A stretch of DNA of 64,000 bases, taken from Clostridiales bacterium. GTDB taxonomy: Bacteria > Bacillota > Clostridia > Christensenellales > Borkfalkiaceae. Position numbers and translations under genes: made by a program. Of this stretch, positions 1 through 64,000 are shown one piece after another (position 1 is the first letter of the stretch; every line of letters starts with the position of its first letter). A model generated the notes under the pieces. That model made no database searches and had not been told where the DNA came from. It saw only the letters and a list, made by a program, of their open reading frames with translations. Location: NCBI GenBank assembly GCA_015055965.1, contig SVHG01000011.1:9104-73103 (forward strand), in the 5' to 3' direction.

Positions 1-2198
1 TGAAGTGAAAGCTTGCTATCTGCATTGAAGTATACGTCTAAGTATTTTTTGGTTTCGCCATCTAAGATATAAATCTTATTGCCGTTTTCTGCCTTTTCAA
101 CGTAAACGTCTACAGCAAGCTCAGCCTTTTCGGTAGTTTCTAAATATCTGCCGGATACAACGCCGGTTAAGTATAAGGTCTTACCAAGAGTTCCTTGAAC
201 AAAACCAAACTTATAAGCAGTTCCTGCCTTAACGTCAGAAAGGAATTTGCCAACGAATAAGTCTGCGGTTGCAGCATCAATAGCAAGTTCAAATTCAACG
301 GTTTCAGAAACGCTACCGGAGGTGATGGTTGCAGTTAAAATAATAGTAGTAGCTTCCTTGGGAAGAGTGATAACAAGCTTAGAGCCGTTTACAACAGCAC
401 ATTCATTGTTAGATGCCCAAGAAATAGTAACGTTGTTAAATAAGTTGCCAACTACAGGAAGTGTAATAGTAGAATTTTCAGTAATATGAAGCTCGCCACC
501 GTTAACGGTTAATTCGCCCATTTCTAATTCTACCTTACCTGCATCGTCTAAGTCAGCAGCGTCAATGTAACGGAAGATGTTGGTTGTGAAGCCGTCAACA
601 GTAATAACAGCTGTTAAGCAAGCTCTTTCCATCTTACCGGGGTTGATAACTAAAGCGCCGTTTTCAATAGAAATTGAACGAGGTTCGCCAATAACGCGGA
701 ATGCAACTTCACAACCTTCAACAGTTGCAGGAAGTTGAACGTTCTTAGCTACAGCAACGATTGAAGCAAGACCGTTATCTGCAATTAGTTTATCAATAGC
801 AGCAACTGCCTTTGCAGCCTTTTGACCAGCATAAACAGTGCCTTCAGCGTCAGCAGTTCCGCCAACTACGATTGCTTCTGCGCTTAAAGGTGCAATTTGG
901 TGGCCCTTGTAGTTGCCTAAAATACCGGTTACAGAAAGGATATCGCCAACCTTAACTGTGCCTTGTAAAGCAATAAGTGCTGCACAGGTAGCGTCATCCG
1001 TGCTGTATGCGTAAGCGCCTTCTTGATATTTAGAAATTACAACGGGAACGTCTACACCGGCCTTTGTTAGAACGAATAGAGTTTGTGTACCGCTTGATAG
1101 ATCGGGGGTAGATTTAATTTCTTTAACCTTCCAATTGGTTAATGAAACTAGTCTTGATTGATTGTAGTATGCTGATTGTAAACCACCAATAATGTCGTTA
1201 TCAACAGCGTATACCTTTTCATTAACGTTAATTGCAGGAATATCAGTATCAACAACTAGATTACCGCCGGCATTTGTTTCCATTAAGCCGTTGTAGTCAG
1301 TGTTGGTAGTACCGGTAACGGTAATGTGAACACCGGGAGCGATTAAAGCAGCGTTTTGGCTATCTGCTTTAACTCTGTATAAATAGTAACCGGCAGTAAA
1401 TTCATCATTTACCATGTATAGTGAAATGTTACCGTAAGATTCGCTGTATACGGTTGCAACAGATACAACGTAACCGCTCATTACGATACCAACACCGGTG
1501 TTGGTGTACCAGTAGTCTACTTCTTGTAAGGGTTCTTTTTGTTCAGAAACAGTCATTCTGTAACCCTTAGTGGTGCTTTCGCCCTTGTAAGTAAAGGTAG
1601 CGTTGATTCTTACTTGGGGATTAAGTGATGAGGGGTAAACGATACATTCCTTACCGTCTTCACTAATTTCAAGATAATCAGCATATTCTTCATCAACTGA
1701 CCAAGTAATAGTAGCAGTATGGCCTTTGAATTCACAAGTTGTGTCTAGAGCAAAACTAGTAAATACTGTGCCGTTGTTTTGAATGAAGTTGTATGAGCCA
1801 CTGAAATCATAAACGCTTAATGAGTTTACGTAAACAGTGAATGATTTGGTTACTTCTTCTGAAAGAGCAACGGTTAAGCTAATTTCCGTTCTTTCTTCAG
1901 GTAAACCAACTTTTGCAACGTATTGTCTTTCGATACCGTTTGCTTCGTCACCTGCAAGTTCTTCTAAAGCGATAATTGCGTTGTTAGAAGTCCAAGTGGC
2001 ATCATATTTGCCAATTTTGCCAGGAAGAACGAAGTCCTCTGAAATCGTTTGACCATCTTTATCAAAGATGTACATGTCTAACGTTGCTTGCTTGTCTTCG
2101 TTTTTTTGTACCTCGTTTACCTTGTTTTCACAACCAATAAATGCGAAGCAAGAAAGGGCTGTAACAAGAGCAAGAAAAGCAATCAAAATTTTCTTCAT
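1..2198 (-). CDS. Large secreted lipoprotein, 3' end outside window; OB-fold-like and Ig-like repeats
   Basis: Open minus frame from ATG at 2198 (MKKILIAFLALVTALLSCFAFIGCENK, lipobox) preceded by AAGGAGAAATAAAG; repeats of the form 'ATWTSNNAIIAL' / 'ISWASNNECAVVNG...LTATITSGS' and 'GDILSVTGILGNYKG'. Absent from the ORF track because it runs off the window. Confidence 0.75.
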   Translation of the reverse strand, partial: MKKILIAFLALVTALSCFAFIGCENKVNEVQKNEDKQATLDMYIFDKDGQTISEDFVLPGKIGKYDATWTSNNAIIALEELAGDEANGIERQYVAKVGLPEERTEISLTVALSEEVTKSFTVYVNSLSVYDFSGSYNFIQNNGTVFTSFALDTTCEFKGHTATITWSVDEEYADYLEISEDGKECIVYPSSLNPQVRINATFTYKGESTTKGYRMTVSEQKEPLQEVDYWYTNTGVGIVMSGYVVSVATVYSESYGNISLYMVNDEFTAGYYLYRVKADSQNAALIAPGVHITVTGTTNTDYNGLMETNAGGNLVVDTDIPAINVNEKVYAVDNDIIGGLQSAYYNQSRLVSLTNWKVKEIKSTPDLSSGTQTLFVLTKAGVDVPVVISKYQEGAYAYSTDDATCAALIALQGTVKVGDILSVTGILGNYKGHQIAPLSAEAIVVGGTADAEGTVYAGQKAAKAVAAIDKLIADNGLASIVAVAKNVQLPATVEGCEVAFRVIGEPRSISIENGALVINPGKMERACLTAVITVDGFTTNIFRYIDAADLDDAGKVELEMGELTVNGGELHITENSTITLPVVGNLFNNVTISWASNNECAVVNGSKLVITLPKEATTIILTATITSGSVSETVEFELAIDAATADLFVGKFLSDVKAGTAYKFGFVQGTLGKTLYLTGVVSGRYLETTEKAELAVDVYVEKAENGNKIYILDGETKKYLDVYFNADSKLSL

Positions 2199-2232
2199 CT
2201 TTATTTCTCCTTAAAAATTTGTTTAAATTTAA

Positions 2233-3546
2233 TTATTTTAGTTGAAAATTAGAAAGATTTAATACTGTTATTTCGCCAGAGTCCTTTACGTACTGATAGC
2301 CTTTTACACTAAACTTTTTACCTGCTGTGAAGTTGTTTGTGAAATCTTCACCAACTGCTACCTTGAAGGTAAACTGTTTATCCGTACCGCTAGTACCGTC
2401 TTTAGTACGTAGCTGAGCGGTTGCAACGATGGTTAAAATACCCTCTTCCACAGAAGAGCTTACTACCGTTGCATTTGTGTAAAGGGTTTCGCTGTACTGA
2501 TCAATGTACCCCTTAGAAGAGTCAAAAGTTAAAAGATAATTCTTTTGTATAGGTGAAGTATACACCTTGGGATTGTTTGCACCAAATATTACGTCATACT
2601 TAACGTCAGAAATTTGGAATCTACCATTATAATATTGAATTACGCCTACAACTCGATAAAGGTGACCTATTGACATTGATGACGCCGCGCTTGAGCTATA
2701 TGCTGCGTAAACGTCAATAGTGTATCTGTTGCCTTCTTCATCGTAATATTCAGCAGTAAAGGTGTGCGTACCGCTATTTGAAACTCTTAAGTCGCATAGG
2801 CATGCCGTGAAGGTAACCTTTGAACCTGATTCGGTTTCTATGTTGTAATATGCATCAGTATTGGTGATAAAGTCTTTAAGGGTGATTTCCTCCGGCTCAT
2901 CTGAGTATAGAGGATCATCTAACTTAGAGTAAATGCGAAGTTGAATTTTTCTTGCAAACGTATTTGCCTTTGCAAAATATTCGTTATAAGGATATTTATT
3001 GGTAGCCATACCCTTGTTTTCGCTAAAACCGTTTTCAACTAACTCTAAATTTAAACATTTAAAGTCGCTATCTGCAGCTGTTTTATACCATACGTAACCT
3101 AAATATCTCGTACCGTAGCTATCTTTTTCTGCACGGGCAGCAGTAGCTTCTAAAACAATTTCAGTTGCTTCTTTTAAGCGTTGTTTTGTGAAGAATGATG
3201 CAGCCTTGCCCCATTTTTGAACACTACCGGTTGATTCAGGTGTATCAATTTGGTAATATCTAACAGAAATTACGTCCCCTTGAGCAAGTGTAAAACGAGT
3301 CGTATCACCGTCGGTATGAGCGTCAAGCGTTGCTCTGCCGATACCGTCTGTTAAAAAGGACTTGTTTTCATAGCTCTTTTGTAGCTTTAAAGTGGACGTG
3401 ATTTCATCATAATATTGGGTATTATCAGCAACCTCGCTTTGTTGACCTGAACTATTGCCACTATTTTTAGCATCGTTACAAGAAACAAATGCAAGGCTAC
3501 TTAAAATAACCAATATTACGATAATTAATGATGAAATCTTTTTCAT
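2233..3546 (-). CDS. Secreted thermonuclease (SNase-like) lipoprotein with C-terminal OB-like region
   Basis: Lipobox (LAFVSC); SNase motifs 'YYQIDTPESTG', 'KWGKAASFFTKQRL', 'DSYGTRYLGYVWY'. Confidence 0.85.
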   Translation of the reverse strand: MKKISSLIIVILVILSSLAFVSCNDAKNSGNSSGQQSEVADNTQYYDEITSTLKLQKSYENKSFLTDGIGRATLDAHTDGDTTRFTLAQGDVISVRYYQIDTPESTGSVQKWGKAASFFTKQRLKEATEIVLEATAARAEKDSYGTRYLGYVWYKTAADSDFKCLNLELVENGFSENKGMATNKYPYNEYFAKANTFARKIQLRIYSKLDDPLYSDEPEEITLKDFITNTDAYYNIETESGSKVTFTACLCDLRVSNSGTHTFTAEYYDEEGNRYTIDVYAAYSSSAASSMSIGHLYRVVGVIQYYNGRFQISDVKYDVIFGANNPKVYTSPIQKNYLLTFDSSKGYIDQYSETLYTNATVVSSSVEEGILTIVATAQLRTKDGTSGTDKQFTFKVAVGEDFTNNFTAGKKFSVKGYQYVKDSGEITVLNLSNFQLK

Positions 3547-3584
3547 TTTTACAAACTTAATTTTAACTATTTGCGTTTTAATTC

Positions 3585-4970
3585 TTATTTACCGCCACAG
3601 TTCTTATATGCGTCAGCAAGAGCTTGTTCTGCAGTCTTTTGGCCGGTTAAAGCAAATACTAAAGCAGTACCAACCTGTTCACGAGCAGTTGAAGAACCAA
3701 CGAATGCGGGTGAGGTATAGAATCTGTCTGATAATCCCTTAGCTACTTCTGCAGCCTTTGCAGTGATGTTACCCTTTGCAAGGTGTGCAACGTAATCGGG
3801 ATTTTCGAAAGTAGAAAGACGGCTGGGGTTGTAACCTGATGCAATTGAGAATGCAGCTTGGAAGGTGGGATCCATAAGTTCCTTTAAGAATAACCAAGTC
3901 ATTTTTTGCTTTTCTTCAGAATTAGTAACACCGTTACCATCCTTTAACATAACGATAGAAGGACCTTGAGAGATAACTGAGTAATCAACAGTACCGTCAG
4001 CTAAAACTGAACCGGGGATAGGAGCGATAGCCCATTCAAACTTGTTACCGGGATCTTGGTGAGATGCGCCACCGGATGAACCGATACAGTATACTAGACC
4101 GCCGTCATCTACGCCCTTAGTGAATAGAGCGCTGGTGTATGCGCCGTAGTCTTCTTGAGTGGTAATGTAACCTTCGTTGTAGTAGGCGCTAAGTTCTTCT
4201 AACCAAGCTTGAGCTTCTGCGTTCTTGAATAAGTAGTGAGGTTCAGAAGCGCTGGTATAGCCCCAACCGTTTTGCTTGCACATGGTGATGAACCAGTTAG
4301 CTTCAGAGTCATATCCTAAAGGAGTTGCAGTGGGATATCTTGAAACGATAGTTTCACATTGTGCCCAAAGTTCATCCCAAGTAGTTGCGATGGGAAGACC
4401 TAAAGCATCTAATGCGGTTTTGTTAACGTACATTAATTCGGTTGATTTTACGAAAGGAAGGGTAATCATTGATTTAGCTTCTAAACCGTAAGATGCGTAG
4501 TTAGCAAAGTTTTCTGCATAACCTTCGTTGTAGTAACCGGGAACGAAGTCAGCAATTTCTTCAGCAGAGAAACCAATTTCAGGATCATTGATAAACTTGT
4601 TAAGGTCTACTACCTTACCGGTCTTTAAGTATTGTGCAACGTGGTCGGGATAGCAGTATGCTAAATCGGGTTGAGATGCAGCTTGGAAGTCAGAAACGAT
4701 TTTGTCTTTTGTTTCATCATAGCCACCGGGTTGAACGTGTTCAACCTTCCAACCGGGATACTTTGCTTCGAAAGCAGCGATTGCATTAGCAGTAACCGTT
4801 TGTAGTGAGTCACCTTGTGTTGAATAGAACACGATGGTCTTTGAATAGTCGATAGCTGCGTCTCCGCCGTTACCAGAATCGTCACTGGTTCCGCCACCAC
4901 CACAAGCAGTTAAGAGGGTGCTTGCCATCATAAAGATGACTAACGTGATGCTTACAAGTAGTTTTTTCAT
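3585..4970 (-). CDS. ABC transporter extracellular solute-binding lipoprotein (sugar-binding type)
   Basis: Start placed at MKKLLVSITL (4970, RBS upstream); lipobox LLTACGGG; family-1 SBP features ('TIVFYSTQGDSL', 'PDLAYCYPDHVAQYL'); next to MalF/MalG-type permeases. Confidence 0.88.
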   Translation of the reverse strand: MKKLLVSITLVIFMMASTLLTACGGGGTSDDSGNGGDAAIDYSKTIVFYSTQGDSLQTVTANAIAAFEAKYPGWKVEHVQPGGYDETKDKIVSDFQAASQPDLAYCYPDHVAQYLKTGKVVDLNKFINDPEIGFSAEEIADFVPGYYNEGYAENFANYASYGLEAKSMITLPFVKSTELMYVNKTALDALGLPIATTWDELWAQCETIVSRYPTATPLGYDSEANWFITMCKQNGWGYTSASEPHYLFKNAEAQAWLEELSAYYNEGYITTQEDYGAYTSALFTKGVDDGGLVYCIGSSGGASHQDPGNKFEWAIAPIPGSVLADGTVDYSVISQGPSIVMLKDGNGVTNSEEKQKMTWLFLKELMDPTFQAAFSIASGYNPSRLSTFENPDYVAHLAKGNITAKAAEVAKGLSDRFYTSPAFVGSSTAREQVGTALVFALTGQKTAEQALADAYKNCGGK

Positions 4971-5068
4971 AAATTTCTCCTTAATGTTTATTATACCCAC
5001 TTTTGTGGATTGTACCAATTTTTTTTGCCTTTTAGGCAGTTTTTTTACCTTGTAATCAGGTTAAGCAT

Positions 5069-5086
5069 GACGGTAAAGCTACCGTC
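5069..5086. other. Intercistronic hairpin GACGGTA-aagc-TACCGTC between permease and SBP genes
   Basis: Perfect 7-bp inverted repeat in the only large gap of the transporter operon. Confidence 0.5.
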
Positions 5087-5096
5087 GCTTTTAAGT

Positions 5097-6095
5097 TTAG
5101 CCCTTCGTACCACTCTTTGATACGCCGTGCATAATGTATTTTCTGCAGAAAATGAATAATACGAATAAAGGAAGTGATACTATACATACCGCTGCCATTT
5201 TTAAAGTGTTAAGAGTTTCAGACTTGCCGTAGTTTACAGCATTTTCTGCGCCGAACATCTCAACCATTTTTTCATAAACCATTCCATCTCTATCAGTAAA
5301 GCCCTTGGTTACCCAGTTGGTAATCATTTGCCATTGTTCTAGGTTTACAAGACGGGGCCAAATGTAAGAGTTCCAAGTACCGATAAACTTTAATAACGTG
5401 ATTGATATTAAAGTGGGTGCTGTAAGCGGGATCATAACCTTGACTAAATATCCCATATCGGAAAGACCGTCTACCTTAGCCGCTTGGTAAAGGGAGTTGG
5501 GTATTTGCATGAAGTTGTTTCTCATAAGGTAAATGTAATATACACTTACTAAGAAAGGAACTATTAGAACGGTATAAGAGTTAGACCAGCCTAGGTTTGC
5601 AGGTGATACGGTAATGTAGTTCGTGATGGTATACATTTCACCGGGAATCATCATTGTGCCAAGCATAATAGAGAACAATAGGTTTTTACCCTTAAAGTTC
5701 ATTCTTGCAAGTGCGTAAGCAGTGATGATGATTATAACTAAACCGATAAGCGTTGAGGTAAAGCCTACTATTAAGGTATTAACCAAAATTTGAATAAAGC
5801 TTGCACCGGAATTGTTGGTCTGCTTTAAAACTGCCGTATAGTTTACCCACATTGCCTTATCAGGGAAAAACGAACCTGTGGGATCACGGTATTCCATTTC
5901 TGTTTTTATTGATGAAATGAACATCCAAAAGAAAGGAAGGAATGCAAACACTGCACAAATAGTAAGGAATGCATAAACGAAAACGTTTTTAACTATGCCC
6001 TGTATCTTTTGTTTTTTATGTTCCTTTTCAATATCAAACATAGCTTGAGATTGAGGAGTAGTTACTTCAGAAATTTCTTTTACGTTATCTTCCAT
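5097..6095 (-). CDS. Carbohydrate-type ABC transporter permease (MalG-like)
   Basis: Multi-TM; EAA-type loop 'NSLYQAAKVDGLSDMGYLVKVMIPLTAP'. Confidence 0.9.
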   Translation of the reverse strand: MEDNVKEISEVTTPQSQAMFDIEKEHKKQKIQGIVKNVFVYAFLTICAVFAFLPFFWMFISSIKTEMEYRDPTGSFFPDKAMWVNYTAVLKQTNNSGASFIQILVNTLIVGFTSTLIGLVIIIITAYALARMNFKGKNLLFSIMLGTMMIPGEMYTITNYITVSPANLGWSNSYTVLIVPFLVSVYYIYLMRNNFMQIPNSLYQAAKVDGLSDMGYLVKVMIPLTAPTLISITLLKFIGTWNSYIWPRLVNLEQWQMITNWVTKGFTDRDGMVYEKMVEMFGAENAVNYGKSETLNTLKMAAVCIVSLPLFVLFIFCRKYIMHGVSKSGTKG

Positions 6096-6105
6096 ATCAC
6101 ACCTC

Positions 6106-7218
6106 CTAGTACGTTACACGCTTTTTGCTTACGCGTAAATTGATGAGCGTTATAATCATTATTATTATAAATAACAATAAAGATCCTGCGTATGCATAAC
6201 CGGTTTGACCAAGCTCAAGGTAGTTGTAAATATAACCTACCATCGTGCCCATATCGTAGTTAGTACCCATTTGAGGACCAAATACACCAACAACGGCAGA
6301 GTATTGCTTCATACCACCCATAATACCCGTGATTAATAAGTATGAAATCATGGGAGAAATAAGAGGTGTGGTTATTTTCCATAAAATAGTACTACGGCTT
6401 GCACCGTCTATTCTTGCTGCGTCGTAATACTGCTTGTTTACGCTCTGTAATGCGCTGAATAAAATTAAAATCTTGAAAGGAAGTCCTGACCAAACCTCGT
6501 AAATAATCATTATAACGTATTTAGTCCAAGGAATGTCAACACTGCCTAAATGCCAAACTAAGTCCTTTTTACTTTCTAAGCCTATACCCTTAATCCAGTT
6601 GATGGGTTCAATACCAAGCCATACCAGTAAATCGTTTACCATACCTAATTGAGCAGTGCCCGCATTTATTTGACGTTGTGTACCGATAACCTGGAAAAAG
6701 GTTAAGAAAACAGCGCCCATAGCTAGCGAGTTGGTTAAATAAGGTAAGAATAATACCGTTTGGTATGCCTTTTGTAAGGGCTTAATTGATTTTAATGCTA
6801 CTGCAATAAATAGGGCTATAAAGGTTGAAAGAGGAACTGAAACGAAGGTTAATACCATCGTGTTGGTTAAACACTGCAAGAAGCTTGCACCGCCCGTACC
6901 CGTATCACCTTTTAAAACTCTAACGAAGTTATCTACACCCCAACCGTTGAAGGTATCGGTAAGCCCGTCATATTCCTGTTTGAAGGAGTTTACGAAGGCA
7001 CTTACGATGGGATAGAAGGTAAACACACACATCAAAAGTAAAGCAGGAAGAACGAACAACCAACCTTGTTGAGAGCGAAGAAAACGACTAACTCTTTCCT
7101 TGGTCGGAAGCGTTGGAACTTCCAAAGATTCACCTACCGTAACAACTTCCGCCGGCGTACTTGTTTGCTGTACGTCAACCTGTTCGGTTTTGGGTAAATT
7201 GTTTTTATCCTTAGTCAT
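6106..7218 (-). CDS. Carbohydrate-type ABC transporter permease (MalF-like)
   Basis: Multi-TM; EAA-type loop 'QYYDAARIDGASRSTILWKITTPLISP'. Confidence 0.9.
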   Translation of the reverse strand: MTKDKNNLPKTEQVDVQQTSTPAEVVTVGESLEVPTLPTKERVSRFLRSQQGWLFVLPALLLMCVFTFYPIVSAFVNSFKQEYDGLTDTFNGWGVDNFVRVLKGDTGTGGASFLQCLTNTMVLTFVSVPLSTFIALFIAVALKSIKPLQKAYQTVLFLPYLTNSLAMGAVFLTFFQVIGTQRQINAGTAQLGMVNDLLVWLGIEPINWIKGIGLESKKDLVWHLGSVDIPWTKYVIMIIYEVWSGLPFKILILFSALQSVNKQYYDAARIDGASRSTILWKITTPLISPMISYLLITGIMGGMKQYSAVVGVFGPQMGTNYDMGTMVGYIYNYLELGQTGYAYAGSLLLFIIIMIITLINLRVSKKRVTY

Positions 7219-7219
7219 C

Positions 7220-8296
7220 TTAATAAATCCTCTCTTCAGTTTCTGCGTTAAACAAATGAACTTTGTTTGGTTTTAAATTGAAGGTAAGCTGTTTTGCATC
7301 TGCAGGAAGCTTTACGTCAGAGTCGATTATTGATCTAACGGTGGGTTTAGTTGATTCTGCGTGAGTCGAAACAACTGTTTTATCTCTACCCATAACCTCA
7401 ATATGGTCAAGGTCTAAGGTAAACTTGCCGTTTTCATCATAAATAAAGCCTTCGGGACGGATACCTACAAGAACTTCTTGATCGGCAAGGTCAGGTCTTT
7501 CTAAAACGGCTTCGCTACCGATATATAACTGACCGTTTGAAATTCTGCCCTTAAAGATATTGATAGGTGGCGTACCTAAGAAGTTCGCTACGAATAGGTT
7601 AGAGGGATCGTCGTAAATACCCTGAGGATCGCCAACCTGTTGAATAACACCAAGCTTCATAACTACCATGATATCACAAATACTCATTGCTTCTTCTTGG
7701 TCGTGCGTTACGAATACGGTGGTAATACCCGTTTCGCGTTGAATTCTCTTAATTTCTTCTCTGGTTTGAAGTCTTAAACGAGCGTCTAGGTTTGATAAAG
7801 GTTCGTCTAAAAGTAAAACGTTAGGCATTTTTACAAGCGCACGCGCGATTGCAACACGTTGTTGCTGACCGCCTGATAGCTCGCTGGGCTTACGTGCCAT
7901 AAGATCCTCTATTTGAACGAGCTTTGCTGCATCTAATGCTCTTGCTTTTGCTTCGTCCTTAGGCATTCTCATATTCGTTAAGGGGAACATGATGTTCTGC
8001 TCTACCGTCATATGGGGGTAAAGTGCGTAGTTTTGGAAAACTAAGCCGATACCGCGTCTTTCTGCAGCCAAGGTTGTAACGTCCTGATCGTCAAATAAGA
8101 TGTTACCGCGTGTTGGACTTTCTAAGCCTGATAGCATAAATAGAGTTGTAGACTTACCACAACCTGAAGGTCCTAGTAGACCAACTAGTTTTCCTGATGG
8201 AATCTCAAGATTCATGTCGTTAACTGCTATAACTTCGCTACCTTTTTTGTTTCTGCTTGGGAAAGCTTTCGTTAGATGGTTAATTGTTATTTTCAT
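7220..8296 (-). CDS. ABC transporter ATP-binding protein (UgpC/MsmK-type)
   Basis: Walker A GPSGCGKST, signature LSGGQQQRVAIARAL, Walker B LLLDEPLSNLD, C-terminal TOBE-like region. Confidence 0.93.
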   Translation of the reverse strand: MKITINHLTKAFPSRNKKGSEVIAVNDMNLEIPSGKLVGLLGPSGCGKSTTLFMLSGLESPTRGNILFDDQDVTTLAAERRGIGLVFQNYALYPHMTVEQNIMFPLTNMRMPKDEAKARALDAAKLVQIEDLMARKPSELSGGQQQRVAIARALVKMPNVLLLDEPLSNLDARLRLQTREEIKRIQRETGITTVFVTHDQEEAMSICDIMVVMKLGVIQQVGDPQGIYDDPSNLFVANFLGTPPINIFKGRISNGQLYIGSEAVLERPDLADQEVLVGIRPEGFIYDENGKFTLDLDHIEVMGRDKTVVSTHAESTKPTVRSIIDSDVKLPADAKQLTFNLKPNKVHLFNAETEERIY

Positions 8297-9588
8297 GCGC
8301 GTTCTTCCTCTCGCCTTATAATTTTTGCCTCTATGGCTTTTTTATATCCTTCAGCAACTATTGTTGCCGGTATAAATTCCGTATCGTACCGTTCCTGCAA
8401 ATCGGATGGTTGCAAGCTGTAAGCTCCCGCCTTCATCCTTTGTGTTTGCGTGTAACCGTTTGCACCGTTTAAGGTGAAGGTTACGCGTTCCGTTTCGTTT
8501 GAGTAAGTAAGCTCTATTTCGTCCTCTTCCTTAAAATTTACCGTTTCAAGCTTAAACTCTACTTGACTGTAATAACTCGTGCCGTAAACCGACTTATCAA
8601 TGGGTTTTTCTTTAGGCTTGATTTTTAACACCCTTAAGCCAAACCACTTGATAAATTTTAAAATATATCTGGTTCCCAGTAAAAAATCACCTATTACGTA
8701 TGCACAAATAAAATAAATAACTACCACTCTGGATGCGCGCTTGTCCGCCCTGGATTTTGCAACCACAGAGTTGCTCTTTGCGTAATTCTCGTTTGTTAAA
8801 AGCTTGTTATTTAAAGAACCTAACTCAATGCTTAACGCCTCTATTTCTTTTTCGTAGGTGCTTTCTTCGGTGCGACGCACACTATATTCTGCAAACTCGT
8901 TATTCTTTTGAATAAAAGATTCAACGTCTTTAAAAAACTGTGTTTTAAAAAAGTTTTCACTATTGAAGGCGGAGTTGTTTATTTGCACTTCACCGTATAC
9001 GCCTCCGTCTGCTTTTATAAGCGTTAAAGAGTTTATTTCCGTAACGCCTAGCGCACTCATTTGCTCTTCAGCAAGCTCTAAAAAGAAAAAGTTGTTAGTT
9101 AAAAGTGAAGAAATACAGTCAAATACTTCATCACCGTTGTTATCTGCGTTCAAAATACCGTATTCCTTTTGACCGCCTAAAGTACCTATAAGTAGCATTG
9201 CTTTGTTTTCAGCAAGCTCACCTAGTGAAAAATCTTCGCTAATACCGTACACAAACCCTGCGTACGATTTATGCATCTTGTAATCCTTCTTTACTTCGGC
9301 ATCCTGCTCTTCAGGCTTGTATTCGTACTCGTATAAAGTTGCCGCTTCAAAAAGAACTATTCCACCGCCCGCATCAAAGCTTGCATTTAACACAATGTTT
9401 TTGTTGTAATATCCGCCAACCATCCCCATTGCTTCAGTGTAATTTCCACTGTCCAGTTGGTCTTGCATTGTGTTTAACGCTTCACCGTCATACATGAAAA
9501 TAAACGGTAAAAAAATAGCCAGTATGATGCCAAATGAAAACACGAATAGGTAGTAGATTATTTTTGCAAATATACTTCCCTTTTTCAT
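8293..9588 (-). CDS. Membrane protein of unknown function, two TM segments with extracytoplasmic domain; 4-nt overlap with ABC ATPase gene
   Basis: Long ORF, TMs 'IIYYLFVFSFGIILAIFLPFIF' and 'VVVIYFICAYVIGDFLLGTRYIL'; ATGA overlap at 8293-8296. Confidence 0.75.
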   Translation of the reverse strand: MKKGSIFAKIIYYLFVFSFGIILAIFLPFIFMYDGEALNTMQDQLDSGNYTEAMGMVGGYYNKNIVLNASFDAGGGIVLFEAATLYEYEYKPEEQDAEVKKDYKMHKSYAGFVYGISEDFSLGELAENKAMLLIGTLGGQKEYGILNADNNGDEVFDCISSLLTNNFFFLELAEEQMSALGVTEINSLTLIKADGGVYGEVQINNSAFNSENFFKTQFFKDVESFIQKNNEFAEYSVRRTEESTYEKEIEALSIELGSLNNKLLTNENYAKSNSVVAKSRADKRASRVVVIYFICAYVIGDFLLGTRYILKFIKWFGLRVLKIKPKEKPIDKSVYGTSYYSQVEFKLETVNFKEEDEIELTYSNETERVTFTLNGANGYTQTQRMKAGAYSLQPSDLQERYDTEFIPATIVAEGYKKAIEAKIIRREEERA

Positions 9589-9591
9589 ACG

Positions 9592-9861
9592 CTATTTATC
9601 GTCAACCTGATCGTTTTCTTGAGTCGATAAAACAACATCTTTTCCAGCTTCAGCATCCCTGGCTTGTTTTGCGGCGTTGAACGCCTTTTCTCTTTCTCTT
9701 AAATTGTTGCGCTGCATTTCGTACTGCTCTCTTCTAAAAACAGGTATTAAAAAGTACACAGCAACAATCACCGCGATAATAATTCCGCAAATCAAAAAGA
9801 ATCTGCGGTCAACCTTACCTAATTTTTGTAATTTTGTTGCTAAAAGTAATGCATTTTGCAT
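9592..9861 (-). CDS. Small single-TM hypothetical protein, first gene of the transporter operon
   Basis: 89 aa, TM 'FFLICGIIIAVIVAVYFLIPVF', 3 nt from next gene. Confidence 0.6.
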   Translation of the reverse strand: MQNALLLATKLQKLGKVDRRFFLICGIIIAVIVAVYFLIPVFRREQYEMQRNNLREREKAFNAAKQARDAEAGKDVVLSTQENDQVDDK

Positions 9862-9961
9862 AGTATGATTACTCCTTTACAGTAGCTATCGCTATGATTT
9901 AAATGGGTATGCGATTCGCCAATATCTTACAAAATTCGCACACACGCATACTTACAAACCT

Positions 9962-9990
9962 ATTATAAAACATTTCACAAAAAAAATCAA
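9962..9990 (-). promoter_or_regulatory. Sigma-A-type promoter upstream of the ABC/nuclease operon
   Basis: Minus strand TTGATT-17 nt-TATAAT. Confidence 0.6.
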
Positions 9991-10450
9991 ACGATTTTAC
10001 TATGTAAAAGATAAAAAGTAGCGGTCAATTTATTAATTAATAAAAGGGCTGTTTTTTATGCGCATTTTGAGGTTTTTTTCTTACGCGCTATTTTTTTAAA
10101 ATTTCGTCTGCTTTTACTCGTTTTTTTTGCTAACCGCTAATCCTTTAAAGCCCTTGTTTTTTTCTTAATGCTTCTTTTGCCTTTTATTGCGTTGCTTTAC
10201 TTAAAATTGAAAGCTCTTTTATGCTTAAAAAGGCCGATAATCGACTTATAGAACGGTTTTTTGTGTTTCTTACCGTGAAAATATTGTTTTTTGCTTTAAT
10301 GCCCGTTACCGTTAGGGATTTTACTAATAAACAAGTATTTTTAAGGGCAAAAATAGGCAAAAACGTTATAAAAATACGCCACGTATAGAAAAATCTTTAA
10401 CAAAGAATAAAAATCACGGCGTAAAAGCATAAATTAAAGCAAGCAAATAA

Positions 10451-10494
10451 AAAGCGCTGCAGCTTGTTAAAAACAGGTTGCAACGCCTTTTTTA
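10451..10494 (-). terminator. Rho-independent-like terminator of the M20 peptidase gene
   Basis: Minus strand GGCGTTGCAaccTG...CAagcTGCAGCGC followed by TTTTTA. Confidence 0.6.
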
Positions 10495-11763
10495 TTCCAT
10501 TAATTCTTTAATAGCCCTTTTATAAATACGGCTCATTTTTTCTATATTTTTAACCGTAATATATTCGTTGGGCTCGTGAACGGGAGCGTCCTCGCCGGGA
10601 AATTCAGGGCCGAAAGCCGCGCCGATAGGTAACGCCCTTGCGTAAGTACCACCGCCAATTGCCATAGGTTGAAGATTACTGTTGGTTTCTTCATTGTATA
10701 CCTTTAACAAGGTTTTAATCAAAAAGCTATTCTTAGAGTTAAATAAGGGCTTTTGATGGTTGCCAAGTAAGGTATACGGTGCAATTTTTGCAGAGCCCTC
10801 TTCTATAAAAGTGGGGGGAAGGGTTGAAGGATAGCGGAAATCTACTATAATATCCATTTTTCCATCCTTCGCGCTGATTACGTTGGGCGACATAGTTAAA
10901 TATCCCGTTTCGTCGTTAGCTTGCTTTAATCCGTAACAGTCTTCAAAAAGCGCTTCGTGAACGTAAGATTTAACTAACCCCATATCCGCAAGATATTTTA
11001 ATAGGGGGTAAATGGCGTTTTTGCCCTTATCGGGGGTAGAGCCGTGAGTGGAAACGCCGTAGCTTTCAATTTTTTCGCCCTTAACCGATAAACCGTGCTT
11101 TTTAATAAGCTCCTCGTTAACGGGAGCAATTGCGTAAGCGTAGTCACACACCATATTAGGCATTTCACCACCGCTTACAACTATATTTTTATCGCACTCA
11201 AAGTGGAATTGTGGGTGAAAAATACCCTTTTCTGCATATAAAACGGGAAAATTGCCGTCGGGAGAGAAGCCGTAGTCGGGCATCTTTGCAACCTTTGCGT
11301 AATGCGCCATACATTGCCAACCGCTTTCTTCGTTACAGCCTAAAATAAGCTTTACGGTATGCTTGGGAACAAAACTCTCCTCTTTAAGCTCTTTCATCAT
11401 GTATAAAACGCAAATGGTAGGGCCTTTATCGTCTAAAGTGCCTCTTGCGTAAATTTTTCCGTCCTCTTCAGTAGGGGTAAAGGGGGGATATTTCCAGTCT
11501 TCAAGCCTACCCGCCTTAACAACGTCTAAGTGGCAAAGGATACCCATGGTTTGTTCTTCGCTTTTACCACGCCAAATAACCTCGCCAACGTAACCGTCGT
11601 AGTTAACCGTTTCAAAGCCCATTTCGCTTGCAAGGCTTAAAGTAAATTCTAACGCGTCGTATACGGCCTTACCAAAGGGCATATTTGGAAGAGCGGGGGC
11701 TTGAACGCTGGGGATGGCGCATAATTTCATAATATTTTTCTTGATTTCGTTAATTTGTTGCAT
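10492..11763 (-). CDS. M20 family dipeptidase (PepV/Sapep-like)
   Basis: 'MGILCHLDVV', 'YARGTLDDKGP', 'LGCNEESGW', 'GGGTYARALP'. Confidence 0.88.
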   Translation of the reverse strand: MQQINEIKKNIMKLCAIPSVQAPALPNMPFGKAVYDALEFTLSLASEMGFETVNYDGYVGEVIWRGKSEEQTMGILCHLDVVKAGRLEDWKYPPFTPTEEDGKIYARGTLDDKGPTICVLYMMKELKEESFVPKHTVKLILGCNEESGWQCMAHYAKVAKMPDYGFSPDGNFPVLYAEKGIFHPQFHFECDKNIVVSGGEMPNMVCDYAYAIAPVNEELIKKHGLSVKGEKIESYGVSTHGSTPDKGKNAIYPLLKYLADMGLVKSYVHEALFEDCYGLKQANDETGYLTMSPNVISAKDGKMDIIVDFRYPSTLPPTFIEEGSAKIAPYTLLGNHQKPLFNSKNSFLIKTLLKVYNEETNSNLQPMAIGGGTYARALPIGAAFGPEFPGEDAPVHEPNEYITVKNIEKMSRIYKRAIKELME

Positions 11764-11866
11764 AATTTGCCCTCAATTTTAAAAAATCCTTTTATTTTAT
11801 TATACACTTTTTTTTAAATATGGTAAAATAGATTAGTAGGTTTTTTAAAAAATATCGGAGTTTTTT

Positions 11867-12562
11867 ATGCACGAAGGACATAGAGAAAGACTAATTTCTA
11901 AGTTGATTGACGGTAATACACTGCTTTCCGACCACGAGATTTTAGAAATTTTGCTTTTTTATACTATACCAAGAAAAAACGTTAACGATTTAGCACATAG
12001 ACTTATTAATTCCTTCGGCTCTTTGCAGGGTTGCTTTTCAGCAGACTATCATTCACTGCTATCCATTGAGGGGGTCGGACATAAAACGGCTACTTTTATC
12101 GTTACCTTGGGTGAAATTCAAGCACGAGTTGAAAAGAATAATAACGAGCTTCCCACTATTTTTAGCTTTGATAGCTGTAAGCAAATGCTAATCAATTCAT
12201 TTAGGGGTGCTACTGAAGAAAAGTTCGCCGCGCTTTTTCTAGATAAGCAAGGCAAGATTATATTCAGAAAGATATTTTCGTCACACTCTAACAGCGAGGT
12301 TAACGTTGATTTAAGCGAGCTGGTAAAGGGTACTTTAGTTAGAAAACCGCACAGCGTGGTTATTTGCCATAACCACCTTTCAAACAATATTAATCCTTCT
12401 GATGCAGACGATAAAGCAACCGAAAAAATTTATATGATTTTAAAAATTAACGGTATTGCTTTGGTTGATCATATTATCGTTTCAGGCGACAAGGCGTTTA
12501 GCTACCACGTTTACGATAAGTTGGACGCTATTAAGAAAAAGGTAGACCTTTCCTTAACTTAA
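11867..12562 (+). CDS. radC: RadC family JAB/MPN-domain protein
   Basis: 'HEGHRERL', 'SDHEILEILLFY', HhH 'IEGVGHKTA', JAMM-like 'HNHLSNNINPSDAD'. Confidence 0.88.
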   Translation: MHEGHRERLISKLIDGNTLLSDHEILEILLFYTIPRKNVNDLAHRLINSFGSLQGCFSADYHSLLSIEGVGHKTATFIVTLGEIQARVEKNNNELPTIFSFDSCKQMLINSFRGATEEKFAALFLDKQGKIIFRKIFSSHSNSEVNVDLSELVKGTLVRKPHSVVICHNHLSNNINPSDADDKATEKIYMILKINGIALVDHIIVSGDKAFSYHVYDKLDAIKKKVDLSLT

Positions 12563-12884
12563 TTTAGTTCGTTTTTTACTAAATACGCGCAAGAATTCGC
12601 TTTTATAGTGTAATTTTTTCGTGAAACAGCGATTAATCGTGCTATTTACTGCTTTTTCGTGAAACATAGCCTGTTGTTAGAAGGCATAAAAAAGGATTGT
12701 AAGTTTAAAATTTTAACATGCGTTAACTGTTTTTACTTACCTTTTGCTTTTTTTATCGTTGTTTGTTGTTTGCGCGCAAAAACGCTTTAAATTACGGCAA
12801 AAAATAGCCGTTAACGGGCTTATTGCCCCACTTTTTACTAATTTTGAATAAATTATGGTGTCTTTTGACACTTGGAGGATAAAA

Positions 12885-14327
12885 ATGGAAAAAATCAGAA
12901 CAAGATTCGCCCCCAGCCCCACCGGGTTTATGCATTTGGGCGGACTAAGAACGGCGCTTTACTGTTATCTTTACGCCAAAAAACAAGGCGGTGACTTTAT
13001 TTTAAGAATTGAAGATACAGACCAAGAGCGCTTTGTTGAAGGAGCAATTGACGTTATTTACTCTTCTTTAAAGGAATCCGGAATTCATTACGACGAAGGT
13101 CCTGATAAGGGTGGCGATTACGGCCCTTACGTTCAAAGCGAAAGAAGAGCTATTTATTTAGAATACGCTAAAAAGCTTGTTGAATTAGGTGGCGCTTACT
13201 ACTGCTTCTGCACCAAGGAACGCTTGGAAACTTTAACCGACGCTAACGGTAACCGTAAATACGATAAGCATTGTCTTAACCTATCTAAAGAAGAAATTCA
13301 AAGAAGATTAGCTGCCGGCGAGCCTTACGTTATTCGCCAAAACATTCCCCTAGAAGGTAAATCAAGCTACGACGATATGGTTTTTGGCACTATCACCGTT
13401 GACTACGCAGAGCTTGAAGATAATATTTTAATTAAAAGCGACGGATTACCCACTTACAACTTTGCAAACGTTGTAGACGACCACTTAATGAAGATTTCAC
13501 ACGTTATTCGCGGTACTGAATATCTTTCTTCCACCCCCAAGTACAACCTAATGTACGATACCTTTGGCTGGGAAAGACCTCATTACATTCACTTACCTAT
13601 CATTATGAAGGATGCAACCCGCAAGCTTTCTAAGAGATACGGCGATGCTAACTTCGACGATTTCGTAAATAAGGGCTATCTTCCCGAAGCAATCGTTAAC
13701 TACGTTGCTCTTTTAGGCTGGAGTCCCAAGGAAAACGTTGAAAAAATGACTATGGAGCAGATGATTGAGCTATTCTCTTTAGACGGCGTTTCTAAATCCC
13801 CCTCTATTTTTGACGACGTAAAACTTCGTTGGCTTAACGGCGAATACTTAAAGGAGCTTTCTGATGAAGAGTTTGCTCGCGTTGCAGAGCCCTTCTTTGC
13901 TAAATCTAAGGTTTACGGCAAGTACGATTTACTTCAACTTTCAGCATTACTTAAGTCAAGAGTAGAAATTTTAAGCGATATTCCTTCAAAAATCGACTTT
14001 TTAGAAGAATTTGGCGAATATGACGTTGAATTATTCTATCATAAGAAGATGAAAACCGATAAGGACGTTGCTTTAACCGTTCTTCCTTGGATTAGAGAAA
14101 AGCTAGAAAACGCTCCTTCCTTCGATCACGATACTATTCACGACCTATTAATCGGATTAGCAGCTGAAAAAGAAATGAAAAACGGTCAAATTTTATGGCC
14201 TGCGCGCGTTGCTTTATCAGGTAAAGACGTTACACCCGGTGGAGCAATTGAGCTTGCAGTTATTTTAGGTAGGGAAGAAAGCTTAAGACGTATTGACTTC
14301 TCTTTAGAGCTATTAAAAAAGGCTTAA
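12885..14327 (+). CDS. gltX: Glutamyl-tRNA synthetase
   Basis: 'RTRFAPSPTGFMHLGGLRTALYCYL', 'KLSKRYGD'; start MEKIRTRF with GGAGG upstream. Confidence 0.95.
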   Translation: MEKIRTRFAPSPTGFMHLGGLRTALYCYLYAKKQGGDFILRIEDTDQERFVEGAIDVIYSSLKESGIHYDEGPDKGGDYGPYVQSERRAIYLEYAKKLVELGGAYYCFCTKERLETLTDANGNRKYDKHCLNLSKEEIQRRLAAGEPYVIRQNIPLEGKSSYDDMVFGTITVDYAELEDNILIKSDGLPTYNFANVVDDHLMKISHVIRGTEYLSSTPKYNLMYDTFGWERPHYIHLPIIMKDATRKLSKRYGDANFDDFVNKGYLPEAIVNYVALLGWSPKENVEKMTMEQMIELFSLDGVSKSPSIFDDVKLRWLNGEYLKELSDEEFARVAEPFFAKSKVYGKYDLLQLSALLKSRVEILSDIPSKIDFLEEFGEYDVELFYHKKMKTDKDVALTVLPWIREKLENAPSFDHDTIHDLLIGLAAEKEMKNGQILWPARVALSGKDVTPGGAIELAVILGREESLRRIDFSLELLKKA

Positions 14328-14369
14328 TTTAATAAAATTAGCCTTAAAACGACTTAATAATAAAAAAGT

Positions 14370-14400
14370 AACCACTCACCTTTTCGTGAGTGGTTTTTTT
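14370..14400 (+). terminator. Terminator downstream of gltX
   Basis: AACCACTCAC-cttttc-GTGAGTGGTT followed by T-run. Confidence 0.85.
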
Positions 14401-14616
14401 GCTTTTACGTGCATTTTTATTAAATATAATCTGTTCAAAAACAAAACGTATTGCATTTATTTTATTAATGCTTTTTACAGTAGAAAAAGTAGGCGTTTTT
14501 ATTTGATTTTTTTGTGAAACAATTTTCACTAAACACACATTAATTGTCCTATTTAAGACTTTTTTGTGAAACATTTCGCCTTTTAAGTGTGTTTTTAAGC
14601 TTCTTTTGTTTCACGC

Positions 14617-15078
14617 TTAAAGCATCTTGTTTTGCTTAATTGCTTCTATTACTTTTAGGGCGCTTTTGCACAAACTATTAGGCAAATTGTTTAAATTAAA
14701 GTATTCCAGCCGTAAAACCTCTTCTTCTTGAATTTTAACCTGCCCACTTACCTTTTTACATAGATAATTTATCTCTACAGCGTAAATTTCGTCCCCATTT
14801 GGGTAAATATAATGAGCCTCCTCGCCCGCCGTCACGTTTATTAGCGTTAACTCTTCCGCAATTAGCCCGGTTTCTTCAAAAAGCTCCCTTTTTGCGCTTT
14901 CTTCGGGCTTTTCGCCAAGCTCCATGCTTCCGCCGGGCAAGCTCCACGTTAAATCGTCTGACCTTTTCTCTAATAACAGCTCCCCTTTGTCGTTTATAAC
15001 GAAAACGACGCCTACTGCAACCAATAAAGGCCTTTTACCAACCCCTTCTATCTTTCTTAAATCAAGCACGTAACCCAT
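14617..15078 (-). CDS. NUDIX hydrolase
   Basis: Nudix box 'GGSMELGEKPEESAKRELFEETGL'. Confidence 0.92.
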   Translation of the reverse strand: MGYVLDLRKIEGVGKRPLLVAVGVVFVINDKGELLLEKRSDDLTWSLPGGSMELGEKPEESAKRELFEETGLIAEELTLINVTAGEEAHYIYPNGDEIYAVEINYLCKKVSGQVKIQEEEVLRLEYFNLNNLPNSLCKSALKVIEAIKQNKML

Positions 15079-16209
15079 ATTAATCCTTTTTTTACAAATT
15101 TTAGCCGATTTTTTATGAGATTTTATAAAAATTTAGGCTTTTTCTTTATTTATTGATCTAATTAAGGTTTTATCTTATTAATTTACACCTTCCTTGCCCT
15201 TTTTGATTATACTACGTCTTTTTCTACTTTTCAAGCCAAAAAAGAAAATTTTTAACAACTTTTATATCCTTTAATAGTTGCAAACGAAAGCAGTAAAATA
15301 TCTTTGTTTTTACTTTTAATCTACCCTATAACTTTTTTACAAATTCTTTTAGCTCTTAATCTCACTCAATCGCGCATTTTCACTAAAATTTTTATTTTTT
15401 GTCCTTTTTCAAGCTACTTATTTAATCTTTTTTTTATGCCCTTTGACAAGCCTTTTAAAAATAAGATTTTGTGTTAAAAAATTGTTGATTTTTCAACCTT
15501 CAAATAGTTGATAATCGACCTATAGCCCCACTTTTTACATTTCCTTTTGCTAATTTATTAACATTTTTTACATCTTTTTTAGCCCTTTTGTGAATTATTT
15601 GGCTTTTTTATAAGATTTTTACTGTTTTTCGCATTTTTTTGCATACGTTATCACTTTTTCTTAACCACAACCGCTGTTTTTTACGATAAAAATCCTATTT
15701 ACGTACACTTTTTAATGACTTTTAATAAATTTCTTCACTTTTTCTCATTTTCGCCGCGTTATTAGCGTTTTTCTTTCGGCTTTAATTATTCAAACACGCT
15801 TCTTGGAACTATTTATCCTAGAAATGCCCGATTTTCTAACTTGCCGTGCTATTTTAACTAATTTTTTTCGATTTTGCTTATTCTTTACACTTGTTTAAGC
15901 CTTTTAAGCAAAAAATTCCCCATAATCAAAGATTATACGCGATTATACGAGCCTTTTTGAAGAGCTAGCAACAATTATGATTTATTTATTTTTTGCCTTT
16001 AGAGGACAAATTGCAGCCCCTATCAACTATTTTTAAACCATTTTCTTGCTTTTGGAGCTAAAACAACGGCAAAAAATAGCTCTATAAGGCGATTATTGAG
16101 CTTTTAAGCCACTTTTACCCACTGCCCACAGTTTCCCAGTAAAAGACGTTAAAACCCCTTAAAATGGCCTCAAACGCCTCGTAGCCCAGCTTTTTAAACA
16201 ACCTTTCGG

Positions 16210-16758
16210 TTATTTATAAAAATTTAACCGTTTTTGGTTGTTTTTAACAAAAATTTCCAGTCCGTTAGCTATTTTTTCCGCCATTTTATAGACGGTAGAT
16301 ATTTTACCAACCGTAAAAAGAGCCTTTTCGCCCCTTTTTTCACCCAAAATACCTATAACGCTCATATCCCCCACGGCGGGAAGGTCCTTATTAACCCCTA
16401 AACCGGGCTTAATTCCCGTTTTTTGTACTTTAATCAAGCCAACATCCTCTTTTTTACCAATTGCGGCGTCTACGGCAATTACAAGGCTTGCAGGGTGCGT
16501 TCTTTTAATAAATTCAATGGCGTAAGGCACTTCTTTTGCGGTTATTGGATTAATTAGGTTGCCGTAAGCAAACACACCACCCCCCTGCGATTCAAAAAGA
16601 CTACCGCAAATAGGGGCTAAGCTGTCACCGATATTGCTATCAGAGCCGATAAAAAGAAAAATTATGCTCTCAGAGGGGGTATTTAGGTATTTTTCTAACG
16701 TTTTTGCGATAAAATTACTAATATTTTCACTTTTATAATCAAAACTCATAACTTCCAT
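16210..16758 (-). CDS. YyaC-like spore protein (DUF1256)
   Basis: 'FLFIGSDSNIGDSLAPICGSLF', 'VIAVDAAIGKKEDVG', 'GLGVNKDLPAVGDMSV'. Confidence 0.82.
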   Translation of the reverse strand: MEVMSFDYKSENISNFIAKTLEKYLNTPSESIIFLFIGSDSNIGDSLAPICGSLFESQGGGVFAYGNLINPITAKEVPYAIEFIKRTHPASLVIAVDAAIGKKEDVGLIKVQKTGIKPGLGVNKDLPAVGDMSVIGILGEKRGEKALFTVGKISTVYKMAEKIANGLEIFVKNNQKRLNFYK

Positions 16759-16801
16759 AGCTAAATTCTAGCCCTTTTACAAAAATTTTATTCTTTTTCT
16801 A

Positions 16802-16830
16802 TTGCAAAATTGAAAAATGAGTGTTATAAT
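16802..16830 (+). promoter_or_regulatory. Sigma-A-type promoter upstream of cvpA-like gene
   Basis: TTGCAA-17 nt-TATAAT. Confidence 0.7.
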
Positions 16831-16890
16831 ATTTATAATTTAAGCCAAAAACCTAAGGCGAAACAATAAAATAAGAAGGAGGAAAGAAAA

Positions 16891-17628
16891 ATGGACGGAG
16901 TTCCCTCAACCAATTTGGGCTCTGGCTTAATTGCCGACCTTATCTGCTTAGCCATTTTGGTCATTTTTGCCATATCAAACTGGAAAAAAGGCTTCATTTC
17001 ACAGCTTTTTAGAGCAATTTCTACCATTGGCGCACTGCTTTTAGCCTATTTTTTAGCAGAGTCGGTTGTTAATTTTGCCAACGAAAGCTTTAATTTTAGC
17101 GGTTTAATTGCAGAAAAAATACAAGGAATGCTTGGTGAAGGCACGGCTTACCTTGCAGATCTTACCGAAGAGAACCTAAAAACAGCTATTGCGGAGCTAA
17201 AATTGCCTGATTTTATCGCAGATTTTGCTTTACAAGCCCTATCTAACGTCGGTACCGGAGTTTTTGCAAATATCGGCGAATTCTTAGCGAATATTATCAC
17301 TCATTATATCGCGCTTACTCTAGCTTTTATCGTTGTATTTATCGTTGCAAAGATTTTACTCTTTATCGTTTGTAAAATTCTTGAAAAAATCGTTAAATTA
17401 CCCCTTATTAGACTGGTAGACAAAACACTCGGCCTTGTTTGGGGCTTAATTAAGGCAGTAATTTTCCTATTCGTTGTAATTTTCATAATCGAAATAATGC
17501 CCGGCGAAGCTTTTGCCACTGCAAAAACGGCGCTAAACAACTCTTTGTTTGCGTCATTCCTTCAAAACTACAACGTTTTCACTATTGCAATGAACTGGAT
17601 TGCAACAAAATTAAACCTATCAATTTAA
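16891..17628 (+). CDS. CvpA family membrane protein
   Basis: 'DLICLAILVIFAISNWKKGFISQLFRAIS' N-terminus with further TM segments. Confidence 0.8.
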   Translation: MDGVPSTNLGSGLIADLICLAILVIFAISNWKKGFISQLFRAISTIGALLLAYFLAESVVNFANESFNFSGLIAEKIQGMLGEGTAYLADLTEENLKTAIAELKLPDFIADFALQALSNVGTGVFANIGEFLANIITHYIALTLAFIVVFIVAKILLFIVCKILEKIVKLPLIRLVDKTLGLVWGLIKAVIFLFVVIFIIEIMPGEAFATAKTALNNSLFASFLQNYNVFTIAMNWIATKLNLSI

Positions 17629-17633
17629 CACCT

Positions 17634-17664
17634 AAAAAGCCGATTTTTAAGTCGGCTTTTTTTA
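17634..17664 (+). terminator. Terminator downstream of cvpA-like gene
   Basis: AAAAAGCCGA-tttttaag-TCGGCTTTTTTT. Confidence 0.85.
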
Positions 17665-17959
17665 TGCGATTTTTCACGAGTTAAACAATTGTTTCACGCC
17701 GAAAAAACACAAATTTTTGTATTCAAAGCGTAATTTTATTTATTTTTTTAGCTGTTTTAATGTATTTTTTTGCTTGTTTTAGGTATTTTTTAAAAAAATT
17801 AAGGATTGTTTCACGAAAGACGCAAAAAATTAATCGGACAAAAAAATCGGAGAAGGATTTCTGATGATTTTTTGGGCGATTTTTTTCTTAAAATCCCGCA
17901 TAAAATCTACGATTTTGGGGTTATGAAAATTTTTTATTTTTAATAAGACAAGCTATTTT

Positions 17960-17975
17960 TGTTTCACGTGAAGCA
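17960..17975. promoter_or_regulatory. parS: parS-like ParB-binding site
   Basis: TGTTTCACGTGAAGCA, 15/16 match to TGTTTCACGTGAAACA; about 3.7 kb upstream of parAB. Confidence 0.85.
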
Positions 17976-17995
17976 TTTTTTGACTATTTTTAATA

Positions 17996-18011
17996 AGTTT
18001 CATGTGAAACA
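17996..18011. promoter_or_regulatory. parS: Second parS-like site
   Basis: AGTTTCATGTGAAACA, 14/16 match to consensus. Confidence 0.72.
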
Positions 18012-19550
18012 CAAAAACGCAAGTAATTTTAACCCTTTTATCGACTTTTTTTTGCTTGTTTTTTAGTAATTTCTTCAATTTTTTGTTTGTTTTTTATCGA
18101 TTAAAAATTAGTAGCGTAGGAGGCATTTAAAAAGTTGATTTTTTATGCGTTTTTAGTCTATTTTAGCAATTTTTAGCCTATCTACCACTTTTTAAACAAA
18201 CTTAACTAAAATTTAAAAGCTTGTTTAATACACTTTGCGTATCGTAAATTAAAAACAAAAATAAATGTGCGCTAAGCCACAGATTTTTAATAAATTAATA
18301 AAAATAATTAATGCGCTAACAATATGAAATATTTTAATTAACTGTAGATTAATTTGGGCGCAAACAAACGCACTCTTTAATAAATATTAAAATTTTTCTT
18401 TTTATTTTATACTTAAAAAGTATTAGTGGGGTAGGGTTGATGCTTTGCTGCTATTAAGTTAAAATGCTACTAACTTTATATTTATTTAAAAGTGTTTAGC
18501 AAGGGATAGTTACCGCCTCGTATTCTTAACTGCGAAGTTATAATAACTTAAGCTTTTAATCGTTCAAATTTAGATTACTTGAACGGTTTTGCTTTTACCT
18601 TTTATCTTTTTTTTAAATTTTTAACTCAATCTAAAAAAATAGTGAAAAATGGTAAAATTCGGGGCAAATTTCAATGAATAATTGCTCGTATTATTAACAA
18701 AATATTAATTTAATTTCATTTTTAGTGTGCGCCCGCCTATTTTTAAGAAAAAACTGCAAATTTTTAGCTATTTTTTGCCATTACGCAATAATTTTACCAA
18801 GAAATATTAAGACTTCTTATAAAGAGTAATTTTAATGCTATAAAAAGGCAAATTATAACAATTACAAAATATCGTTTAATTTTTACCCATTGGCAGTACC
18901 TTGCGTAATAACCGAAATGATACTATCTGACGTAAGCTATTTAGATTAAAACTAAAACCAACAAAGATTAGTAGCGTAAATTTAATACCGCACGTTTACC
19001 TTACCCGTTATATATAAATCGTTTTACAAAAAGGAATTATACCAGAAAAGCAAAGAGGTTTTAATACCTTCAAAGAGCTGACCTTGGTATAATTTGCTAA
19101 TAGAAAAGCTTTTAATCATTTATTAGGGATAAAACAAGCTCTAAAAGTAAAAATCATCTTAAGATTATAGCTAATTTTTAAAGCGTTTATATAATAATGA
19201 GCATAAAAGCTTAAAGAGTAAAGATTTAAAAAAGTATTGAGAACGGTACGTAACTAAAAAGCATTAGAAAAAGTGATAATTTTTATTTTTAAGCGCGACT
19301 TAATGCAAAAGAAAACAATCAAAGAAAAAAATACTTCATTTTGCTTGCACTTTTGCAAATTAAATATAAGCAATTTATATGGGTAGTTGGTCGTTGGAAA
19401 AGTAATGGTTTGATTTACCTTTAACGCAAGAAATATTTTTTAATTAAAGCAAGGCTAAAATTTATTATTTTACATATAATAGTAAGCGGTGCAATAAAAT
19501 ATAAAAAAGGTAAATATCTTATAATTTACCAAAATTTTACCGCTTTTAAC

Positions 19551-19579
19551 TTGTAATTCTAGTTGAAATATGATAAAAT
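19551..19579 (+). promoter_or_regulatory. Sigma-A-type promoter upstream of ftsH
   Basis: TTGTAA-17 nt-TAAAAT. Confidence 0.55.
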
Positions 19580-19685
19580 AATAGCAAAGTAAAATAGCTA
19601 ACCCTTTAAAAGCTAAACGGCTTAAAAAAATAAGGGTAGCGCAAGCATGATAATAAGGGCGCAAAGCCCAAATTTTGGAGGATTT

Positions 19686-21704
19686 ATGAAGAAATCAAAC
19701 AAATACCTAATTTACGCAATAGTATTTTTGGTATTAGCAGGAATAGTAGTCTTTTCGCTAATGTCTAGCATGGCTACTAAAGAGGTAAACACAACGGACT
19801 TCTTTAAGAAAGCCGGCGTACTTACCGTTCAAAGCGAAACACAGCTTGACCCTGATAGTAATCAGGACGGACACTTAGAGTACAAGGTTAACGAAGTAGT
19901 TTACGAGGTTTTATTTGACGGAAGAAAAGATAACTTTATTATAGTAGCAGGCGGCGAGCTTACTTCAATAGAGGTTAACACCTACAACCTAGTTGGTTAC
20001 GTAAAGAAGGGCGGTGACGTTTACGCTTACAAGACCAGCTACCCCAGAGACGATCAGTATTCAAAAATACTTTGGGCTCTTCAAGATGCAGGCCTATCAG
20101 TTAATTACACAGATCCTAATGCAGGCTCTTTATTCTCTTCACTAATAGTTCCCCTTTTAACCATCGGCGTTGGAATATTAATTTTATTCGTATTTATGCG
20201 CCAAGCGCAGGGAAGTAACAAGAACGCAATCGACTTCGGCAAAACAAAAGCAAGAGTAAACCACAACGTGCCCGTTCGTTTTTCAGACGTAGCGGGGGCA
20301 GAAGAGGAAAAGCAAGAGCTACAAGAAGTAGTGGAATTTTTAAAGAACCCCAAAAAATTCTCTACCTTAGGCGCAAAGATTCCCAAGGGCGTTTTATTAG
20401 TAGGCCCTCCGGGAACGGGTAAAACACTATTTGCAAAAGCAGTAGCGGGCGAAGCAAACGTACCCTTCTTCTCTATCAGCGGTTCAGACTTCGTTGAAAT
20501 GTTCGTTGGTGTTGGTGCTTCACGTGTGCGCGATTTATTCCAAATGGCAAAAAAGGCAATGCCCTGTATCGTATTCATAGACGAAATTGACGCAGTAGGC
20601 CGTCAAAGAGGAGCAGGCCTTGGCGGTGGTAACGACGAAAGAGAGCAAACCCTTAACCAGTTACTGGTTCAAATGGACGGTTTTGAATCAAACGAAGGCA
20701 TAATCATTATGGCTGCAACCAACAGAGCAGACATATTAGACCCCGCGTTAATGCGTCCCGGCAGATTTGACCGCCAAATTCACATCAATCTTCCGGACGT
20801 TCGCGGTCGTGAAGCAATTTTAAAGGTTCATTCAAGAAACAAACCCTTAGCTTCTAACGTATCGTTCAAGATTTTAGCGAAGATGACCACCGGTTTTTCA
20901 GGCGCGGATCTTGCAAACCTACTAAACGAAGCTGCAATTTTAGCTGCAAGAGCTAACAGAAAGGCTATCACTAACGAAGATCTATACGAAGCAATAGAAA
21001 AAATCGCTATGGGCCCCAAGAAGAGCAGTAGATTGGTTACCGAAAGCGACAAGCGTATCACGGCATATCACGAAGCAGGCCACGCAATCTGCGCGAAGCT
21101 ACTTCCCCATTGTGACGAAGTTCACGAGGTTACCATTATTCCTCGCGGAAACGCTGCAGGCTATACTCTTACCAGACCTACTAACGACGATCAGCACACC
21201 AGCAAGAACGAGCTATTAGATAGAATCACTATGACTCTTGGCGGTAGAGCTGCGGAAGAAATCATTATTAAGGACTTCACCGCAGGCGCAAGCCAAGATA
21301 TTAAGCAGGTTTCTAAGATTGCGCGCGTAATGGTTACCGAATTTGGTATGAGCGATAAGATTGGCCCCGTTAACTACGGTAGCGACGATCAAATTTTCGT
21401 TGGTCGCGACTATCAAACCAGAACCGTTTACAGCGAAGCTCTTGCTAAGCTAATAGACGAAGAGGTTCAAACGATAATCAAGGCGGGAAGAGAAAAGGCT
21501 CTTGAGCTGCTTACCGCAAACAAAGATAAGCTTGACCTTATGGCAAGACTTCTTATCGAAAAAGAAACTATTTACTCTGAAGAAGTTAACATGATTATGA
21601 AGGGTGAAAGCTTTGAAGCAATCGTGGACTATATGGAAAAAACCGCCGAAGAACAAAGATTAGATCCCTTCCATATCGGCAAAAACGAAGGGAACGCTAA
21701 CTAA
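19686..21704 (+). CDS. ftsH: ATP-dependent zinc metalloprotease FtsH
   Basis: Walker [12 protein letters not shown] '[14 protein letters not shown]', HEAGH zinc motif; start MKKSNKYL. Confidence 0.96.
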
Positions 21705-21720
21705 TTTTTAGAGGTGTATC

Positions 21721-22491
21721 ATGGCAAAAATAATATCCTTTTCAAACCAAAAGGGTGGTGTTGGTAAGACTTCAACTTGTGTAAACCTATCTGCAGGGCT
21801 TGCCTTAAAGGGCAAGAAAACCCTGCTTATAGATATGGACCCTCAAGGTAACGCGACCACGGGCTTGGGCTTTTCTAAAAGTGAACTAACGAATTCCGTG
21901 TATAACGTGCTAATAGACGATCTACCTGCATCATCAGCTATCCACAAAACGGCAGTTGAAAATCTTGATATCTTGCCCGCAAGCATAGACCTTGCCGGCG
22001 CGGAGGTAGAGCTGGTTTACCTTAAAAATCGCGAAAAGAGATTAAGAGAAAAGCTTGAATCGGTTAAAGACAACTACGATTTTATTATGATAGACTGTCC
22101 CCCCTCGTTAGGGCTTTTAACGATTAACGCTCTTTCTGCTTCTAATTCGGTTATCATTCCAATTCAAAGCGAGTATTACGCGTTAGAAGGTTTATCACAG
22201 CTAATGAACACCATTAAATTAGTAGTTAAGCATCTTAACCCAGAGCTGGTTATAGACGGCGTTGTTGTTACTATGTACGACGGCAGGGCTCTTATTTCTA
22301 AGCAAATATCCGCAGAAATCCACAAATTTTTCGGCAAAAAGATGTTTAACACGGTTGTTCCCAGAAACATAAGAGTTTCTGAAGCGCCCAGCCACGGCGT
22401 ACCCGTAATGATTCACGATCCTAGATGCAACGGAGCAAAGGCTTATGTTGCCTTGGCAGAAGAGTTTTTACAACGCGAAAGCAAGAAGTAA
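21721..22491 (+). CDS. parA: Chromosome partitioning ATPase ParA/Soj
   Basis: Deviant Walker A 'FSNQKGGVGKTSTCVNL', 'IDMDPQGNATTGLG'. Confidence 0.95.
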   Translation: MAKIISFSNQKGGVGKTSTCVNLSAGLALKGKKTLLIDMDPQGNATTGLGFSKSELTNSVYNVLIDDLPASSAIHKTAVENLDILPASIDLAGAEVELVYLKNREKRLREKLESVKDNYDFIMIDCPPSLGLLTINALSASNSVIIPIQSEYYALEGLSQLMNTIKLVVKHLNPELVIDGVVVTMYDGRALISKQISAEIHKFFGKKMFNTVVPRNIRVSEAPSHGVPVMIHDPRCNGAKAYVALAEEFLQRESKK

Positions 22492-22590
22492 TAACAAAAA
22501 ATATTTAATCATTCACCGTTCGAAGCAAACAAAAACCGCCCTATAAGGCGATTATCGGCACATAGTTAACACAAAAAGGAGGAAAGTAAA

Positions 22591-23496
22591 GTGAAGGTTA
22601 CCAAAGGACTTGGCAAAGGTCTTTCTGCTTTATTTAGTGAAACAAGCGAAGATTACAGCCGTTTTACATACGACGAAAGCAAAATGACTGAAGAGCAAGC
22701 TAACGCCGTTTATGAAATAGAACTAGAAAAAATATTTGCAAACCCAAACCAACCCAGAAAGGTTTTTGATGCGGGCGCGTTAAAGGAGCTTGCAGATTCT
22801 ATTTCCGTTCACGGTGTTATTACCCCTATCGTTCTTAATAAGAGTGAGAACGGTAAATATATGATTATTGCGGGCGAAAGAAGATTCCGCGCAAGTAAGC
22901 TTGCAGGAAAAACAACCATTCCCGCTATTATTAGAGAGTACGACGAACGCCAAATTAAAGAAATTTCTTTAATAGAAAACTTACAGCGTGAAGATTTAAA
23001 TCCCATTGAAGCTGCAACCGCTATGCAACAGCTTATGAAGGATTACAATATGACGCAGGAAGAGCTTTCCGGTAGAATAGGTAAAAGTAGATCTGCAGTA
23101 GCAAACACCTTACGACTATTAACCCTTTCTAAGGAAGTTATTAAGCTTGTAGAAAGCAACAAGCTTTCAGCAGGCCACGCCCGCGCGCTTGTAACCTTAC
23201 CTGCAGACGTTCAGGCAAATATTGCAAATAAGGCTGTTAAAGATAAGCTTTCCGTTCGTGACGTAGAGCAGGCTGTTAAGGATTATTACAATCCCCCCGA
23301 AAAGAAAAAAGCGGCAGCTAAGCCTATGAGCGTAGAGCTTAAGGATATGATTAACCGTATGCAAAGATCTTTCGGCACTAAGGTTCAGGCTATCGGTAAC
23401 GACAGAAAGGGCAGAATTTATATCGACTATTACACCCGTGACGATTTGGATAGAATAGTGGAAATTCTTGACCTTATTGATAAACATAAAAAGTAA
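22591..23496 (+). CDS. parB: Chromosome partitioning protein ParB/Spo0J
   Basis: 'IFANPNQPRKVF', 'IAGERRFRASKLAG', 'IENLQREDLNPIEAA', HTH region. Confidence 0.95.
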   Translation: MKVTKGLGKGLSALFSETSEDYSRFTYDESKMTEEQANAVYEIELEKIFANPNQPRKVFDAGALKELADSISVHGVITPIVLNKSENGKYMIIAGERRFRASKLAGKTTIPAIIREYDERQIKEISLIENLQREDLNPIEAATAMQQLMKDYNMTQEELSGRIGKSRSAVANTLRLLTLSKEVIKLVESNKLSAGHARALVTLPADVQANIANKAVKDKLSVRDVEQAVKDYYNPPEKKKAAAKPMSVELKDMINRMQRSFGTKVQAIGNDRKGRIYIDYYTRDDLDRIVEILDLIDKHKK

Positions 23497-23516
23497 GCCT
23501 ATAAGGCGATTAACGG

Positions 23517-23548
23517 CAAAAAGCGGAATATTTTTTCCGCTTTTTTCA
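23517..23548 (+). terminator. Terminator downstream of parB
   Basis: AAAAAGCGGAAtatttTTTCCGCTTTTTT. Confidence 0.8.
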
Positions 23549-23621
23549 TAACAAATATCATAAAAACTTTTACTTTAAGCTTTATATATTTAATAAAATT
23601 TATTACTCATAAGGAAAACGA

Positions 23622-25673
23622 ATGATGAAAAAAGTATTAATTCAACTGCTTTCTTTAGTGCTTGCGTTCGCTTTGTCTTTGGGGGTTTGGGCGATAGGTT
23701 TTTATATAAACGTAAATCTTAACGGCAATTCCTTTAATCAACTGTTTAACAGCTTAACGATTATATTAATGGTATTAATCGTTATACTTGCCGTAATAAA
23801 CGCGGTAAAAAACTTCGCCTTTAACAAACGCTTTAACGGCATGAACGCTAAAGAAGGTCAAGCATACGCGTTAGAAAAAAAGGAAGAAATTCAGCAAAAC
23901 GTAGCTAAAGCAGAAAGAAATTTAAACAAAAAAATCTCTTTATTCAACTGCTATAAATGCTTACTAATCGTACTGTTTTGCGCAACCTGCTTACTTTTAG
24001 GGCTTGCAAAAAATCAATCGTTAACGACCTTCATTGTAATTATTGCAGTATTTTTTAATTGGAGCATAATAAATTCCTTTATGCCCCTTCCAACACAAAA
24101 AATCAACCCCAAAACGATATTATCCCCAGAAGAGTTCCCATATATTTATTCGCTTATTAACAAAGCGCGTGAAAGGGTAAATTACAAGGGAAAAATTCTT
24201 GCAGTTCTTGCAGGTCGTGGAGTTTCTATTTTTGAAAATTCAAAGGGCGTTTACCTTCTTTTTGGTTCTGAAGAGGTTTCTTTGTTTAGCGAAGAAGAGC
24301 TATTTTCAGTTTTAGTTCACGAGCTAGAGCATTTAAAAAATTCAGACACGAAACGCAGATTTAGGCTTCATTCCTTCATAGAACAAAACGAATCTCAAGG
24401 TGAAAACAACGCTATTTTAGATGCCGGAAAAACCTTCTTTTGTTCCTATTTCTTAAAGGAACTTCTTTTAGCAATTATTCAGTTTGACGCAAACTCTTCC
24501 TTAGAGCGCGAAAGGCTTGCAGACCTTGCCGTTATTGAAGCCGGGGTAGAGCAGGACTTTATTAACGCAACCGCAAAAACTATGCTGTTTGCTTTATACG
24601 GCGAACACCCTTGGAAAGAGATTTCTTTTGACACCTATAAAGAGCTAACCCCCATAACCAACTTCTGCCAAGTTAACGTGGCGTGTTTTTTACAAAAAGT
24701 TGAGCTATATGGCGATAAATGGCACTTTACCTTACAAAACGAGCTACCTTCACGCAGGGATTCACACCCCACGCTGAAGATGCGAATGGAAGCGCTTAAG
24801 GTAAGCGAATATAAAGTGGATTTTACCAAAAAAGAAGGTACGTATACCCAAGAACTTGACCTTTTACTTCAAAAAAGCTCTTCACTTATCACCGACCTTG
24901 GTTTTAAAAACAAAAAGAAGGACGATTATTTGTTAATACGCGCAAGCGCTTACGACGAAAGAATAAAAGCTATGAACCGTTACGACAAGCGCGACGAATG
25001 GAGCACCCTAACCGATTCTGAGCTTATAGAAAGCGCGCAAGCCTTTTTATTCATAGACGATAGCAAGGCAGAAAGAATTTTGCGCGAGGTTGTGGAAAGA
25101 TCAAATTCTTCCTTTGCTTGTTATTTACTTGCTTGTCTTTACGCAAGGGAATATAACGACGAATGCATTGAATTATTTAAAAAATGTGCGATAGACCCAA
25201 CTGCAACTAGCGAAGCTATAGATCAGCTTGGAAAATACGCTTTAAAAACGGGCAATCAAAAGCTATTAGATGAATACCGTGAAAACGCGCCCAACAAATA
25301 TGATTTTGCAGAAGACGAAATTATGCAAACTCTATTTTCAAAAAACGGGTTAGAATCTCCAAACGAAAGCCACCAAGAGACTGTTAACGAAATAGTAGAA
25401 AAGCTAAGCGAATATTGGGGAAATAATCTAACCGCTATTTATATCGGCGTGCGTGAAACGGAAAGCCAAACCTTGGTTTACTATATTGCAATAGATTATA
25501 ACAAAAAAGCCCCTCACGAGCAAACGCAAACGGCTTATGAAGAAACCTGCTATTTTATTAACAGACTTTCTAAGGCTGGCAAAAAGTTCTATATCTTCTT
25601 TGGCGGTAAGGAATTTAACACCCTTAAAAAGCTAACCGGCAGTAAAGTATATGAGAAAAAAGCAGATAAATAA
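23622..25673 (+). CDS. M48-like membrane metallopeptidase with C-terminal repeat-like extension
   Basis: N-terminal TM helices; 'VLVHELEHLKNSDTKRR' (HExxH) and downstream 'ERERLADLAVIEAG'. Confidence 0.75.
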   Translation: MMKKVLIQLLSLVLAFALSLGVWAIGFYINVNLNGNSFNQLFNSLTIILMVLIVILAVINAVKNFAFNKRFNGMNAKEGQAYALEKKEEIQQNVAKAERNLNKKISLFNCYKCLLIVLFCATCLLLGLAKNQSLTTFIVIIAVFFNWSIINSFMPLPTQKINPKTILSPEEFPYIYSLINKARERVNYKGKILAVLAGRGVSIFENSKGVYLLFGSEEVSLFSEEELFSVLVHELEHLKNSDTKRRFRLHSFIEQNESQGENNAILDAGKTFFCSYFLKELLLAIIQFDANSSLERERLADLAVIEAGVEQDFINATAKTMLFALYGEHPWKEISFDTYKELTPITNFCQVNVACFLQKVELYGDKWHFTLQNELPSRRDSHPTLKMRMEALKVSEYKVDFTKKEGTYTQELDLLLQKSSSLITDLGFKNKKKDDYLLIRASAYDERIKAMNRYDKRDEWSTLTDSELIESAQAFLFIDDSKAERILREVVERSNSSFACYLLACLYAREYNDECIELFKKCAIDPTATSEAIDQLGKYALKTGNQKLLDEYRENAPNKYDFAEDEIMQTLFSKNGLESPNESHQETVNEIVEKLSEYWGNNLTAIYIGVRETESQTLVYYIAIDYNKKAPHEQTQTAYEETCYFINRLSKAGKKFYIFFGGKEFNTLKKLTGSKVYEKKADK

Positions 25674-25712
25674 TTTGCTTAATTATTAACTTAATCACAG
25701 CAAAATAAACAT

Positions 25713-25738
25713 CCACCCGAATATCGGGTGGTTTTTAT
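25713..25738 (+). terminator. Terminator after M48-like gene
   Basis: CCACCCGA-atat-CGGGTGG followed by T-rich tract. Confidence 0.75.
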
Positions 25739-25838
25739 TTTTCGGGCATAGCCATTGCTTACTGGCTAGCACAAACGTGCTTTTTATTTGACCTGCCAGT
25801 CATGCACTTATTACCTGCTACCCGTCAACGGGTTTCAC

Positions 25839-26060
25839 TTTTGCCTTCTCCTGCGGGAGAAGGTGTCACGAGTTTTCGAGTGACGGATGAGGAGTTGTAT
25901 AATTTAGTGCTTTAATTTTTATTTGTATTTTTTACCAAAACACCTCATCCACCACTAACGTGGTCCCCCTTCCCCCACTGGGGAAGGCTCTTTTCCACTC
26001 ACCGGTAAACCTCTACCAAGCCACGCGACTATCGCGTGGTTTTTCTTTATATCAAAAACA
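25839..26060. repeat. About 220-bp dispersed intergenic repeat, copy 1 (MITE-like, imperfect inverted arms)
   Basis: Near-identical to 30766-30988; CCTTCTCCtgcGGGAGAAGG...GGATGAGG / CCTCATCC...CCTTCCCCcactGGGGAAGG. Confidence 0.85.
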
Positions 26061-26090
26061 GGCTATAGTGCATTAATCGCGCTATAGCCT
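26061..26090. repeat. Palindromic CTATAG/GCGATTAATCGC intergenic element
   Basis: GGCTATAGtgcattaatcgcgCTATAGCC. Confidence 0.75.
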
Positions 26091-26168
26091 TTCTTTTTGC
26101 AAATTAACTTATCACAAAAGCCCCGCTTTTTAGCGAGGCTTTAATTAGTTGTTTTTGCGTGCAAATCC

Positions 26169-26285
26169 AATGGCTATGGCACTAAATAAGTTTCAATTAC
26201 GAGTTAGAGCGGTTAAACCGAGCATTGACCGACGGGATTTTACTTGGCGTAAATGACCGAGGGCAAGCGCAAGGCTTCACCGCTA
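26169..26285. repeat. Dispersed intergenic repeat (family C), copy 1
   Basis: Matches reverse complement of 37503-37625. Confidence 0.75.
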
Positions 26286-26460
26286 TCACGAAGTAAGTGG
26301 ATCTTATTGTAAATAAGGTTTAGATGCGAGCAAGAGCAGGCGTTTTAGTTTTGAGCGCAGGGGGCGACCTTGTTGGTCGCAGGTCATCCAACGAAGTTGG
26401 TGCAATTCTATAATAAAAACTAAAAGAACGAACTATTGCGAAGTAGATAAGCCTTATTTT

Positions 26461-29400
26461 TTAGTCTTTTTTAGCAAGCGTTTTATACTTAGCCAATCTT
26501 GCGTTGTTTTCTTCTTCAGCCTTTTCAAATAATTCGGCAGCTAATTCGGGTTGAGCCTTCTTTAAGCTGGTGTATCTGGTTTCGCCCATTAAGAATTCTT
26601 GATAGCTTGCAGTAGGATCTTTACTATCTAAAGTGAAGGGGTTACCTTCGGTGATAGCAGGATTGTATCTGTAAAGATGCCAGTAACCGGCGTCAACAGC
26701 CTTCTTTTCTTCAAGTTGAGAATTGCTCATATTGATACCGTGGTTGATACAGGGAGCGTAACAGATTAATAAAGAAGGTCCGTCGTAGCTTTCAGCTTCA
26801 ACAACAGCGTTTAAGAATTGTTGCTTGTTAGCACCCATAGAGCATTGTGCAACGTAAACGTAGCCGTAGCTCATAGCCATCATACCAAGGTCTTTCTTCT
26901 TAACTCTCTTACCGCCGGCAGCGAACTTAGCAACAGAGCCGGTGGGGGTAGACTTAGAAGCTTGACCGCCGGTGTTAGAGTAAACTTCGGTATCTAATAC
27001 TAAAACGTTTACGTCAACGTTCATAGCAAGAACGTGGTCTAAACCGCCGTAACCGATATCGTATGCCCAACCGTCACCACCGATAATCCAAATAGATTTC
27101 TTAATTAAGCAGTCGCTTTGAGCCTTGATTTCTTTAAGGATAACCTTAATTTCGCCACGGGTATTCTTAATAGCAGCAGGAAGCTCGCTGATAATAACCT
27201 TAGCGATTTCTTTACTCTTTTCTGCGCTGTTTCTATTTTCTAACCATTCAATAAGAGCTTTCTTAATCTTACCCTTAGCACCGTTAGCAATAGCAAGCTC
27301 TACGGTAGCAGCAAGCTTATCACGTCTTTGAGCGTAAGCAAGGTAGTAGCCGTAACCGTGTTCAGCGTTATCTTCGAATAATGAGTTAGCCCAAGCAGGT
27401 CCTTTGCCTTCAGCGTTCTTGGTGTAAGGACAGGTAGGAGCGCTACCGCCGTAAATAGAAGAACAACCGGTTGCGTTAGAAATAAGCATTCTATCGCCGA
27501 ATAATTGGGTAATAACCTTAATGTAAGGAGTTTCGCCACAGCCTGCGCATGCGCCGGAGAATTCAAATAGGGGTTTAGCAAATTGGCTACCCTTAACAGA
27601 GGTCTTCTTAAATGCAGAGGTGTCTACTTCGGGAAGTGATTCGCTGTAATCGTAGTTGGGAACTTCTTTAGCAGCAACCTTTTCAAAGGGAACCATAGTG
27701 ATTGCCTTTTCCTTTGCGGGACATACGTTAGCGCAAACACCGCAACCCATACAGTCTAGGGGAGAAACTTGCATTCTGTATTCAAATCCCTTAAGGCCCA
27801 TAGCTAGCTTAGTGGTGTAACCTTCAGGCTTTTCTGCGCCAACAGCGTTAAGAGCAGGTCTTAAACAAGCGTGGGGACATACGAAAGCACATTGGTTACA
27901 TTGAATACATTTTTCAGCATCCCAAACGGGTAACTTAATAGCAACACCGCGTTTTTCATATTGGGTAGTTCCGGTGGGAACTGAACCGTCTGCATTGAAA
28001 GCAGAAGAGGGAAGCTGATCGCCTTCTAAAGCAAGAATGGGGTGAACGATATTCTTGAAGTATTCAGTTCCGCCGATTTCAAGTGCGGGAGCGCCTTCTT
28101 CGGTGGTAGCCCAGTCAGCAGGAATAGCGATTTCTACTAATTCAGAAGAAGCTTTGTCGATAGCAGCGTAGTTCATGTTAACAACTGCGTCGCCCTTCTT
28201 GCCGTAGCTCTTCTTAACTGCAGCCTTCATATATTCTTCAGCATCAGCGTAAGGCATAATGTCTTGGTTAATGAAGAAGAAAGCAGCCTGCATGATTGCG
28301 TTGGTTCTTCCGCCAAGGCCGATTTCGCCGGCAATCTTAATAGCGTCAATATTATATAATTTAGCTTGCTTTTTAGCAAGTAAACGCTTCATAGAAGCGG
28401 GTAAGTGCTTGTTAAGCTCTTCAATGGTATTCCAAGAAGAGTTGAGTAGGAATTTACCGCCAACCTTTAAGTCCTTAACCATATCGTAACGAAGAACGTA
28501 AGAGGGGTTGTGGCAAGCAATAAAGTCAGCAGCGTCAATTAGGTAGGTTGACTGAATGGGAGTCTTACCAAATCTTAAGTGAGAAACGGTAATACCGCCT
28601 GACTTCTTAGAATCGTAGAAGAAGTAACCTTGAGCGTACATGTCGGTATGGTCACCGATAATCTTAATAGAGTTCTTGTTAGCGCCAACGGTACCGTCTG
28701 AGCCTAAGCCGTAGAACTTACAGCTGATAGTTCCTTCGGGAGCAGCGTCGTACTTTTCGCTGAAATCTAATGAAGTATTGGTGATATCGTCATAAATACC
28801 AACGGTGAAGTGATTCTTGGGTTTATCCTGTTCAAGATTCTTGTAAACAGAAAGAACCATAGAGGGGTTAAATTCCTTAGAACCTAAACCGTATCTACCG
28901 CCAACAACGGTAATTCTCTTCTTAGCTTCTGCTAAAGCGGTGCAAACGTCAAGATATAAGGGTTCGCCAAGGCTACCGGGTTCTTTAGTTCTATCTAAAA
29001 CGGCAATCTTCTTAGTGGTTTTGGGAAGAGCCTTTAAGAATGCTTTTGCAAAGAAAGGTCTGTATAATCTAACCTTAATTAAGCCGTACTTGTGGCCTTC
29101 TGCGTTAAGCTTGTTAATGGTTTCTTCAACACATTCAGCGCCGCTACCCATAATAACGATAACGTTTTCTGCATCAGGTGCACCAACGTAGTCGAATAAA
29201 TGATAGCTTCTGCCGGTAAGCTTAGAAACCTTATCCATCATCTTTTGAACGATTTCAGGGGTAGCTTCATAGTAGCAGTTAGCAGTTTCCTTGTTTTGGA
29301 AATAGATATCTGCGTTTTGAGCAGTACCTTTTTGGATGGGGTGGTCGGGGTTAAGAGCGCGTTGTCTGAATTCTTCAATATCACTCATATCAACGAGCTT

Positions 29401-29970
29401 TTTCATTTCGTCATATTCAATAGCGTCAATCTTTTGAACTTCGTGGCTGGTTCTAAAACCGTCAAAGAAGTGTAAGAAGGGCACTTTGCACTTTAAGGTA
29501 GAAAGATGAGCAACTAAAGCAAGGTCCATAACTTCTTGAACGGAAGCTGAAGAAAGCATTGCAAAACCCGTTTGACGGCAAGCCATAACGTCTGAATGGT
29601 CACCGAAAATGTTTAATGCTTGACCGGCAACAGCTCTCGCGCTAACGTGGAATACGGTAGGAAGTAATTCACCCGCGATTTTATACATATTGGGAATCAT
29701 TAAAAGTAAGCCTTGGCTTGCGGTATAGGTAACCGTTAAAGCACCGGCAGAAAGTGAGCCGTGAACAGCGCCTGCTGCGCCACCTTCAGATTGAAGCTCT
29801 GCAAGTAATAGCTTTTGGCCAAACATGTTTTCTCTGCCGGCAGTAGCCCATTCGTCAGCTACTTCAGCCATGGGTGAAGAAGGGGTTATCGGGTAAATAG
29901 CTGCAACTTCACTAAACGCATACGCAACGTGGCTGGCAGCGGTATTACCGTCAATGGTCATTTTTTTCAT
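26461..29970 (-). CDS. nifJ: Pyruvate:ferredoxin (flavodoxin) oxidoreductase, single polypeptide
   Basis: 'AAYPITPSSPMAE' type start, 2x[4Fe-4S] 'CIQCNQCAFVCPHAC' and 'CMGCGVCANVCPAKE', TPP-binding 'GGDGWAYDIGYGGLDHVLA'. Confidence 0.95.
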   Translation of the reverse strand: MKKMTIDGNTAASHVAYAFSEVAAIYPITPSSPMAEVADEWATAGRENMFGQKLLLAELQSEGGAAGAVHGSLSAGALTVTYTASQGLLLMIPNMYKIAGELLPTVFHVSARAVAGQALNIFGDHSDVMACRQTGFAMLSSASVQEVMDLALVAHLSTLKCKVPFLHFFDGFRTSHEVQKIDAIEYDEMKKLVDMSDIEEFRQRALNPDHPIQKGTAQNADIYFQNKETANCYYEATPEIVQKMMDKVSKLTGRSYHLFDYVGAPDAENVIVIMGSGAECVEETINKLNAEGHKYGLIKVRLYRPFFAKAFLKALPKTTKKIAVLDRTKEPGSLGEPLYLDVCTALAEAKKRITVVGGRYGLGSKEFNPSMVLSVYKNLEQDKPKNHFTVGIYDDITNTSLDFSEKYDAAPEGTISCKFYGLGSDGTVGANKNSIKIIGDHTDMYAQGYFFYDSKKSGGITVSHLRFGKTPIQSTYLIDAADFIACHNPSYVLRYDMVKDLKVGGKFLLNSSWNTIEELNKHLPASMKRLLAKKQAKLYNIDAIKIAGEIGLGGRTNAIMQAAFFFINQDIMPYADAEEYMKAAVKKSYGKKGDAVVNMNYAAIDKASSELVEIAIPADWATTEEGAPALEIGGTEYFKNIVHPILALEGDQLPSSAFNADGSVPTGTTQYEKRGVAIKLPVWDAEKCIQCNQCAFVCPHACLRPALNAVGAEKPEGYTTKLAMGLKGFEYRMQVSPLDCMGCGVCANVCPAKEKAITMVPFEKVAAKEVPNYDYSESLPEVDTSAFKKTSVKGSQFAKPLFEFSGACAGCGETPYIKVITQLFGDRMLISNATGCSSIYGGSAPTCPYTKNAEGKGPAWANSLFEDNAEHGYGYYLAYAQRRDKLAATVELAIANGAKGKIKKALIEWLENRNSAEKSKEIAKVIISELPAAIKNTRGEIKVILKEIKAQSDCLIKKSIWIIGGDGWAYDIGYGGLDHVLAMNVDVNVLVLDTEVYSNTGGQASKSTPTGSVAKFAAGGKRVKKKDLGMMAMSYGYVYVAQCSMGANKQQFLNAVVEAESYDGPSLLICYAPCINHGINMSNSQLEEKKAVDAGYWHLYRYNPAITEGNPFTLDSKDPTASYQEFLMGETRYTSLKKAQPELAAELFEKAEEENNARLAKYKTLAKKD

Positions 29971-30487
29971 TGAAAAACCTCCGTTTAATATTGAAAAATT
30001 AATTATTTTTAAGTCATTTGCGCGCTTTCTTTTTTAACGCACCTTTCATATTATATAACTTATTTAATTATAAGTCAATAGATAGTAGCAAAATTTTAAA
30101 AATTTTTGCATTTTTATTTTGTTTTTATACGCCCATATTCATATTTTAACATTAAAATTGTGTATAACGGGGTTTTTAGTGGGTGCGTTTTATTAAGCAA
30201 CCGTTAAATATTTTATTAAAAAATAGGGTTTTTAGGGCTTTTTTTACCACTTTTTTATCAATTTTTTTGTTTTTATTAACACTTTTACTTATTGCAAAAT
30301 ATTACCTAATCCCTTTTGCAAGCAAAAATGCAGTAAAGGGGTAACACTTTACCCTTTTTGTTTTTTTTGGCTTTTTTTGCATTAGGGGTAGGGCTCTACG
30401 TTATGTTCTTTATTCGCAAACGCTATCATTACGTTAGTTCTTAGACTCTATCACTTCGCTTTGCTCGTTCCAGAGTGACAAATACCT

Positions 30488-30517
30488 GTCATTCTGGAGC
30501 GTAAGCGATAGAATCTC
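30488..30517 (+). repeat. GTCATTCTGGAG-hairpin-GATAGAATCTC element
   Basis: Same framework at 41567 and 42309 and inverted near 37706. Confidence 0.75.
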
Positions 30518-30519
30518 TT

Positions 30520-30626
30520 TTGCGTAAGCAATCACGCATTTATGCGTGTATGTAATTGTTTAAGTAGTAAACGTATGTAATCAGTCGCAGACTGTATGTC
30601 ATCACACCACGAGGTGTGTATATAAT
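30520..30626 (+). repeat. Hairpin array A: different stems separated by TATGTAAT-type linkers
   Basis: CACGCAtttaTGCGTG / GTTTAagtagTAAAC / CAGTCgcaGACTG / CACACCacgaGGTGTG with linkers TATGTAAT, TATGTAAT, TATGTCAT, TATATAAT. Confidence 0.85.
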
Positions 30627-30642
30627 AAGAGCCATCCCTAAA

Positions 30643-30725
30643 TTCGCTTGGGGCGAACATCATTTTGCGTGAAGCAAAACATCATTTGAGTCTTACTCAA
30701 TCATCATTTGCTTTAGCAATATCAT
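30643..30725 (+). repeat. Hairpin array B: different stems separated by CATCAT linkers
   Basis: TTCGCttgggGCGAA / TTTTGCgtgaaGCAAAA / TTGAGTcttACTCAA / TTGCtttaGCAA with CATCAT or TATCAT between. Confidence 0.85.
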
Positions 30726-30765
30726 TACGTTAGTTGATAGGCTCTATCACCTCGCTTCGCTGAAA

Positions 30766-30988
30766 TTTTGCCTTCTCCTGCGGGAGAAGGTGTCACGAGT
30801 TTTCGAGTGACGGATGAGGAGTTGTATATAATTAGTGCTTTAATTTTTATTTATATTTTTTACCAAAACACCTCATCCACCACTAACGTGGTCCCCCTTC
30901 CCCCACTGGGGAAGGCTCTTTTACAACACCTGTAAACCTCTACCAAGCCACGCGACTATCGCGTGGTTTTTCTATATATCAAAAAAAG
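30766..30988. repeat. About 220-bp dispersed intergenic repeat, copy 2
   Basis: Near-identical to 25839-26060. Confidence 0.85.
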
Positions 30989-31020
30989 GGCTATAGCGCG
31001 ATTAACTCACGTTATAGCCC
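30988..31020. repeat. Palindromic CTATAG element
   Basis: GGGCTATAgcgcgattaactcacgtTATAGCCC. Confidence 0.72.
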
Positions 31021-31070
31021 GTTTTATTGTTTTATAATATAAACAAAATTAACCTTATTATTAAATATAA

Positions 31071-34000
31071 TTATCTAACTAAAATCTTGTTAATAGTTAA
31101 ATCAATAGTTAAGCCTTCTTGCCAGCTGATAAGCCCGAAGCCACCGTTTTGATGTACGGTGTAGCTCTTGCCAACTGAAGAGCCGTCTAAAGCAACGCTA
31201 ACTGATGAGCCGTTAGCTGCAACGGTAATAAAATCACCTTCAACGGTTACTTCAAAGGTAGTGCCTAAAACCTGACCGTTAAATACCCAACCGCCAATGT
31301 AATCGCAAATTAGCGCCGTGCCATCTGTATTATAGCAGTTTTGTAAGTAGAAAATTTGAACGTACTGTTGGGTTGCATTAGAAACGAAGTTTACTAAGTA
31401 ACCGTCTATACCGTTACCGGTAGCGTTCTTTTTGCATCTTACAAAGTAACCTGCAACGGAAACGTTGCCGTTTGCGTTAGAAGGAGTTACGGTTAGGGTA
31501 GAGTTAGCGCATTCAAGAGCGGTATAAAGCTTAAAGCCGAATTCCTTACCGCTAAATAATCCGTTATTTCCACCGGTGATGTTAGCAGGATTAAATGAGT
31601 GAATGCTTTCGCTTCCCTTTAAAGCGGTAACGATTTCTTGGGTTTTATCGATTGCTTGAACAGGTTCTTTAGTAATTTTACCGCTAACGTTATCTATAGT
31701 AAGAGTGCATTTTGCATTATTACCGCTATCCCAAGCAAGAATACCAATACCGCCTTCTGCCCAAGGAGTAAACGCGCCCTTATTTGTTAAATCAACGCTA
31801 CAGCCGTAAGAATCACTACCTTTTGTTCTAAAGTCAGCTTCTGTGTAAATATAGCACATATTGCCTTCGATAACCGCTCTAAATAGAGTGTTTTCTACTT
31901 CGCCGGGGAATACCCAACCGCCGATATAGGTCATGTTCTTAAACATGGTTGCGCTACCGAATGAATCGTTGAAGTACCAAACTTGAATGTAGTTGGGCTC
32001 GGTTACGATATTAATCATATAACCTTCAATACCTAAGCCGGCAAGCTGTTTAGCTCTAAATAGAATACCGGTTGTGCCAACCTCGTTAACTAAATCGCTT
32101 AAGCAGAAGGTGAAGCTCATATCGCTGTAATAGGTGTTATCAACGACTCTGTGACCGTCGTGTTCAACGTTATAAACGCCGTTAACGCTTGAATCAAGCG
32201 CGTTTTTGAAGGTTGCAGTTTCCCAAACTACGCATCCGTTGTTGCCAACCATATCTGCGTAAACGTATTCTGTATTTCTCTTAATAGCCTTTAGGCTAGT
32301 AATATATGAAGATAAATCTAATTCTTCAACGGCTTCTAAGCTTTCGCAAGCTTCAATTAAAGCCATAGCAGCTTCGTAGTGGGGTTTAGCAGTATCCCAT
32401 TCAGCGCTTCTGTAAGAAGCTTCTCTGTAATCGTAAAGCTCAATTGCCTTTAACGCTTTAGCCTTTGCTAATAATTCCTGTAAAAGCTCGTCGCTCATTT
32501 CGGGCTGACCAACGCCGTCTAACGCATTCTTAATTGCGGGAACGATCTTTTGAACGTAACCGTTAGCGGTGGGGTGTAATCCGTCGGTAAACCAGTAAGA
32601 GTCCGCATCAACACCGTTATCGCAGAACGCGTATTCTACCTCTGCGTAAGACATCCAAGTATATTGAGCAACTAAATCTCTCATTAATTCGTTGGTTGCA
32701 GAAATACTTGCTTTAATATTAGCTCTTGCAGGGCAGTGGTTTACAGAAAGTAGTACTACCTCTAATTCGGGCTTAGCTTCCTTCATGTAAAGTAAAGCTT
32801 CTTCTATGCTTGCAACTACTGCAGCAGGTGAAGTACCGCCGGTTAGGTCGTTAATACCGATCATGTAAATTGCCTTTGATGCGTCGTATGCTACTAACGC
32901 CTTTTTGAATTTTGCCCAATGTGATGCTACTGATCCACCAATACCGATATTTAAGTAAGTACCAAATTCGTAATCTTCAGCAAGCTGAGCTAAATCGTTT
33001 TTGTAGTTAGACCATAATTCAAAGTAAGAGTGGCCGAATAGTAAGGTGTCTACCTTGGTTACGCTGGGTTCTGCGCTTACTGCGTATCCGGCAAACTGGC
33101 TACCGGCTGATTCTGCGTAAAGACCAACGCCCGTGCCTGCTAATTCAACGTCTACTACTGCGTATAGGGTGTTCCAGAAATAGCAGTATGCAACGCCCTC
33201 TTCAATAACTACTCTAAAGTCGTAACCTCTACCGCTGTTGTAGCCAGCTGATAGGTAGTTAGAATATACGTTTGAAGCAACGCCGTTAACAACCATGTCA
33301 AGCTCTACCTTTTGCGCGTCCTTTCTGGAAACGAAGCGGTAATAGCTTTCGGTAGTTCCGTCGTTAGAATAACCGAATACAAGACCTGCTCTCTTAGTAG
33401 CAACGCCCTTGATGTTAGCGGTTAAAGTACCTTCTTCCATAGAAGCGTCCTTCATTAAAGCAAGAGTGTTATTGTCGGCAGAGCGAGCTGCGCCGCTAGT
33501 ACCTAACATCTTACCGCTTACAACCGTTAAATCTTCAGGGTATATTTCTGTAATTTCCCCGCTGGACTGACATTTAATATTGCTAAATGAAACGCCGCTA
33601 CCGCCGGCTCTTAAGCCGTAACCCGTGCCGGTTAGGGGGAAGCTGTCTGCGTAAGTAATTAAACAATTTCCGTCAACGTAACCGTAAATGGTGGTTGCGT
33701 CCTTTTCTATCTTAAGGGTGTATGATTTATTAGTTGTATATCCGGGGATATCTACAAGCTGGCAGTTTGCCCAAGTTCCGTTATCAACCTTACCTAAGAA
33801 TGCGTATCCGTCCTTAGAAACGAAGAAGAAGTAGTAAGAAACGTCTGCTTCCCAGTATGCGTGGGTATCGTTAGCAGTTAAGCTAAAGATTAAGCCGTTA
33901 TCTGCCGCGCCGCCAATCTTCATAGTTGCTTCTAAAGTGCCGTAAATAAATTCGCCGTCTATCTTTTCTGCAATTGCGTTACCCGTTAAAGAGGTAAGCA

Positions 34001-34934
34001 TATCGCCCTTTTGTTCGTATTCACCGCTTGCAATAACGTATCCTTCAACAGCAACGCTAGCGCCTTTAATTTCGCTTGAAATTTCTATTCCGCTAAACTG
34101 AATACCCGCTTTACCTGCTCTTACGCCGTAAACAGTTCCGTCAACGTGGTTAGAATCCTTATATGAAACGTAAAGCTCGCCGTTAACGTAACATCTAATA
34201 ACGTCGTATCCGCTATTGCTCTTATCTCTTGCAACCTCTAAGGTGTAAATACCTCTTGCATTGTAACCGGGAATGGGGGTTTCACCGCAAACGGTCCAGG
34301 TTTGGTTGCTTACCTTTCCTAGGTATGCAGTACCTGCGTTAGAAATGAAGAAGAAGAAATAGTGAACGCCTTCGTGTTCCCAATATGCGTTTAGAGCTTT
34401 TTCATTCTTTAAACCGAATACGATACCGTTATCGCCACCTGTGCCTGCTAGGCTTACGGTTGCCTTTAAAGTACCTTGAACGAACTCGTCTTCGGTATTA
34501 ATAGCTAGAGTGTTTGCCATACCGCTTATTAAAGTTCCTTCGTTTTCGGTAATAGAACCGTATACGGCCTTGTACTGATAATCGGGTACTATAACGGGAG
34601 GTTCTTCTCCGCCCGTGCTAGAGCTATCCTCGCTTGAAGAATCCTCAATAGAACTGTCTTCGCTTGATGAGCTATCTTCGCTTGATGAAGAGCTGTCTTC
34701 TGAAGAAGCGCTACTAGAAGAGTCCTCTAAAGAGCTATCTTCACTTGATGAATTCTCTGAAGAAATTGATTCCTCTACTGAAATAGATGAACTGTTTTCA
34801 CTTTCGCTTGTGCTTACTTGGGGAGCGCCGTCACCGCCGGGAACGGCCTGACATGCTATAACCATAGTCATGCTAAACAAGCAAAGTGCAATAACGGTTA
34901 ATAAAACCGCTACTTTTTTGAAAAAGGTTTGCAT
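31071..34934 (-). CDS. Large secreted lipoprotein: Ser/Asp/Glu-rich linker, LamG-like repeats and central SGNH/GDSL hydrolase domain
   Basis: Lipobox 'TMVIACQA'; 'SSSEDSSSSSEDSS' linker; SGNH blocks 'LLFGHSYFELW', 'NIGIGGS', 'IGINDL', 'DGLHPTANGY'. Confidence 0.8.
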   Translation of the reverse strand: MQTFFKKVAVLLTVIALCLFSMTMVIACQAVPGGDGAPQVSTSESENSSSISVEESISSENSSSEDSSLEDSSSSASSEDSSSSSEDSSSSEDSSIEDSSSEDSSSTGGEEPPVIVPDYQYKAVYGSITENEGTLISGMANTLAINTEDEFVQGTLKATVSLAGTGGDNGIVFGLKNEKALNAYWEHEGVHYFFFFISNAGTAYLGKVSNQTWTVCGETPIPGYNARGIYTLEVARDKSNSGYDVIRCYVNGELYVSYKDSNHVDGTVYGVRAGKAGIQFSGIEISSEIKGASVAVEGYVIASGEYEQKGDMLTSLTGNAIAEKIDGEFIYGTLEATMKIGGAADNGLIFSLTANDTHAYWEADVSYYFFFVSKDGYAFLGKVDNGTWANCQLVDIPGYTTNKSYTLKIEKDATTIYGYVDGNCLITYADSFPLTGTGYGLRAGGSGVSFSNIKCQSSGEITEIYPEDLTVVSGKMLGTSGAARSADNNTLALMKDASMEEGTLTANIKGVATKRAGLVFGYSNDGTTESYYRFVSRKDAQKVELDMVVNGVASNVYSNYLSAGYNSGRGYDFRVVIEEGVAYCYFWNTLYAVVDVELAGTGVGLYAESAGSQFAGYAVSAEPSVTKVDTLLFGHSYFELWSNYKNDLAQLAEDYEFGTYLNIGIGGSVASHWAKFKKALVAYDASKAIYMIGINDLTGGTSPAAVVASIEEALLYMKEAKPELEVVLLSVNHCPARANIKASISATNELMRDLVAQYTWMSYAEVEYAFCDNGVDADSYWFTDGLHPTANGYVQKIVPAIKNALDGVGQPEMSDELLQELLAKAKALKAIELYDYREASYRSAEWDTAKPHYEAAMALIEACESLEAVEELDLSSYITSLKAIKRNTEYVYADMVGNNGCVVWETATFKNALDSSVNGVYNVEHDGHRVVDNTYYSDMSFTFCLSDLVNEVGTTGILFRAKQLAGLGIEGYMINIVTEPNYIQVWYFNDSFGSATMFKNMTYIGGWVFPGEVENTLFRAVIEGNMCYIYTEADFRTKGSDSYGCSVDLTNKGAFTPWAEGGIGILAWDSGNNAKCTLTIDNVSGKITKEPVQAIDKTQEIVTALKGSESIHSFNPANITGGNNGLFSGKEFGFKLYTALECANSTLTVTPSNANGNVSVAGYFVRCKKNATGNGIDGYLVNFVSNATQQYVQIFYLQNCYNTDGTALICDYIGGWVFNGQVLGTTFEVTVEGDFITVAANGSSVSVALDGSSVGKSYTVHQNGGFGLISWQEGLTIDLTINKILVR

Positions 34935-35064
34935 TTTTTCCTCCTATATAATATAAGTTACAAGGCTATTATAACACTTTTCTATACTTATTGCAACCCT
35001 ATTTTAAAAATTTAATATTTTTAATTTGCTTTTTTACGTAATCTATAAACGTTAGTTTTATAAA

Positions 35065-35108
35065 TAAAAAAGAGCGTTCTCGTTTTACCAAGTATCGCTC
35101 TTTTTTTT
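35065..35108. terminator. Bidirectional-type terminator downstream of rsmG
   Basis: AAAAAAGAGCG...CGCTCTTTTTTTT. Confidence 0.7.
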
Positions 35109-35124
35109 ATGGTTTATTTTATGC

Positions 35125-35159
35125 AAAAGTGCCGTTAATCGCGTTATAATGGCACTTTT
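35125..35159. repeat. Palindromic GTTAATCGCG(T/C)TATA element overlapping 3' end of rsmG
   Basis: AAAAGTGCCgttaatcgcgttataatGGCACTTTT. Confidence 0.72.
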
Positions 35160-35833
35160 ATTATTTTTTTATACTCTCTTGGGTATTTTTCAGGCGTGTT
35201 TTTTACCTTTTTAATTATTATTATAACTCTTTCGCTTTCAGGGGCTGAATGCAAGGTATATTCAAAAACGTCAACAATCTTTCCACCTAAAAGCTCAATA
35301 GCGCGCTTGCCTTCTTTAAACTCGCTTTCAGATTTTTGTTTGTAAAACACCGCCGTTCCGCCAACCTTTAAAAAGGGTAAGCACAGCTCGCACAGAACGT
35401 TAAGGGAAGCCACCGCTCTTGCCGTAACTATATCAAAGCTTTCGCGGGCGCTAGTGTTAGCATACTCTTCCGCTCTTGCGTTAACAACCTCTATCTTGTC
35501 TAAGTCAAACTCGTTTTTTACTTCCTTTAAAAAAGCGCATTTTTTTCCGGTTGCTTCTAACAAGGTAAAATCAAGGTTAGGGTTGTTTAGCTTTAGCGGT
35601 AACGAGGGAAATCCACCGCCAGAGCCTACTTCAAGTATTTTTTGCCCTTCGCTAAAAAATTTAGCTCCCTTTAAGCTATCTGCAAAGTGCTTTTCAAAAA
35701 CCTCTTCTTTTTCGCGTATGGCGGTTAGGTTAAACTGCTTATTCTTTTCAAGAAGAATATCACAAAATTTTTCTAACCTAGAAAAGCTTTCTTCACTTAT
35801 CTCTATTAAGTTGTTAAGCAAAATCTCTTTCAT
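35144..35833 (-). CDS. rsmG: 16S rRNA (guanine-N7) methyltransferase RsmG
   Basis: 'KQFNLTAIREKEEVFEKHFADSL', 'ILEVGSGGGFPSLPL', 'VTARAVASLNVLCEL'. Confidence 0.93.
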   Translation of the reverse strand: MKEILLNNLIEISEESFSRLEKFCDILLEKNKQFNLTAIREKEEVFEKHFADSLKGAKFFSEGQKILEVGSGGGFPSLPLKLNNPNLDFTLLEATGKKCAFLKEVKNEFDLDKIEVVNARAEEYANTSARESFDIVTARAVASLNVLCELCLPFLKVGGTAVFYKQKSESEFKEGKRAIELLGGKIVDVFEYTLHSAPESERVIIIIKKVKNTPEKYPREYKKIIKVPL

Positions 35834-35878
35834 GCTTTAAATTATAACATATAGCAAAAATCAATGCAACCAAAAAAG

Positions 35879-36384
35879 CTTTCCACACGTCCACTTTTTT
35901 TCAACAGTTTATCAACGTGGATATTGTGGATAACTTTTTACAAATCCACCTTTTTTACTCTTAAACGGTAACATGAAAGAAAACCTCTTTTCGCATTTTT
36001 TATATTTTTTTAAAAAAAGCTTGTAAAACCTTGCTTAAAATATTATTCTTTATTACATTATGCCCTTTTTTTTATTGATTTTTTTTTAATAATAATATAT
36101 AATATATACGTTAAACTGTGATATTATGCGGTTTTGCGGATTTTTTTAATTATTTGCTTGCTTCTTAAGTACTTTTTCTTAAAAAACGTAAAGGTTAAAA
36201 AGTTATCCACTAAAAAAAGGTTATCCACCTTCTTATCAAGAGTTAATCCACCGCCTGTCAACAATGCAAAAGGCGTAAAATTCAAGATAGAATGAGGTAA
36301 AAAGGACTTTTCCACATAACCACAGCCACCTACTACAATTATTACTTAAATATAATAAAAAATATCTTTCAATTCGGAGGGAGC
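35879..36384. other. oriC: Putative oriC: DnaA-box cluster plus AT-rich unwinding-type segment between rsmG and dnaN
   Basis: TGTGGATAA 35925-35933 (perfect box, inverted), TTATCCACT 36203-36211, TTATCCACC 36221-36229, TTTTCCACA 36308-36316; AT-rich tract about 36030-36115. Confidence 0.75.
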
Positions 36385-37485
36385 ATGAAAACAATCGTTA
36401 AAGCGCTTGAGCTTTCAAACGCGGTTCTAAAGGTAGTAAAAGCAGTAAGCACTAAATCACACAATCCTATTTTAGAATGTATAAAATTGGTTTGCAAGGG
36501 TGATAGTCTTACCTTAATTGCAACGGACAACGAAATTTCAATCGAAAAGACCATTAGAGCAGAAACCTTTATGGAAGGCGAAGCTTTAGTTATGGGTAAG
36601 CTTTTTGCTGACTTTATTAAGAAGCTGGAAGAGGAAGACGATCTAGAATTATTCTTAGACGAAGGTAGACTAAAAATTACTTACAGCTCTTCAGAAGGCT
36701 TTATTCAAGCTCTTCCCACCGAAGATTTTCCCCTCATTCCCAAGGAATTAAAGGAAAATTCATTCACTATGAGCCAAAAGGATTTTAAAACTATGGTTGC
36801 AAAAACCGCCTTTTGTTGCTTACAGGATGATAGCAGACCTATTTTAAAGGGGTGCTTAATAGAGGTATTAGAAGGCGAAATCACCTGCGTTGCGTTAGAC
36901 GGCTTCCGTTTAGCTCTTTGCAGAAAGCCCGTTCAAGAGGTTTACGGCAAGGTTAAAGCCATCGTTCCTTCACGCGCGTTAAACGAAATCGTTCGTTTAT
37001 TAGATAAGGACGAAGAGCAAATCACCGTTGTTATTCAGGATAGAAACCTTATGGTAGAAGTAGAAAATACCATCCTAACCGCAAGACTTCTAGAAGGGGA
37101 GTATATAGATTATCGCCAAATTATTCCCGTAACCTTCTTAACAGAATTCAAGGCAAACAAGCTTATTTTTGAAAACGCAGTAGAAAGAGCTGCCGTTGTT
37201 GCAAGAGTAACCAAGAATTTAGTTAAGTTTGATATTAAAGAAAATTACGTTAACATCACCGCTAACAGCGAAATGGGTAACGTAAACGAAAACGTGCTTA
37301 TTAATTTAGACGGTAAGGATATAGTAATTGCCTTTAACAGCAAGTATATTATAGACTGCTTACACGCCATAGAAGACGATTTCGTTAAGGTTTCACTAAA
37401 CACCCCCATTTCTCCCTGTATCATCACCCCCAACAGTGATGACGGATGCTTGTATTTAGTGTTACCTATACGTATCAGCAACTAA
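36385..37485 (+). CDS. dnaN: DNA polymerase III sliding clamp (beta)
   Basis: 'ALDGFRLALCRKPV', C-terminal 'YLVLPIRISN', overall length and architecture. Confidence 0.95.
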   Translation: MKTIVKALELSNAVLKVVKAVSTKSHNPILECIKLVCKGDSLTLIATDNEISIEKTIRAETFMEGEALVMGKLFADFIKKLEEEDDLELFLDEGRLKITYSSSEGFIQALPTEDFPLIPKELKENSFTMSQKDFKTMVAKTAFCCLQDDSRPILKGCLIEVLEGEITCVALDGFRLALCRKPVQEVYGKVKAIVPSRALNEIVRLLDKDEEQITVVIQDRNLMVEVENTILTARLLEGEYIDYRQIIPVTFLTEFKANKLIFENAVERAAVVARVTKNLVKFDIKENYVNITANSEMGNVNENVLINLDGKDIVIAFNSKYIIDCLHAIEDDFVKVSLNTPISPCIITPNSDDGCLYLVLPIRISN

Positions 37486-37502
37486 AATAAGCCCTATCTA
37501 CA

Positions 37503-37625
37503 GCGCTATAGAGGCGAAGCCTTGCGCTTGCCTTCGGTCATGTACGCTAAAAGTACACTCCCTTCAGTCAATGCTCGGTTTCACCACTCTAGCTCGCAAT
37601 TGAAGCTTATTTTTCCATAGCCATT
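37503..37625. repeat. Dispersed intergenic repeat (family C), inverted relative to 26169-26285
   Basis: Reverse complement matches '...GAGCATTGACcGAcGGG...TGACCGAgGGCAAGCGCAAGGCTTC'. Confidence 0.75.
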
Positions 37626-37763
37626 AGCTTTGCTTTTGTCACTCTGGAATTTTCGCTTGCGGAAATGATAGAGTCTAAAAAAGTTGCTTTAACTGTGGTG
37701 GGGCGAGATTCTATCGCTAACGCTCCAGAATGACACAAAAAAGTTTTTGCGCAAGCCACGCTT

Positions 37764-37935
37764 GCATCTAGTGCTTATTTACAATAATCCCTATCTACAG
37801 CGTTATTGTCACGAAAAATGCGCTTTATTCGGGTTACGTACGCCAAGTACGCGCCCATCAAGAAATAATCGTTGTTCTTGCCAACTACTTGCATCTAGTG
37901 CTTATTTACAATAAACCCTATCTGCTTCGTTATTG
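37764..37935. repeat. Direct repeat flanking a third, divergent family C copy
   Basis: 'GCATCTAGTGCTTATTTACAATAA(T/A)(C)CCTATCT..GTTATTGTCAC' occurs twice; segment between carries GTAC-ccaa-type hairpin ACGTACgccaaGTACGC. Confidence 0.65.
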
Positions 37936-38052
37936 TCACTTGCAATAAAAATGGAGCGATAAGACCAAATTTAACAAGATTTTTAAAGGCGGAAAGCCTA
38001 AAAAATAATAAAAAGTGCTTAAAATTAAAGAAAAAAACGGAGGAACTATATA

Positions 38053-38187
38053 ATGAAAAGAACCTATCAACCTAAAAAAAGACAACGCAGCAAAGTACAC
38101 GGATTCAGAAAGAGAATGGCTACCAAGCAAGGTAGAAACGTTCTAAAGAGAAGAAGAGCAAGAGGCCGTCATAAATTATCGGCTTAA
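38053..38187 (+). CDS. rpmH: 50S ribosomal protein L34
   Basis: [44 protein letters not shown]; too short for the ORF track. Confidence 0.97.
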
Positions 38188-38195
38188 TTTGCAAG

Positions 38196-38516
38196 TTGGA
38201 TAACAGGTTAAAAAGAAGAAGCGATTTCGACCTTGTTTTCAAAAAAGGGAAAAGATGTTATGCCAGAAGTTTGCTTCTGGTATACGTCAAGGCCCGCGAT
38301 TTAAAGGTGGGCTATTCCGTTAGTAAGAAAAACGGCAAAGCCGTTGTAAGAAATACCATAAAGCGCCGTTTACGCGCTGCAATTCGCCCTCATTTAGCAG
38401 CTTTGGGGAATTACTATATAGTCGTTGTTCCTAAGGTTGCCGAAGAATACAATTTTCATAAATTTGAAGCGGATTTAAAGTTTCTTATTCAAAAGGAAGG
38501 CTTGCTTAATGCTTAA
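38196..38516 (+). CDS. rnpA: Ribonuclease P protein component
   Basis: 'RLKRRSDFDLVFKKGKR', 'KAVVRNTIKRRLRAA', adjacent to rpmH. Confidence 0.94.
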   Translation: MDNRLKRRSDFDLVFKKGKRCYARSLLLVYVKARDLKVGYSVSKKNGKAVVRNTIKRRLRAAIRPHLAALGNYYIVVVPKVAEEYNFHKFEADLKFLIQKEGLLNA

Positions 38517-38751
38517 CCGCTTTTTTATTTTTTTAATAAAACTTTATAAAAAATACCTGTCTAAAGGCTTAAACAGTGGCTGTATTTTTACCCCGACGTG
38601 CAGTGTGTACGCGGTTGAAGCACTTCAAAAATATAGTTTTTTTAAGGCCTTTGCTTTAATAATATACAGGATTTTAAGGTGTAATTCCTTAAACAAAGGG
38701 GGATTTGATCCCGTACCGGACCCTAAGAGCACCAAAAAATGGCTAATTTAG
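38509..38751 (+). CDS. yidD: Membrane protein insertion efficiency factor YidD
   Basis: 'CIFTPTCSVYAVEALQKYSFFKAFALIIYRILRCNSLNKGGFDPVP'. Confidence 0.94.
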   Translation: MLNRFFIFLIKLYKKYLSKGLNSGCIFTPTCSVYAVEALQKYSFFKAFALIIYRILRCNSLNKGGFDPVPDPKSTKKWLI

Positions 38752-38974
38752 GGTTAGTGCTTTGTTTTACTTTTTTTATTCCCGCAAGGCGCGGATTTTT
38801 AAAGGATAAAAAGCACTAATAAAAAGAGCCCAAGGTGGCAAAAATATTTATACTCACGCATAAAAAAAATTGTTTACACGCGCTTACTTTCCCTTTTTTT
38901 ATTCCCTTTTAAGGCGTGTAAAGGTATCGTTACCAACAGGGCGTTTTTTGCCGTTGTTGGCATTATAGGAGATT

Positions 38975-40498
38975 ATGAATTTATTAAATTGGTTAGCCGT
39001 AGCTATTCCTAACAACTACGTGATTCAAAACGCCGTTCAATTAGACTGGATTGGCGAGCTTATTCAGTCCTTAATTAGGGCGTGTGGAAGTATCGGTCTT
39101 GGCGTTATCGTATTTACTTTAATTTTAAAGCTTATTACGTTACCCTTTGATATTATTTCAAGGGTATCAACCAAGAAGAATTCCGTAATGATGGAAAAAA
39201 TGCGTCCCGAGCTAGAAAAACTTCAGCGTCAGTATTCAAACAACGCTCAGCTTTACCAGCGCAAGATGCAAGACCTTTATAAAAAGAACGGTTACAGCCC
39301 ATTTTCGGCTTGTTTACCCACTATTTTAAATCTAGTATTCTTTATCGTTGTAATCGGTCAGTTCTCAACTTATTCACACTATGCAAACCTACAGCTTTTC
39401 TGCGATATGAGCGTTGCTTATCAGCTTTCTATTGATGAATTTTGTGATGCTAATCCCGACCTTATCGTTAAAAGTGATTTAGTTGATGATAACGGCGAAA
39501 TTTACGGCGTAGAAAGAACTCTTAACCTACAAAGCTTTATTGGTAGCAGTTACGACGCAGGCATTAGCTCTGTGTTTGATTTCAAGGCAGAAGACGTTAA
39601 AACGGTTAACGGCAAGCAAGCGTTAACCTTACCTAGTGAGCCCTCTCAAAAGATGCTTGGCGCAATTCACGCAGAGCTGGCAAAGGGCGAAAGCGGTATT
39701 TTATTTGAATACTCCGGCTATGAAATCGTTTTAGTTGAAAACGGCGTTTACTCTTTAACCACCTCTTCAGAAGATCTTGGCGACTTTAAAGAAAAGGTAG
39801 GTACTATTATTGCTGAGCATTACGGCAATAAGTTTATAAACGAACAAATTAAAGAAATCGGTAGAGAAGCTGCTGCAGAGGAATACAGAGCTAATAAGGA
39901 TAGCGTAAGATTCCTTTGGGTTAAGAACGTTTGGTCACAGGATATTCCTTGGGAACACCCCATTAAGCAATCCTTTGGCGAATACGGCTTCTTAATTAAG
40001 TCAGGCTGTTTTGCAACCTGCGGTTCAGGCTGTAATTCAGATGCAAACAGAATAACGGGCACTCATTACGATACCGTTTATAACGAAATCACCGCAAACC
40101 TTGGCGAAGAAAAGGAGCAGCCTAACGGCTACTTAATTTTAGTTCTTTTATCAATAGGAACAATGCTTATTTCCCAAGTAATAGCGCAAAAGCAAGCAAA
40201 AACTCAAACCGAGCTTGGCTCTGTAGACGGGGCTAACGGCACAGCCGCTCAATCACAAAAGATGATGACCTGGATGATGCCCATTATGTTCGGTGTGTTC
40301 TCTTTCATGTATACAGCGTCTTTCTCTATTTATATTATTGTAAGCTCTGTATTCAGCTTATTATCTAATATGTTAATAAACTTAGCGGTAGATAAAAAGT
40401 TTGCCCGCCTTGCAGCAGAAGAAGCTAAGCAGTTAGAGCTTAGAAGAACGGGTAAAATTAAAGAGATAGAAAAAAAAGATAAAAAGAATAAGAAGTAA
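38975..40498 (+). CDS. yidC: Membrane insertase YidC/SpoIIIJ with large insertion
   Basis: Conserved TM regions 'IVFTLILKLITLPFD', 'RMQDLYKKNGYSPFSACLPTILNL'-type, 'MMTWMMPIMFGVFSFMYTASFSIYIIVSS'; position after rnpA/yidD. Confidence 0.93.
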   Translation: MNLLNWLAVAIPNNYVIQNAVQLDWIGELIQSLIRACGSIGLGVIVFTLILKLITLPFDIISRVSTKKNSVMMEKMRPELEKLQRQYSNNAQLYQRKMQDLYKKNGYSPFSACLPTILNLVFFIVVIGQFSTYSHYANLQLFCDMSVAYQLSIDEFCDANPDLIVKSDLVDDNGEIYGVERTLNLQSFIGSSYDAGISSVFDFKAEDVKTVNGKQALTLPSEPSQKMLGAIHAELAKGESGILFEYSGYEIVLVENGVYSLTTSSEDLGDFKEKVGTIIAEHYGNKFINEQIKEIGREAAAEEYRANKDSVRFLWVKNVWSQDIPWEHPIKQSFGEYGFLIKSGCFATCGSGCNSDANRITGTHYDTVYNEITANLGEEKEQPNGYLILVLLSIGTMLISQVIAQKQAKTQTELGSVDGANGTAAQSQKMMTWMMPIMFGVFSFMYTASFSIYIIVSSVFSLLSNMLINLAVDKKFARLAAEEAKQLELRRTGKIKEIEKKDKKNKK

Positions 40499-40533
40499 AT
40501 AATAACCGAATAACGGTTTTAAGGAGCAAATTA

Positions 40534-41403
40534 ATGGAAAGTATTGAAGTTTACGGCAAGACTATTGAGGAAGCCGTTGAGTCAGGCATAGCTCAGCTTG
40601 GCGTTACCAGAGAGGAAGTTGAAATTGAGGTTTTAGAAGAACCCGCAACAAGAGGTTTAATCTTTAAAAAGGTTACCCAAGCAAAGGTAAAATTAACCAA
40701 AAAGCCCTCTGACGCGCAAAGAGCAGTTGATTTTTTAGAAGGTTTATTTGATCTTATTAACGTTCATGCAACCACGGAAATCGTTCGTGATGACGATAAG
40801 ATTTGCATTAACTTAACAGCTACTAACACCTCTTTCCTTATCGGTTACAGGGGCGAGGTTTTAGATGCGTTACAGTCTTTAGCTAGCGCAGTTGCTAACA
40901 TTGGCAGGGAAGATTATAAGCGCCTTGTTGTGGATTGTGAAAATTACAGAGAAAAAAGGGAAGAAACCCTTGTTCAGCTTGCAGAAAGACTTGCAGCTAA
41001 GGCTGTTAGAACCGGTAGAAAGATTATTTTAGAGCCCATGATTCCCTTTGAACGCCGTGTAATCCACACCGCTTTAGTAGATAATAAGGACGTTAAAACG
41101 GAATCTGAAGGCAAAGAACCCAACCGTTACGTTGTTATCGTTCCCAACGAATTAACTGATGAACGCCCCATTTATGCAGACCGTGATCGCGCAGGCTATA
41201 AGGACCGCCGTGATAACCGCAAGGGTGGCGACAGAAAGTCATTCGATAAGGGCGAAAGAAGAAACGGCCGTGATAACCGCCGTAGTGGTTCTAAGTTCGG
41301 TCGCGAAAAATCAGGAGAATCTGCTATGTACGGCAAACCCAAGGATAAGCACAACGTAACCTCTTTTGGTACGTTTATTGGCAACAGTAAAAAAGAAGAT
41401 TAA
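40534..41403 (+). CDS. jag: Jag/KhpB RNA-binding protein (Jag-N, KH, R3H) with basic low-complexity tail
   Basis: 'MESIEVYGKTIEEAVESGIAQLGV', 'FLIGYRGEVLDALQSLAS', 'EPMIPFERRVIHTAL'. Confidence 0.93.
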   Translation: MESIEVYGKTIEEAVESGIAQLGVTREEVEIEVLEEPATRGLIFKKVTQAKVKLTKKPSDAQRAVDFLEGLFDLINVHATTEIVRDDDKICINLTATNTSFLIGYRGEVLDALQSLASAVANIGREDYKRLVVDCENYREKREETLVQLAERLAAKAVRTGRKIILEPMIPFERRVIHTALVDNKDVKTESEGKEPNRYVVIVPNELTDERPIYADRDRAGYKDRRDNRKGGDRKSFDKGERRNGRDNRRSGSKFGREKSGESAMYGKPKDKHNVTSFGTFIGNSKKED

Positions 41404-41566
41404 TTTTATTTTAGGCTCTGTACAACCTTAGTGTCAGGGCCTTTAATTTTCTTATAAAACTACCGTTTATCGCGTTATAGAGTGGTTTTTTATTGTTGTT
41501 TATAATCTTTATAAACCGATATTCGTCATTTTTACATAAGAGAAGAATTATTTGCTAATCTTTGTC

Positions 41567-41604
41567 ATTCTGGAGTTTTCATTAGAAAACGATAGAATCT
41601 CATT
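41567..41604 (+). repeat. GTCATTCTGGAG-hairpin-GATAGAATCTC element
   Basis: GTCATTCTGGAG-TTTTCattaGAAAA-CGATAGAATCTC. Confidence 0.75.
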
Positions 41605-41611
41605 CCGTACT

Positions 41612-41677
41612 CATCATTTTGCGTTAGCAAAACATCATTTGCTTTAGCAATATCATTTTGTAAGCCACGCTTACAAC
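41612..41677 (+). repeat. Hairpin array B, short copy
   Basis: CATCAT TTTGCgttaGCAAAA CATCAT TTGCtttaGCAA TATCAT TTGTAAGCcacGCTTACAA. Confidence 0.8.
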
Positions 41678-41690
41678 TTATAGGTGAATT

Positions 41691-42233
41691 ATGAATAATC
41701 CTTTAAATACTATTGGTATAGATATAAAACAAATAGAAGAGTATGCCGTAAAAGGCAACGTAGACGCACAGTATATGTTTGCAACCTGTTACGATAAAGG
41801 CTACGGCGTGGAACAAAATAACGAGCTTGCCTTTTTTTGGTACGAAAGGGCGGCAGAGCAAGGTGATGCAAACGCGCAACACGCGCTTGGTCTTTGTTAC
41901 GATATAGGCAAAGGTGTTGATCAAAGCTATGAAAAAGCCTTTTATTGGTATAAAAAATCGGCATCACTTGGCAATCCCAAGGCGCAGTACAACCTTGCTT
42001 CCTGCTATGAAGAAGGGCAGGGTATAGAGCAAGATTTAAAGCGCGCCTTTTATTGGTATCAAAAGGCGGCTAATCAAGGGGTAGTATCCGCTTGGTGCGT
42101 GCTTGGTTATTTTTACGCAAACGGCATTGGCGTAGAAAAAGATATTCCTTCGGCTATTCATTGGTTTACTTTAGCTGCAGAACAGGGACATCCGGAGGCG
42201 GTTAAGAATTTAGAATTATTGAACAAGAAATAA
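41691..42233 (+). CDS. Sel1-like repeat protein
   Basis: Repeats such as 'AQYNLASCYEEGQGIEQDLKRAFYWYQKAANQG'. Confidence 0.92.
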   Translation: MNNPLNTIGIDIKQIEEYAVKGNVDAQYMFATCYDKGYGVEQNNELAFFWYERAAEQGDANAQHALGLCYDIGKGVDQSYEKAFYWYKKSASLGNPKAQYNLASCYEEGQGIEQDLKRAFYWYQKAANQGVVSAWCVLGYFYANGIGVEKDIPSAIHWFTLAAEQGHPEAVKNLELLNKK

Positions 42234-42240
42234 GCAAAAA

Positions 42241-42283
42241 AAAGTGGCTATAGCACGATTATCATACTATAGCCACTTTTTTT
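42241..42283 (+). terminator. Palindromic CTATAG element acting as terminator of sel1 gene
   Basis: AAAGTGGCTATAGcacgattatcataCTATAGCCACTTTTTTT. Confidence 0.85.
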
Positions 42284-42375
42284 ACTATTCTATATTATCT
42301 ATTATATTGTCATTCTGGAGTTTTCGTAAGAAAACGATAGAATCTCTTGCATTCCATAATAAGAGCCATCCCCAA

Positions 42376-42480
42376 ATTCGCACGGGTGCGAACATCATTT
42401 TGCGTGAAGCAAAACATCATTTAAGCAGCGCTTAAACATCATTTGCGTTAGCAATATCATTTTGTGAGCTATGCTTACAT
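42376..42480 (+). repeat. Hairpin array B, long copy
   Basis: TTCGCacgggtGCGAA / TTTTGCgtgaaGCAAAA / TTTAAGCagcGCTTAAA / TTGCgttaGCAA with CATCAT or TATCAT linkers. Confidence 0.85.
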
Positions 42481-42532
42481 CTATTGCCATAGCCATTTAC
42501 TTTTATTAGTAGCTGGCTTTTCTTATATTAAA

Positions 42533-42568
42533 AAAGGCTAAAGGGCGATTAATCGCTCTATAGCCTTG
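42533..42568. repeat. Palindromic element
   Basis: AAGGCTAaaGGGCGATTAATCGCTCTATAGCCTT. Confidence 0.75.
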
Positions 42569-42579
42569 TTTTTTATGTT

Positions 42580-43224
42580 CTATTTTCCGTAATTTGGGGT
42601 AACGGATTCGTAGTTTTTAATAGTTTGTAAAACATCTTCTTCAGTAAGATCAATAAAGAATTTATCAAATACTTCAATATTAGCGTAACCGCACTGTAAG
42701 GGCAAAAAGTTGCTTAAACGCACCGGCTTTCCCCCTGTTCTAATAACTAGCTCTAAGGGTAAGTCTACCTCTAAATCGCTAATTTCAAGCGGATTGTAAA
42801 GATTTTTAGAACGGTTAATTTCGTCTAACGGGTTGTAGCCCATAAGTAAATATAGCCTTTTACCGCCGTTATTTTTTGTTTTTTGCTCTATATCGTTAGT
42901 AAAATCGGTTAACTGCTTATGGTTTACGTTATAGCTACCCGGGAAGTTAACGCGGTAATTATTATTAAGCGAAATTTGCAAAATATTCGGCAAAGCTTTA
43001 ATAAGCGCGTCTATAACAGGCTTAACCTCTTCCGGCTTTCTGTTTAGGTTTTCCTTGCTTGCAAGATAAATAGTAAGGGCGTTTAAATTACTATTTTGCA
43101 AAAGATAAGCTAAATCAACAATTTTGTTGGCAAAAATACCGTAAACCTCTTCTAAGGTTATATTATTTTGCTTTGCCCAACGCCTATTACCGTCTGGAAT
43201 TATTCCAAGGTGGTTAATTTTCAT
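42580..43224 (-). CDS. Divergent cis-prenyltransferase (UppS-like paralogue)
   Basis: 'GIIPDGNRRWAKQN' and 'LVIRTGGKPVRLSNFLPLQCGYANIEVFDKFFIDLTEEDV' match UppS signature regions. Confidence 0.8.
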   Translation of the reverse strand: MKINHLGIIPDGNRRWAKQNNITLEEVYGIFANKIVDLAYLLQNSNLNALTIYLASKENLNRKPEEVKPVIDALIKALPNILQISLNNNYRVNFPGSYNVNHKQLTDFTNDIEQKTKNNGGKRLYLLMGYNPLDEINRSKNLYNPLEISDLEVDLPLELVIRTGGKPVRLSNFLPLQCGYANIEVFDKFFIDLTEEDVLQTIKNYESVTPNYGK

Positions 43225-43327
43225 GCTTCACACCCCACTTTTAGTAAGTAATAATTTCGTTATATACTATTCCCAAGTAGCGCTTTTTTATACTGTTATT
43301 TAAAGGCTTAATAAGATAAAAAAGCTT

Positions 43328-43666
43328 TTAAATTAGCTGTATTTCTATTGCGCAAACACCATTTTCTTGCATTTCGGTTAAGGGGTAGTATTGCTTCATA
43401 TCTTCAGGGTTGGCAATTTCATCCTCCTCGTATCCCAATCTTATTTTATTAAAGGCGCTGTAAAGCTCTTCAAAATTACTAAAAACTGTAAGGGAAATTA
43501 CCTTGCAGGTAATGCGTTCGTTTGTGCTTTGGTTGGTAAAAATAATTTGGTCGTTCGCGCTTATTAAACGGCGTTTATCGTCATATAGGCGCATTTCTAT
43601 ATCTTTTTTGCCCGATTTTATACTGTTAAAAGGCGCGGGCTGTAAATTCATTAAATGTGTTTTCAT
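43328..43666 (-). CDS. ASCH-domain protein
   Basis: 'LQPAPFNSIKSGKKDIEMRLYDDKRRLISANDQIIF'. Confidence 0.8.
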   Translation of the reverse strand: MKTHLMNLQPAPFNSIKSGKKDIEMRLYDDKRRLISANDQIIFTNQSTNERITCKVISLTVFSNFEELYSAFNKIRLGYEEDEIANPEDMKQYYPLTEMQENGVCAIEIQLI

Positions 43667-43675
43667 AGCAATAAA

Positions 43676-45169
43676 TTAAAAGCATTTAACAAGGTCTATA
43701 CCAACTGCAAAAACAAGTAGAACTATAAGACCGATCATGTGAATAGTGCCTTCTACGTTGCGGTTAATGGGTTTTTTACGAATCCATTCAATAAGCACGA
43801 AAACCGCTCTTGCGCCGTCTAGCGCGGGAATGGGAAGTAGGTTAAATACCGCAAGAGAAACGCCAATAAAGCCCATAATTTCTAAAACGTAGTTAAAGCC
43901 GTAAGAAACCGTTTGAGCGGTAATAGTAATAGTGGTAACAGGTCCGCCAATAGCGTTTAAGCCAAGCTTACCGGTAATAAGCTGACCGAATGCAGAAAGG
44001 GTAGCGCCAACGTTTTTAAAGGCGTAAACGATGCCCCTTTTAATACTTTCAAAAAATCCAAATCTAACGTTAGAAGAGCTAACTCTGTAGCCAATTCTTT
44101 CAACGGTAACGCCAAACGCGCTAAACACGCCCTCGTCCGTTTGTTTAATACCGTTCCAGCTATCAGAAAAGGTGTGATCTAAAACCACTCTAATAGCAAC
44201 CTGCTCGCCATCAAACTCCACCACGCGTGAAAGGTAAATATACGCCCTTTCGCCGTTAGAATATTCCCTTAAAAGAGTTGCAAAATCGCTTGGATCGTAC
44301 GCCCTTGGAAGTGTTAAATATTGCTCTTCGTTAAGATATCTTTTAACAAGCGCGCCGTTTTCCTGTAACAGACATTCGGTATAACCATCCTTTGCCTGCT
44401 CGCTAATATCGGGAAGGGTGGATGAAATTCTTAAAATATAATCCCCCTGTTTAAGGTTGATTTCCGTTAGATTATTGCTTGCAGTAACCGCGCTTATGGT
44501 AGCAAAGCCAAGGCTTTGGTAAATCTTATCGGTATCTTCCATGCTGGTAGAAATGGGATCGCAACGAAGCTGAATTTTGGTTTGTATTCTTTCGCCATTT
44601 CTAACCACGGTAGCATCCACTAAATCGCCCGCTTTTTTGCCCTTTAAAGCGCTAATTAAATCGGTCGTAAGGTAAATATCTTTGTTATTTACGGTAAGAA
44701 TAATATCGTCGTTTTGTAAGCAGTAAGCGCTGTTAGACGGTAGGGCTTCAAAGGATTGCACGCAAAGCTGACCGTAAGCGCCTATAGAAATACAAAAAAC
44801 TAAAATAGCTGCAACGAAGTTCATAGTAGCGCCCGCTAAAAGCACTAAAATTCTTTGCCAAGGCTTTTTATTGTTAAAGGCTCTTGGATCGCCGTTTTCC
44901 TGATCCTCGCCCTCAAAGGCGCAAAAACCGCCAAGAGGAAGAAGTCTTATAGAAAAGATTTCGCCGTTCTTTTTAACCTTTTTGTATAGCGCAGGGCCCA
45001 TACCTATAGCAAATTCGTTAACCTTAAAGTCAAATATCTTTGCAATAATATAGTGGCCGAATTCGTGAATGGTTATCATAAAAAGCAGCACGAGTAATGC
45101 TACTGCAATAGATCCAATTGATGAAAGTATACCTGCCGAAAGGCAGGTTGTAAAAGATAGATTAGTCAA
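43676..45169 (-). CDS. rseP: Site-2 metalloprotease RseP/RasP
   Basis: HEFGH, PDZ region, 'FNLLPIPALDGARAVF'; TTG start at 45169 with AAGGAG 5-8 nt upstream preferred over ORF-track ATG inside dxr. Confidence 0.92.
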   Translation of the reverse strand: MTNLSFTTCLSAGILSSIGSIAVALLVLLFMITIHEFGHYIIAKIFDFKVNEFAIGMGPALYKKVKKNGEIFSIRLLPLGGFCAFEGEDQENGDPRAFNNKKPWQRILVLLAGATMNFVAAILVFCISIGAYGQLCVQSFEALPSNSAYCLQNDDIILTVNNKDIYLTTDLISALKGKKAGDLVDATVVRNGERIQTKIQLRCDPISTSMEDTDKIYQSLGFATISAVTASNNLTEINLKQGDYILRISSTLPDISEQAKDGYTECLLQENGALVKRYLNEEQYLTLPRAYDPSDFATLLREYSNGERAYIYLSRVVEFDGEQVAIRVVLDHTFSDSWNGIKQTDEGVFSAFGVTVERIGYRVSSSNVRFGFFESIKRGIVYAFKNVGATLSAFGQLITGKLGLNAIGGPVTTITITAQTVSYGFNYVLEIMGFIGVSLAVFNLLPIPALDGARAVFVLIEWIRKKPINRNVEGTIHMIGLIVLLVFAVGIDLVKCF

Positions 45170-46310
45170 TTTTGTTCTCCTTATACGCAGTAAAAACCGC
45201 TTCGCGCGCCAAGTAATCGGTTTTAACAAGGTTTTCATAGGTAGGCTTTAGCTCCACCGTATTATCAAGCGCGTAGCGTACGTATTTGCTAATTTGTGTG
45301 TATTTTATTTTACCCTTTAAAAATAGTTCAACGGCTATTTCGTTTGCTCCACTAAGAGCGCAAGGGTAGTTCATTCCCTTATTTGCAGCCTCTAATGCAA
45401 GCGCTAAACAGGGGTAACGCTCAAGGCTTGGCTTATTAAAATCAAGGCTTAAAAGTGAAAAGTCAAGCTCGTTAGTAGCGCTAGCTAAACGCTCCGGGTA
45501 GGAAAGCGCAAGCTGAATGGGTATATCCATAGAAGGGTTGCTAAGTTGGGCTATAAGCGCGTTATCGGCATATTCTACCATAGAATGCACTATACTTTGC
45601 GGGTGAATTACCACTTCTATATCGCTTGGCTTGCAGTCAAAAAGCCAACAGGCTTCCATAACCTCAAGTCCCTTATTCATCATAGTAGCGCAGTCCACCG
45701 TTATCTTTGCGCCCATTTTCCAAGTGGGGTGATTAAGGGCAATTTCGGGTGTAACGTTTTGTAATTCGTTAATGGGAATATCTCTAAGCGCCCCGCCGGA
45801 TGCCGTAAGAATAATTTTTTTAAAGGGTGCTTGCCTATTAAAGTGTAAGCATTGCCAAATTGCTGAATGCTCGCTGTCTATAGGAATAATAGTTGCGCCG
45901 TACTTTTTTGCAAGCTCCATTACCAGCTTTCCGCCTGCAACCAAGCTTTCCTTATTTGCAAGCGCAATAGTTTTACCCATTTTACAAGCTTCAATAACGG
46001 GCGCAAGTCCGCAAAAGCCAACTACCGCAACCACTATTATATCCGCTTCGCTAAGCACGCAGTGCAAAAGAGCGTTTTCACCCGTGTAAAGATTAACGCC
46101 GGCAGGTAGGTTGGTTATTTCACTTGCCTTTTCCGCGCAGGTTAGCCCTGCCACCGCCGGCCTATATTTTTCTATTTGATTTGCAAGCTCCTTTGCGCTT
46201 TTATTGCAACAAAGTGAAGCTATTTTAAATTTTTCGGGGTATCTGTCTACCACCTCAAGCACCTGCTTACCAATAGAGCCCGTGCTTCCAAGTAAAGCAA
46301 TTTTCTTCAT
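45162..46310 (-). CDS. dxr: 1-deoxy-D-xylulose 5-phosphate reductoisomerase
   Basis: 'IALLGSTGSIGKQVLEVV', 'ALANKESLVAGG', 'PIDSEHSAIWQCL'. Confidence 0.96.
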   Translation of the reverse strand: MKKIALLGSTGSIGKQVLEVVDRYPEKFKIASLCCNKSAKELANQIEKYRPAVAGLTCAEKASEITNLPAGVNLYTGENALLHCVLSEADIIVVAVVGFCGLAPVIEACKMGKTIALANKESLVAGGKLVMELAKKYGATIIPIDSEHSAIWQCLHFNRQAPFKKIILTASGGALRDIPINELQNVTPEIALNHPTWKMGAKITVDCATMMNKGLEVMEACWLFDCKPSDIEVVIHPQSIVHSMVEYADNALIAQLSNPSMDIPIQLALSYPERLASATNELDFSLLSLDFNKPSLERYPCLALALEAANKGMNYPCALSGANEIAVELFLKGKIKYTQISKYVRYALDNTVELKPTYENLVKTDYLAREAVFTAYKENKID

Positions 46311-46394
46311 ATTATTCTATATACTTATTAATTAGCCGTCATCAATTAGTTTATGCAAAATCTTTAAGATGTATAATCAAAAAAAGGTCAAAGC

Positions 46395-47210
46395 TTAAAA
46401 TAAAGCAACCACGAAGTAAATAAATACGGAAGCGAATATTAAGCCGTCAAATCTATCAAGCACGCCACCGTGGCCGGGGAATATTTTTCCTGAATCCTTA
46501 ACGCCGAAGGAGCGTTTAATAAAGCTTTCCACTAAATCGCCTATTTCCGTTAAAAGCGCGGCAACTAATCCCACCACCGCAAAGTACAAGTAGGGGTTTA
46601 AATTAAGATGATAATTAAAGCTGTTTTTGGTTAGCGCGTAAACCACCACGCTACCAACTATTCCGCCAACAAGTCCGCCTATAGCACCGCTAACAGTCTT
46701 ATTCGGGCTAATTTCGGGGCAAAGCTTCTTACCCTTTAGCGTTCTGCCAACAAGGTAAGCAAACACGTCTGCGCAGGGCGAAATAACGAAGGTGAGTATT
46801 AAAGCAAAGGTAGAAATACCGCCAAGGGTATTAATCATCATTAGCGGAATAAGTAAACCGCAGGGGTAAATAGTTGCAAATAAAGAAAGGGTTAAGCTTT
46901 CCATACCGTATTTTGCGCGCGCAAATACCGGAATAAAAAATTGCGCTATTAAAAAAATTACAAGAGCAACCAGCGCGCCCGTTGCGTTAAAGAAATAAAA
47001 GCTAACGCAAACGGCAATAGCAGATAAAACGCAGGTTATCTTTTGTGATAGAGCAGTCCTTTCGCCGGTCATTTTAACGGCTTCAAGCGCGCCTATAACC
47101 GCAATAAGAGAAATTGCAATATGAAAGAATGCGTAATCAAGCTTTCTTAAAAAGAAAAAGCCCACCAAAACGGCAACCAAAACCGCGCCGGTAATAGTTC
47201 TTTTAAGCAT
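46395..47210 (-). CDS. cdsA: Phosphatidate cytidylyltransferase
   Basis: 'KKLCPEISPNKTVSGAIGGLVGG', 'KIFPGHGGVLDRFDGL'; start MLKRTITG at 47210. Confidence 0.92.
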   Translation of the reverse strand: MLKRTITGAVLVAVLVGFFFLRKLDYAFFHIAISLIAVIGALEAVKMTGERTALSQKITCVLSAIAVCVSFYFFNATGALVALVIFLIAQFFIPVFARAKYGMESLTLSLFATIYPCGLLIPLMMINTLGGISTFALILTFVISPCADVFAYLVGRTLKGKKLCPEISPNKTVSGAIGGLVGGIVGSVVVYALTKNSFNYHLNLNPYLYFAVVGLVAALLTEIGDLVESFIKRSFGVKDSGKIFPGHGGVLDRFDGLIFASVFIYFVVALF

Positions 47211-47211
47211 A

Positions 47212-47907
47212 TTAAACCTTGCCAAAACGGCGCTTGCGTGAAGAAAACCAGCTAAGCGCCTCGTAGCAATCCTCCTTAGTAAAATCAGGCCAAAGCCTGT
47301 CTGTAAAGTAAAGCTCGGCATAGCTAGCCTGCCAAAGCATAAAGTTAGAAAGGCGCTGTTCACCGCCCGTGCGAATAATTAAATCTAACGGGGGAAGGCT
47401 GTTAAAAAGGCATTCTTCCACCAGCTCTTCGTTTGCGCAGGTTGCACCCTTTTCCAACATAAGGTTAAAGGCGCGACATAATTCCTGTCTCGCCCCATAG
47501 TTTAAACAAATATTAACAACAGGCTTTGCATAAATTTTAGTGCGTTCAACGTAATCGCAAATAATATCGTGCAAATCCTTACCAAAGGCGGTAGTATCGC
47601 CTGAAACAACAAGGCGAACCCCCTTTTTAAGGCATTTTTCGCCATGCGTTTTAATTGCATTTTTTAAAAGCTCCACAAGGCTTTCTATTTCTTCCTTGGG
47701 GCGCATAAAATTTTCTGTGGAAAAAGCGTAAAGGGAAAGATATTCCACACCGCTTTCAAACAGCGTTTTTGCAACGGGTAGAATATTTTTAACGCCATGC
47801 TTGTGGCCAAAGCTTCTTTTGTGCCCGCGCGCGCTTGCCCAACGCCCGTTGCCGTCCATAATAATACCAACGTGGCGTGGGATAACCGCAAAATTATTCT
47901 TTTGCAT
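47212..47907 (-). CDS. uppS: Undecaprenyl diphosphate synthase
   Basis: 'HVGIIMDGNGRWASARG', 'LIIRTGGEQRLSNFMLWQASYAELYF'. Confidence 0.94.
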   Translation of the reverse strand: MQKNNFAVIPRHVGIIMDGNGRWASARGHKRSFGHKHGVKNILPVAKTLFESGVEYLSLYAFSTENFMRPKEEIESLVELLKNAIKTHGEKCLKKGVRLVVSGDTTAFGKDLHDIICDYVERTKIYAKPVVNICLNYGARQELCRAFNLMLEKGATCANEELVEECLFNSLPPLDLIIRTGGEQRLSNFMLWQASYAELYFTDRLWPDFTKEDCYEALSWFSSRKRRFGKV

Positions 47908-48482
47908 TAAACGGTCATAACGTCCTTTTCTTTTTCTGCAGAAGCCTTTTCTATTTTGGCAATAATATCGGTAACGCTCTTTTCAACGGTGTCGCTAAAA
48001 TCAGCGCATTCGTCTTCCGTAATTTCCTTAGCAGCTTTAAGCTTTTTAAGGGTGTCAAGAGTGTCACGTCTGATATTTCTTGCTGCAACCTTAGCGTCTT
48101 CACACATCTTCTTAACCTGTTTAACAAGCTCTTTTCTGCGTTCTTCGGTAAGAGCGGGGAAAACTAAACGGATAACGTTGCCGTCGTTAGTGGGGTTAAT
48201 ACCAATGTTAGCAACCTGAATAGCCTTTTCTACTGCCTTCAAAAGTGATTTATCCCAAGGAGCAACCACCAAGCATTGACCGTCTACAACAGACATATTA
48301 CCAACTTGGTTAATAGGTGTAGGTGTTCCGTAATAATCAACCATAACCTTATCTAAAACGTGGGGGTTAGCTCTGCCAACTCTAATCATAAGAAGGTCAG
48401 ACTTAAAAACGCTTAAGGTCTTTTCTAATCTTTCTTCGTTTTCCATAAGTATAGTTTCAATTTTTTCCATATCTGCTGCCAT
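47907..48482 (-). CDS. frr: Ribosome recycling factor
   Basis: 'LLMIRVGRANPHVLDKVMVDYYGTPTPINQVGNMSV', 'LTEERRKELVKQVKK'. Confidence 0.95.
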   Translation of the reverse strand: MAADMEKIETILMENEERLEKTLSVFKSDLLMIRVGRANPHVLDKVMVDYYGTPTPINQVGNMSVVDGQCLVVAPWDKSLLKAVEKAIQVANIGINPTNDGNVIRLVFPALTEERRKELVKQVKKMCEDAKVAARNIRRDTLDTLKKLKAAKEITEDECADFSDTVEKSVTDIIAKIEKASAEKEKDVMTV

Positions 48483-48583
48483 AATATATTCTCCTTAAAG
48501 TTAAATTTCGCTTTTTTGCGAGAGTGTTTTATTTTGGTAAATTCAACGGCCTTTGCCTTGAATTCGTTATATTAACGGTTTTA

Positions 48584-49291
48584 TTATTTAATCCAAGTGC
48601 CTTTTGCGTTCTTACTGCAAAGCGCGTTTACTATTGAGTTTTCTTCCAGTAGCGCGAATGCGAAGATAGGCACGTTATTTTCCATACACATAGTTACCGC
48701 AGATGTATCCATAGCCTTTAAGCCTTGGGCGATAAAGTCCATATATGAAATGCAGTCGTAACGCTTTGCGTTGGGGTTGGTTTTGGGATCGCTATCGTAA
48801 ATACCGTCCACGTTCTTTGCTAAAAGAATAACGTCCGCTTCTATTTCACAAGCGCGAAGTGAAGCTGCGGTATCGGTAGAAAAGAAAGGTGAGCCCGTTC
48901 CGCCACCGAATATAACTACCTTGCCTTCCTTTAAAGCCGCGTCTGCTTCTCTGCGGTCAAAGGGCCTTGCAACGGGCATAACGCTAAACGCCGTTTGCAC
49001 AATAGTAGGCACGCCTTTAGCAATTAACGCCTCCTGTAAGCAAAGTGAATTCATAACGGTTGCAAGCATACCCATATAATCGGCGGTGCTTCTGTTCATA
49101 TCAAGGCTTTGTCTTCCGCGCCAAAAGTTGCCCCCGCCAACGACGATGCTAACCTCTGCGCCAAGCTCACGCACGCGCTTGATTTGTTCAACTACGCGGT
49201 TAATAATTTCCCCGTCGTAGCCCGTGCCCTTTTCGCCGGCTAAGGCTTCACCGCTAATCTTAATTAAAACTCTTTTATACAAAGCAGTCAT
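48584..49291 (-). CDS. pyrH: UMP kinase
   Basis: 'LIKISGEALAGEKGTGYD', 'GGGTGSPFFSTDTAASLRA'. Confidence 0.95.
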   Translation of the reverse strand: MTALYKRVLIKISGEALAGEKGTGYDGEIINRVVEQIKRVRELGAEVSIVVGGGNFWRGRQSLDMNRSTADYMGMLATVMNSLCLQEALIAKGVPTIVQTAFSVMPVARPFDRREADAALKEGKVVIFGGGTGSPFFSTDTAASLRACEIEADVILLAKNVDGIYDSDPKTNPNAKRYDCISYMDFIAQGLKAMDTSAVTMCMENNVPIFAFALLEENSIVNALCSKNAKGTWIK

Positions 49292-49529
49292 AACTTTTCA
49301 TCCCGTAAGCTTTATTTGTTTTACTGCAATTTACCTTTGGTAAATTTAATAGCGCTTAAATAACCGCCTTGAATTTACCCTAAATCGCAGTTTAACCAGT
49401 ATCTATACTATTATACTATATTATTTTACAATTGTAAATAGATAATTTAAAAAAAATTGCTAAAAAATTACTAAAAAACAAGAAAATATTTGACTTTTTA
49501 CCATTTTGTAGGCGTTAATAGGGTAAACA

Positions 49530-49641
49530 AAAGAAAATTTTAGTTATCACTTGCAATCAGCCTATCTTTATGCTATAATGAAAAAAAGCTTTTTAAGCCA
49601 AAAGGGACTGCGATTATGAAAAAATCTTTCTTTAAAAAAAT
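49530..49641 (+). repeat. 112-bp direct repeat, copy 1: promoter, leader and signal-peptide start of LRR gene
   Basis: Near-identical to 51793-51904; TTGCAA 49551-49556, 17 nt, TATAAT 49574-49579. Confidence 0.9.
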
Positions 49642-51577
49642 TATTTCAATATTATGCAGTTTTTTCTTAACGTTTTCTTCGGGATGCTTTTGGGATCAAT
49701 TTGCAAGCACGGAAGACTCTTCTTCCGTTGAAGAAATAGAAAAGACTTGTGAGCATAGCTGGAAAGATGCAACCTGCACGGTAGCAAAAAAATGCACTCT
49801 ATGTGGCGAAACGGAAGGGGAAAGTCTTGGACATGAATGGCAAGAAGTCACTTGTGAAGCTCCCCAAAGGTGTAGTCGTTGCGGTGCAACAAGTGGGTTT
49901 CATAAAGGGCATTCGGGAGGGGTTGCCACTTGCAGTAAAAAAGCGGTTTGTGATTCATGCGGGCAAGAATACGGCTTCACTCTTGAGCATTTTTACGTTG
50001 ATAATAAGTGCGTAACTTGCGAATATGAAAAAACGCCCACCGATAATGAATATTTCGTTTTCACTTTGTTAAGTGACGGAAGCTATTCCGTTAAGGCTGC
50101 AAGCAAAGACTTGCCAGAAAAGGTAGTTGTGCCCAGCGTTTATGAAGAAAGGGTGGTAACCGTTATTGAAGACAGAGCTTTTGCAAACTGTGAGCAAATT
50201 AAGCAAATAGATTTACCGAGTAGCATAACGAAAATAGGCAAGGAAGCATTTTTAAATTGTGTAAACTTAATTGAATTACGCATACCTGAAGGCGTTGATG
50301 CTCTTTATCGATATACTTTTTTAAATTGTAATTCTTTAAAAAGGGTTAGTATTCCTGAAAGCCTAACCTTAATTGAAGAAGATTGCTTTTTGGCTTGTAT
50401 TGATCTTGAAGAAACCCATCTTGAAAATATGTTGAGTTGGTTTTATATTGAGTTTGGAAATAAAGATGCAAACCCCGTTTATTATTCAAATCATTTTTAC
50501 GTGCAAAACGAAGTAGTGGAAGAGGTTACTGTGCCTGAATCAATAACGGAGGTTAAAAACCATGCTTTTTATAATTCAAGCATTAAGAAAATAAGCTTTG
50601 GCTTAAAGATGGAAACTATTAAGTCAAACGCTTTTTCCAGATGTTGGGATTTGCAAACTGTTGATATGAGCGCTTGTTTTAATTTAAAGGCGATTGAAGG
50701 TTACGCATTTTCAAATTGCACGGCTGTTTCAACCGTGCATATACCTAGTATCGAAGTGTGGTCAGACGTTGATTTTGCATCAACACCATTGGCTGTGGGA
50801 GGGCTTAAAAACCTTTTATTGCAAGGAAGGCTTTTGGAAACGCTTGAATTTCCCGCGGTTGTTGATGGAGTTGCTAGACAGGCGTTTATGAACTGCAAAT
50901 CGCTTAAAAAGATTATTTTTAATAAGAATATTCAAGGTCTTGGATACAGTGCGTTTGAAAACTGTCAAAACCTTCAAGAAGTTGTTTTTGATAAAAACGG
51001 AGAGCTTAAAATAATCGGCCAAGATGCTTTTCGCAACTGTGATTCTCTTGTTGAAATAAGTTTTCCCGCAAGCTTGCAAAGTATGGTTTTTTCTTCATTT
51101 GGTGGATGTGATAATTTAAAAACCGTTGTATTTAACCCCAACTGTAGTGTTACCGGTCTATTTCACGTGTTCGACGGCTGTTATTCGCTTGAAAATATAA
51201 CTCTTCCGCCAAGCATCGTTGACTTAGAAACCAGTTTTGAAGATTCCCCCAAGCTATTTAAACTTGATGGAAACGTTTATTACGTTGATAACTGGGCTAT
51301 GAAGGTTAAAGAGGGTGCAAAAAGTATCGTTATAAGAAGAGGAACGTTTGGCATTTATGCAAATATAATGATAGGCAACGCTTCCCAAACTGTTGAAGAA
51401 GTTTATATACCAAAAGGTGTAGTTCGTATTCATTATTCAACTTTTGGTAAAAACGTCACAATCTATTGTGAAGACGCCGTTGCGCCAGCCACTTGGGGGC
51501 AAGGATGGCAAGGTAAAGCAAAGGTAATTTGGAACTATGATTTAACAAATTTAAAAATTAGCAATAACACACTATAA
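49616..51577 (+). CDS. BspA-type LRR_5 lipoprotein with N-terminal Cys/His repeats
   Basis: Lipobox 'FSSGC'; 'HSWKDATCTVAKKCTLCGETEGESLGHEW' repeats; 'AFANCEQIKQIDLPSSITKIGKEAFLNC' LRRs. Confidence 0.9.
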   Translation: MKKSFFKKIISILCSFFLTFSSGCFWDQFASTEDSSSVEEIEKTCEHSWKDATCTVAKKCTLCGETEGESLGHEWQEVTCEAPQRCSRCGATSGFHKGHSGGVATCSKKAVCDSCGQEYGFTLEHFYVDNKCVTCEYEKTPTDNEYFVFTLLSDGSYSVKAASKDLPEKVVVPSVYEERVVTVIEDRAFANCEQIKQIDLPSSITKIGKEAFLNCVNLIELRIPEGVDALYRYTFLNCNSLKRVSIPESLTLIEEDCFLACIDLEETHLENMLSWFYIEFGNKDANPVYYSNHFYVQNEVVEEVTVPESITEVKNHAFYNSSIKKISFGLKMETIKSNAFSRCWDLQTVDMSACFNLKAIEGYAFSNCTAVSTVHIPSIEVWSDVDFASTPLAVGGLKNLLLQGRLLETLEFPAVVDGVARQAFMNCKSLKKIIFNKNIQGLGYSAFENCQNLQEVVFDKNGELKIIGQDAFRNCDSLVEISFPASLQSMVFSSFGGCDNLKTVVFNPNCSVTGLFHVFDGCYSLENITLPPSIVDLETSFEDSPKLFKLDGNVYYVDNWAMKVKEGAKSIVIRRGTFGIYANIMIGNASQTVEEVYIPKGVVRIHYSTFGKNVTIYCEDAVAPATWGQGWQGKAKVIWNYDLTNLKISNNTL

Positions 51578-51718
51578 CCGTTAATATTAGAACAAATCTT
51601 TTAGCTCAAGGCTTTTAGAGTTGTTTTTAGCGGAATGAAATACGGTTGAAGATTTTCATCATTCGCCTTACCTAACAGTTCTTGCTAATGCAAGGTTAAC
51701 AGGTTTAAAGAAATTATG

Positions 51719-51757
51719 GCGATGGGCTACTTTTTGTGGCTCATCGTTTTTTTAGTT
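51719..51757 (+). terminator. Terminator between the two LRR genes
   Basis: CGATGGGCTACtttttGTGGCTCATCGTTTTTTT. Confidence 0.75.
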
Positions 51758-51792
51758 AAAAAGACGTTTTAACAAGCAAAATCGCTTTGCGT

Positions 51793-51904
51793 AAAGAAAA
51801 TTTTAGTTATCACTTGCAATCAGCCTATCTTTATGCTATAATGAAAAAAAGCTTTTTAAACCAAAAGGGACTGCGATTATGAAAAAATCTTTCTTTAAAA
51901 AAAT
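51793..51904 (+). repeat. 112-bp direct repeat, copy 2
   Basis: TTGCAA 51814-51819, 17 nt, TATAAT 51837-51842; near-identical to copy 1. Confidence 0.9.
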
Positions 51905-53927
51905 ATTCAGCATACTGCTTTGCTTTGCGTTGTTATTTTGTGGCGCTTGCGAAGAAGAATATGAAGATAGCCAGCAGGTTTGCGAGCATGAATGGAAGGA
52001 AGCAACCTGTGAAAGGGCAAAATATTGCAAAAATTGCTATTTAGAAGAGGGCGGTCCTTTGGGGCACGATTGGGCGGAAGCAACCTGCTTTAGTTCAAAA
52101 AAATGTAAGCGTTGCGATAAAACCAGCGGCATTCATCTTAACCACGAAGGGGGGGAAGCTACCTGCAGTAAAAGGGCTATTTGCGATAATTGTAACCAAG
52201 AGTACGGTTTTAAGCTAAACCATTCCTTAAAGGATGGCGTGTGTGAGGACTGCGGATACGAACACAGCTCTACCGATAGCAGTTATTTTGATTTTACTTT
52301 GTTAGAAAACGGCAGTTATTCAATCAAGGTTAAGGATAAAGAAAATTTACCTACTAAAGTAGTAATCCCAGCCACTTATGAAAACGCGTCGGTAACCCAA
52401 ATAGAAAGAAGAGGGTTTGCAAGCTGTCTAAACCTTGAAGAGATAGAAATACCCACTTCGGTAACTCAAATAGAGGAAGAAGCCTTTTTAAATTGCCCAA
52501 GCTTAATAGAAATCGCCTTACCGGAAGGGGTAAGCGAAATAAAAAAGGATACCTTTTTATATTGTGTTTCTTTAAACAGAATAAAAATACCCTCAACCTT
52601 AACTTATATAGCAAAAGACGCCTTTTTTGCTTGCTATAACCTTCACGAAACTCATCTTGCAGACGTTGGCTCTTGGTTTAATGTATCCTTTGAAGAAAGT
52701 AACGCTAATCCCATTATTAAAAGCAGATATTTCTACTTTGAAAATCAAATGGTAAGGGAAATGATCATACCCGAAGGGGTAGAGAAAATCAACAAGTACG
52801 TGTTTGCTTATAGCGTTATAGAAAGACTAGAAATTGCAAATACGGTTATTTCAATAGATAGCTACGCATTTTATAACTGTGGAAGGTTAAAGGAAATTAC
52901 CTGCAAAGAAAACACTCCTTTATACAATATTTACAGTAATGCTTTTGCCGGCTGTGGTAATCTTGAAACGGTTGATTTTAGTAATGCACTCCGTTTGTCA
53001 AATATAGAATCAAATGCATTTCAAAATTGTAATAACGTAAAACGTGTTTACGCCCATAATTTAAGAAGTTGGATGAATATTAATTTTGAAGATGGAGATT
53101 CAAACCCGCTTAACAGTGATGCGGAATTATATCTTGAAGGTGAGCTTTTAGAAGACTTGCATATTCCATTTTTTACTTATAAAATCAACCAATACGCATT
53201 TTACTGCTGTGGATCTCTTAAGAGATTATTCTTGAACCCAGATACGAGAGAAATTATGCCTTACGCCTTTGCGGGGTGTGATTTATTAGAAGAGATTCAT
53301 TTTGTAAAAAATGCCAACTTGGTCGCAATAGACGGCTATTCTTTTATAGGTTGCGATATGCTATCGGAAGTAAACGTGCCTGCTACCGTTAAATTCGTTG
53401 GTGTTCACGCCTTTTCTGAGTGCAGTAAATTAAGGTCTGTTATTTTTGATTCGGGAAGTAAAGTTACCTCTTTGGGCGATTGTTTTTCTAGTTGCCCGGA
53501 ACTAGAGCACTTTAAACTTCCGGATAATTTACAATATTTAAGCGAAAGCTTTACTTCTTCAAAAAAGCTATTGCAAAAAGAAGGAGGAGTGCTTTACGTT
53601 GATAACTGGGCAGTTGGTGTTAGTGAAAAGGTTAAAACGATTAGACTTAAAGATGGAACGAAGGGGGTTGGCGTTGGTATTCCTTACTATATAGCTCAAG
53701 AGCTTAAAAAAATATATATTCCCGAAAGCGTAATGTATATATCTCAGGGTGCTTTTTCCTCTTGTAAGTCTGCCATCTTTTACTGCGAAGCGCAATCTAA
53801 ACCAAAAACGTGGATAGTTGATTGGAAGCCCCAAGAATGCTCTGTAATTTGGGGTTATACTGAAGAATCAACGGATAGCTCTTCTTCAACCAGCAGCTCA
53901 AATAACTCTAACTCCAGCGCAAGCTAA
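51879..53927 (+). CDS. BspA-type LRR_5 lipoprotein paralogue with Ser-rich C-terminal tail
   Basis: Same architecture as 49616-51577; tail 'STDSSSSTSSSNNSNSSAS'. Confidence 0.9.
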   Translation: MKKSFFKKIFSILLCFALLFCGACEEEYEDSQQVCEHEWKEATCERAKYCKNCYLEEGGPLGHDWAEATCFSSKKCKRCDKTSGIHLNHEGGEATCSKRAICDNCNQEYGFKLNHSLKDGVCEDCGYEHSSTDSSYFDFTLLENGSYSIKVKDKENLPTKVVIPATYENASVTQIERRGFASCLNLEEIEIPTSVTQIEEEAFLNCPSLIEIALPEGVSEIKKDTFLYCVSLNRIKIPSTLTYIAKDAFFACYNLHETHLADVGSWFNVSFEESNANPIIKSRYFYFENQMVREMIIPEGVEKINKYVFAYSVIERLEIANTVISIDSYAFYNCGRLKEITCKENTPLYNIYSNAFAGCGNLETVDFSNALRLSNIESNAFQNCNNVKRVYAHNLRSWMNINFEDGDSNPLNSDAELYLEGELLEDLHIPFFTYKINQYAFYCCGSLKRLFLNPDTREIMPYAFAGCDLLEEIHFVKNANLVAIDGYSFIGCDMLSEVNVPATVKFVGVHAFSECSKLRSVIFDSGSKVTSLGDCFSSCPELEHFKLPDNLQYLSESFTSSKKLLQKEGGVLYVDNWAVGVSEKVKTIRLKDGTKGVGVGIPYYIAQELKKIYIPESVMYISQGAFSSCKSAIFYCEAQSKPKTWIVDWKPQECSVIWGYTEESTDSSSSTSSSNNSNSSAS

Positions 53928-53951
53928 ACTATTAAAATTAACTTAAATAAA

Positions 53952-53993
53952 ACACGGCTAATATGCGTTAATCGCGCTATAGCCGTGTTTTTT
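53952..53993 (+). terminator. Palindromic CTATAG element/terminator
   Basis: ACACGGCTAatatgcgttaatcgcgcTATAGCCGTGTTTTTTT. Confidence 0.8.
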
Positions 53994-54073
53994 TGTTTCT
54001 TTTTATTATAATTCGTAATTAAATTTAGCTTATAAGTATAAGAATTTTTTAAAACCGCTCGTTATAAAAACTG

Positions 54074-55192
54074 TTAATCAAGCTTTTTAATAAAGGATCT
54101 TCTGCGCTTGTGTTGAACGCTGGGGAAGTACTTCCATTGTGATTGAATGGGGTAGTTGTCTTCTAGGTTTAGATTGGTTTCGCAGTATTCAATATCCTTT
54201 TCGTGCATAAGGTTAATAAGCCCGTCTAGCACTATGCTGTTAACGCCAAGATTTCTATATTTGGGTAGCACCGCAATAAGAGCAAGGTCTAAGTGCTTGG
54301 GGTTTTTTATAACCTTAAGTAGTTTTGCTAAGGTGCGCGGTGTAAGCTTACCGTTACCGCCGGCAAGAGCGTCGCCGATAGAAGGGAAGCATAAACCGAA
54401 AGCAACAACGTTATCCTTTTTATCTAAAATAGCGCCAACGTAGTCTAATTTTATAAGCAAATTAAACTGTGAAACGAGTTGTTTTTTCATTCTATCCGTA
54501 AAGGGAACTGTTCCGTAAAGCTCTTTATAGCCCTCGTCTAGAACGTAAAATATGCCGTCTTGGTAGCGCTTAAGAAAATCTCTAGTGTTTTTTGCCGTTG
54601 CAAGTCTAAGCTCGTATTTTTGCATAACGAGCTCTTTTATTCTAGTTATTTTTTGGTTTTTTTCGGGCTTAAAAAGCCTAAATTCCACCCAGTCCGTTTC
54701 CTTTTGGTAGCCTTGCGCTTCTATTAGCTTTTGATAGTAGGGGTGGTTATACTGCTCTTCAAAGGTGTTATTCCAAGAAAAGCCTTCAATTAATAAGCCC
54801 TCTCTTTCTAAGTCAGAAAAGCCAAGCGGACCGCAAATTGCAACGCATCCCTTACTCTTTGCCCAACCTTCTACCGCGTCAAATAGCTTGGCGGCAGCTT
54901 CTTGGTTATTAAGGCAGTCAAAGCGGGTAAACCTTGCGCGCACCTCGCCCATTTTTTGGTTAGACGCGTGTTGAATTATGCCCTGTATTCTGCCAACGTG
55001 CGTTTTACCCTCGTAAGCGTTAAAAAATACGCTTTCACAAGTGTCGTAATAAACGTTTTTCTTGGTAAAAATGCTCTTTTCATCAGCGTATAGCGGGGGT
55101 GTGTAACAGGGGTTGCCCTTATAAAGCTTATTTGGAAAATCCAAAAAGTTTTTTCTTTCGCGGTAATTATTTACCTCTTTAATAACAATCAT
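54074..55192 (-). CDS. GNAT-like acetyltransferase-related protein
   Basis: 'FLDFPNKLYKGNPCYTPPLYADEKSIF' N-terminus and 'LDLALIAVLPKYRNLGVNSIVLDGL' typical of this family. Confidence 0.7.
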   Translation of the reverse strand: MIVIKEVNNYRERKNFLDFPNKLYKGNPCYTPPLYADEKSIFTKKNVYYDTCESVFFNAYEGKTHVGRIQGIIQHASNQKMGEVRARFTRFDCLNNQEAAAKLFDAVEGWAKSKGCVAICGPLGFSDLEREGLLIEGFSWNNTFEEQYNHPYYQKLIEAQGYQKETDWVEFRLFKPEKNQKITRIKELVMQKYELRLATAKNTRDFLKRYQDGIFYVLDEGYKELYGTVPFTDRMKKQLVSQFNLLIKLDYVGAILDKKDNVVAFGLCFPSIGDALAGGNGKLTPRTLAKLLKVIKNPKHLDLALIAVLPKYRNLGVNSIVLDGLINLMHEKDIEYCETNLNLEDNYPIQSQWKYFPSVQHKRRRSFIKKLD

Positions 55193-55406
55193 AATATCCT
55201 TCTTTTCGTGTGGGTTGCTTTTGCAACCTATAATAAATTATATCACTTTACACTCAGAATGTAAAGACATTTTAAAAATACTTAGCAAAACAAGATATTC
55301 TGCTCAATAATCATACATTTTTATTACTTAAACAGCTATATTAAAGGAAGTATAACGGTTTAAAATGCGTAAAAATTTTTACGGCACAAGGGTAAAATTC
55401 CTATAA

Positions 55407-55591
55407 TACTTAACGGCGGTGAGGAAGGTAAAGCTCCCGTTGGTAGTTAACGGCGGTTGTAACTGTAAAAAACCGTTAGTAGTTATTGACGGTGGGGAGG
55501 GTAAAGCTCCTATCGGTAGTTATCGGCGGTTGTAACTGTAAAAAACCGTTGGTAGTTATTGGCGGTTGTAAATATAAAGCGCCTTTGGTAG
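55407..55591. repeat. Tandem repeat, about 38-nt unit, about 5 units, with internally self-complementary units
   Basis: 'GGCGGTTGTAACTGTAAAAAACCGTTgGTAGTTATT' recurring; ends of units pair (AACGG...CCGTT, GGCG...CGCC). Confidence 0.85.
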
Positions 55592-55599
55592 ATAAATAA

Positions 55600-56442
55600 T
55601 TAAGGGAATAAATGCTTGCATATTTCGCCAACGCTATCGTATAGGCGGTAGCATGAAATAACCGCTTGGCTTTCTTCTTGCGAAAGGTAAAGTCTTTCTC
55701 CGTTGAGTTTTTTTATTTCTAGGGTATAAAGGGTAAAGCTATCGGTAAAGGCAAGCAGCTTTTTTAAGGAAGTGTTTTCGTTAACAACCAAATGCTTGCA
55801 TTCCTTAACGCACTTAGAAGATAGGCTTTGTACAAAATAAGCGCGTACGTATGCGTTTTCTTTGGTCTTTTGTAGCGTTCCTGCCACGATAAAGGCGCAA
55901 AAGAATAAAATAGATAGGTTTGGCGTTTTAATAATTAGTGAATAAATAAAAAGGGCAAGTAAAATAGCAGCAATAAAAAGCCCGCTTATTTTTGCTATTA
56001 AAAGGCTGGTTTTACGCTTTAGTTTTAAAGAAAGTATTGCAGTTAAAATTCTTCCGCCGTCTAACGGATAGGCGGGTAGCAGATTAATCGTGAATATGCA
56101 AAGGTTAGAAAAAACTACCGTTTCAAGGTATGGGTAAAACTCCGGCACAAGCCAAAATAGGCAAGTAAAAGCAATGCAAACGCAAAGGTTTGCAAGCGGG
56201 CCGTAAAGGGCAATTTTAATCTCGTCTTTATAAGAAAGTCCCTCTATAGCGCCGTTAACTACCGCTCCGTAGGGCATAAGTGATATTTTATTCATCTTAT
56301 AACCAAGCCTTTCTGCCGCTATTGCATGCCCAAGCTCGTGAATAAGTGCGGTAAGTGTAAAGTTTAAAAATAAAAATACTTTGCCCCGAAGAGCAAAGTA
56401 TATGCCGAACAGAAAAAATAACGGATGAATAGATATTCTCAT
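55600..56442 (-). CDS. M50 metalloprotease, SpoIVFB-like
   Basis: 'ALIHELGHAIAAERLGY' and 'LLPAYPLDGGRIL'. Confidence 0.85.
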   Translation of the reverse strand: MRISIHPLFFLFGIYFALRGKVFLFLNFTLTALIHELGHAIAAERLGYKMNKISLMPYGAVVNGAIEGLSYKDEIKIALYGPLANLCVCIAFTCLFWLVPEFYPYLETVVFSNLCIFTINLLPAYPLDGGRILTAILSLKLKRKTSLLIAKISGLFIAAILLALFIYSLIIKTPNLSILFFCAFIVAGTLQKTKENAYVRAYFVQSLSSKCVKECKHLVVNENTSLKKLLAFTDSFTLYTLEIKKLNGERLYLSQEESQAVISCYRLYDSVGEICKHLFP

Positions 56443-57281
56443 TATTTATTAAACACTATCGAATTTTCTACCGTTGCGTAGTCGGTTAAAAGACTTGCTC
56501 CGTTATAAAGATATACCTTTGCGCTGTTTTTAACGTAGCCAATAGGCAAATGGCGTGAAATTTCTTCGCCTAACGCAAAGTAAACCATATCTAACCCTTC
56601 TACAACGCTAGAAAAACTGTTGCTATGTTCAACGGTAACGGTATAAGTGCCGTTTTCTGCGCGCTCAACGGCAGAAACCTTGCCGTCACATACGGGGTAA
56701 AGTGAATATTCGCCGTTAATTGCAATAGCGCCGTTTTCTAAGGTTACACCGCTAACGTCCGCAATAGGAATGGTAAGCGAAAAATCGCTATAGGAAAGCT
56801 CGTTTGCAGTTAGATCCTCACTTTGAAAAACGCTTTTAAAAAGAGTGTTCATTCCGCTGTTTTCCCAAAATAAATTGGTTAATATAATAGCGGAAATAAG
56901 GGCGAAAATAGCAACCACTTGAGCGGAAATAAACGCCTTAAAGCGCCTTTCCTTTTTGCTAACGGCTTCGTCGTAAACGGTGGGTAAATTTTCGCTTTCA
57001 CTTGCGCTTTGGGTATAAGAATTATCAAAATCGCAATTTGCGTTATCTAACGCGGTAGTTTCTTGCGTGCATTCGTTGCTGTTCTTTACGCTATCGTTAT
57101 CTGCGGTAAAGGAAGGGCTTTCGTTTGCCATTTCGTTTGCAATTTTAGCGTTAACCGCTTTAACCAGCCTTTTCTTTTTAAAAAAAGGGCGTTTGCGCTT
57201 AAAAGAATATTCACAGGTAGAAATGGGTATTTCTATCATTTTAGCGTACTCAATACTGTTTTCCAAAATTTTTGCCTCCAT
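56442..57281 (-). CDS. SpoIVFA-like membrane protein with M23-like C-terminal domain
   Basis: Single TM, C-terminal 'CDGKVSAVERAENGTYTVTVEHSNSFSSVVEGLDMVYFALGEEI'; 1-nt overlap with SpoIVFB-like gene. Confidence 0.7.
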   Translation of the reverse strand: MEAKILENSIEYAKMIEIPISTCEYSFKRKRPFFKKKRLVKAVNAKIANEMANESPSFTADNDSVKNSNECTQETTALDNANCDFDNSYTQSASESENLPTVYDEAVSKKERRFKAFISAQVVAIFALISAIILTNLFWENSGMNTLFKSVFQSEDLTANELSYSDFSLTIPIADVSGVTLENGAIAINGEYSLYPVCDGKVSAVERAENGTYTVTVEHSNSFSSVVEGLDMVYFALGEEISRHLPIGYVKNSAKVYLYNGASLLTDYATVENSIVFNK

Positions 57282-57600
57282 AATCTTGCTATACTCTATG
57301 CTAAAAACAAAAATAATAGAACGAAAATTTTTTTCAATTTACAAATAGCGGTTTACTATATTTTGCCGTTATGGTATAATTAAAGCAGTTTTTAGTTGCA
57401 TAAACAAAAGGCGGGTGTTTTTAAGTTTAATTAATGATAAGCCAAATCCCCCTATTTCTTTTACAAAATTCGACAAAATATTACAAAATAATTTAAAATA
57501 ATTCATTTTGTTACACCGTTCGATAAATTGCAACGAAAATCAACAAAAACCAACAAAATACACCAAAAAATACTATAATATAACAAAAAACACAGGGAAG

Positions 57601-58128
57601 ATGATGATAAATAATCTGTTAACAACGGTTACCCAAGAGGATATTATTAAAATAGCAATAGCGGTTGGCGTTCTTGCGCTGATATTAATTATTGCGCGCT
57701 ATTTATATAAAAAGAGTAAAGAGCCCAACTATTTTGTAAAGGATAGACTGCTTACCGATACAGAGCTTGCATATTATAACGTAATACGCGAGCTAATAGA
57801 TAGCCGTTTTATTATTTTACCCCAAATAAACCTTGCTTCCGTATTAGATAAAAAGGGGGGCGGAAATTTTAGAACGGAGCTGTTTAGAAATATAGACTTC
57901 GGCGTTTTTGACGGCGAGCTTCATCCCATATTTTTAATAGAAATTAACGATAACACGCATTTAAGAAAGGATAGAAAGGAAAGGGATAAGCGCGTTAACA
58001 AAATTTGCAAAAAGGCGGGCATACCCTTAGTTACCTTTTGGGTTAGGGATGGAATAAACGAAAGCGAAATGTACCGCGAGTTAAAAAACGCGTTAAACCG
58101 CGGATTAAAAGAGCTTTATGATAGATAA
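57601..58128 (+). CDS. DUF2726-type protein with N-terminal TM
   Basis: 'LLTDTELAYYNVIRELI...IDFGVFDGELHPIFLIEINDNTH...CKKAGIPLVTF'; start MMINNLL. Confidence 0.8.
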   Translation: MMINNLLTTVTQEDIIKIAIAVGVLALILIIARYLYKKSKEPNYFVKDRLLTDTELAYYNVIRELIDSRFIILPQINLASVLDKKGGGNFRTELFRNIDFGVFDGELHPIFLIEINDNTHLRKDRKERDKRVNKICKKAGIPLVTFWVRDGINESEMYRELKNALNRGLKELYDR

Positions 58129-58289
58129 AGGCAAGTAAAAAAGTAATAACTTGGCAAAAAAATAAAAATAGTTTAAAAAAGTGGAATATTTTTGAAAAAA
58201 ACTATATACAAATTTAAAAAAGTGTGATATAATAACGTTATTAAAAAAGCGTTATTCAAAATATAACGTAAATATGTGGAGGTAACACC

Positions 58290-58460
58290 ATGGCTTTTAA
58301 AATTACAGATGCTTGTATTTCTTGTGGCGCTTGCGCTGCTGAATGTCCCGTTGGCGCTATTAGCGAAGGCGATACTAGTTACGTAGTTGATTCAAGTGCT
58401 TGCATTTCTTGTGGCGCTTGCGCATCAGCATGCCCCGTTGGCGCTCCCGTAGAAGAATAA
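58290..58460 (+). CDS. 2[4Fe-4S] clostridial-type ferredoxin
   Basis: MAFKITDACISCGACAAECPVGAISEGDTSYVVDSSACISCGACASACPVGAPVEE, RBS GGAGG; too short for ORF track. Confidence 0.96.
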   Translation: MAFKITDACISCGACAAECPVGAISEGDTSYVVDSSACISCGACASACPVGAPVEE

Positions 58461-58483
58461 TTTCTACTAGCAAAGCAGAAAAA

Positions 58484-58508
58484 GAAACCGCAGTAATGCG
58501 GTTTTTTT
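58484..58508 (+). terminator. Terminator of ferredoxin gene
   Basis: AAACCGCAgtaaTGCGGTTTTTTT. Confidence 0.85.
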
Positions 58509-58567
58509 GCTTTTTATACATAAAATTTCTTCCCTTTGAATACTTTATACAAACAGGAGGTTCAAAG

Positions 58568-60049
58568 GTGGAAAATATTTTTAAACAGGTTAACTGCCCA
58601 TCAATTATAAAAATCACACATTCTTATCCCATATCGGTAGCTCTCGCGTTAGAGCAAGGAGTTGGGGATATACTTTCCCATCAAGCGGTGGCGTGCGTAA
58701 ATAGCGTTAGCTCTTCTAACGGCGTGGCAAGGGTAAACGGCGTTGCCTTCTTTAATATATTATATAAGGAAGAGGGTAAGATTTTATCTTACGAAAGTAG
58801 CGCAGAGCTTGCTTTTGAAATAAGCGATTCCCGCATTAGCGCAGATAGCTTGGTAAATCTTAATATTTACGTAAAAAATTCTGCAGTAACAAAGGGGGCA
58901 AACGGGTTAGAAATAACCGCTCAAATTCACGCAGAGGGCTATTTTAACTGTCCGCGCGCAATTTCCTTTTTAGAGGATATAGAAGGGGCTGTGGTTAAAA
59001 AGGGGGAAATAACACCTTTAACCTGTGTTAAGTGTTTTACCGCTACTGCTCAGGTAGACGGCGAAAAATCATACCCGTTTTTTATAGAAAGGGTTATTTA
59101 TCACAGCGAATGCGCAAGGGTAACCAACGCAATATCTGCAACCGGTGAAATTATAGTAGAAGGGGAAATAACAAGTGAGCTTTTACTGCTTAAGCGCAAC
59201 GGCGAACGGGCGTTAGAAAGAATAGTAACCCCCTTTAGATACGAGGTAGACTGCGAGGCTTCAGAGCCAAATCATTTAGTAAACGCCTTCGTTAGCGTTA
59301 ACCAAGCGACCTTTAAAATCTCTTCTGAAGAAGAGGCAAACAGCGCGGAAATTGCTTGTGAATACTCTTTGTTTGTAAGTGGCGTGTTAACTGCTCAAAC
59401 TGCCGTTAACTGCGTTATAGACGGCTTTTCTACCACAAACGAGCTGGATTTTGAAAGCGAAAAGGAAGAAATTACCCGCTTATTAGAAACGCGCGCAATA
59501 AAGCATAAGCACTTTGGCGAGGGGGATATAACCCTGGGGCTAACGGATAGCGTTATTGCAACCGCCTTTTGCGCGGTAGAGGAGCTAGAGATAAAAAAGG
59601 AACAGCCCGCTAACGTTGATATAAACGGTGTTGCCACTTGCTTCGTTATAGTAAAAAAAGAGGACGGCGAGCTTTACGGCGAAAGAGTTCAAGCCCCCTT
59701 TTTCGTAACGGTAGAAAGCGATCAAGCCCCCGTTTTTGCAAACGCGCAAATTCATGGCGCTGTTGCAAGGAATTTAGAAGGTAAGTGCCTTTTAGAGTTT
59801 GAAATTATTTTAACCTTAACTAGCGCTAAGCAGGAAGAGGTTGTTTTAACCGTTAACGCAATAGAAGGGGAAGAGCGCGATCAAAAGAGCTCTGCTATTT
59901 CCGTTGTGTTTATAAACCAAGGGGACGATTTATGGGCAGTTTGCAAAAAGGCGCTTGCAAGCGAGCAGGTAATTTTAGCAGATAATCCGGACGTAACCTT
60001 CCCCGCAAAAGCAGATAAAGCAGTCGTGGTTTACAGAAAACTACAGTAA
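58568..60049 (+). CDS. SPOCS (DUF3794)/LysM protein, SipL-like
   Basis: GTG start with AGGAGG upstream; repeated SPOCS-like blocks and C-terminal LysM 'QGDDLWAVCKKALASEQVILADNPDV'. Confidence 0.75.
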   Translation: MENIFKQVNCPSIIKITHSYPISVALALEQGVGDILSHQAVACVNSVSSSNGVARVNGVAFFNILYKEEGKILSYESSAELAFEISDSRISADSLVNLNIYVKNSAVTKGANGLEITAQIHAEGYFNCPRAISFLEDIEGAVVKKGEITPLTCVKCFTATAQVDGEKSYPFFIERVIYHSECARVTNAISATGEIIVEGEITSELLLLKRNGERALERIVTPFRYEVDCEASEPNHLVNAFVSVNQATFKISSEEEANSAEIACEYSLFVSGVLTAQTAVNCVIDGFSTTNELDFESEKEEITRLLETRAIKHKHFGEGDITLGLTDSVIATAFCAVEELEIKKEQPANVDINGVATCFVIVKKEDGELYGERVQAPFFVTVESDQAPVFANAQIHGAVARNLEGKCLLEFEIILTLTSAKQEEVVLTVNAIEGEERDQKSSAISVVFINQGDDLWAVCKKALASEQVILADNPDVTFPAKADKAVVVYRKLQ

Positions 60050-60248
60050 AAGCAGGGCTTTGTTTTAAAAAGCCTTTAATATAAGCAAATAACTTGCAAA
60101 AAGAAAGAAAAGGTGCTACAATGTTTTTAACAACGAGTTTGTTAAAGCATTAAGCGCTTTTTTTATTTGTTAATTTATATAAGGCGAATAAGCTTAGCTT
60201 AAGTAAAAATAGCAGTTGTTTACTATATCGCCTTAAAAGAGAGAAGGT

Positions 60249-61112
60249 ATGAGAATTACTAAAAAAGGGTACGCAAAGGTTAATCTTTGTTTAAACGTTG
60301 GCGCAAAAACCAAAGATGGCTTTCACGAGCTGGATTCTTTAGTTGTTACCGTGGATTTATACGATAAGGTTACCTTGGTTAAGCGAAGAGATAAGAAAAT
60401 AACCTTGCATTTAAGCGGAACTAATAAGGATTACGCTTATAGCTGTGTACCGCAAAAAGACAATACGTATAGGGCTGTTGAAGCCTATATGCAAAAATAT
60501 AACACCAACGGCGCAGATATTTACCTGCAAAAAAACATACCCCTTTCTTCGGGTATGGGCGGTTCTTCTGCGTGCGCTTCCGCAACCCTTTTAGCCATGG
60601 AAGAGCTTTATAAAATGGATGCGGATTTAGTAGAGCTTGCAAACGCGCTTGGTAGCGATACCGCTTATTTATTAAAGGGCGGTTGGGCGCGCTTAAGGGG
60701 GCGTGGCGATAGCGTTGAGTATTTACCCTTAAAAAACAAGCTGGAATTTGCCGTTATATATTCAGAAGGTGGCGTTAACACCGCAGAGTGCTTTAAGCTT
60801 TACGATAGCGCTTTAGAAAGCGTTAAGCTTAAAGCCAACGTAGAAGGCTTAATAGAAAGCTTAAATGGGGAAGAGCTTTTATATTCGGAATGCAAAAACG
60901 CGTTAGAGCCCTATGCGTGCGAAATTAATCCCAACGTTAAAAGGGTGTTAGAATTTGCAAACAGCTTATCCCCAAAGGCTGTGTTTATGACGGGTAGCGG
61001 AGCAAGCGTAGTTATGCTTTTTGACTACGGCGGACTTAGCCATTGGGCAGTAGAAAAAGCGCGCCAAGCGGGCTTTGAAGCAGATATTCTTCGCACCTAC
61101 TTACCCAAATAG
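60249..61112 (+). CDS. ispE: 4-diphosphocytidyl-2-C-methyl-D-erythritol kinase
   Basis: 'AKVNLCLNVGAKTKDGFHELDSLV', 'IPLSSGMGGSSACASATL', 'FMTGSGASVVMLF'. Confidence 0.94.
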   Translation: MRITKKGYAKVNLCLNVGAKTKDGFHELDSLVVTVDLYDKVTLVKRRDKKITLHLSGTNKDYAYSCVPQKDNTYRAVEAYMQKYNTNGADIYLQKNIPLSSGMGGSSACASATLLAMEELYKMDADLVELANALGSDTAYLLKGGWARLRGRGDSVEYLPLKNKLEFAVIYSEGGVNTAECFKLYDSALESVKLKANVEGLIESLNGEELLYSECKNALEPYACEINPNVKRVLEFANSLSPKAVFMTGSGASVVMLFDYGGLSHWAVEKARQAGFEADILRTYLPK

Positions 61113-61121
61113 GTTTCTAAC

Positions 61122-61158
61122 AAAAGCGCCGTTAATCGCGCTATAGGCTAACTTTTTT
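61122..61158 (+). terminator. Palindrome-family element downstream of ispE
   Basis: AAAAGCGCCgttaatcgcgctatAGGCTAACTTTTTT. Confidence 0.6.
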
Positions 61159-61171
61159 ATTAAATTACATT

Positions 61172-61210
61172 AAAAAAGCCTCGCTTTTTAAAGCGGGGCT
61201 TTGCTTTTTT
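61172..61210. terminator. Second terminator hairpin between ispE and mnmG
   Basis: AAGCCtCGCTTtttaAAGCGgGGCTT followed by T-rich tract. Confidence 0.75.
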
Positions 61211-61239
61211 TATGTGGTTAATTGCAATTGTTTAAAGCC

Positions 61240-63099
61240 TTATTTTTTTAAATAAACCATTAAAACCGCAACGTCGGCAGGGTTAACGCCGGGGATTCTG
61301 CCGGCTTGCCCTAAGTTTAAGGGGCGAACCTGCGTTAGCTTTTGGCGCGCTTCTAAGCGTAATCCTTCAATAGAGTTGTAATCTATATCTTCAGGCAGGC
61401 GCTTTTCTTCTAATTTTTTAGCGCGCTCTATTTCGCGGTTTTGTTTTTCTAAATATCCGCCGTAGCGAATTTCCGTTTCTGCGCTATCTAATAAATCTTC
61501 AGAAATTCCAACGAATGCGTTAAAGGTATCGCGTATTTCGCGAATGGGAATATTTCTGGTTATTAAATCCTTGTAAGAAAGTCCGTTTTGGGGAATATTA
61601 CCGCCGTGCTTAACCACGATTTCGGTCATTTCCTTTGCGGGATGAGAAATAGAAAGCTCTGCAAACAGCTTTTCACGCATAGCGCATTTTTCCATAAACA
61701 CGCCGTAGCGGTAATCGTCCACAAGTCCGCAATCTCTACCGCGCTGGGTAAGGCGGAAGTCCGCGTTATCTTGGCGAAGGAATATTCTATGCTCTGCGCG
61801 TGAAGTCATAATACGGTATGGCTCGTCCGTTCCCTTGGTAACAAGATCGTCTATCATAACGCCGATATACGCCTCGTCTCTGCGAAGAATAAAGGGCTGC
61901 TCCCCACGCATTTTTAAGGATGCGTTAATACCTGCAATAAGACCTTGAGCGGCAGCTTCCTCGTAACCGCTAGTGCCGTTTACCTGACCTGCGCAATAAA
62001 GCCCTGAAACACGCTTGTATTCAAGGGTGGGAAGAAGATCCATACTGTCTATACAGTCGTATTCAATAGCGTACGCATAGCGCATAATCTCACAGTTTTC
62101 TAAGCCCTTAATGGTGCGGTACATTTGCTCTTGAACGTCTTGGGGAAGAGAGGTAGACATACCTTGAACGTAAATTTCATTGGTATCTGCTCCTTCCGGC
62201 TCTAAGAAAATTTGGTGGCGCTCTTTATCGGCAAAGCGCTCTACCTTGGTTTCAATAGAAGGGCAATATCTTGGGCCCGTTCCAACTATAACGCCGTTAT
62301 AAAGTGGGGAACGGTGCATATTTTCGCGAATAATATCGTGCGTTTTGGTGTTAGTATAGGTTAAATAGCAAGGGGTTTGCTTTTCGGGAACGCGTTCAGA
62401 AAGGAAAGAGAATGGGTAAACGTTTTGCTCGCCCTCTTGAATTTCGCACTTAGAAAAGTCAATCGTTCTGCCGTCTACTCTTGCAGGTGTACCCGTTTTA
62501 AAACGGCGCACCGTAAACCCAAGGTCAATTAGGTTTTTAGTAAGCGCGTTAGCAGGCGCAAAGCCGTTAGGGCCTGCATTTTGTTGCCATTCGCCCGCTA
62601 AAACCAAGCTGTTTAAGTAAACGCCGGTGCAAATAATAACACTTTTAGCCTTTAAAATACTGCCGTAAGTGGTTTTAACACCGCAAACCGCATTATTTTC
62701 TGTTAAAATTTCGCTAACCTCGCATTGTAAAATGGTAAGGTTAGGGGTGTTTTCCAGCACCCTTTTCATTTGGGTATGGTAATCGTTTTTATCGGTTTGC
62801 GCGCGAAGTGATTGAACTGCCGCGCCCTTACCGCGGTTTAGCATGCGTATTTGAAGCAGAGTTTTATCTGCAACCTTACCCATTTCACCGCCTAACGCGT
62901 CCACTTCACGAACTAAATGCCCCTTTGCCGTTCCCCCGATAGAAGGGTTGCACGCCATAAAGGCAATACTATCTAAATTTAAGGTTAAAAGAGCGGTTTT
63001 AAAGCCCGTTCTGGCAAGGGCAAGCGCAGCCTCACAGCCCGCGTGGCCGGCCCCAACTACAACGGCGTCGTATTCCCCTTTTACAAATTGTGTTAACAT
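61240..63099 (-). CDS. mnmG: tRNA uridine 5-carboxymethylaminomethyl modification enzyme MnmG (GidA)
   Basis: '[18 protein letters not shown]', '[25 protein letters not shown]', '[20 protein letters not shown]'. Confidence 0.97.
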
Positions 63100-63182
63100 A
63101 AATATTTGCGCTCCTTTTGCGCTTTTTAAAAGATAATCTTGGCTAAAAATAAGCCAAAAAGAATAATTATTTCATAAATTTT

Positions 63183-63208
63183 CCGCCCGAAAAAATTATC
63201 GCGGGCGG
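63183..63208 (-). terminator. Hairpin downstream of dnaA
   Basis: CCGCCCGaaaaaattatcgCGGGCGG. Confidence 0.6.
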
Positions 63209-63248
63209 ATTTTTGCGTTTATAGATTAAAAGCTAAATATTGACCTTC

Positions 63249-64000
63249 TTATTTTTTCAAAATAAGGTTTTTAAGGTCGTTAACCTCGGTAGCAATACGG
63301 CTATTCGTTTGAATAAGCTCTGCAACCTTATCTCTTGCGTGAATAACGGTGGTGTGATCTCTACCGCCCATAGCCTGACCGATAGTCATTAGGGGAATAG
63401 ATAAAAGCTCCGTCATAAGATACATGCAAATTTGGCGTGGCTCAACAAGCTCTTTATTACGCTTTTTGCCAAGTAAATCGTTTTTAGAAATATCGTAGAA
63501 ATTGCAAACGATATTGATTATATTCGTGGTTGTCATTACCTCTTTATTTTCGCTTGAAACGGCTTGCTTAATAGCTTCCATCGCAAGTGAAATGGTAATG
63601 GGGGATTCGTGTAGTAAGGATGCAAAAATTACCTTGTTTAAAAGTCCTTCTAAAGAACGTACGTCGTCGCTTGAATTTTCTGCTAAGTAGGTGGCTACTT
63701 CCGTATTGATTATGTATTTACGTTCCTCCGCCTTGCGCTGAATAATTGCAATCTTCGTTTCTATATCGGGGCTAACCACTTGCGCCATAAGTCCGCCCTC
63801 AAAGCGCGTTTTTAAACGCTCGGAAAGGGTAGCTATTTGGCTGGGGTGGCAGTCCGCAGAAAGAATAATTTGCTTTTCCTGTGAATAAAGCTCGTTAAAG
63901 GTGTGGAAAAACTCTTCTTGGGTGGCTTCCTTATTAGCAAGGAATTGCACGTCGTCTATAATAAGCACGTCTACGTTTCTGTATCTGTTTCTAAACTCTT
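63249..64000 (-). CDS. dnaA: Chromosomal replication initiator DnaA, C-terminal part (5' end outside window)
   Basis: 'EFRNRYRNVDVLIIDDVQFLANKEATQEEFFHTFN', domain IV 'VEPRQICMYLMTELLSIPLMTIGQAMGGRDHTTVIHA'; frame open to window edge. Confidence 0.96.
   Translation of the reverse strand, partial: EFRNRYRNVDVLIIDDVQFLANKEATQEEFFHTFNELYSQEKQIILSADCHPSQIATLSERLKTRFEGGLMAQVVSPDIETKIAIIQRKAEERKYIINTEVATYLAENSSDDVRSLEGLLNKVIFASLLHESPITISLAMEAIKQAVSSENKEVMTTTNIINIVCNFYDISKNDLLGKKRNKELVEPRQICMYLMTELLSIPLMTIGQAMGGRDHTTVIHARDKVAELIQTNSRIATEVNDLKNLILKK

Follow-up and report, generated by a model that had tools for sequence, protein, structure and literature searches.

The array studied here is intergenic in a 64-kb window (the whole stretch of DNA analysed, 64,000 nucleotides), flanked by the 5' end of a pyruvate:ferredoxin oxidoreductase-like gene (26461-29970, minus strand) and by a lipoprotein-like gene (31071-34934, minus strand), both names being assigned by reading the sequence. 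The source assembly is 2.06 Mb in size and 96% complete. A sequence-only reading of the window had described four perfect hairpins in a row with joining linkers, and both were confirmed at 30533-30626 (Table 1). The probability of a perfect end stem of at least 5 was 0.007 per random window 13-17-mer and about 2e-9 for four consecutive ones, so that this run of hairpins is not due to chance. The structure as a whole is larger than had been described, since it also comprises a hairpin at the left end (30520-30531) and, at 30643-30726, four more hairpins that form a second array with the linker CATCATT. Hairpin 2 has a perfect core, GTTTA/TAAAC (30558-30572), which can be extended by a T.G pair, and is present as TGTTTACGTAGTAAACG, CATTTACGCAGTAAACG and CGTTTACACGGTAAACG in other copies.

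Table 1. Features of the array and of the repeat that contains it (window coordinates)
Feature	Position	Strand	Basis
Interspersed-repeat core, 217 bp, both half-arrays	30518-30734	-	Block shared in own-genome blastn; alignment of copies
Left-end hairpin TTGC-GTAA-GCAA	30520-30531		Sequence; also in L028, L029, L036, L037, L041, L042
Hairpin 1 CACGCA-TTTA-TGCGTG	30533-30548		Sequence and chance estimate
Linker TATGTAAT	30549-30556		Pattern match
Hairpin 2 TGTTTA-AGTAG-TAAACG	30557-30573		Sequence and chance estimate
Linker TATGTAAT	30574-30581		Pattern match
Hairpin 3 CAGTC-GCA-GACTG	30582-30594		Sequence; whole unit missing from subfamily B
Linker TATGTCAT	30595-30602		Pattern match
Hairpin 4 CACACC-ACGA-GGTGTG	30603-30618		Sequence and copy alignment
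Linker TATATAAT	30619-30626		Pattern match
Centre between half-arrays, AAGAGCCATCCCTAAA	30627-30642		Sequence and copy alignment
Array 2 hairpin TTCGC-TTGGG-GCGAA	30643-30657		Sequence and copy alignment
Array 2 hairpin TTTTGC-GTGAA-GCAAAA	30663-30679		Sequence and copy alignment
Array 2 hairpin TTGAGT-CTT-ACTCAA	30686-30700		Sequence; exactly one such unit missing in L028
Array 2 hairpin TTGC-TTTA-GCAA	30708-30719		Sequence and copy alignment
Array 2 linkers	30658-30726	-	CATCA/CATCATT at 30658, 30680, 30702; TATCATT at 30720

Other repeats were noticed in the window. At 30443-30520, GTCATTCTGGAGCG...GATAGAATCT occurs together with an inverted form, CCAGAGTGACA; this repeat is very common in the genome and frames some of the array copies. 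The inverted pair CCTTCTCC..GGAGAAGG ... CCTCATCCACC..CCCCTTCCCC at 30768-30935 belongs to a separate family with no relation to the array. Array 2 recurs in truncated form (CATCATTTTGCGTTAGCAAAACATCATTTGCTTTAGCAATATCATT) at 41613-41658, where a GTCATTCTGGAG-type repeat precedes it and a start codon follows after about 35 nt. At 55410-55595, CGGCGGTTGTAACTGTAAAAAACCG units are repeated in tandem with a period of 73 and subunits of about 36.

Dispersed copies and conservation of pairing

A genome-wide search for the linker-insert-linker pattern, of the kind that the sequence-only reading had proposed, returned 26 matches against 1 for a reversed-pattern control. Used as a BLAST query, the window locus gave 65 matches in its own genome. 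At least 8 of the copies are full or nearly full versions of a 217-bp repeat, with 80-98% identity over 30518-30734 and different flanks. Loci are labelled L### and genomes G### below. Two subfamilies were recognised, one with hairpins CACGCA, GTTTA, CAGTC and CACACC (the window, L028, L029 and L032) and the other, subfamily B, with CACGCG, CAACGA, TTTAC and CACACC (L036, L037, L041 and L042), and they differ by whole hairpin-linker units; array 2 of L028 is likewise short by exactly one unit. Other arrays in the genome (L026, L055 and L015) have mostly different stems. In a terminal-repeat check for a MITE, an outer inverted sequence of GTCATTCTGGAG type was found to be common to L027-L029 and not to the other copies, and no target-site duplication could be delimited. 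At L026 (positions 1400-1560; G000:C19 near 113486) we observed seven hairpins, including a duplicated two-hairpin block, which abut the start of an MgtE-like gene and could form a leader RNA before it.

Comparison of loci and of species bears out the central claim made earlier, of conserved pairing and conserved linkers with stems whose sequence is not conserved. TATGTAAT-type linkers enclose 73 distinct inserts, drawn from the source genome, its relatives and rumen Clostridia, with 40 different 5' arms among them. The outer five positions of these inserts were Watson-Crick paired in 88% of cases, against 46% after shuffling of arms (maximum 54% in 5000 shuffles), and the inner three positions in 85% against 28%. 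Stem sequence varies across loci, as had been proposed, but the copies within the genome largely share their stems, and change among them consists mostly of the gain or loss of whole units, so that some of the variation amounts to repeat evolution of the ordinary kind.

The complete element in related genomes

Scanning GTDB genomes for the pattern yielded 16 stretches, nearly all from rumen or gut MAGs of Clostridia, and arrays with TATGTAATC or other linkers were present in genomes of the same family and in rumen or gut Clostridia. One match, in Kouleothrix (L095), was rejected as a family member, its inserts being non-hairpin and the match probably due to chance. The layout in the relatives is an RNA or other gene, a terminator T-run, a hairpin, a forward array, a reverse array with GATTACATA linkers and a small gene. 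A full element has about four hairpins joined by a linker X and then about three joined by the reverse complement of X; the stable-RNA gene ahead of it is a tRNA, a tmRNA or, once, a 5S gene plus a tRNA, followed by a long hairpin or terminator. The small gene belongs to TIGR02436/PF05635, the four-helix-bundle protein of 23S rRNA intervening sequences (IVP/S23).

PF05635 was found in 20 of 81 relatives. An array lies upstream of 21 of 30 fetched IVP genes (L106, L108, L110-L119, L122, L123, L125-L130 and L133), calls that were made by reading since the automatic array score separates poorly, with AT-rich shuffles reaching 3-4. In these elements the array ends shortly before the IVP start codon. 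The linker is AATGATG, TGAAAT, ATGAATT, GTTATATT, ATGATAT, ACATAAT, TTATCAT, ATGAAGTC or TATGTAATC, and in each case the second half carries the reverse complement. The linker types number more than nine in all, and the combination of TATGTAATC with a hairpin occurs with IVP genes in G002, G023 and G025. At 12 of the 21 loci ARAGORN placed a tRNA or tmRNA no more than 500 nt upstream, and Rfam added a tmRNA at L108. Of seven class-level IVP upstream regions, one (L207, in a genome of another order) has an array with the linker pair GCTAAAT/ATTTAGC after a tmRNA and another (L208) a Gut-1-like half-array; no array was found in the other five, several of which have simple AAATGGCAAAT-like repeats. 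Just upstream of the array-less IVP genes L103, L206, L209 and L210 we noticed simple AATGCAAAATGCAAA or AAATGGCAAATTG repeats.

The array-linked IVP gene of the source genome (L126) has an AATGATG-type element and lies after a tRNA-Arg gene. The same element occupies the same tRNA-Arg place in G001, of the same genus, with 98% identity, and is absent from the matching tRNA-Arg sites examined in other genomes of the family and order, most of which have only a terminator. One of these sites (L217 in G010) apparently carries a further array type with the linker CACAGT (GTTTGTGGCAATAGCCACAACTTAGTTTAGCAGTTATGCTAACACAG). As candidate means of movement within the source genome, reverse transcription and a Y1 transposase were both rejected, since no RVT_1 gene and no Y1_Tnp (PF01797) gene were found in the assembly.

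No PF05635 gene lies directly downstream of the array among the ORFs of the window; both IVP genes of the genome are elsewhere, and the genome yielded no member of the TATGTAATC IVP clade. The TATGTAAT half of the window copy resembles arrays of the IVP clade seen in G002, of the same genus, whereas its other half, CATCATT (AATGATG on the minus strand), has the linker of the L126 element and resembles its clade. The two halves are not complementary. Having neither complementary halves nor a gene, the window copy appears, from its sequence, to be a hybrid, non-autonomous and gene-less derivative.

Linker complementarity and agreement with the protein tree

In 54 elements, the reverse complement of the forward linker was found 174 times in the element's own reverse half; swapping linkers between elements lowered this to 64 on average (94 at most), and complementarity held in most of the 54. 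The linkers of the two halves are thus reverse complements that change together, a stronger regularity than the single-half design described earlier, in which the conservation of linkers had been recognised but, only one half being seen, their complementarity had been missed. Inverted pairs in the source genome with linkers GTGAAGT, TGATGTT, TGAAATC and others also keep complementary halves. An inverted duplication would by itself yield such halves, though the hairpins of the two halves differ.

Array-associated IVPs cluster on the IVP tree, with 3 label changes against 20.3 after shuffling, and the four commonest linker types form one clade each (3 changes, the minimum, against 10.9). Array and gene may simply have been inherited together, which accounts for this agreement without specific recognition, and binding of the RNA by the IVP is therefore something that we infer. 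Folding predicted a mixture of local hairpins and cross-half linker pairing. In a G.U versus A.C strand test the large raw effect came from constant linker bases, which were excluded from the restricted count. At L116, L117, L126, L129 and L165 the first hairpin's 5' arm plus linker could base-pair in two ways, since they are complementary to the 3' arm of that hairpin and also to the centre that separates the halves; this suggests two alternative folds.

Relation to the Gut-1 RNA

The sequence-only reading knew of no named element with such a design; Gut-1 (RF01706) is a named parallel. Its Rfam consensus has three hairpins with weakly conserved stems and a constant GUGAAAU linker, and Gut-1 was described among likely or candidate noncoding RNAs, from the human gut only (Weinberg et al. 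2010, PMC2864571). The Gut-1 model scored above threshold on the forward half of L113 and L129 and at about 1e-6 on L119 and L116, with weaker matches on the opposite strand to the reverse half of L127-L129 and L119. Matches were obtained in 99 of 396 genomes of the order, often ten or more in each, and many of the fetched loci lie directly after a tRNA and its terminator; an IVP gene was nearby in only 3 of the fetched loci, several of which are at contig ends. Matches with E no higher than 2e-4 number 14 in the source genome and are mostly gene-less inverted pairs, in which copies differ in linker but retain complementary halves.

Within the window, the Gut-1 covariance model gave no match at 30300-31000 even at E up to 10 (gathering score 50 bits), and nothing in Rfam reached its gathering score over the 64 kb. 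L177, which is the reverse complement of array 2 of the window, does match Gut-1 (32.1 bits, E=1.8e-4), and it sets the orientation of the 217-bp core, which is read on the minus strand with the Gut-1-like half first. That Gut-1 is the described type of a broad hairpin-linker family which includes the window repeat is well supported.

Interpretation and alternatives

The architecture of the element and its membership of this family are well supported. The array is half of a gene-less 217-bp repeat, and on balance it is probable that its family consists of selfish hairpin-linker elements, similar to the intervening sequences (IVSs) of 23S rRNA, whose RNA is bound by the IVP. Such an element would be transcribed together with the IVP gene, each of its hairpins would fold by itself, and pairing of the linkers of one half with their complements in the other would give a rod of stacked junctions. 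The IVP may bind, at the linker helix, the RNA of its own element and help to keep or move that element, selfish like the IVSs; the gene-less copies, that of the window included, would be non-autonomous or decayed.

One may ask whether the arrays, instead of being mobile by themselves, control the IVP or nearby genes, either as structured 5' leaders or as separate small RNAs. The position of the arrays just before the IVP start codon, the seven hairpins directly ahead of the MgtE-like gene, the listing of Gut-1 among likely noncoding RNAs, and a left-end arm that pairs with hairpin 1 or with the centre at L117, L116, L126, L129 and L165, like a two-state switch, are all consistent with this. 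However, many gene-less copies lie in unrelated intergenic places in either orientation, on the minus strand the window array itself follows the 3' end of one gene and precedes the 5' end of another, and the tRNA-linked copy is patchy between genomes; we consider a leader unlikely.

Slippage might also copy units between identical linkers, with template switching correcting the palindromes and keeping stems perfect without any function. Whole-unit loss in L028 and tandem unit duplication in L026, L092, L094 and L096 fit this process, and template switching would leave perfect stems of unrelated sequence. Yet the matched change of linkers in both halves across many types, the agreement between linker type and IVP tree, and the stereotyped place beside stable-RNA genes are unexplained by it, which makes a neutral origin quite improbable. 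We give slightly less credence still to an action at the level of DNA, in which the hairpins would be single-stranded structures like REP/BIME, substrates of HUH transposases, or replication or nucleoid sites. Dispersed, intergenic palindromic repeats with a constant flank, and the common closing of loops as C-NNN-G or C-NNNN-G, agree with it, but the genome lacks a Y1_Tnp gene, many copies stand directly 3' of stable-RNA gene terminators, and the partner gene family is tied to rRNA insertions and DGRs and not to hairpin-DNA transposition.

A broader view can be offered, tentatively and as less than an even chance: that gut Clostridia harbour a class of selfish RNAs with a linker code for each IVP lineage, in which stems drift under pairing and the linkers of both halves track the protein, Gut-1 being one half of one subtype. 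No paper joining Gut-1-type arrays with PF05635/TIGR02436 was found in the openly licensed literature, so that the link to IVP genes is apparently unreported, as apparently is the rule that linkers are complementary between halves and change together. Since 2010 Gut-1 has been given no function, and IVP/S23 proteins have no known role outside rRNA; a link between the two gives each a testable partner, and gives the Gut-1 motif a genomic context in which fuller versions adjoin tRNA or tmRNA genes and carry an IVP gene. If true, the two-level rule of self-complementary hairpins and of complementary cross-half linkers that follow the clade of the protein would represent an unusual instance of co-evolution between an RNA repeat and a protein.

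Comparison with known systems

Like Gut-1, the window array combines variable-stem hairpins with a constant short linker; both are abundant in gut Clostridia, and the Gut-1 model covers the forward half of many IVP-linked elements. They differ in the linker (GUGAAAU against TATGTAAT in array 1 and AATGATG, minus strand, in array 2), and the Rfam model spans one half without a gene. The IVSs of 23S rRNA, described as selfish in Coxiella (PMC4990558), are likewise structured RNA elements with a PF05635 gene. They lie inside rRNA genes, whereas the array elements stand beside tRNA or tmRNA genes or are dispersed, and no rRNA match was found within the 64-kb window, so that the copy there is not inside a 23S rRNA gene; the array elements also have hairpin arrays, and the window copy is without the gene. 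REP/BIME sequences with a RAYT (Y1) protein are similar in being dispersed, intergenic palindromes with a constant flank, but the array stems vary between units and the genome has no Y1_Tnp. In CRISPR, too, a short constant sequence alternates with a variable one; the constant part of the array is 8-9 nt, and CRISPR is ruled out by inserts that are self-complementary and recur between loci.
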